A stretch of 31,036 nucleotides of DNA, from IMG/VR virus record IMGVR_UViG_3300017771_000060, positions 1-31,036 of that record, one strand, 5' to 3'. The notes under the pieces were generated by a model. That model was given only the letters and a program-made list of their open reading frames with translations, had not been told where the DNA came from and ran no database searches. The number at the start of each line of letters is the position of its first letter. The stretch's first letter is position 1. Origin of the DNA: a virus. Positions 1-31,036 of this stretch are shown here, piece by piece. The position numbers and the translations under genes were made by a program.

Positions 1-122
1 TACTATACGAACCAGTTGATTCTGATGATGACACTCCAGATGTAAAAGGAGCAGCAAGTAATTTAAAAACTACTCACGTTGCAGCAGTTACAACTGGTAC
101 TGATTACATCGCAGCAAATTAA
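1..122 (+). CDS. C-terminal end of an upstream protein (partial)
   Basis: An open frame enters from the left edge (codons from base 3) and stops with TAA at 120-122, giving the last 39 residues of a protein. The visible tail is acidic then Thr/Ala-rich, ending with DYIAAN. There is no domain in this fragment to identify it. It lies directly upstream of the small-gene block on the same strand, so it is probably a virion protein, but that is only context. It is followed by 32 non-coding bases, one of the longest gaps in the window. Confidence 0.75.
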   Translation, partial: LYEPVDSDDDTPDVKGAASNLKTTHVAAVTTGTDYIAAN

Positions 123-140
123 TTTATAAAAAATACCTGG

Positions 141-146
141 GGAGGT
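141..146 (+). promoter_or_regulatory. Strong Shine-Dalgarno site
   Basis: GGAGGT, preceded by further G residues, ends eight bases before the ATG at 155. It is one of the few perfect ribosome binding sites on the plus strand. The genes that follow mostly rely on TAATG stop/start coupling, so this site may load ribosomes for the whole small-gene block. I saw no convincing promoter or terminator hairpin in the 123-154 gap. Confidence 0.7.
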
Positions 147-154
147 AAACTAAA

Positions 155-373
155 ATGGAAAGTAAAGAAAAAGAATTAACTAATGAGCAAAAATATTTTC
201 AAAGTCAAATAGAAGATTTAAAACAAAAAGAACAAGCTTTAAATTTTCAATTAGATCAAGTAAGAGCAAGTTTATTAGTATTTAATAATTCATTTACTCA
301 GTCTACTAAAGATGTAGCTGAAGAAATATTAAAAGAAGAAAAATCTGAAGATAATAAAAAAGGAGAAAAATAA
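155..373 (+). CDS. Small charged coiled-coil protein, unknown function
   Basis: Encodes 72 residues, rich in Lys, Glu and Gln, predicted by eye to be almost all helix. Leu and hydrophobic residues spaced in heptad style over residues 8-50 suggest a coiled coil. There is no signal peptide or membrane segment. The start is chosen from the strong GGAGGT at 141-146. The stop overlaps the next start as TAATG. It could be an assembly helper or small scaffold-like protein given its position after a likely virion gene, but I do not recognise the family. Confidence 0.75.
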   Translation: MESKEKELTNEQKYFQSQIEDLKQKEQALNFQLDQVRASLLVFNNSFTQSTKDVAEEILKEEKSEDNKKGEK

Positions 374-549
374 TGGATATGTTAGTTAATTTAGTAAATT
401 GGGTTACTTTAATTGTTACTGTTTCATCATTAATAGCAGCAACAACATCAACACCTAAAGATGATGTTTGGGTTAGCAAAATATATAAGTTTATTGATAT
501 GCTTGCTTTAAATATTGGAAAAGCAAAAGAAACACCACCAAAAAAGTAA
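373..549 (+). CDS. Small membrane protein, holin-like candidate
   Basis: A 58-residue frame starting at the ATG inside the TAATG junction at 371-375 and ending at the TAA at 547-549. Residues 4-26 form a hydrophobic helix (MLVNLVNWVTLIVTVSS then Ala/Thr). A TPKDD turn follows, then a soluble helix ending in KETPPKK. One membrane segment with a charged tail is compatible with a small holin or a membrane-bound virion accessory, and sequences of this general look occur in marine phages. Function is not proven. It is coupled to genes on both sides by 1-base overlaps. Confidence 0.75.
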   Translation: MDMLVNLVNWVTLIVTVSSLIAATTSTPKDDVWVSKIYKFIDMLALNIGKAKETPPKK

Positions 550-731
550 TGGCAACTGTAAAAGACGCTTTAAGTGCAATAGAGTCCCATGAAAGAGAAT
601 GTAAGGCTTTGTATAAAAGTATTGATAAAAGATTAGAAGATGGCTCTAAACGCTTTGATAGATTAGAAAATATGATCTGGGCAGTTTATCCATTTATAGT
701 AGGTGCTGTAATTTTAACAAGATTTATTTAA
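549..731 (+). CDS. Small tail-anchored membrane protein
   Basis: Encodes 60 residues. Residues 1-42 form a charged helix with Lys/Glu/Arg repeats, and residues 43-60 (MIWAVYPFIVGAVILTRF) form one C-terminal membrane helix. This is a tail-anchor topology with the helix probably in the cytoplasm. It is translated from the TAATG overlap with the previous gene. It may work with the neighbouring membrane proteins in lysis (holin, antiholin or pinholin-like), but nothing here is diagnostic. Confidence 0.75.
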   Translation: MATVKDALSAIESHERECKALYKSIDKRLEDGSKRFDRLENMIWAVYPFIVGAVILTRFI

Positions 732-913
732 TGAGCAGACAGAAAAAATCAACAGTTAATAAAGCTGGAAATTATACTAAACCAGGTATGCGTAAACGTA
801 TATTTAATAGAATAAAAGCTGGTAGTAAAGGTGGTAGACCTGGGCAATGGTCTGCTCGTAAAGCACAAATGGTAGCTAAAGCTTATAAAAAAGCTGGTGG
901 TGGATATAAATAA
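731..913 (+). CDS. Small strongly basic protein
   Basis: Encodes 60 residues with many Lys and Arg and several Gly, including GMRKRIFNRIKAGSKGG and a GQWSARKAQM segment. Very few acidic residues are present, so it is probably nucleic-acid binding or packed with DNA in the virion. Similar small basic proteins are common in marine phages, from memory. It resembles the basic protein at 1593-1829 in composition, but the two cannot be aligned well. It is joined by TAATG on both sides. Confidence 0.75.
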   Translation: MSRQKKSTVNKAGNYTKPGMRKRIFNRIKAGSKGGRPGQWSARKAQMVAKAYKKAGGGYK

Positions 914-1593
914 TGTCTTATTTAATAAGCAATATACCGCATTTTAAATGTTGGGTTAGAAAAGAATTTACTACTAATCATCAGCATGGACATGGAGAAT
1001 ACTTACACGCATTAGCAATAGCTGTTAATACTATTCCAGATAGATCATTAAGTTTTCAAGTAGTTTTTACTGGGTGTGAAGCAGAAGATGATGAATCTAA
1101 TATACATGGCGGTGCAATGTGGGCAAGGATGCCAATACAAGCTCTTGTAGCAGATATACCTGTTGCAGAGTGGGCAGAACCTATGGAAGATCATTTAGCT
1201 CAACCTTGGGACTGTGAGGCTAGAAATCATTCTGTGGTTGTTATGGATAGAGTTAGCTCTAGTCCTTGGATATGTAAAATTAATAATAAATTTTATCAAG
1301 GCAAATATTTATTTACAGTTGATTACACAGGAAACTCAATAGCTGATTGTCCTGCACAACATAAACAATCTCATGTTATATATATTACTGAAGACTGCGA
1401 ATGGAAAGGTAACATAGTTGCACTTCCAAATAATAGAGTAAGAGCTACTAGTCCTGCTTTGTGGGTTACAGGTGAAGGTCCACCAGATTTTGCACCATCT
1501 CAACACATCCACTCAGCAGAAGGTCATGAAAGTTATCTTGACCCATTAACAACATTTAATAATTTATATAGTGAACAATTAGAGGAAGAATAA
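913..1593 (+). CDS. Conserved marine-phage-type protein, unknown function
   Basis: Encodes 226 residues with no signal peptide or membrane segment. The sequence is rich in His, Trp and Cys (HQHGHGEYLHALAIAV near residue 24, ALWVTGEGPPDFAP near 182) and looks like a folded soluble beta protein. Similar proteins occur in marine phages from memory, usually without function. Clusters of His near both ends could bind metal, but no known metal motif is complete. It is joined by TAATG to genes on both sides and may be a virion accessory protein. Confidence 0.8.
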   Translation: MSYLISNIPHFKCWVRKEFTTNHQHGHGEYLHALAIAVNTIPDRSLSFQVVFTGCEAEDDESNIHGGAMWARMPIQALVADIPVAEWAEPMEDHLAQPWDCEARNHSVVVMDRVSSSPWICKINNKFYQGKYLFTVDYTGNSIADCPAQHKQSHVIYITEDCEWKGNIVALPNNRVRATSPALWVTGEGPPDFAPSQHIHSAEGHESYLDPLTTFNNLYSEQLEEE

Positions 1594-1829
1594 TGCCATT
1601 AAAAAAATCTCAAAGATCATTAAAAAATTGGGGTAAACAAAAATGGCGTACTTCAGATGGAAAACCAAGCAAAGGAAAAAAAAGATATTTACCTGATAAA
1701 GCATGGAAATCTTTAACAAAAAGTGAAAAAGCTGCAACCAATAGAGCTAAAGCAAAAGGTAATAAAGCTGGTAAACAATTTGTAAAACAACCAAAAAAAA
1801 TAGCAAAAAAAACAAGGAGTTATAGATAA
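1593..1829 (+). CDS. Lys-rich basic protein, DUF5872-like
   Basis: Encodes 78 residues, about a third Lys or Arg. The core pattern SLKNWGKQKWRTSDGKPSKG, followed by RYLPDKAW, resembles the DUF5872-type small basic family found in marine phages and some large viruses. The tail (KQPKKIAKKTRSYR) is strongly positive. A DNA- or RNA-binding or DNA-condensing role is likely by charge alone. It starts in a TAATG overlap with the gene before and ends in another. Confidence 0.75.
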   Translation: MPLKKSQRSLKNWGKQKWRTSDGKPSKGKKRYLPDKAWKSLTKSEKAATNRAKAKGNKAGKQFVKQPKKIAKKTRSYR

Positions 1830-2200
1830 TGAATGAAGAAAGATTTAGTGGAGATATGAGTCGTAATGAAGTTGAAATAGACCTTAATAAATTTATGGAA
1901 CTCGTTACAGAAAATAGTAATTTAAAAGCACAAATTACAGAAATGAAAGCAAATAGAGAACCAGATAATCCATGGCAAAAGTGGATATTTCTATCTAATA
2001 TGATAGATGCCTGGAGAATATTTCCTAGAGCTTTCTTGGGTGTATATATGTATTTACTATACTATACAACCTTTTGGTTTATGGCTTTACCTGAACCATC
2101 ATTTGAACAGTCAGGTTTAATTAGTATTGTAGTAGGTGCAGGAGCTGCTTGGTTTGGACTATATGCAGGAACATCCAAAAATAAAATTAATAGTCAGTAA
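1829..2200 (+). CDS. Two-helix membrane protein, holin candidate
   Basis: Encodes 123 residues. Residues 1-48 are soluble and helical. Two membrane segments follow, at about residues 66-88 (FPRAFLGVYMYLLYYTTFWF) and 97-115 (GLISIVVGAGAAWFGLYAG), with a short loop between. The small Gly/Ala-rich second helix and the charged ends fit a class II holin. It lies six kilobases before the endolysin but in the same transcription direction. It is the best holin candidate among the five small membrane proteins of this block, though the assignment rests on topology only. Confidence 0.75.
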   Translation: MNEERFSGDMSRNEVEIDLNKFMELVTENSNLKAQITEMKANREPDNPWQKWIFLSNMIDAWRIFPRAFLGVYMYLLYYTTFWFMALPEPSFEQSGLISIVVGAGAAWFGLYAGTSKNKINSQ

Positions 2201-2203
2201 TTA

Positions 2204-2485
2204 ATGAGCGAAGTCTTTGGTTTAATAGCTGAAGTAGGTTTTCCTATAGCTATGGCTATGATTGGTGGCTTCTTTATATTTCTTACCATTAAATACATAC
2301 TTGAATCTGTTGTTGGTCAAGTAAATTCTATTCATGGAATTGTGTCATCTCTTAATAATAGAGTTAAAACCATGAATCACGATATGATAAGAATAGATGC
2401 AACTATGTGTGTTGTATTAGGCATACGCCCTGATCTTAATAGAATAGCTAGAGCTGACGGTAAAGAAGACGCTAGAAGAGATTAA
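2204..2485 (+). CDS. Single-helix membrane protein, paralogue of the next gene
   Basis: Encodes 93 residues. The N-terminal membrane helix at residues 8-33 begins with the motif EVGFPIAMA and is followed by a helical cytoplasmic or periplasmic tail with NNRVKTMNHDMIRID. The layout matches the next protein: helix, amphipathic stretch, then a short coiled coil. The arrangement recalls small hemolysin XhlA- or holin-accessory-type proteins, but no signature is decisive. TAATTAATG separates it from the gene before, and a TAATG overlap joins it to the gene after. Confidence 0.7.
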   Translation: MSEVFGLIAEVGFPIAMAMIGGFFIFLTIKYILESVVGQVNSIHGIVSSLNNRVKTMNHDMIRIDATMCVVLGIRPDLNRIARADGKEDARRD

Positions 2486-2757
2486 TGAATATTGCTCAAG
2501 CTATATCAGAATATGGCTTTCCTATAGTAGCTACTGTTGGATTACTTTATATGATTTATTTTATATGGGGTTTTATTACTAACAATATTAAGAAAAAATT
2601 ATCTGAAGCTTCTATAACGCTTATAGCTTTAATTGACAGAATTAGGGTTTTAGATAATGATATTATAAGACTTCAACAAAAGCTGGATACGGTTATTGAG
2701 TTAAGAGATAACCAGGAGAAAGAAAATGCCAAAGAAAGTTCTAAGCAAGAAAGATAG
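2485..2757 (+). CDS. Single-helix membrane coiled-coil protein
   Basis: Encodes 90 residues. The membrane helix at about residues 10-31 follows the motif EYGFPIVAT, shared with the preceding protein (EVGFPIAMA). A coiled-coil tail follows (IDRIRVLDNDIIRLQQKLDT) and a very charged end. The two genes look like a tandem duplication that diverged. The end overlaps the csgF start by 32 bases, so it is translationally linked to the curli-like cassette. Holin, antiholin or membrane adaptor roles are all possible. Confidence 0.7.
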   Translation: MNIAQAISEYGFPIVATVGLLYMIYFIWGFITNNIKKKLSEASITLIALIDRIRVLDNDIIRLQQKLDTVIELRDNQEKENAKESSKQER

Positions 2758-3229
2758 AGAAGACCAAGATTTTTTAATTAAAATAATTATTGTTATAGGA
2801 TTAATATTAATAGCAGGAGTTATTAGTGTAAATGTTCAAGCAGATCAAATAACTCACAAATTTAAGTCACCATCATTTAATGGTGTAAATACATCTAGCC
2901 ATTATTTAACTATTGAGAATCAAGAGTTTAATAGACGGCAAACAATTAAAGATGAGCTAAAAGCCGCCATAGAAGAAGCTGAAAGAGACAAAGAAAACTC
3001 TACAGTTCAGAGGTTTATCAGAAATTTTGAAAGCAGGGTGTATGCAGAACTAAGCAGACAGCTTATTGCCAACCTATTTGGTGAAACACCATCTGACTCT
3101 GGAGTTATATCTTTAGAAGGGAATACAATAGAATACAGTACAGATGGAGATTTTTTAACATTGAGGATAACAGAAGCAGATGGTACAGTCACAGTTATTA
3201 CGATTCCTATTGGTAGCTTTACTTTCTAG
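2726..3229 (+). CDS. csgF: Curli secretion accessory protein CsgF homologue
   Basis: CsgF is a secreted curli factor whose N-terminal segment plugs into the CsgG channel and whose C-terminal domain faces the cell surface. The mature N-terminus here has ITHKFKSPSFNG, matching the CsgF pattern TFQFRNPNFGG. A helix follows at about residues 70-110, then a C-terminal beta domain (EYSTDGDFLTLRIT). The protein is 167 residues, longer than E. coli CsgF (138). The extra length includes a charged N-terminal extension of about 16 residues before the hydrophobic signal helix (17-37), with probable cleavage after VQA at 39. AGGAG at 2714-2718 supports the start. It overlaps the gene before by 32 bases and csgG by 50. 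Confidence 0.9.
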   Translation: MPKKVLSKKDREDQDFLIKIIIVIGLILIAGVISVNVQADQITHKFKSPSFNGVNTSSHYLTIENQEFNRRQTIKDELKAAIEEAERDKENSTVQRFIRNFESRVYAELSRQLIANLFGETPSDSGVISLEGNTIEYSTDGDFLTLRITEADGTVTVITIPIGSFTF

Positions 3230-4052
3230 TTGTTCTATCTTTGATCAGTATGAAGATACATACGAGCAAAGATTTAAAGCACATGATGTAGTACGAATAG
3301 ACGAGTTACAGTCTAAATACTTATTAAATGTTACACCTCCAACAATTAAACCAGTTGTTGCTGTATACCCTACATCATTTACAGATCAAACAGGACAAAG
3401 AAAAAGTAATAGTGAGTTTGCTTTATTTTCTACAGCAGTTACACAAGCACCACATACTTTATTAATTAGAGCACTTAAACATGCAAGTAATGGTGAATTT
3501 TTTAGAGTTGTAGAAAGAATTGGTTTAGATAATTTAACTAAAGAACGTCAGTTAATAAGATCAGCTAGAGAACAATTTGCAACAGATGAAGAAAAAAAGA
3601 AACAACTTGCTCCTTTATTATTTGCAGGAGTATTGTTAGAAGGTGCTGTTATTGCTTATGACAGTAATTTAACTACTGGTGGTATGGGTGCTAGATATTT
3701 AGGAATAGGTACAAGTATTCAATATAGAGAAGATAATATAACAGTTAGTCTTCGCATGGTATCAGTGTCAACAGGTGAAATACTTATAGAAGTATTAAGC
3801 CAAAAAACCATATTTAGTTATGGTAAGTCAGAAGATGTTTTTAGATTTATTGAAATGGGTACTGAGCTAGTAGAAATTGAGCTTGGTAATTCACGAAATG
3901 AATCAACAACTATTGCACTTATGAAAGCAATAGAAGGAGCGGTATTAGAACTTATTACTATCGGTTACGATAGGGGATTTTGGAAATATGAAGAACTTAA
4001 AATTAACAAGCCTAATTGTGATGATGATTGCATCGCCACTTTACGCGGCTGA
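3180..4052 (+). CDS. csgG: Curli secretion channel lipoprotein CsgG homologue
   Basis: CsgG forms a nonameric outer-membrane pore that exports curli subunits. The lipoprotein signal is short (residues 1-17), with lipobox LSSC and acylated Cys 18. Family landmarks appear in order: FTDQTGQ, FSTAVTQAPHTLL, ERQLIRSAR, VLLEGAVIAYDSNLTTGG, GARYLGIG, VSTGEIL, TIFSYG and VFRFIEM, then YDRGFW near the end. Length is 290, against 277 for E. coli CsgG. In the constriction loop the Phe of FSTAV, equal to F56, is kept. The Y51 and N55 positions are changed and one residue is inserted. The start overlaps csgF by 50 bases, so nearly all of the signal lies in csgF's last codons. No CsgE is seen nearby. Confidence 0.95.
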   Translation: MVQSQLLRFLLVALLSSCSIFDQYEDTYEQRFKAHDVVRIDELQSKYLLNVTPPTIKPVVAVYPTSFTDQTGQRKSNSEFALFSTAVTQAPHTLLIRALKHASNGEFFRVVERIGLDNLTKERQLIRSAREQFATDEEKKKQLAPLLFAGVLLEGAVIAYDSNLTTGGMGARYLGIGTSIQYREDNITVSLRMVSVSTGEILIEVLSQKTIFSYGKSEDVFRFIEMGTELVEIELGNSRNESTTIALMKAIEGAVLELITIGYDRGFWKYEELKINKPNCDDDCIATLRG

Positions 4053-4719
4053 TAACGAAATATATTTAGATCAAAGCGGTACTACACTTAATTTAGACAT
4101 TGAGCAGTTAGGTATATCAAACATTATTGGTGGACTGAATTCAACAGCAGGTAGTGTCAATGCTTTTGATATTGATGGTACAAGTATGACTATTGATATT
4201 AATATGATTGGAAACACTAACAAGTTTCTTGGTGATATATGGGCAGATAGCTTTACGGCACTTTATAACTTTACTGGTAACAGTAATACTTTTACTATTC
4301 AAGTTGACCCTTCTAATACTTTTGGTGCTGACTCTTCTAATCAAAATATAGCTGTTACTGGCTCTAGCAATACTTTTACTCTAAACCAAGGCACAACTGC
4401 TTTAGCAGCTACTTTAGATTTAGACTGGATTATCCAGGGTTCTAACAATACAGTTGTATCTAATATTAATATTGATGGTGCTACAAACTATATGGATATA
4501 GATGGTAGTGATAATACAGTTAATTATACTGGTACAGGTGTTTCAGCATCAGCAGGAGGTTACTTTTGGTTAGATCATACAGGTGGACAAAGAACATTCA
4601 ACATACAACAGTTAAGCACACAAGATAATGACTGGCTTAAAGTTATTAGTATTGGTGGCAATGCTGCTTCCACAGTTTGTATTATCCAAAACGACCAAGG
4701 AACAAGCACTAGCTGCTAA
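3988..4719 (+). CDS. Secreted curlin-repeat-like protein, candidate curli substrate
   Basis: Encodes 243 residues with a clear signal peptide (residues 1-20, ending SPLYA, cleaved before ADNE). The mature part lacks further membrane helices and is rich in Asn, Thr, Ser, Asp and Gly. It contains repeated strand-turn units with G-x-x-N turns: IEQLGISN, INMIGNTN, FTGNSNTF, VTGSSNTF, IIQGSNNT and IDGSDNTV. This resembles curlin repeats (x-I-x-Q-x-G-x-x-N) but is looser, with few of the usual Gln residues. The C-terminus carries two Cys (STVC and STSC). Its place directly after csgG, with the first 65 bases inside csgG's end, makes it the likely export substrate. A different beta-solenoid surface protein remains possible. 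Confidence 0.75.
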   Translation: MKNLKLTSLIVMMIASPLYAADNEIYLDQSGTTLNLDIEQLGISNIIGGLNSTAGSVNAFDIDGTSMTIDINMIGNTNKFLGDIWADSFTALYNFTGNSNTFTIQVDPSNTFGADSSNQNIAVTGSSNTFTLNQGTTALAATLDLDWIIQGSNNTVVSNINIDGATNYMDIDGSDNTVNYTGTGVSASAGGYFWLDHTGGQRTFNIQQLSTQDNDWLKVISIGGNAASTVCIIQNDQGTSTSC

Positions 4720-5746
4720 TATTGGTGGGATATCTGAACTTAATGGTTCAGCACAGATTGTAAGAGATGAGCCATTTATTGCAGAGGTAGATTTTGCAAT
4801 TCAAAGCAACGATGAAGCTGTTACTACTAATGGTCGTATGGCTATTACTTTTTTAGATGATAGTAAAGTAAGTTTGACAGAACATTCACAATTAATAATA
4901 GACGAGTATATATTTGATCCTGATCCTTCTAAATCAAAAATGGCTTTAACTTTTGGATTAGGTACTGCTAGATTTATTACAGGAAACTTAGGAAGAATAG
5001 ATAAACAAAATATATCCCTTAAAACTCCTACAGCTAACATAGCTATAAGAGGCACAGACTTTACAGCTACAGTAGATGAGTTAGGTAGATCATTAATAAT
5101 ACTTTTACCAGACGCTCTAGGACTTTCTAGCGGTGAAATAGAAGTTATTACTGCTATGGGTAGCGTATTACTTAATAAACCTTATGAAGCTACAACAGTA
5201 AGTGTATTTGAATCTCAACCAAGTAAACCAGTTATATTAGATTTAACTTTAGATATTATAGATAACATGCTTATTGTTACACCTCCTAAAAAAGAAATAA
5301 GTCTTACAGAAGAAGTATCACAAAATGCTAAAGCTAATATATTAGATTTTAATGACCTAGATGTAGATTATTTAGATCAAGATTTTTTTGCTGAAGACGA
5401 GTTAGAATTTACTGAATTAGATATTAATTATTTAGATGTAAACTTTCTTGAAGATTTATTAGATATATTAGATTCTTTAGCTATAAGTGAAGATGAAGAA
5501 ATATTAGCAGATGCAGGAAGAATTAATTTAACAGGAACTAAATTTGGACAAGACTCCGAAACGCAAATAACTACATTAATTGCAGGTGATGTTATAAGTG
5601 TTAGAAGAAAAGTTAATGATTCTATTAGATTAGATTTAAGTGGTAGCGGTTCTTATACCTTAATCTTAATACAAGATGGAGTAAGTAATGTTGTTAAGAT
5701 TAATGGTGGCGGTGACTCTAATATAACTATAACGCAAAGTGAATAA
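4628..5746 (+). CDS. Secreted FecR-domain protein with curlin-like C-terminal repeats
   Basis: Encodes 372 residues. A signal peptide (1-20, ending QFVLS) is followed by a FecR domain at about 35-145: GSAQIVRDEP, then AITFLDDSKVSLTEHSQL, IDEYIFDPD, and PTANIAIRGTDFTA. FecR domains of this periplasmic type often stand next to CHASE2 cyclases in bacteria. Residues 238-295 are very acidic, with two copies of a D-L-D-x-x-Y-L-D pattern. The last 36 residues (SGSGSYTLILIQDGVSN, then INGGGDSNITITQ) look like two curlin repeats, suggesting a bridge to the amyloid-like protein. The signal peptide is coded entirely inside the 3' end of the previous gene (92-base overlap). It overlaps the cyclase gene by 8 bases. 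Confidence 0.85.
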   Translation: MTGLKLLVLVAMLLPQFVLSKTTKEQALAANIGGISELNGSAQIVRDEPFIAEVDFAIQSNDEAVTTNGRMAITFLDDSKVSLTEHSQLIIDEYIFDPDPSKSKMALTFGLGTARFITGNLGRIDKQNISLKTPTANIAIRGTDFTATVDELGRSLIILLPDALGLSSGEIEVITAMGSVLLNKPYEATTVSVFESQPSKPVILDLTLDIIDNMLIVTPPKKEISLTEEVSQNAKANILDFNDLDVDYLDQDFFAEDELEFTELDINYLDVNFLEDLLDILDSLAISEDEEILADAGRINLTGTKFGQDSETQITTLIAGDVISVRRKVNDSIRLDLSGSGSYTLILIQDGVSNVVKINGGGDSNITITQSE

Positions 5747-7505
5747 GTTATTATTGCCTATACTTATAATACTAAGTTTGCCTTTAATATTTCAAAGCAC
5801 ACCAACAGAAATAATAAAACTTAAAACTTTTGATGCTTTAGTAACAATACCAGAACCATCTGGTAACTTTGTCATACTTAATATAACCGAAGAAGATGTA
5901 GAACGTGAAGGTGGTTATCCATTACCAAGACAAAGATTAGCAGAAATACAAATTGAGTTGTTAGAAAAAGGAGCTATTGGTGTAGGTTGGGTTATATCAT
6001 TTCCACAAGCAGATAGAATGGGTGGTGACGAAGCCTTTGCTACAACATTAAGTTATGCACCATCTGTTATTGCTATGTTTGAAGATGGTAAAGGTAACTA
6101 TCCTAAATTTACAGGTACAGTTGTCAAAGGTAATGATATTGGTGGTATAGTATCTAAGGGAGTTAAGGAAAACCTGAACACTCTATCAATAAATACATTA
6201 CAGGGTTTAGCCATTGCTCCCACTGAAGTTGATCAACTTGTAAGACGAATACCACTATTAGTACGAACACCAAACAATGAATGGATTCCTTCTTTTGGCA
6301 CACAAATATATAAAGCTTTATTTGGTGTAAAGACTTACATTATAAAAACTAATGATAATGGTATAGAAGAAATATCAATAAGAGGAATACCACCAGTTAA
6401 AACAGATAGTCTTGGTCGTAAGTGGATTAGTTGGGTAAATACACCACAAACTAATTTACAAGAAATGGATGTAACTGGTAGATTTGTTTTTGTTGGAGTA
6501 ACAGCTAATGGTGTAATGCCACAGATTGCAACTCCAGTTGGATTATTAGAACCTCATAAAATACAAACTGCATTAGCAGAATCTATATTAATTCAAGACT
6601 CTCCAACAGTACCAGATTGGAGTTTAGCAGTAGAAATTGCTATTTTTACTTTATTTGTAGCTCTGACATGGCTTGTATTGCATTGGTTTGGTATAACCCT
6701 AGGAATAAGTATAGCTAGTATTTTAATGCTTTCTACGGCTTTAGGTGGTTATTACTTTATACAAAAAGGTTTATTAATAGATGTAACTTGGACTTTAATA
6801 TCACAGTTTATAACAGCATCAATAGCTTTTTATTTAAGATTTCGAGAACAATATAAGTTAAGACAACAAATTAAGAAACAATTTGGTAAATATCTTGATC
6901 CAAGAATGGTTAAAAAGTTACAAAATAATCCAGAACTTTGCAAAGTAAATGGTAATAGAGTTGATTGCAGTATTATATTTACAGACCTTAGAGGATTTAC
7001 TAGTTTATCTGAATCAGTAGAACCTGAAATGGTTACATACATTATGAACAATGTACTAGATGTTCAGGTAAAAGCAGCTAATAAATATTTTGGATGTACT
7101 GATAAATTTATTGGCGATGCTGGTATGTTTCATTGGAATACAATAATTCCACAAGATGATCACCACAACCTAGCATTAGAAGCAGCTAAAGAAATAGAAA
7201 AGAATATTGACCAGTTAAATATTAAATTTAAAGAAGAAGGCATACCTGAAATAGCTATTGGTATTGGAGTAAACAGCGGTATATGTATTGCTGGTAACTT
7301 TGGAGCTACTGATAGATTTGCATTTTCTCTTATAGGCGATCCATGTAATATTGCTGCAAGATTAGAATCAAGTACAAAAGTCGCAGGAGTAGGAACATTA
7401 ATAGGCGAAGAAACTGCCAAAAAGTCTAAATTTAAGTTAAAATTATTAGAACCAATAGAGGTTAAAGGCAAGTCTAAAGCATTGCAGGTGTATACATGGA
7501 ATTAA
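5739..7505 (+). CDS. CHASE2-domain class III adenylate cyclase
   Basis: Encodes 588 residues. It has an N-terminal membrane helix (3-20) and an extracytoplasmic CHASE2 sensor domain at about 30-280 (FVILNITEEDVEREGGYPLP, LLEKGAIGVGWVISF). Three membrane helices follow at about 290-370, then a linker and a C-terminal cyclase domain (about 395-588) that makes cAMP from ATP in the cytoplasm. All expected residues are present: metal Asp 416 (IFTDLRGFT) and Asp 460 (KFIGD), the ATP-selecting Lys 456 and Asp 534, and transition-state Asn 537 and Arg 541 (GDPCNIAAR). It is therefore predicted active. Adenylate cyclases are very unusual in phages. The gene overlaps the FecR gene by 8 bases and the next by 10. 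Confidence 0.93.
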   Translation: MNKLLLPILIILSLPLIFQSTPTEIIKLKTFDALVTIPEPSGNFVILNITEEDVEREGGYPLPRQRLAEIQIELLEKGAIGVGWVISFPQADRMGGDEAFATTLSYAPSVIAMFEDGKGNYPKFTGTVVKGNDIGGIVSKGVKENLNTLSINTLQGLAIAPTEVDQLVRRIPLLVRTPNNEWIPSFGTQIYKALFGVKTYIIKTNDNGIEEISIRGIPPVKTDSLGRKWISWVNTPQTNLQEMDVTGRFVFVGVTANGVMPQIATPVGLLEPHKIQTALAESILIQDSPTVPDWSLAVEIAIFTLFVALTWLVLHWFGITLGISIASILMLSTALGGYYFIQKGLLIDVTWTLISQFITASIAFYLRFREQYKLRQQIKKQFGKYLDPRMVKKLQNNPELCKVNGNRVDCSIIFTDLRGFTSLSESVEPEMVTYIMNNVLDVQVKAANKYFGCTDKFIGDAGMFHWNTIIPQDDHHNLALEAAKEIEKNIDQLNIKFKEEGIPEIAIGIGVNSGICIAGNFGATDRFAFSLIGDPCNIAARLESSTKVAGVGTLIGEETAKKSKFKLKLLEPIEVKGKSKALQVYTWN

Positions 7506-7720
7506 AATTAATTTTAAATTGGATTCTAGAGCTATTTAGAAAAAGATATAAAATTACTGTTTCTTTTAATAAAGAATATGGTGATTCAGATGATCGAAGT
7601 TATATATCAAAAAAAATAATTACACAAAAAGAAAATCATTTAAAGTTTCGCGATAAAAATAATAAATTAATTGAGTACAGAAGTGCAGGTGGACTTAACT
7701 ATATTATTGAGGATGTCTAA
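7496..7720 (+). CDS. Small conserved-looking protein, unknown function
   Basis: Encodes 74 residues. A short hydrophobic N-terminus (LILNWILELF) is followed by basic residues and a soluble part with NKEYGDSDDRSY and LIEYRSAGGLNY. The N-terminal stretch is short for a membrane helix and may be only a membrane-binding amphipathic helix. It overlaps the cyclase by 10 bases and joins the inner-membrane spanin by TAATG, returning to the coupling style of the flanking phage genes. It is probably a phage lysis-region gene rather than part of the curli-like cassette. Confidence 0.7.
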   Translation: MELKLILNWILELFRKRYKITVSFNKEYGDSDDRSYISKKIITQKENHLKFRDKNNKLIEYRSAGGLNYIIEDV

Positions 7721-8115
7721 TGCAACAATTTTTATTAGCAATAATATTAACTTTAGGCTTTACATCTTATTATTTGTTTAATCAAAATAAAACTTTAACA
7801 GCAAATAACATTATTTTAGAAAATGCTATAGCTACACAAGAAGAAGCAATTAAATCAATGGAAGCAGACTTTGAATTACAAGCAGGTCAATTAAATCAAT
7901 TAACTCTTAAAAGTCAAGCAGCTCAAAGAGAGTTAAATAGATATACACAGTTTATACAAAATTATGAATTAGCTGCAAAAATACTTGCAGACCCAGTAGA
8001 AATGGAAAGGAAGATAAATAATGGAACAAAACATATTATGGAAGACATCGAGAAACTTAGCAGTACAGTTGACTCTCTTGATGATGGTTTGCAGTTGCAG
8101 TCTAATTCCGACTAA
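7720..8115 (+). CDS. Rz: Inner-membrane spanin (Rz-like)
   Basis: I-spanins sit in the inner membrane and, with the outer-membrane partner, fuse the two membranes in the last step of lysis. The 131-residue protein has a short N-terminus, one membrane helix (residues 3-22, QFLLAIILTLGFTSYYLF), and a long periplasmic coiled coil rich in Gln, Glu and Leu to about residue 115. This is the usual Rz topology and length. The o-spanin gene starts inside its 3' part in another frame, which is the classic nested spanin arrangement and the main support for this call. Confidence 0.85.
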   Translation: MQQFLLAIILTLGFTSYYLFNQNKTLTANNIILENAIATQEEAIKSMEADFELQAGQLNQLTLKSQAAQRELNRYTQFIQNYELAAKILADPVEMERKINNGTKHIMEDIEKLSSTVDSLDDGLQLQSNSD

Positions 8116-8401
8116 ACAAATAGAAGTTACAGCAAAACCTCTAGAAAGAAAGATAATTCAACCTGTCATGCCTAGAGAAATTGATTTGCAAGAACCTATG
8201 TGGATAGTTATTACACCAGATAATTGGGAAGACAAACTTGCAATGATAGAAGAACAAGAAGGCGAGCTTGTTTTTCTTGCTATGACTATACCTGATTACG
8301 AAGTCATGGCTTACAATATGCAAGAATTAAAGAGATATATAAATGAACTTAAAGAAGTTGTTGTGTATTATAAAACAGTTACTACAAATACAGAGGAATA
8401 A
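8021..8401 (+). CDS. Rz1: Outer-membrane spanin lipoprotein (Rz1-like)
   Basis: Encodes 126 residues. The N-terminal basic and hydrophobic segment (residues 9-23) leads to Cys 24 and Cys 26 (LMMVCSCS). Either could be the lipidated residue, and neither lipobox is canonical. The mature part has Pro-containing stretches (QPVMPREIDLQEPMW) and a C-terminal domain with NWEDKLAMIEEQEGELVFLA resembling the larger o-spanins of other phages. The first 95 bases, containing the whole signal, overlap the i-spanin gene out of frame. The endolysin follows after four bases. Confidence 0.82.
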   Translation: MEQNILWKTSRNLAVQLTLLMMVCSCSLIPTKQIEVTAKPLERKIIQPVMPREIDLQEPMWIVITPDNWEDKLAMIEEQEGELVFLAMTIPDYEVMAYNMQELKRYINELKEVVVYYKTVTTNTEE

Positions 8402-8405
8402 AGAT

Positions 8406-8849
8406 ATGAACATATCAAATGAAGGATTATCCTTAATTAAAAAATTTGAAGGTTGTGAGTTAAATTCTTACAAATGTGCAGCAGGTGTTCCAACCATAGG
8501 TTACGGCAGTACACATGGTATTGAAATGGGTATGTCTATATCTAGAGCTAGAGCAGAAGAACTACTATTAGAAGATATAGCTAAGTTTGAAGATCATGTT
8601 AATAACAATGTAAAAGTTCCTTTAAATCAAAATCAATTTGATGCAATGGTTTCATGGACATTTAATTTAGGTGGAGGCAACTTAAAAAGTTCTACACTTT
8701 TAAAAGTCTTAAATGGTAGTGATTACACAGATGTACCTAATCAAATTAAACGCTGGAATAAAGCCAATGGCAAAGTATTAGAAGGTCTTATAAGACGTAG
8801 AGAAGCAGAAGCTTTATTGTTTGAAGGCAAGGAATGGCACGAGGTTTAA
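8406..8849 (+). CDS. Endolysin, lysozyme family GH24 (T4/P22 type)
   Basis: This muramidase cleaves the glycan chains of peptidoglycan to release progeny. The 147-residue protein shows FEGCELNSYKCAAGVPTIGY. The E-x8-C-x5-T triad falls at Glu 15, Cys 24 and Thr 30, as in lambdoid GH24 endolysins where the middle residue is Asp or Cys. The C-terminal half has FDAMVSWTFNLGGGNLKSST and a WNKANGKVLEGLIRRREAE segment typical of the family. There is no signal peptide or SAR helix, so it needs a holin to reach the cell wall. The start at 8406 is preferred over an upstream ATG at 8343, which would add 21 residues lying inside the spanin gene. Confidence 0.93.
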   Translation: MNISNEGLSLIKKFEGCELNSYKCAAGVPTIGYGSTHGIEMGMSISRARAEELLLEDIAKFEDHVNNNVKVPLNQNQFDAMVSWTFNLGGGNLKSSTLLKVLNGSDYTDVPNQIKRWNKANGKVLEGLIRRREAEALLFEGKEWHEV

Positions 8850-8852
8850 TTA

Positions 8853-10700
8853 ATGCCATTAGCCAAATATGTATTTAAACCAGGAATAAATAAAGAAGGT
8901 ACTAATTATAGTAACGAAGGTGGCTGGTTTGATGCAGACAAAGTTAGATTTAGAAAAGGTAGACCTGAAAGAATAGGTGGTTGGAATAAATATACAGATG
9001 ATAGTTTTATAGGCACTTGTAGAAAACTTAATGTATATAGAGCAGCTAGTGGTACTAACTATATTAATGCTGGTACTCATCAAAAACTTTATATAGTACA
9101 AGGTAATGCTTTTTACGATATAACTCCTATTAGAGCTACTACAACTAATGGAATTACTTTTGCAGCAACAGATGGCAGTACAACAATTACAGCTACTGAT
9201 AGTAATCATGGTGCAGTTATTGGTGATTTTGTTACTATTTCACAAGCTGTAAGTTTAGGCGGTAATATAACTGCTACTGTATTAAATAAAGAATATCAAA
9301 TAACTGCAGTACCTACAGTAAATACTTATACTTTTACAGCTAGTGCAACAGCAAATAGTTCTGATACAGGTAATGGTGGTTCTGGTGTAGATGGTGCTTA
9401 TCAAATTAATACAGGTTTAGATATTTATGTATCATCAACAGGTTGGGGATCAGGAACATGGGGAGCTTCTACATGGGGTTCAGCAACAACATTAAGTGTA
9501 ACTAATCAATTGAGATTGTGGTCTTTAGATAATTTTGGTGATGATGCTGTATCAAATGTAAGAAATGGTGAAATATTTTATTGGGATGAGTCAGCAGGAA
9601 ATAGTACAAGAGCAGTTAATATAAGCACTTTAGGTGGAGCAAGTAATGTTCCTACAGTAGCATTACAAGTTATGGTATCTGATGTTGATAAGCATGTTAT
9701 TGCTTTTGGATGTAACCCAATAGGTTCTAGTACACTTGATCCTTTATTTGTAAGATTTTCAGATACAGAAAGTATTGCAGATTGGACTCCTACTGCAACA
9801 AATCAAGCTGGCGGTGTTCAATTATCAATGGGTTCTACAATAATAGGTGCATTAAGAACAAGACAAGAAATACTTATTTGGACAGATGCAGGAATAGTTT
9901 CTATGAGATTTGTAGGAGCACCATTTGTATTTTCATTTAATGAAGTAGCACATGGTCCATCTTTAATATCTCCTAATGCAGCAGTAAATGCTAATAACCA
10001 AGTTTATTTTATGGATAGAGGTGGATTTTATAGTTATTCAGGTAGTGCTCAAAGATTACCATGTACTGTATTAGATTATGTTTTAAGTGATATTAATGAA
10101 GGTCAATCATATAAAATATTTGGTGCAGTAAATGAAGGCACTAATGAAATAATGTGGTTTTATCCATCAACAGATAGTTTAGAAGTAGATAAATATGTAA
10201 TGTACAACTATTTAGAAAATGTATGGTCTATTGGAACAACAACAGACAACTTTGTTAGAACTGCATGGAATGAAGCTTTAATATTAACTAATCCTATTGC
10301 ATCAAGTAAAAATGATACTAGTAATATAAATTATTTATATAATCATGAAGTAGGACATAGTGATGATGGCAATGAGTTTTCTGCTTTTATAGAATCAAGT
10401 GATTTTGATCTAGACCCAGATGGTGAAAAGTTTATTGCAGTAAATAAAATAATACCTGATATACAATTTAGAGATCAACAAACAACTTCTGATTCAGTAA
10501 CAATTACAATTAAAGGTAGAGATTATCCATTAGAAGATTTATCTACTTTATCTACAGTAGAGGTAACGCCAAATTCTACATTTACAAATACACGAGCAAG
10601 AAGCAGGCAATGTGCTATCAGAGTATCTAATTCATCTAATGATTATGGTTGGAGACTAGGTGATTTAAGATTAGATATAAGACCAGATGGTAAAAGATAA
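8853..10700 (+). CDS. Virion structural protein, possibly tail/packaged-DNA stabilisation type
   Basis: Encodes 615 residues. The N-terminus (VFKPGINKEGTNYSNEGGWF, then DKVRFRKGRPERIGGW) is a hallmark of a protein widely seen in marine podovirus-like genomes and usually annotated as structural. Residues 90-210 are Thr/Ser/Gly-rich and beta-like (GWGSGTWGASTWGSA), and the rest resembles a beta-propeller or tail protein. A relation to the P22 gp10 stabilisation family is possible but not shown. TAATTAATG separates it from the endolysin and a TAATG overlap joins it to the next gene, so it begins the long virion operon. Confidence 0.75.
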   Translation: MPLAKYVFKPGINKEGTNYSNEGGWFDADKVRFRKGRPERIGGWNKYTDDSFIGTCRKLNVYRAASGTNYINAGTHQKLYIVQGNAFYDITPIRATTTNGITFAATDGSTTITATDSNHGAVIGDFVTISQAVSLGGNITATVLNKEYQITAVPTVNTYTFTASATANSSDTGNGGSGVDGAYQINTGLDIYVSSTGWGSGTWGASTWGSATTLSVTNQLRLWSLDNFGDDAVSNVRNGEIFYWDESAGNSTRAVNISTLGGASNVPTVALQVMVSDVDKHVIAFGCNPIGSSTLDPLFVRFSDTESIADWTPTATNQAGGVQLSMGSTIIGALRTRQEILIWTDAGIVSMRFVGAPFVFSFNEVAHGPSLISPNAAVNANNQVYFMDRGGFYSYSGSAQRLPCTVLDYVLSDINEGQSYKIFGAVNEGTNEIMWFYPSTDSLEVDKYVMYNYLENVWSIGTTTDNFVRTAWNEALILTNPIASSKNDTSNINYLYNHEVGHSDDGNEFSAFIESSDFDLDPDGEKFIAVNKIIPDIQFRDQQTTSDSVTITIKGRDYPLEDLSTLSTVEVTPNSTFTNTRARSRQCAIRVSNSSNDYGWRLGDLRLDIRPDGKR

Positions 10701-10906
10701 TGGCAAATCCTAAATCAATAGCATTACCTTTAGCACAACAAGAATATAATTCCGCAGATGAAGCAGTTACAAGAAGAATTATAGAACAAGCTGTGCAAGA
10801 TTTAGCTATAGAAATAAATAAATTACAAAAATTACAAGATGTCGTAGTAAGTAAAGGTTTAAAAAGACATCAATTTTTATTAATGGGAATGACTAATGGC
10901 GGATAG
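10700..10906 (+). CDS. Small helical protein between virion genes
   Basis: Encodes 68 residues, mainly helical (ADEAVTRRIIEQAVQDLAIE) with a short hydrophobic C-terminus (HQFLLMGMTNGG). There is no signal peptide or recognised domain. It begins in a TAATG overlap with the gene before and overlaps the next by 11 bases. It is probably a minor virion or assembly component. Small helical proteins at this place are common in related phages from memory, but this one is not recognised. Confidence 0.7.
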   Translation: MANPKSIALPLAQQEYNSADEAVTRRIIEQAVQDLAIEINKLQKLQDVVVSKGLKRHQFLLMGMTNGG

Positions 10907-11237
10907 TTTAAAGGTATTAGGTCAATTAGACCCTGCTGCAACAACAACAACTACACTTTATACAGTTCCTGATATGACACAAACAACTGTTAGTTCTATA
11001 GTTGCAGCAAATAGAACAGGATCAGCTATAACATTTAGATTAAGTGTTCATGTAGCTGGAGCTTCTGCTGATGATAAACAATATTTATATTATGATAAAT
11101 CAGTAGCAGCAAATGATTCATTAACTTTAGTAATTGGGATAACATTGAATCAAACAGATGTAGTAAAAGTTTATACTAGTGCAGTAGACATGAGTTTTAA
11201 TATGTTTGGCTGTGAAACAAAAGAGGAAGACAGATAA
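10896..11237 (+). CDS. Small beta-rich virion-associated protein
   Basis: Encodes 113 residues, rich in Thr, Ser, Ala and Val with alternating hydrophobic residues, suggesting a compact beta sandwich. It has a central SSIVAANRTGSAITFRLSVH. Such small beta proteins often decorate heads or tail fibres. No enzymatic motif is seen. The start ATG lies 11 bases inside the previous gene, and the end forms a TAATG with the next. The role as a tail or decoration protein is inferred from fold style and position only. Confidence 0.7.
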   Translation: MADSLKVLGQLDPAATTTTTLYTVPDMTQTTVSSIVAANRTGSAITFRLSVHVAGASADDKQYLYYDKSVAANDSLTLVIGITLNQTDVVKVYTSAVDMSFNMFGCETKEEDR

Positions 11238-14200
11238 TGGACATTCAACAACAAACTAAAAATGTAGCAGCACAAGGTCGTTATGGCGATTCTATGCTTC
11301 TTCATGTAAATCCTGCTGAAGTAAAAGGACTAGCACAAGCTATGCCTATTACAGTTAATCCTGATACAGGACAACCTGAAGCTTTTTTACCTTTCTTAGC
11401 ACCAATACTTGGGTCATTAGCTGGTAGTGCTTTATTTACAGGTGCTGGAGCTGGAGCATTAGGTGGTTTAATAGGTTCAAGTGGTCTATCTTCTTTAGCA
11501 GCAGGAGCTATAGGTTCAGGATTAGCACAAACAGCAGTAACAGGAGATGTTAAAAAAGGTTTAATGGCTGGTTTAACTGGTTATGGTGTTGGCTCTATGT
11601 TGCAAGGAGCAGCAGGAGCAGCAGGAGCAACTGAAGGAATTAAATCAAGTGTATTAGCTAATCCAGAAGCTACTATGGGATTAGATGCAATAGGAAGTCA
11701 AACACTTTCAAGTGTTGGCGAAGATGCTCTCGGTCAAGCATTAACTTCAGAAGCAGGAAAAAGTGCAATAAATGCAGCTGTTACAAATCCAAATAGTGCT
11801 ATAACAAGTGCAAATAGTTTTTCTAATTTAGGTTCAGCAGTAGGTGATGGTCAAACACTTGCTCAAGGCGGAAGTAATTTAATGGCAGGTTTAATGAAAC
11901 CTAGTGCATATATTCCAATGGGTGTTGGAATGGGTACTACAGGTATTATGGAATCACAAGAAGAATATGAGCGAATGTTAGCTCAAATGGACTTAGACGA
12001 AGAAGAACGCAAAAGAAAAATGTATGAAAAATATCCTGAACAGATACCAATGGCAGAAGGTGGTAGGACAGGATTTAGAAGAGGCGGAAACTTTGGTAAT
12101 AATAACTTTGGAAGATTTCAAAATAGTTATGATAATGTTTCTGATATGTTTGATAACCTTCGCGGAAGAGGTGGTGGCGGTGGTCAATATAACCAAACTG
12201 GTACTGGTTATAATTATGGTGGTTATGGTGGTTATAATGCACCTATGGCTAGAAGAACTAGACAAATACCTGGCGGATTTATGCCAGGATTTATGCCAGA
12301 GTTTTCATATTTTGAAAGCATGAATCCTACAGCTACAGATATACAAGGAAGCAATCCTTATGCTACTCCTAATACTGGAATGGGAGGAATGTTTGGAGGA
12401 AGAGAAAGAAGAGGAGGAATGGGAGGAATATTTGGAGGAAGAAGAAGAGGCTATAATCCTCAACTTACACCACCACCACCTCAATTTGGTGGATATGGTA
12501 ATCCATTTATGCAAACTCCTAGTTACAGAAGTTTTTATGGCAATCCACAAATGGGTGGAATGATTAATCCATATGCAAGATTTACACAACAACCTATACA
12601 ACCATATTATGGTTATCAACCACCAGGTGATACTGGCGGTGGCGATGATACTGGTGGCGGTGGAAGCGGTACTGGTGGCGGTAGCGGTGATGGTACAGGC
12701 GGTGGTACAGGCGGTGGTGATGGTACAGGTGGTGAAACAGGAACACCAGGAACTGGAACACCAGGAACAGGAACAACTCCACCAGGAACAGGAACACCTC
12801 CTCCTTATGAAGTACCAGGTATGGGTAATTTTAAAGGTAATCCAGTAGTTACACCTCCTCCAGCAGATACACCTCCTGGAGCTACACCTCCAGCAACAGG
12901 TACACCTCCAGAAACAGGAACAACTCCGCCAACAGCAGGTGGACCACCTCCTGGTACTGGAAGACCACCACCTGATTATTATGAAGATGATGATTTTTTT
13001 GATAGACCAGGACAAGGTAGACCAGGACAAGGTAGACCACCAATGCCGCCATCAATAGGTAGACCAGGTGGAGGAGTTCCAGGTGGAACTCCAGGATTTT
13101 ATGAAGGACCTGAGCCAATAGATACACAATTGCCAATTACAAGACCACCAGAAATAACAATACCTATTGAAGGTGGATCAGATGTAACAATACCTGGATT
13201 TACAATGCCAGGTTTTGGCGGTAAACCAATAGGTGGAGGATTTACTAATCCAATATTAGGTGGTAGCGATTTTTTACCTAAACCACCTCAAATAGGTGAA
13301 TCAGTTAATGATGGTCCAGGTAGTGGAGGCATGGAAGACCCAAATCCTATATTTAAACCACCAGGTAGACCAGGACAACAACCAATATCAATCGGAGGTC
13401 CAGGCGGAGGTATAACTTCTATAGGACAAATACTTGATCCACGCGATCCTAATAATAGAGCAACAATAGGTCCAGATGGCAAACCTGTTCCTAAACCAGC
13501 AGAAATAGACTATGGCTATGGTCCAGGAATTAGACCAGGTGCACCATTATTAAATGAAATAGGTCCTATTGGCGGAAGTGATGAAATTAATCCTAATATT
13601 TCTGTTGGTTCTGGATTTTTTGATAATCCTATAATACCTAGAATGATTAATGAGAATCCAATACCATTTACACCACCAACTACAACACCAGGAAGTGGTG
13701 TTAAAGCACCTATGCCTGTAAATGATGGTCCTGGAAGCATGGGCAGACCTGTAGCTCCAATATTAGGTGGCAGAGACTTTTTACCTAAAGAACCTGATTT
13801 AACACCATTGATGCCAAAAGTAATTGATGATGGTAGACAACTGCCACCTGGAGTAGGTCCACAACCTATAGGTCAAGCACCACGAGGTCCTCAAACTGGT
13901 GGTATACCAGTAACAGGCGGTGGATCATTAAGTAGTGGCATAAAACAACCTATGCCTATGCCAATTCAAGGCGGCAGAATACCAGCACCTATACTAGGTG
14001 GTAGTGATTTCTTACCGCAACCTTCAGGTGATTTAAGACCAGTTCAACCGCCTCAAATAGGTGGTGGATTTATGCCACAGCCTGCACCACCTAGTGTACA
14101 ACCTGTTCCATCAATAGGTTTTACACCACCAGCACCAACAGTTGGTACAGGTAATAACAGCATAATAGGTAGACCACCTAGTCAAGCAACCTTTACACCG

Positions 14201-14827
14201 CCAAGTCCACCTCTTAATCAAGGAATTTCTGCAAGTAGACCTCAACCATTTATGCCACAACAAAATCAGTTTGGGCAATTTCTTGCAGGTGGCGGAGAAA
14301 CAGAACTACCTAATGAAGGTTTAAAAGCTTTAGCTCAAACAGAAAAAGGTAAAGAAGCTGTAGAAGCAATGGGTTATCAAGAAGGTGGTCAAACAGATAT
14401 GATGCAAGTAATAAACGATCCTATAACACAACAATTATCTGCATTTTTATTAGGTAGAAGCGATGACTCAAATATAATAGACCAGTTTATTAATAAATAT
14501 GGTCCTGAATTATTTGAACAAATAAGAAATATGGTTTTATCTCAAGCATCAGGAAATCCTAATGTACAAACACAAGGTCAAATACAAGGTAATGGCAATA
14601 GCGGAATGGCTGATGACATACCAGGCATTATAGGTGATCAAGAAAAAATAGCTGTATCTCAAGATGAATTTATAGTACCAGCAGATGTTGTATCTATGTT
14701 AGGTGATGGCAGTTCAGACGCAGGTTCTAAACAGCTATACAATATGATGGATAGAGTTAGACAAGCAAAAACTGGAGGAACAACACAAGCTCCTCGAATA
14801 AATCCAAATAAGGTAATGCCAGCATGA
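11237..14827 (+). CDS. Large Gly/Pro-rich virion protein with glycine-zipper N-terminus
   Basis: Encodes 1196 residues. About residues 50-128 are a hydrophobic Gly/Ala stretch (GSLAGSALFTGAGAGALGGL) that could insert in a membrane, as in ejected virion proteins. Residues 280-1010 are low complexity, rich in Gly, Pro, Thr and Gln. They include a near pure Gly/Thr/Asp tract at 463-523 and three copies of P-I-L-G-G-[SR]-D-F-L-P at residues 672, 841 and 918. The last 180 residues look folded (IAVSQDEFIVPADVVSML, then DAGSKQLYNMMDRVRQA), a tail found in many marine phage proteins. A virion or internal role is likely. The minus strand shows only shadow frames here. Confidence 0.8.
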   Translation: MDIQQQTKNVAAQGRYGDSMLLHVNPAEVKGLAQAMPITVNPDTGQPEAFLPFLAPILGSLAGSALFTGAGAGALGGLIGSSGLSSLAAGAIGSGLAQTAVTGDVKKGLMAGLTGYGVGSMLQGAAGAAGATEGIKSSVLANPEATMGLDAIGSQTLSSVGEDALGQALTSEAGKSAINAAVTNPNSAITSANSFSNLGSAVGDGQTLAQGGSNLMAGLMKPSAYIPMGVGMGTTGIMESQEEYERMLAQMDLDEEERKRKMYEKYPEQIPMAEGGRTGFRRGGNFGNNNFGRFQNSYDNVSDMFDNLRGRGGGGGQYNQTGTGYNYGGYGGYNAPMARRTRQIPGGFMPGFMPEFSYFESMNPTATDIQGSNPYATPNTGMGGMFGGRERRGGMGGIFGGRRRGYNPQLTPPPPQFGGYGNPFMQTPSYRSFYGNPQMGGMINPYARFTQQPIQPYYGYQPPGDTGGGDDTGGGGSGTGGGSGDGTGGGTGGGDGTGGETGTPGTGTPGTGTTPPGTGTPPPYEVPGMGNFKGNPVVTPPPADTPPGATPPATGTPPETGTTPPTAGGPPPGTGRPPPDYYEDDDFFDRPGQGRPGQGRPPMPPSIGRPGGGVPGGTPGFYEGPEPIDTQLPITRPPEITIPIEGGSDVTIPGFTMPGFGGKPIGGGFTNPILGGSDFLPKPPQIGESVNDGPGSGGMEDPNPIFKPPGRPGQQPISIGGPGGGITSIGQILDPRDPNNRATIGPDGKPVPKPAEIDYGYGPGIRPGAPLLNEIGPIGGSDEINPNISVGSGFFDNPIIPRMINENPIPFTPPTTTPGSGVKAPMPVNDGPGSMGRPVAPILGGRDFLPKEPDLTPLMPKVIDDGRQLPPGVGPQPIGQAPRGPQTGGIPVTGGGSLSSGIKQPMPMPIQGGRIPAPILGGSDFLPQPSGDLRPVQPPQIGGGFMPQPAPPSVQPVPSIGFTPPAPTVGTGNNSIIGRPPSQATFTPPSPPLNQGISASRPQPFMPQQNQFGQFLAGGGETELPNEGLKALAQTEKGKEAVEAMGYQEGGQTDMMQVINDPITQQLSAFLLGRSDDSNIIDQFINKYGPELFEQIRNMVLSQASGNPNVQTQGQIQGNGNSGMADDIPGIIGDQEKIAVSQDEFIVPADVVSMLGDGSSDAGSKQLYNMMDRVRQAKTGGTTQAPRINPNKVMPA

Positions 14828-15294
14828 ATCAAGTAGCAGAAAAAACACAAACAGAAACAGGTTATGACATTTCATTAGTTACTAGTGATAAATTAACTTT
14901 AGTTTGGGAAGATTGTGAAAAAATATTACAAAAATCATGCAAGCGTTCTTATGGAAGAGTTACAACACAAGATGTTTTTTATAATTGTTTAAATAATAGA
15001 ACAAGTCTATGGATTATTTTTGATAAATCTAATCTTAATATTATAGGTGCAGCTATTACTCAAATTAATCAATATCCTACAGGCAAAAAAATGTTAAACA
15101 TTGAGCATGTAGCTGGAACTAAAATGGATGAATGGGCAGATAGAGGTTTAGAGGTTATTTGTAGATGGGGAAAAGATAATCAATGTGAAGGAATTGAAGG
15201 TATAGGAAGAGCAGGTTTTTGGAACTGGATTAAAAAGAAACAAGACTGGAAAAAAACAGCAGTGTTTTTTGAATTTGAATTTGAGGATAAATAA
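14824..15294 (+). CDS. GNAT-fold-like small protein, possible internal virion protein
   Basis: Encodes 156 residues. The pattern of alternating strands and helices, with SLWIIFDKSNLNIIGAAITQ followed by LNIEHVAGTKMDEWADRGLE, resembles a GNAT acetyltransferase core. The acetyl-CoA loop R/Q-x-x-G-x-G/A is not clear, so catalysis is doubtful. T7 gp13 is a small internal virion protein with a similar GNAT-like look and sits before the large internal virion proteins, as here. The start overlaps the previous stop as ATGA. Confidence 0.6.
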   Translation: MNQVAEKTQTETGYDISLVTSDKLTLVWEDCEKILQKSCKRSYGRVTTQDVFYNCLNNRTSLWIIFDKSNLNIIGAAITQINQYPTGKKMLNIEHVAGTKMDEWADRGLEVICRWGKDNQCEGIEGIGRAGFWNWIKKKQDWKKTAVFFEFEFEDK

Positions 15295-17372
15295 TGAGAT
15301 ATTTTAAAGGTGGAGGTTCATCTGCACCAACAGAAACAACAGTTACTAATACTGATCTTCCAGAATATGTTCAACCCTATTTTGAAAGGATTTTAAAAAG
15401 AGGTGAAGCTGAATCTAATCAACCATATACTCCTTATGAAGGTCAAAGATTAGCTTATTTCTCTCCTGATGAAATGGCTGCACAAGGCATGACTAGAGGT
15501 TATGCACAATCAGGCACGCCTATAGAATATCAAATGGCTTCAGAAAGAGCTGCTATGTTAGGTGGACCATATGGTTCTGGTTATCAAGCAGATTTTTTAG
15601 GTAATACATATGATGCAGAAGGATATGGTTCTGGGTATCAAGCAGGATTAGTAGGTTCTGGATATCAAGCAGGACAACAGGGACAAGGTTACGATGGACA
15701 AATTTATCAACCAGGATATCAAGCAGGTTTAGTAGGCTCTGGTTATCAGGCAGGACAACAAGGACAAGGCTATCAAGCACAAGGGTATCAACCTGGTTAT
15801 CAAGCTGGATTTGCTGATTCTGGATATCAAGCTCGTGATTTAGGATTAGGATTTGGTGCACAAGGATTACAATCTGGATATCAAGCACAAGATAATTATT
15901 CTACATATGATCCACAATTAAGAGGTTCTCAATATCAAGCAGCAGGTGTAGGTGAGTCTTATCAACCACTATCTTATGAAGAAAATATAGATAGGTTTAT
16001 GTCCCCATATCAGCAAAATGTAACTGATATACAAAAACGAGAAGCTACACGACAATCAGAAATGATGGGTGATAAAACTGCTGATGCAGCAACTATGTCT
16101 GGTGGTTTGGGTGGATATCGTGAAGCTATTATGCAAGCAGAAAGAGAGCGTAATTTAGGACAACAGTTAGGTGATATACAAGCTAAAGGCAGTCAAGCAG
16201 CATTTCAATCAGCACAACAACAACTTGAAAGAGAAAGAGCTTCTGGTATGGGTGCAGCACAATTTGGGTTACAACAGTTTTCTGCTGGTGAACAAGCTAG
16301 ACAGGCTCAAGAACAAATGGCACAACAAGCCTATCAAGCTGGTGAGTCTGCTAGACAAAAAGCTGCTGAAATGGGTATGTCTGCTAGACAACAAAATCAA
16401 GCATCTAGACAAGCTGAAGAACAATTTAGACAATCAGCGTTTGCTCAAACAGAAAAATCAAGAGAATCTCAAGAGAAATTTAGACAATCTGCATTTCAAG
16501 CAGGTGAATCAGCTAGACAAGAAGCTGCTAAATTAGGATTAAATGCTACACAACAAAATGAAGCTGCAAGACAAGCACAAGAAAAATTTGCACAAAGCAG
16601 TTATCAAATGGAAGAGTCTGCTTTCCAAAAACAAGCAGAAATAGATTTAGGAAGATACCAAGCAGGTGAGCAAGCTAGGCAAGAAGCTTCTAAGTTAGGA
16701 CTTACTGCTGCTCAACAGAACGAAGCAGCTAGACAGGCAGAAGAAAAATTCTCACAAAGTGGATTCCAATTAACAGAAGGTTCTTTTCAAAACCAAGCAG
16801 AGATAGATTTAAAAAGATATCAAGCTGGAGAACAAGCAAAACAAGCAGCATCAAAACTTGGTCTTACAGCAGCACAGCAAAACGAAGCAGCCAGACAAGC
16901 ACAAGAAAAGTTTATGCAAAGTGCATACGCTCAATCAGAAAAATCATTTCAAGAACAAGGCAAACAAGATATTGCTGCATATCAAGCTAGAGAAGCTGCT
17001 AGGCAAGCTCAAGAAAAGTTTGGACAATCAGCTTATGATATGTCACAGCGTTATGGTTTAGCTTCTATAGATGCTCTTAGAGGTGTTGGTGGTGATATAC
17101 AAAGTGATGTAAGAGATCGTATAAATGCATTACAAGGTATAGGTTCACAACAAAGAGCAATGCAACAAGCATCTATGGATATGGGATATCAAGACTTTTT
17201 AAGACAACAAGGATATTCAATGCAACAAATTAGCCAAATGGCTGGGTTGTTAAGAGGAGTTCCTGTTCAACCAAATCAACAAGTAAGCACATATCAACAA
17301 CAACCAGGATTATTCCAACAAGGAATAGGACTTGGATTAGGTGGTTTAGGTTTATATAGAGGTACACAATAA
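15294..17372 (+). CDS. Virion protein with 54-residue tandem repeats
   Basis: Encodes 692 residues, very rich in Gln and Ala. Residues 94-225 hold short GYQAG-type repeats. Residues 230-330 are a helical link (ENIDRFMSPYQQNVTDIQ, QKREATRQSE). Residues 347-562 are four consecutive 54-residue repeats, each with A-R-Q-x-A, QQNEAARQAQ/EEKF and S-x-x-Q motifs, followed by a partial fifth. The helical repeats suggest a long rod or tube that could extend from the virion or into the cell envelope, similar in role to T7 gp14/gp15 ejection proteins, but this is inference. The last 40 residues are Gly/Gln-rich. TAATG joins it to the next gene. Confidence 0.78.
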   Translation: MRYFKGGGSSAPTETTVTNTDLPEYVQPYFERILKRGEAESNQPYTPYEGQRLAYFSPDEMAAQGMTRGYAQSGTPIEYQMASERAAMLGGPYGSGYQADFLGNTYDAEGYGSGYQAGLVGSGYQAGQQGQGYDGQIYQPGYQAGLVGSGYQAGQQGQGYQAQGYQPGYQAGFADSGYQARDLGLGFGAQGLQSGYQAQDNYSTYDPQLRGSQYQAAGVGESYQPLSYEENIDRFMSPYQQNVTDIQKREATRQSEMMGDKTADAATMSGGLGGYREAIMQAERERNLGQQLGDIQAKGSQAAFQSAQQQLERERASGMGAAQFGLQQFSAGEQARQAQEQMAQQAYQAGESARQKAAEMGMSARQQNQASRQAEEQFRQSAFAQTEKSRESQEKFRQSAFQAGESARQEAAKLGLNATQQNEAARQAQEKFAQSSYQMEESAFQKQAEIDLGRYQAGEQARQEASKLGLTAAQQNEAARQAEEKFSQSGFQLTEGSFQNQAEIDLKRYQAGEQAKQAASKLGLTAAQQNEAARQAQEKFMQSAYAQSEKSFQEQGKQDIAAYQAREAARQAQEKFGQSAYDMSQRYGLASIDALRGVGGDIQSDVRDRINALQGIGSQQRAMQQASMDMGYQDFLRQQGYSMQQISQMAGLLRGVPVQPNQQVSTYQQQPGLFQQGIGLGLGGLGLYRGTQ
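15573..15968 (+). repeat. GYQAG short repeats inside the virion protein gene
   Basis: The coding sequence repeats the unit for SGYQAG or PGYQAG about every 8-20 residues, roughly a dozen partial copies, with GLVGSGYQAGQQGQGY present twice. The bases vary at third positions, so it looks selected at protein level. It is a protein repeat, not a CRISPR-type array. Confidence 0.8.
16332..17045 (+). repeat. Four 162-base (54-aa) tandem repeats plus a partial fifth
   Basis: Units begin at 16332, 16494, 16656 and 16818, each exactly 162 bases, with a partial unit at 16980 (YQAREAARQAQEKF). Copies 2-4 are the most alike and each carries KLGL, QQNEAARQA and EKF. The first is more diverged. Exact spacing points to unit duplication by recombination, and copy number could vary between related phages. 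Confidence 0.9.
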
Positions 17373-18823
17373 TGGCAAATCCAATGGAAATATTTCAACA
17401 ATTAGAATACATTCCAGATGAACAATTAGTTGAATATATTAATGATCCAAACTCTCAAATACCAAAATATGCTGCTTTAGATGAAATACAAAAAAGAACT
17501 AATACTAGAAAATCAATAGATGCATCAGGACCAAAACCAGAAGTAACAGTGGCTGATGAAGTTGTGCAAGAGTTTGTAGCTACATCACCAGGTCTTACAG
17601 GAGCTATGACTCAAACATCAGGTGGCAACCTTTCCACGCCTGGTGCAGAGAGTAACATGGCTCCGCCTTTAGGTTTAGGTGGAGGTATGCCTATGCAAAC
17701 AGCAGCAACTGGAGGTTTAACTGGTTATGCTAATGGTGGTAGAACAGGATATTTACAAGGTGGAGGAACAGGAGGTCCTGATTTATCTGCAACAGGTATA
17801 GGAAGTCTTAGTATACCTCCACAATTATTAACTCAAGCAAATAGTTTAGGAATTAATACTGCAAATATGAATTTAAATCAAATTATGCAAGCTATTGCTG
17901 ACACAAATTTACCTGATATTACTAATAGTGGATTACCTATTAATAGTGGACTACCTGCTTCTGCAAATATAAGTTCAGCTCCTCTACCACAAACTATTCC
18001 TCAAGATACTACTAATACTGCAGCACAAGATGTTTTAAATTTATTACCTAATATTAATATGGGTAGTATTCCTGATATTCAATATCAAGCAGTTAATATT
18101 CCAGAGTCTTATTTAACTCCAACACCTGGATTAACAGATGCTGTTAAAAACTTTAAATTACCAGAATTAGATTTAGAAACACCATCTGATATAGATAGAC
18201 AAAATGAATTAAATGTTCATGCATTAGGAACAATGGCTAAAGCTTTTGGAACTGCAAAAAATTTAGGTGAAGCTGGAGCTGCATTAGGTGAAGGTGCTTT
18301 AGGATTATCACAAATTAAAAAAGCACAAAGAGATGCAGCTAATAAAGTAATACAAGCACAAAGAGATTCTGCTTTACAAAATTTTCAAGTTGATAACACA
18401 ATATCAGAGTTAGAAGCTGGTGTTAGACAAGAACAATTTAATAAAGATAAAGCAATTACCGAGATTAAAACTGCTAATAGTAGAGGTGAACTTGAAGCAG
18501 CTTTAAACTTAACTAAATATAGAAATGAACTTAAAGGTGCAGAATATTTAATGGCTAAAAATTTAGTTAATATGGAAATAGTTAAAGATCAAATTGCAGC
18601 AACAAATAATAAAACAGCTGGAACTCTTTATGCATCTATTTCAAATGAATTATCAGGTATGGATATTTCAAATTTTGATCTTTTTGATGAAAACACTGGA
18701 AAACCTAATGAGAAAGGACAAAGATATATAATGTTATCTAACAATCTAAATGCTTTATTAAAACAATTATATGCAAGTCAAGGTATTGTACTTGATGAAA
18801 GTAATCCATATCCAGGAATGTAA
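17372..18823 (+). CDS. Virion protein with Gly-rich linker and C-terminal coiled coil
   Basis: Encodes 483 residues. Residues 1-50 are helical (PMEIFQQLEYIPDEQLVEYI). A Gly/Pro/Thr-rich linker at about 65-150 includes ANGGRTGYLQGGG, similar to AEGGRTGFRRGG in the 1196-aa protein. A Pro/Asn-rich middle follows. Residues 270-420 form a long charged helix or coiled coil (LSQIKKAQRDAANKVIQAQR). The end is again mixed. Its place between the repeat protein and the giant protein suggests an internal or ejected virion component. TAATG starts it and no bases separate it from the next gene (TAAATG). Confidence 0.72.
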   Translation: MANPMEIFQQLEYIPDEQLVEYINDPNSQIPKYAALDEIQKRTNTRKSIDASGPKPEVTVADEVVQEFVATSPGLTGAMTQTSGGNLSTPGAESNMAPPLGLGGGMPMQTAATGGLTGYANGGRTGYLQGGGTGGPDLSATGIGSLSIPPQLLTQANSLGINTANMNLNQIMQAIADTNLPDITNSGLPINSGLPASANISSAPLPQTIPQDTTNTAAQDVLNLLPNINMGSIPDIQYQAVNIPESYLTPTPGLTDAVKNFKLPELDLETPSDIDRQNELNVHALGTMAKAFGTAKNLGEAGAALGEGALGLSQIKKAQRDAANKVIQAQRDSALQNFQVDNTISELEAGVRQEQFNKDKAITEIKTANSRGELEAALNLTKYRNELKGAEYLMAKNLVNMEIVKDQIAATNNKTAGTLYASISNELSGMDISNFDLFDENTGKPNEKGQRYIMLSNNLNALLKQLYASQGIVLDESNPYPGM

Positions 18824-21800
18824 ATGGCTGAATATAAGCTACCAGATGGAAAAATTCTTAATGTTGATGATAATGCAACACAAGAAGATTTAGTACAACT
18901 ACAAGGTAGGTTAGCAGAATTATATCCAGAACATTACTCTCCTTACAAAGAAGAAATAGAACAAACTTTTGGTGGGCATACTAGAGAAATTTTACGAGGT
19001 TTACCAGCAGGTATTGTTGATACAACTCTTTCAAGTGCTCAAGGTATATCCGAATACTTTGATGATGGCAATGATAACAAACTAACAGAAGGCATTAGAG
19101 GTATTAGAAAATATTACTCTGAAAGTGATCTTTATAAACCTGCTGAAGGATATGAAGATGCTTACTCAACTATGTTTGGTAAAGGTCTTGGTTCTATGAC
19201 TTCTCTTATTGGTGCTGGAATGGTAAATCCAGGTCTAGCATATACAATGGCAGCAGGTTTAGGTGTAGACCAACAAGCAGATAATATAAAAAGAACAAGA
19301 GAAGCTGGTAAAGAAGTTTCTGCTTTTCAAGAATTTGGAGCAGAAACATTATCTATACCTGTAGGTGTATCAGAAATGCTTAATCCTGCAAGATTATTAA
19401 GATTTTTAAAAAAAGATAATCCTGTTACACCAGGAATTAAAAATAAACTTATGTCAGCTTTTAAAACAGGTGGATTAGAAGCAGCACAAGAAGCAGGTGC
19501 AGGTATAGCACAAAATATTATATCATCAGGTGGACCTTTTGGATTTACTGATGGTGTATATGATGCAGAAATTCCTCTGACAGAATCTTCTCTTGATGAT
19601 GCTACAGTTGGTTTTGGTGTAGGTGCTGCTGCTGATCTTATTTTTAAATCATTTGGTGGAAGAAGAAATGTTGGAAATGTTTACAATCAAGAACAAGCTG
19701 AACAACAAGATAAACAATTACAACAACAAGATGAAATAATAAAAGAAAGAGTTATATTAGCTTCACAACAAGGAGATCAAGTTATTGATCCTGAATTAAT
19801 TACTAATGAAACATCATTTGGTATAAATCAAGAAGAAATTGTAGAAGGTGAAATAATAGAACCTCCTATATTAGAAACATATAAATTTGTTCCAAACGAA
19901 GATGGATCAGTTAATATTCTTGGTAATACTACAGGAGAAAGTATTGGTGTACTTCCTGATATAGAACAAGCAGGTAAATTTGCCACAGAAACAACTAAAC
20001 AAAAAAGAAATGAATTTATAGTAAGCTCTGCTTTACAAGCCTCATCTATTAATGGATTACTTGGCAATGGTACAGCTACAAGAATAGGACAAAAAATATA
20101 TGATCCTATGAACAATTTTTTAGATGCAAAAGCTATGGCTAATTTTGATTCTAAAATAAGTGAAAAAAGACAAAGACTAGCTAAAGTAGAAGAAGAGATA
20201 GCACAAAATGAAGCTGAAGGTGTTAATAAATTAGTAAATAGTTTAATGGAAAATACAGATACAACTGGATTATCTATAGAAGAATTAGGTGAATTAAAAT
20301 TAGATTTAGAAACTAAACTTTCTAATATACCTGGTGCATATCCAATAAAAGGAAACAAAGTAGACCCATCAAGTACATTGGGTTTATTTTGGAAGTCAGC
20401 AGAAAAAAAAGGAATTGGTAAAAAAAGTTTTTATACAATAAATGAAGCTAAAAAATTATTAAATGCAAATGACTTTAATGCATTTATGTCAGAAAAAGCT
20501 GCTATTCAATTTAAAAAAGTAGAAGCTACAGATCAATTAGAAGCAGTTGCAAGAATTAAAGGTAAAGTAGATACATCTGAAGCACAGATTAATAAAACTT
20601 TTAAATCAAAAAACATTGATGTTGATTACAATAGTCCTGCATTTGAATATCTTGCAGAACAATTTACTGGTGCAAAAAAACTTAACTCAATGAGTAAAGG
20701 TCAAAAAGAAATGTTGATTGCACAGGTAAAAAGTTTACCTAGATTTAATGTTAAAACAAAACTTCCTAATTATGCTCCAAGACCATACACAGCAAATCAA
20801 TTAAATAATTTTTATAATCAATTTGAAGGTCAAAAATTTACTAACAATGATATAAAACTTGGTATTAAAAATAATCAAACAGGTGGTAATCTTACACCAA
20901 AACAAATCAATCAATTTAAAACAGATTTATTAGATAGTGGTCGTGCCGATAAAACAAAAGGCAGATTAACTATGACTAATAATTTTAGAACTCAACAAGC
21001 TCTTAAGGCTGAAAGTTTTATAAATGAAACAAAAAATGAATTTGCAGAAAGATTACAAAGAACTACTACATTATTACCAGAAGAAATTAATGCTGTTGTT
21101 GAAGGAGATGGTATATATGAACAAGGTGTTATAAATGCTGAAGATGTTTTAAAACTTCCTTCTCCTATAGCAGAAGAAAAATATTTACAATTTTTACCTG
21201 CTCTTAAAGAAAGATTAAATTCTTATGGTTTAAAAGATGTAGGTATTCGTTTTGATAATGCTTTAAAAGCTTCATTAAATATTAGACAAAAAGATGGTAA
21301 AACTTTTTATAAACCTACAGATAAAAGTGCTGATGCTTTATATGATAGACCTTTAAAAACTATTATTGCTTCAATGGAAAGAGTTGATTCAACAGGCACA
21401 CTAACAGAAACTGAATTAGAAGCAAAGCTAACAAACATTTTAGATCACGAAACAGTACATGCATTAGTACAAATGAATTTGCTTAAACAAAGTGAGTTTC
21501 AATTATTGATAAAAGAAGCAAATAAAAGGATACCAAAAAGACAACTTGATTCAATTAAAAATAGATATGCAGATTTAACAGAGCTACAAATTAATGAAGA
21601 ATTAGTTGCTGAATTATTTAGATTACATAGAAACAATCCTCAGTTATTAGCACCTAAACCTAAAACTATAATAGATAAAATTATTAAATTTTTTACTAAT
21701 ACTATACAAACAATATATGACTCTGCATTTACTAGTCCTAGAACTATATTAAAAGATATAGAAAGTGGAGTAATAGGTAGTAGAGAAAGAGGTGAAATTA

Positions 21801-24800
21801 GAAATTATAGAAACTTAGAAATTAGTGAACAAAATAAAAATACAGAAACTCCTTCAGCTAATGTAGAAGAATTAGCTAAATTAAGAGATAGACTTTATAG
21901 ATTAGAATCTATCTATAATCAAGATTACGCAAGAATGAGTAATGCTAATGCTACTAAAAATCAAAAAGACAGATTTTTATTAGAAAGAAAAATAGAAGAA
22001 TTAGAAAAAGAATCTCCTTCATTTAACAAACCAACAGAATTTGAATTAGCTGGATTGAAAAAGTTTAGAAAAGGTATGATGGCTAGCATTGCAGATGGTG
22101 TTCAAGAAATGCAAAAAGTTAGATTGCAATATATAAAAGATGGTGTATTTGGTCCATTTAGAGTTGGTCGTAGATTTATTACAAAACAATTTGGTGCAGA
22201 TAGAATTTATGAAATTAAAGTACAAACAATTACTGGAAGTGGAAAAAACACACCTTATTATCCAGTAATTAAAGTAGAAATGGTTGGTGGAAAAACTGAT
22301 CGCACAAATGAATTTAGTCCAAAAATTGGTGATGAATCAACAATGGTAGTTCGTTTCATGGATGAAAGAAAAGCAAACAGTTTGCTTGATTTAATAGAAA
22401 ATGATCCAAATTATATAAAATTTTATGATGGTCCAAAAGAAATAGAAGAAACTCCTTCATATAATAGAGCAGGTTTATTACCTAAAGAACTTTTATATGC
22501 TGGTCAGTTAGAAGAACAAGTATATAAAACATGGCGTGATAATAATAAAAATCCTAAAGCAGAAGACTTTAAAGCATTACATAAAATATTAGCACCGCAG
22601 TCTAAAAGAAAACATGATTTTGTAGATTACTCTGAATTAAAATCAGATGTAAAAAAAGCTGCTGAAATAGGAATAGATTCTAAGTGGTATGAAAAATGGG
22701 GTACAAACATTCCTAATATTATAGGCTCTGCAAACATGCGTGAGTTTTCAGGTATATTTGGAATTACTTCTGCACAAGCAACACCTGAAAAAAATCTACA
22801 AGATACATTTAGAACAATGATTATTGCTAGAAAATATAATCCTGAAACACAACGCAAAAAATTTATAACAGAATTAAGAAGAGCTGGTGTAGGTAAGTCA
22901 GCAAAAGCTAGAGCAGAAGCTATAGCAAATTTTTATAAACTAGGAATTTTTGCTAGAGAAGGTTCTTCTCAAAAAACATTAACTTATGCATTAGAAGTAT
23001 TAGCTGCATCTAATGGAGAATTTACACCATTTATGGTAGTTGATAGACATATGTTAAGAAAGTTTGGTTTAGATGCTAGCACAACAGCAGCAACTGAAAT
23101 TGATTATAGAATGGTTCAAGCAATAAATGCTTTATTAGCTACTGAAAATTATACAGTTAATGGGCAACCAGTTAATTTTAATCCACCTCAAATACAAGCA
23201 TTGTTATGGGGTCATCAAAGATATACAGGATCAACAGCAGCTAAAATTACAAACGAAGGCAGTTATGATTCTGCTTTACAATATTCTCAAAAAGAAGTAG
23301 CTGAATTAAAAGAAATGGAAAAAGCAGGTTCTTTTGATTTAGACAATCCTTTTTCTGGTAACTTTATAAGTCCTCCAAGATATACAAGTAATAAAAAAAG
23401 CGATATTTTTAACACTGATCTTGCAAAGAATATGTACGAGTCTATTCTTAATTCTGCACCACAAACTATTATTAGTTTTAAATTTGGTAAAACTAGAGGA
23501 TATCTACCTCAACAATTACAAGAAGCAATACCTTTTGAAAGATGGATGCAGTATCAAAATAATGTATTAAAAGGAATTACTTCTGGAGGCAAAATAAAAT
23601 TTTTGCGTACTTTAGGTATACCACATGATGTATCTATTTCAGCAGCAACATGGGAAGGAGAAGTTAATCCAACTGTAATATTAAAACTACCTGGAGCTGA
23701 TCCACAAACACAAAAAGCTGTAGCTGCTGTATTTACAGATGCATTTATGCAAGATGCTTCTATAGTTGCAATGCCTCAAGAAAAAGGTACATCTAAAACT
23801 TCTTTACTTATTACTAAAATAGATAATGATAAATTTAGTAAAGCAGAAATAGACAATGTACAAACGCGACTTTCACAATTAGTAAGAGATAATAAACCTT
23901 TAGACTTTATGGTTTCTGCTACAAACAAAACTGGTATAATTTTAACTGACCCTAAACAATATAGTGGTGATCCCTATACTGTTAAAGACTTAAATGATTT
24001 TATACAATTAGTAAAACCTGCATTATTAACATCAGGATTAGGATTAGAAAAATATGGACAAAAATCAGAACTCATTAGATATGGAAGAGACACAAGCGAA
24101 TCCGCAGGAACTAGAGGAGCTCTTAGACAACTTGGGAATAAAGTCGGTTTCACCAACACATCCGATCTACAACGAGCAGCCATTCGTGACCTTTATATCC
24201 CCACCTTCGAAGAATACAAAAATTTAGCTAATGAGATTGGTTTTGAAATAAAATCTACACCACCTTATCTAGAAGAAGATTCAGCACTTAGTGGTATTTT
24301 AGATTTTAATGCAGAAGAAATAGCTAAAGTAGAAGCTATAAGAAATAAAGATATAGAAGATACAGCTAGAGGAATGATTCCTAAGTATGGTATTAATGCA
24401 AGTCCTATTGCATTAAAAATAGCTTTTGATTTTGAAAATGAAATAGAGACTTTAACACCTAAAGAAACTCCATCTTATTCTAGAAAAGATGCAAAAGTGC
24501 CAGATAAATATAAAGATATAGTTGATGATCTTGGTGGTGCAAATAAACCAGATAAAAGTTTTTCTGATACATTAATAGATGTTACAGATTTTACTGAAGA
24601 TGCAGGAAGTTTTTTATCTAGAATGAGACAAGCTATTGTAGACAATCTTGCTATAGTAGAAAAAGGAACTCAAAAAGCTGCAAGTTTAAATGAAGAGGTA
24701 AGAGAAAGACAACAATCAGCAGAAACAGGTGCGTTGCAAGCTTTACGATTTGCAGGGCAATCAAGAGGCTTATTTTCTAAAATGTTAACAGTAGGTATTC

Positions 24801-27187
24801 CTGTATATCAAGATGGAGGAACTGTTGTTGTTCCATTTAAACATGGTGGATTAATACAAATATTTGCACCATTATGGGAAAATTCAGCAATAGATTTAGA
24901 ATCAATTTATAAATTATATTCTATTGGTCAAAGGTCAACAAGATTAAATAAAGAAGGAAAATTAGTTCCTTTAACTAAAGAACAAATAAAATTAGTAGAA
25001 GATATTGAAGCTGATTATAAAGTTGTTGTAGAAGTTTATAATCAATATCAAGAATTTAATAATGCTTTATTAGATTATGCTAAAGCTTCTGGCATTTTAG
25101 GTGGAACTACATTAGTTGAAGATAGTACAGGAAGTGTTGAAGTTGGAAAACAAAATGGTAAAAAAGATGGAAAAAAATATATCTTAAAAGATACAGTTGA
25201 ATTATGGAAAGAAAATTCAGACTATTATCCATTTTATAGACAAATGTCAGATGAAAATATTGGTGGTCCAAAAGTTGCATCAGGTTTTTTAGGACCAAAT
25301 CCATTATCTTTTAAATTAAAAGGAAGCGAAGAAGCTATAGAGCCAGCACCATTAGAAGTTATTTCAAGAAATATGATTTCTATTATGTATTCTTCAATGA
25401 AGAATCAAGGACTAGCACGTTTAATGGAAGAGTATGAACTTGCTGAAATGGCAGTTAAAATTTTACCAACAGAAGCTCAAGGAACAAATGTTATACCAGT
25501 ATATATTAATGGTCAAAAACAATTCTATAGAGTAGCAGACCCATTACTTGTGTTTGGATTACAGTCTATGGGTTTAAATGATGTAGAAGGATTTACAAAA
25601 ATTCTTGGTGTTCCATCATCAATATTAAGAGAAACTGTAACTCGTGATCCTGGTTTTATATTAAAAAATATGTTGCGAGACACTCTTTCTGCTGCTGTTA
25701 CTAGTGATGCAAATATTACTCCATTTGTTGATACATTTAAAAACTTTAATGCAGATTTAACAGAATTAGAAAATAGAGGAATTATAGGTGGGTATGATGC
25801 AGCAAATGATAGACAAGGTATTGTTAAACAAATTAATAAACTTTTAAAAGAAGAAGGCAGACAAGAAGATGGAGGACTATCAACAATAGATAGTATTGTA
25901 AAAATTTGGGATTGGCTAGGAAGTCAAACAACAAAATCAGATGGAGCAACAAGAAAAGCTGTAGCCGATAAAATATATGAGTTGACTGGCAGTAATGTAG
26001 AAGCATCTTATCAAGGTTTAGAAATAATAAACTTTAATAGAAGAGGTGGTTCTCCTATTGTAAAACTTATTACTACAGGAATACCTTTTTTAAATGCAAG
26101 AATACAAGGTTTGGATGTTTTATATAGATCACATACTGGTAAGTATTCTGCAAGTATTAGCAAAGAAAATTTAGATAAATCTGCTGAAGAAATAGCAATG
26201 GGTATTAGAAAAAGAGCAATGACTCGTGGATTAATGTTGACATTTATTACTGGTTTATATTATTTATTAGTGGGAGATGACGAACAATACAGAGGCAGAA
26301 GAGTAGAAGAAAGAGATGATAACTGGTTAATATTCTTTGGAGAAGGTGTAGAGCCTTTAAAAATTCCAGTTCCATTTGAAGTAGGTTTTATATATAAAAC
26401 TGTTCCTGAAAGAGCTTTTGATTTAGCTTTTGGAAGAAGTAATATAAATGACACAACAAAATCTATAAAAAGAGGGGTAGTAAATACCCTTAAAGTAGAC
26501 CCATTAGGTTTTCAATTAGTTAAACCTCTTACAGAAGTGATAAATAATAAAAGCACATATACAGGAAATGCAATTATTCCTTATTACATGGAAAAAGGTT
26601 TAGACCCACAAGAACAAGTCACCATGAATACTACAGAATTAGCAAGAGGTATTGGTAAAGCGTTAAACATATCTCCTATGAAGATAGATTATCTTATGAA
26701 AGGCTATGGTGGAACTTTAGGGACTTATCTACTTACTATGGGTGATTTAGCTGTCAGACAGGTTACAGGAAGAGATTATGTTACTCCTAGGCTAAGTAGT
26801 ATGCCTTTTGTTAGAAGTCTATTTGCATCTCCTTATGGTGGTGGTTTTCAACAACAGTTTTATGAGTTAAGAGCAGTCAGCAATAGATATCAACAAACTT
26901 TAAATAAACTTAAAACTGATGGAAGAATGGATGAATACAATGCTTACAGACAAAACAATAAAGGTTTAGCACAAACAAGAAAATCAGTGTTAAAACTTGA
27001 AAAGTTTTTAGCAGATTATAGAAAAAAGAAAAAAAAGATAGAGTTACATCCAACAATGTCAGGAAAACAAAAGAGAATAGCGTTAGATCAATTAGAAAGA
27101 AATAGAGACATGAGATTATCAGTTGTGCCTAAGATGATTGAAAGAGCAGATATACCATCTTATGGACAAAATTTATTTAGAAACTAG
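18824..27187 (+). CDS. Giant polyvalent-type virion protein with HEXXH site
   Basis: At 2787 residues this is the largest gene. Residues 1-40 resemble N-termini of large phage internal proteins (YKLPDGKILNVDDNATQEDL). A hydrophobic Gly-rich segment lies near 117-155. HETVH at 875-879 and the downstream NEELVAELF (Glu 925-930) look like a zinc-metallopeptidase-like domain seen in large polyvalent proteins. About residues 1214-1470 form another folded domain (FSGIFGITSAQATPEKN, FMVVDRHMLRKFGL). Near 2408-2540, FLNARIQGLDVLYR and a short hydrophobic helix (LMLTFITGLYYLLVG) resemble large polyvalent protein domain LPD38. Such proteins are probably carried in the virion and enter the cell with DNA. 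Confidence 0.8.
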   Translation: MAEYKLPDGKILNVDDNATQEDLVQLQGRLAELYPEHYSPYKEEIEQTFGGHTREILRGLPAGIVDTTLSSAQGISEYFDDGNDNKLTEGIRGIRKYYSESDLYKPAEGYEDAYSTMFGKGLGSMTSLIGAGMVNPGLAYTMAAGLGVDQQADNIKRTREAGKEVSAFQEFGAETLSIPVGVSEMLNPARLLRFLKKDNPVTPGIKNKLMSAFKTGGLEAAQEAGAGIAQNIISSGGPFGFTDGVYDAEIPLTESSLDDATVGFGVGAAADLIFKSFGGRRNVGNVYNQEQAEQQDKQLQQQDEIIKERVILASQQGDQVIDPELITNETSFGINQEEIVEGEIIEPPILETYKFVPNEDGSVNILGNTTGESIGVLPDIEQAGKFATETTKQKRNEFIVSSALQASSINGLLGNGTATRIGQKIYDPMNNFLDAKAMANFDSKISEKRQRLAKVEEEIAQNEAEGVNKLVNSLMENTDTTGLSIEELGELKLDLETKLSNIPGAYPIKGNKVDPSSTLGLFWKSAEKKGIGKKSFYTINEAKKLLNANDFNAFMSEKAAIQFKKVEATDQLEAVARIKGKVDTSEAQINKTFKSKNIDVDYNSPAFEYLAEQFTGAKKLNSMSKGQKEMLIAQVKSLPRFNVKTKLPNYAPRPYTANQLNNFYNQFEGQKFTNNDIKLGIKNNQTGGNLTPKQINQFKTDLLDSGRADKTKGRLTMTNNFRTQQALKAESFINETKNEFAERLQRTTTLLPEEINAVVEGDGIYEQGVINAEDVLKLPSPIAEEKYLQFLPALKERLNSYGLKDVGIRFDNALKASLNIRQKDGKTFYKPTDKSADALYDRPLKTIIASMERVDSTGTLTETELEAKLTNILDHETVHALVQMNLLKQSEFQLLIKEANKRIPKRQLDSIKNRYADLTELQINEELVAELFRLHRNNPQLLAPKPKTIIDKIIKFFTNTIQTIYDSAFTSPRTILKDIESGVIGSRERGEIRNYRNLEISEQNKNTETPSANVEELAKLRDRLYRLESIYNQDYARMSNANATKNQKDRFLLERKIEELEKESPSFNKPTEFELAGLKKFRKGMMASIADGVQEMQKVRLQYIKDGVFGPFRVGRRFITKQFGADRIYEIKVQTITGSGKNTPYYPVIKVEMVGGKTDRTNEFSPKIGDESTMVVRFMDERKANSLLDLIENDPNYIKFYDGPKEIEETPSYNRAGLLPKELLYAGQLEEQVYKTWRDNNKNPKAEDFKALHKILAPQSKRKHDFVDYSELKSDVKKAAEIGIDSKWYEKWGTNIPNIIGSANMREFSGIFGITSAQATPEKNLQDTFRTMIIARKYNPETQRKKFITELRRAGVGKSAKARAEAIANFYKLGIFAREGSSQKTLTYALEVLAASNGEFTPFMVVDRHMLRKFGLDASTTAATEIDYRMVQAINALLATENYTVNGQPVNFNPPQIQALLWGHQRYTGSTAAKITNEGSYDSALQYSQKEVAELKEMEKAGSFDLDNPFSGNFISPPRYTSNKKSDIFNTDLAKNMYESILNSAPQTIISFKFGKTRGYLPQQLQEAIPFERWMQYQNNVLKGITSGGKIKFLRTLGIPHDVSISAATWEGEVNPTVILKLPGADPQTQKAVAAVFTDAFMQDASIVAMPQEKGTSKTSLLITKIDNDKFSKAEIDNVQTRLSQLVRDNKPLDFMVSATNKTGIILTDPKQYSGDPYTVKDLNDFIQLVKPALLTSGLGLEKYGQKSELIRYGRDTSESAGTRGALRQLGNKVGFTNTSDLQRAAIRDLYIPTFEEYKNLANEIGFEIKSTPPYLEEDSALSGILDFNAEEIAKVEAIRNKDIEDTARGMIPKYGINASPIALKIAFDFENEIETLTPKETPSYSRKDAKVPDKYKDIVDDLGGANKPDKSFSDTLIDVTDFTEDAGSFLSRMRQAIVDNLAIVEKGTQKAASLNEEVRERQQSAETGALQALRFAGQSRGLFSKMLTVGIPVYQDGGTVVVPFKHGGLIQIFAPLWENSAIDLESIYKLYSIGQRSTRLNKEGKLVPLTKEQIKLVEDIEADYKVVVEVYNQYQEFNNALLDYAKASGILGGTTLVEDSTGSVEVGKQNGKKDGKKYILKDTVELWKENSDYYPFYRQMSDENIGGPKVASGFLGPNPLSFKLKGSEEAIEPAPLEVISRNMISIMYSSMKNQGLARLMEEYELAEMAVKILPTEAQGTNVIPVYINGQKQFYRVADPLLVFGLQSMGLNDVEGFTKILGVPSSILRETVTRDPGFILKNMLRDTLSAAVTSDANITPFVDTFKNFNADLTELENRGIIGGYDAANDRQGIVKQINKLLKEEGRQEDGGLSTIDSIVKIWDWLGSQTTKSDGATRKAVADKIYELTGSNVEASYQGLEIINFNRRGGSPIVKLITTGIPFLNARIQGLDVLYRSHTGKYSASISKENLDKSAEEIAMGIRKRAMTRGLMLTFITGLYYLLVGDDEQYRGRRVEERDDNWLIFFGEGVEPLKIPVPFEVGFIYKTVPERAFDLAFGRSNINDTTKSIKRGVVNTLKVDPLGFQLVKPLTEVINNKSTYTGNAIIPYYMEKGLDPQEQVTMNTTELARGIGKALNISPMKIDYLMKGYGGTLGTYLLTMGDLAVRQVTGRDYVTPRLSSMPFVRSLFASPYGGGFQQQFYELRAVSNRYQQTLNKLKTDGRMDEYNAYRQNNKGLAQTRKSVLKLEKFLADYRKKKKKIELHPTMSGKQKRIALDQLERNRDMRLSVVPKMIERADIPSYGQNLFRN
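24088..24212 (+). other. Compositional island inside the giant gene
   Basis: Counting by hand, bases 24091-24210 contain 58 G or C of 120, about 48 percent, while a nearby 60-base block at 23881-23940 has 17, about 28 percent. C-ending codons such as ATC, TCC, ACC and CCC gather here. The reading frame continues through it, encoding GRDTSESAGTRGALRQLGNK and following residues. Recent exchange with a higher-GC relative or a hidden nucleic-acid signal could explain it. Confidence 0.65.
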
Positions 27188-27518
27188 ATACATTATCTAA
27201 AACCTGTATATCCTTCTCTTCTTTCAAAGGTTTTAATCTAAAGAAGTCTTTGTGTTGTGGATGTCTAGCATGGAACAAACGAGCATAAAAACAAATGTGA
27301 TCATTGCTTATCTTAAACTCACCACCTTTAGTCTCTATCTCACTATGCCAACGAATACGATTTATGATCGCCCAATGAGAGTAATGCTCTCTACCTGATT
27401 TGATAGCCTCTAAAGTATAAGATTCAAACCTTTCCCACACTTCAGGATTTTTCTTATGCCACTCCCACCATTTTCTTTTTCTCTTTTCGAGATTGTCTTT
27501 TAATATATCTTTTAACAT
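27177..27518 (-). CDS. Conserved phage/prophage protein, unknown function
   Basis: Encodes 113 residues, soluble, rich in Trp, His, Lys and Glu. Its features include KKNPEVWERFESYTLEAIKS, HYSHWAIINRIRWHSE, and FYARLFHARHPQHKDFFRL. I recall similar proteins in phages and prophages, usually unnamed and near replication or recombination genes. The aromatic/basic character suggests nucleic-acid or protein binding. GGGAGG at 27525-27530 gives a strong start. It is the last gene of the leftward operon, and its stop lies inside the end of the giant plus-strand gene. Confidence 0.8.
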   Translation of the reverse strand: MLKDILKDNLEKRKRKWWEWHKKNPEVWERFESYTLEAIKSGREHYSHWAIINRIRWHSEIETKGGEFKISNDHICFYARLFHARHPQHKDFFRLKPLKEEKDIQVLDNVSSF

Positions 27519-27524
27519 CTTTTT

Positions 27525-27530
27525 CCTCCC
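27525..27530 (-). promoter_or_regulatory. Strong Shine-Dalgarno of the last leftward gene
   Basis: GGGAGG on the minus strand stands six bases before the ATG at 27518. With the 42-base gap at 27519-27560, it shows this gene is translated independently of the RusA gene before it. I saw no convincing promoter or hairpin in the gap. Confidence 0.7.
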
Positions 27531-27560
27531 TGGAATAACAATATACTGGTAAATATTTAT

Positions 27561-27968
27561 TTAGCTGCGATCCAGAGCTGCGATTACCAATTCACATCTA
27601 GGATTATCTTTCTCCACTCCGCCAAACCTATAAACTACTTCAACCACTTGTTTAAAACTATCATCCTCAATTATCTCCGCCTTAACTAAAGCATCGCAAG
27701 TAAACTTATCTATGATTGAACATGGATTACTTATATCTAATCTCCTATTACTTCTAGCGTAATAGGTGTACTCCAATGAGACTGGCTCACTAAAGCTAGG
27801 AAAGTTTGTTAGCCTAGGTAGTAATTCATCTGTGTAGTTCTTCTTGGCACTTGATAGTATTCTGTAATGAGCATTACGATAGTTGTTTAAGTTTAAAATA
27901 AACTTCTTATTCTTAGAGTAATAAACCTCTAATGGTAGTTCAATACCAAAACCTATAGCTTTCTTCAT
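27561..27968 (-). CDS. rusA: RusA-family Holliday junction resolvase
   Basis: RusA-type nucleases cut four-way DNA junctions to free branched replication or recombination products before packaging. The 135-residue protein shows the family core NRRLDISNPCSIIDKFTCDA, with Asp and Lys at the usual spacing, then ALVKAEIIEDDSFKQVV with the second acidic pair. The N-terminus IELPLEVYYSKNKKFILN fits too. Length is near the usual 120-140. The start overlaps the stop of the 49-aa gene before it as ATGA. It works with the annealing protein and SSB-like protein upstream. Confidence 0.85.
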   Translation of the reverse strand: MKKAIGFGIELPLEVYYSKNKKFILNLNNYRNAHYRILSSAKKNYTDELLPRLTNFPSFSEPVSLEYTYYARSNRRLDISNPCSIIDKFTCDALVKAEIIEDDSFKQVVEVVYRFGGVEKDNPRCELVIAALDRS

Positions 27969-28114
27969 ATACTAAAGTAATCAGCATCATCCTTTTTTTT
28001 CAATTCTAGCCTGTTGCAAAACAAACTATCCTCTACATCTTTTGTCATTTCTTTCAACCAAATGATCTGCTCTTCTTGTTTCTTTATCTTTTTCTCTAAC
28101 TCTTCTTTATTCAT
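27965..28114 (-). CDS. Small charged helical protein (49 aa)
   Basis: Read directly from the minus strand: ATG at 28114, TGA ending at 27965. The 49 residues are a charged helix (MNKEELEKKIKKQEEQIIWL) with a short tail ending DADYFSI. It overlaps the HNH gene stop by 8 bases and the RusA start by 4 (ATGA), exactly filling the space between them, which is the best evidence that it is real. Its function is unknown. A coiled-coil partner for one of the recombination proteins is conceivable. Confidence 0.7.
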   Translation of the reverse strand: MNKEELEKKIKKQEEQIIWLKEMTKDVEDSLFCNRLELKKKDDADYFSI

Positions 28115-28409
28115 TTAATAACTCCTCTACTAATTCTAGTAATTCTTTTTCTGTTCCATATTCTTTTTCAAACCTTCGCTTCCAAGGATGCCTACTAATA
28201 GGCTCTTGATCTCTGCCACCTCTATGATGTTCATAACATAAAGGCAGAACCTTAAAGTGTGATTCTAATTTAGTCTTGCCTTGAGTATGATGGATTTCAG
28301 CAGGGACTATACCCAAACCTTTATTCCTACAAACAATGCAACCCAGTTGACTTACATTGTCCATATGCTTAGATTCATTTTTTGTTGGACTTCTTCCTTT
28401 TATCGCCAT
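28107..28409 (-). CDS. HNH-type endonuclease
   Basis: Encodes 100 residues from the ATG at 28409. Residues 20-62 contain CIVCRNKG, then IHHTQGKTKLESHF, and LCYEHHRGG, an HNH/zinc-finger nuclease layout with Cys-x2-Cys and paired His. This resembles the RecA-dependent nuclease (Ref)-like and other small phage HNH proteins, found among recombination genes. The end (EYGTEKELLELVEELLNE) is helical. The start is preferred because AAGAAGAAAG precedes it. The longer frame to 28496 would overlap the 44-aa gene and its N-terminus looks unnatural. Confidence 0.82.
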   Translation of the reverse strand: MAIKGRSPTKNESKHMDNVSQLGCIVCRNKGLGIVPAEIHHTQGKTKLESHFKVLPLCYEHHRGGRDQEPISRHPWKRRFEKEYGTEKELLELVEELLNE

Positions 28410-28509
28410 CTTTCTTCTTCTTTCCAAATATTTCTTCAAAGTTCTTATCAAACCTATCCTTATCATAAGGCTTCTGAATACTGCCTTTCCCCCCATGCCA
28501 TTTAGCCAT
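28375..28509 (-). CDS. Small basic protein (44 aa), overlapping HNH gene
   Basis: Read from the minus strand: ATG at 28509, TGA at 28375-28377. The product begins MAKWHGGKGSIQKPYDKDRF and ends with a Lys-rich tail. The WHGGKGS opening is a pattern I recall from small phage proteins of unknown role. It overlaps the ribbon-helix-helix-like gene stop by 8 bases and the HNH start by 35, consistent with coupled translation. Its function is unknown. Confidence 0.68.
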   Translation of the reverse strand: MAKWHGGKGSIQKPYDKDRFDKNFEEIFGKKKKDGDKRKKSNKK

Positions 28510-28696
28510 TAGTTCTCCTTAACTCTTCTGCATGTAGATTAATTAACTGCTTACAAATTTCACCTGTTGTAACTCTTCTGCCTGCTTGCTCAGAATAATA
28601 ATTCCTAATTGCAGTAAGATTTTGATTTGTTATTGGGTCAATTCTAAATTGAACCCCTTGGGTATTTTGCTTTTCTTTGTTAAATTTTAATTCCAT
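28502..28696 (-). CDS. Ribbon-helix-helix-like small protein
   Basis: Encodes 64 residues. A short strand (QGVQFRID) is followed by two helices (NLTAIRNYYSEQ, TTGEICKQLINLHAEEL), the layout of Arc/MetJ-type DNA-binding proteins. GGAG at about 28703-28706 on the minus strand precedes the ATG at 28696. If it binds DNA it may repress the early operon, being coded within it. The length is typical but no strict signature is possible from such a short sequence. Confidence 0.7.
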   Translation of the reverse strand: MELKFNKEKQNTQGVQFRIDPITNQNLTAIRNYYSEQAGRRVTTGEICKQLINLHAEELRRTNG

Positions 28697-28785
28697 TTTT
28701 TCTCCTTCATGTTTTTTTTGTGTAATTTATTTTCTGTTCTTTGAAAAGACCATTCTAAAAAGTTGTTCCAAAAATCAATGCACAT
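28687..28785 (-). CDS. Possible 32-aa protein
   Basis: A minus-strand frame from the ATG at 28785 to a TAA ending at 28687 gives MCIDFWNNFLEWSFQRTENK and a Lys-rich tail. It starts two bases after the 45-aa gene's stop and overlaps the next start by 10 bases, so it would close the only gap in this part of the operon. No Shine-Dalgarno is seen. It may be real or a chance frame. Confidence 0.4.
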   Translation of the reverse strand: MCIDFWNNFLEWSFQRTENKLHKKNMKEKKWN

Positions 28786-28786
28786 T

Positions 28787-28924
28787 TTACTTAAATATTT
28801 TTTTATCATTACTGTCCCATATAAAACTTACTGTTGTCTTTCCATGACCATCATATTGAATCTTCCACACCTTAAAGGGACAAGCATTGAGCCAACTATA
28901 AAATTCTTTAGCCTTCTTGTTCAC
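28787..28924 (-). CDS. Small protein (45 aa) with GTG start
   Basis: Read from the minus strand: GTG at 28924, TAA at 28787-28789. The GTG overlaps the previous gene's TGA as GTGA, the common four-base coupling. The sequence, KKAKEFYSWLNACPFKVWKI then GKTTVSFIWD, looks like a compact alpha/beta peptide of a type I recall in marine phage early regions. It fills space otherwise empty. The function is unknown. Confidence 0.65.
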   Translation of the reverse strand: MNKKAKEFYSWLNACPFKVWKIQYDGHGKTTVSFIWDSNDKKIFK

Positions 28925-29259
28925 GCACCATACCTCTTACGCTCTTCCCTAGCATTAACCATCTTAGTACGCCATTCTTCAAACCCTACTTCTAAGGCTC
29001 TTAGTTGTACTTTAACTGCACTCAACTGACCTTTAGCTACTGCAACTGCTAATCGTGATTGATAGACCTCTGCTTGATTCTCAGCAAATGTATCTTGAGC
29101 GCTCGTTGTCTTTACACCCTCAGATAAAGCAACTGTTTTCCATAAGGCTAACACCCTTTTAACATCTGCTTCTGACTTTAGTAATTCATATTCAGCAGTC
29201 TGCATTACAGGTGCTACTTCCCTTATCTGATTCTGCCAACTTTCTACTTGTTCATCCAT
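28921..29259 (-). CDS. Helical protein of the early operon, unknown function
   Basis: Encodes 112 residues, almost all helical, with AEYELLKSEADVKRVLALWK and VAKGQLSAVKVQLRALEVGF, likely a helical hairpin or coiled coil. The start at 29259 is preferred because the ATG shares a base with the previous TGA (TGATG) and GGAGG lies about eight bases upstream. A TTG at 29274 would extend it by five residues but precedes the ribosome site. Similar proteins occur in phages without a known role. Confidence 0.78.
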   Translation of the reverse strand: MDEQVESWQNQIREVAPVMQTAEYELLKSEADVKRVLALWKTVALSEGVKTTSAQDTFAENQAEVYQSRLAVAVAKGQLSAVKVQLRALEVGFEEWRTKMVNAREERKRYGA

Positions 29260-29441
29260 CAGCCTTTCCTCCAACCAACTACCAAGAAATCTATATCTTC
29301 AAAGTCTTCATCCTCTAAGACTTCATCAGGCAACCATTCAGATAGCTGTTGATGGGATTTACCTCCAAACCAAGCTAATCCCTGTTCACTTTGCAAAGGC
29401 TTCCAACCTTCTTTTCTAATATCTTTTATATCTAACGACAT
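29259..29441 (-). CDS. Small acidic protein, unknown function
   Basis: Encodes 60 residues with LAWFGGKSHQQLSEWLPDEV and an acidic middle (LEDEDFEDIDF). There is no signal or membrane segment. AGGAG five bases before the ATG supports the start. Strong acidity and two Trp-containing ends could mimic DNA or bind a partner protein, but no family is recognised. It is coupled to the following gene by TGATG. Confidence 0.72.
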   Translation of the reverse strand: MSLDIKDIRKEGWKPLQSEQGLAWFGGKSHQQLSEWLPDEVLEDEDFEDIDFLVVGWRKG

Positions 29442-29442
29442 G

Positions 29443-29601
29443 CTAACTCCTTTCTCTAATTACTCTTCCACTAAAATATTGAATCTCAAACAATGAATTA
29501 TCTTCATCTTTCTGCATATAGATATGTTTGATCTTGTTATCTAGTTCTTCTTGTTGTATTTCTTTCTTACGCTTTTCTACTGCTTTTTTATTTTGTGTCA
29601 T
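29443..29601 (-). CDS. Small charged protein (52 aa)
   Basis: Read from the minus strand: ATG at 29601, TAG at 29443-29445. It begins with a very basic helix (TQNKKAVEKRKKEIQQEEL), then HIYMQKDEDNSLFEIQYFSG and a short tail. It exactly fills the space between two accepted genes, with one base on either side. The helical basic start suggests contact with nucleic acid or a helical partner. Its function is unknown. Confidence 0.7.
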   Translation of the reverse strand: MTQNKKAVEKRKKEIQQEELDNKIKHIYMQKDEDNSLFEIQYFSGRVIRERS

Positions 29602-29602
29602 A

Positions 29603-29830
29603 CTAAACCCCCATTTGATTTTTGTAGTGTTCGTCTCTTTCTTCTTCTAATTTCTGAAACAAGTAATCCATAAGCATGGCATGGGGTGTTGTCCCCATAC
29701 CATCTTTTACATCACCAATATCAGCAACCAATTTTCTGTACGCAACCATGAAGTCAAAAAATATATACTCGTCTATATTCTCTTCTAGCTCTTGTACCAG
29801 TTCCTTTCCATATGTGTAAACTTTTGCCAT
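29603..29830 (-). CDS. Small acidic helical protein, unknown function
   Basis: Encodes 75 residues with AKVYTYGKELVQELEENIDE and a later YLFQKLEEERDEHYKNQ helix. It is predicted soluble and mostly helical. It lies directly after the SSB-like gene with two bases between and may act in replication or recombination, but no motif indicates how. Confidence 0.75.
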   Translation of the reverse strand: MAKVYTYGKELVQELEENIDEYIFFDFMVAYRKLVADIGDVKDGMGTTPHAMLMDYLFQKLEEERDEHYKNQMGV

Positions 29831-29832
29831 GA

Positions 29833-30159
29833 TTAAAAAGGTATGTCTTCTTCGCCAAAAGTATCAGCATTATCATTCACGCTAACAACTGGTTCTGCTA
29901 CTTGCTCAACCTGTGCCTGCTTAACCTCTAGTCTTGAATACTTATACTCGTTACCATTCTTTGATGTTCTATTCCACAACGCTTGTTTTAATATAACACC
30001 TCCATTCTCACCAAGATCGCCTGCCTTTACCTTCTTTACAAGTTCTTTCAGCATAGCTTTAGACATCTCAACCTCTCCTGTCCAATCAGGCTTTGTATCT
30101 TTGTCCTTAAATTTATTGGTGAAAATTGCACCATCACATTTCATTTCATTATTATCCAT
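29833..30159 (-). CDS. Putative single-stranded DNA-binding protein
   Basis: Encodes 108 residues. The C-terminus, FGEEDIPF, matches the acidic tip of SSB (DDDIPF) that recruits replication and repair proteins. A Gln/Val-rich linker and a short folded part precede it, with GVILKQALWNRTSKNGNEY as a possible strand pair of an OB fold. It is much shorter than E. coli SSB and lacks obvious family landmarks in the N-terminal part, so the call rests on the tail and on the place beside the annealing protein. It overlaps the previous gene by 8 bases. Confidence 0.65.
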   Translation of the reverse strand: MDNNEMKCDGAIFTNKFKDKDTKPDWTGEVEMSKAMLKELVKKVKAGDLGENGGVILKQALWNRTSKNGNEYKYSRLEVKQAQVEQVAEPVVSVNDNADTFGEEDIPF

Positions 30160-30832
30160 TGTTCTTTTCCTCCTCTAGGGTTTTAACAATAAGTTTTAGT
30201 TCTCCATCCAACGCTTCCTTAAGTTCAGGATAGCTTTCTCTTAAAATAGTTAAGTCCTTAGTATTACTCTTGTAATAAGATGTCATACCATCTTTGCTAC
30301 TTTGCAACTTAGCTAATTTTAAAAAACTGTCTACAAAGGTGATCGCCCACGCTTTGTCTTTTTCAATCTTCTTAGGTTTTTCTGCTACAGGTTCAGCCTT
30401 AGTCTCTACTGGTACTTCTTCTTTATCAGAAGTAGGCACATCTTCACCTGCATAAATGTAATGACCAAGACCATACATAGCCATACACTTGACCAAACAT
30501 CGCATCTTAGAATTGTTTACTTGGCTTGAGTTAGGATTTTGTATAGCATTGTTTCTATTATCCATAACACACAAAGTCATTTCTCTACTAAGATTATCTA
30601 TAGAAATTCTACATCTAACTTCTGCTGTTCCATCAGGAAATTTGACATAAGGTACATCACTTTCGCCTTGATAGAATATGTAAGTAGCTTGCGGATAGTG
30701 TTCCATTAATACACCCCATCCCCATGCCCATGATAAATAAGATAGATTCATCTTCTTTTCTACCTTATCGCTACAATCTACCTTAGATAGATTGTCCCAT
30801 ACATCTTTGTATGTAATTTCTTTAGTTGGCAT
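30152..30832 (-). CDS. Single-strand annealing protein, Sak3/DUF1071-like
   Basis: Annealing recombinases pair complementary DNA strands in phage recombination and replication. The 226-residue protein begins with a region including KKMNLSYLSWAWGWGVLMEH, followed by PQATYIFYQG, and has NSKMRCLVKCMAMYGLGHYI at about residues 107-126, a layout that fits the Sak3/DUF1071 group. A Glu/Pro/Lys-rich linker (VPVETKAEPVAEKPKK) leads to a helical C-terminus. AGGAGGTGG precedes the ATG at 30832. It is followed by the SSB-like gene, a common partner order. Confidence 0.82.
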   Translation of the reverse strand: MPTKEITYKDVWDNLSKVDCSDKVEKKMNLSYLSWAWGWGVLMEHYPQATYIFYQGESDVPYVKFPDGTAEVRCRISIDNLSREMTLCVMDNRNNAIQNPNSSQVNNSKMRCLVKCMAMYGLGHYIYAGEDVPTSDKEEVPVETKAEPVAEKPKKIEKDKAWAITFVDSFLKLAKLQSSKDGMTSYYKSNTKDLTILRESYPELKEALDGELKLIVKTLEEEKNNG

Positions 30833-31036
30833 TTGCCACCTCCTTTTGTCCTTCTCTTATTTCATCAGCCCACCAGTCTTCAATAATGCATGTCAAAGAT
30901 TCCCAACCTACACCCCAGTTAGCATCATGGTTTCGCTCTACACAATTTAATACTTCCATGCACTCATCATCAGTAAGTTTTAAGTTCCAGTCGTTATCAT
31001 CAATAACACACCTAACATCTTCTATTGCCCATATAA
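30822..31036 (-). CDS. Partial early protein, unknown function
   Basis: The frame enters from the right edge and stops with TAA at 30822-30824, leaving 71 residues. It contains LTDDECMEVLNCVERNHDAN and WGVGWESLTCIIEDWW, an acidic helical sequence of a kind I recall in many phages without a known function. It overlaps the annealing-protein start by 11 bases, and the strong ribosome site of that gene lies inside its last codons. Its own start is outside the window. Confidence 0.75.
   Translation of the reverse strand, partial: IWAIEDVRCVIDDNDWNLKLTDDECMEVLNCVERNHDANWGVGWESLTCIIEDWWADEIREGQKEVANAN

Follow-up and report, generated by a model that had tools for sequence, protein, structure and literature searches.

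The window, by which we mean the whole 31,036-nucleotide stretch of viral DNA analysed here, carries a giant gene on the plus strand (18824–27187), an open frame for a phage polyvalent protein of 2,787 amino acids. An LPD38 domain is located near the C-terminus (residues 2493–2650; 26300–26773, plus strand; PF18857, E = 1.2e-32), and with 114 bits against a cutoff of 27 this match places the giant protein among the LPD38 polyvalent proteins. Its PHROG matches are each to families of unknown function. Profile matches also delimit a mid-domain (amino acids 1490–1860; 23291–24403, plus strand), which houses the nested frame described below. A structural model of the mid-domain (pLDDT 71.6, pTM 0.73) had no matches at E ≤ 0.001 in the PDB and 17 at E ≤ 0.001 in a viral structure library; as the latter are mostly unnamed or LPD-type proteins, no function could be gained from them. 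In the PDB, the giant's mid-region weakly matched a protein with a GP-PDE domain (E = 0.025).

Elsewhere, the window contains a curli-type gene run (2726–7505) encoding CsgF (PF10614, E = 2.3e-14), CsgG (PF03783, E = 3.4e-48), a repeat protein that by eye looks curlin-like, FecR (PF04773), and then a CHASE2 protein with a nucleotide cyclase domain (PF05226, PF00211). Both csgG and curli are mentioned in the pelagiphage literature (PMC9599517 and two further papers). On the minus strand are genes for a member of a RecA-dependent nuclease family (28107–28496; PF16786) and for a Sak single-strand annealing protein (30152–30832; PF06378).

Within the giant gene, positions 24088–24212 (plus strand) form a GC-rich island of C-ending codons, as defined by composition and synonymous shuffles. 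Its GC content is 0.480, compared to 0.305 for the giant gene (18824–27187) and 0.334 for the window. No other 125-base stretch of the giant gene is as rich in GC (the runner-up, at 19139, has 0.416), and 1.7% of 125-base stretches in the whole window match or exceed it. C-ending codons account for 14 of the 42–43 codons in the island (33%, versus 4.2% across the giant gene), and 14 is the maximum over any 42 codons of the gene. This number was attained in 0 of 5,000 synonymous shuffles, in which the maximum was 11; the GC3 signal is weaker alone, with 15 attained in 7 of 5,000 synonymous shuffles. The initial annotation had described an island of approximately 48% GC with a cluster of C-ending codons and an intact main frame, and all three observations hold, as the main frame is unbroken across the island.

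When the main-frame protein around the island was used as a query against IMG/VR, six loci were matched, with 43–46% amino acid identity in the best segment. Each of the six has the same GC-rich, C-ending tract at the corresponding alignment position, and their core DNA is nearly identical; a search for the tract in other phages, one of the checks initially proposed, is answered by these relatives. Translation in all frames revealed that the +1 frame is open through the tract in the window and in all six relatives and encodes a common peptide, while the antisense frames across the tract have stops in most relatives. In the window, this nested overlapping frame (24054–24227, plus strand; +1 relative to the giant gene) extends from an ATG at 24054 to a TAG at 24225–24227 and is 57 codons long. 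A shorter alternative start in the same frame, ATG 24081, would yield 48 amino acids (24081–24227, plus strand) and has a weaker ribosome-site score. The peptide has the core VSxxHPIYxEPPSVIF, and its alignment, used as the sole query, matched 11 loci. Four phages (L022, L023, L024, and L025) were first reached via the nested peptide, having been missed by the earlier main-frame queries, and a wider peptide alignment then added a fifth (L036); a later main-frame profile, built including the peptide-found phages, likewise recovered the majority of them. The core main-frame residues of L023 and L025 differ, yet their +1 peptide retains VSPxHPIYK.

Twelve giants, with 29–51% identity to the giant of the window, were aligned. 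In 12/12 of them, the +1 frame runs open through the tract, whereas 2,000 synonymous shuffles gave no more than 4/12, and the alternative frame is thus open across diverged homologues beyond chance. All of the best +1 open segments of the giant gene are at 24077–24098, and the +2 frame, scanned in 42-codon segments along the gene, is never open in more than two giants.

Conservation at synonymous sites, which had also been proposed as a check, has its gene-wide maximum on the island: among the 12 giants, it is strongest at 24092–24166 (plus strand), with a pair-z of 18.9 (pairs are not independent, and the standard deviation of the score is 3.3). The adjoining segment, 24167–24241, has a pair-z of 10.6, and the next non-adjoining peak reaches 9.9. 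This second peak (23159–23233) has conserved residues and ordinary codons, and in the openness scan it is absent from the best alternative-frame segments. In the tract, identity in the +1 frame is 0.541, compared to a mean of 0.272 and a maximum of 0.311 in 500 shuffles. Identity in the +2 frame is also raised (0.442 versus 0.241), a rise that any synonymous conservation would cause. Main-frame identity in the tract is 0.494, and residues are partly conserved there too; over the shared stretch, the small protein equals or exceeds the giant in conservation (0.541 versus 0.494).

At main-frame position 3, identity of the 11 other giants to the window is 0.57–0.79 in the tract and 0.36–0.52 in the remaining gene, whereas at position 1 it is not raised (0.43–0.65 versus 0.46–0.62). 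The difference between positions 3 and 1, scored over all pairs except two near-duplicates, is the highest of the gene at 24083 (+0.21; mean −0.10, standard deviation 0.087). Among seven close pairs, two of which share one member, changes at main positions 1, 2, and 3 number 16, 7, and 6 in 120 nested bases versus 65, 45, and 130 in 300 bases downstream; the position-3 deficit in the nested stretch has a Fisher p of 0.0007, with pairs that are not fully independent. Substitutions are thus focused on main position 1, which is free in the tract and serves as the wobble position of the nested frame. The same phase relationship accounts for the C-ending codons, because main position 3 corresponds to position 2 of the nested frame, where C specifies Pro, Ser, Thr, or Ala, and these four residues are abundant in the conserved parts (core and tail) of the nested peptide. 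Selection on the nested protein would set main-frame third positions to C for these residues, and the GC-rich, C-ending patch is explained by selection acting on this second protein. The island is therefore most likely a stretch of double coding, with a second small protein in the +1 frame.

The wider distribution of the nested frame was assessed from the other end of the giant. A profile of its C-terminus found 360 relatives in IMG/VR, 80 of which constitute the analysed set. The nested profile, run on six-frame pieces of 132 sequences (several loci repeat one contig), produced 82 matches that reduce to 24 distinct frames, all of them matched by the profile and each lying +1 inside a long open frame; two of these, L003 and L004, encode an identical nested protein from the start codon. 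A final scan with the 24-member profile returned 24 loci and no additional distinct frame. Rather than the smooth low GC that the initial annotation had considered for homologues, C-ending codons are elevated in the nested stretch of 24/24 carriers and total GC in 23/24 (the exception being L045). Of the 80 C-terminally fetched giants, 31 have the nested frame, and this set coincides fully with the giants whose match to the mid-domain profile spans the nested site (31/31). For one further giant (L086), the match is confined to the end of the profile, and the remaining C-terminal loci are without a detectable mid-domain or too short. The mid-domain profile was built from nested carriers, and a distant mid-domain without the nested frame could escape it. 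Frames reached only through the C-terminal search are also open in 12/12 cases (maximum 6/12 in 2,000 shuffles), a test that is biased in that the frames were picked by the nested profile; the co-occurrence with the mid-domain is, unlike this test, an unbiased statement.

Three loci without a detectable mid-domain (L053, L109, and L117) have a +1 frame of 51–68 amino acids at about the nested position, approximately 1,340–1,400 bases before the C-terminal match. The nested profile fails to detect these frames, which may be diverged or shortened nested genes. In a cultured-phage collection, no relative of the region was found by DNA or protein search, nor any relative of two nested peptides; two weak matches, both to Escherichia phage Tls (E = 0.2), were attributed to chance, and matches of the nested profile to seven cultured LPD38 phage loci (best E = 0.6) were rejected. 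Genome contigs scanned with the nested profile yielded seven pattern matches and no relatives.

By a rule combined with visual inspection, the nested start was assigned as ATG in 21 of the 24 distinct frames and as TTG in the other three (L070, L072, and L115). AAGGAG is located six bases ahead of the TTG in L070 and L072, and AGGAG is ahead of the ATG in L085. Strong ribosome-site scores (≤ −5) occur at 8/24 assigned starts, and some of the others have a weak site or none; for comparison, the median is −5.6 for the other genes of the window, whereas that of ATGs lying out of frame within the giant gene is −0.9, with 6% of these at ≤ −5. In the window, ATG 24054 has a moderate score (−4.0) and ATG 24081 scores +0.2. 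The position of the nested start varies among lineages, and several nested ATGs overlap a conserved main-frame Tyr-Gly, so that these could be present by chance. A protein of approximately 57 amino acids would arise by internal initiation on the mRNA of the giant gene, and from the start codons and ribosome sites it is likely that the frame is initiated internally. We infer that it is translated from ATG or TTG. Overall, the sequence comparisons argue strongly for double coding by a nested +1 gene at 24054–24227, which very probably exists as such and is most likely translated by internal initiation.

The nested proteins (24 members) are 52–67 amino acids long, lack Trp, vary in charge, and have a mean hydropathy of −1.22 to −0.60. 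A membrane segment was sought in all 24 and none was found, the highest hydropathy over 19 residues being 0.47. An AlphaFold model of the peptide (pLDDT 74.7, pTM 0.32) contains a single short helix in an otherwise loose chain, and its confidence is too weak for a fold search. The product would be soluble and partly disordered. Searches of the nested peptide against Pfam and PHROG gave no family at a convincing score, and those against the PDB no convincing relative; Pfam and PHROG matches at E = 0.03–0.25, including toxin-named families, were each obtained by one of ten members and were rejected as chance. While overlaps of this kind are already known, the family itself is new with respect to Pfam, PHROGs, and the PDB, the libraries searched.

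Among other explanations, a programmed +1 frameshift fares best. Slipping ribosomes would produce a shortened giant with a tail of approximately 40 residues encoded by the tract; the nested frame is in the correct phase for such a shift, some nested starts have no good ribosome site, and the main frame of several homologues has a CTT AGG or CTT GGG stretch, reminiscent of known +1 shift sites. However, that stretch is by eye missing from L025 and L036, so a shift site is not conserved, and both the peptide and the synonymous constraint start upstream of it (24107 onward). Moreover, the core is preceded by an ATG or TTG in all 24 distinct frames, with AAGGAG ahead of two of the three TTGs, and a frameshift is therefore quite improbable. 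The initial annotation also raised a constrained RNA or DNA element (packaging, regulatory, or an origin) under nucleotide-level selection. The constraint itself is real, since the tract is the synonymous peak of the gene, but it is protein-coding: position 3 is extra-conserved and position 1 is left free, which disfavours a nucleotide element, and a single alternative frame open in 12/12 giants is not expected from one. In addition, the consensus fold of the tract has five pairs and only −0.65 kcal/mol, single-strand RNA folds are ordinary (z = +0.49 and z = −0.74), and an Rfam search of the tract gave no match, making such an element very improbable. Finally, the recombination tract or assembly chimera initially suggested by a composition unlike the flanks is next to inconceivable, and is ruled out because homologues of approximately 45% identity from separate assemblies share the tract in the corresponding position of an unbroken frame, and C-ending codons are up in every carrier.

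Nested genes have precedents among phages. Rz1, a lysis lipoprotein, is encoded by a +1-frame gene nested in Rz of lambda-like phages, which is likewise a gene of a tailed dsDNA phage; in contrast to Rz1, the peptide described here has no hydrophobic segment. Similarly, gene E of phiX174 lies inside gene D and specifies a short protein in another frame of a longer gene, and, according to a portion of PMC8227390, a T bias at D third positions supplies E second positions and thereby leucines. Here, C at nested second positions instead supplies Pro, Ser, Thr, or Ala. The gene that holds the overlap belongs to a tailed phage and specifies a giant polyvalent protein, and the nested product is hydrophilic, without a membrane segment or a convincing named relative. 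The enclosing gene belongs to the class of large LPD38 polyvalent proteins treated in PMC5512222, and the relevant part of that paper mentions no overlapping gene for them. Viral genes commonly overlap, and in the survey of PMC7017920 at least one gene overlap occurs in 61% of dsDNA virus reference genomes; a literature search for the overlap described here found no report.

What the nested protein does can be approached from its context. Phage proteins of the LPD38 polyvalent class are predicted to be packaged in the virion and injected (PMC5512222), and disorder and accessory roles are frequent among overprinted proteins (PMC8227390). On these grounds, our guess is that the nested protein is a small accessory partner, such as an assembly helper or modulator, of the virion-carried giant and shares its mRNA. 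Alternatively, it could be an inhibitor or antidote that silences the enclosing domain of the polyvalent protein until injection. The 31/31 co-occurrence is compatible with this second role and is equally expected from simple nesting, and we regard the role as doubtful; if true, the effector domain would not be exchangeable between phages without its keeper.

Gene callers easily miss nested genes, and a composition oddity spotted by eye can lead to one that is hidden. The nested +1 gene would represent a family of small proteins retained despite considerable divergence (identity of the giant to that of the window down to 29%) inside a presumed-injected class of proteins, and a testable case of double coding that has persisted for long in tailed phages.
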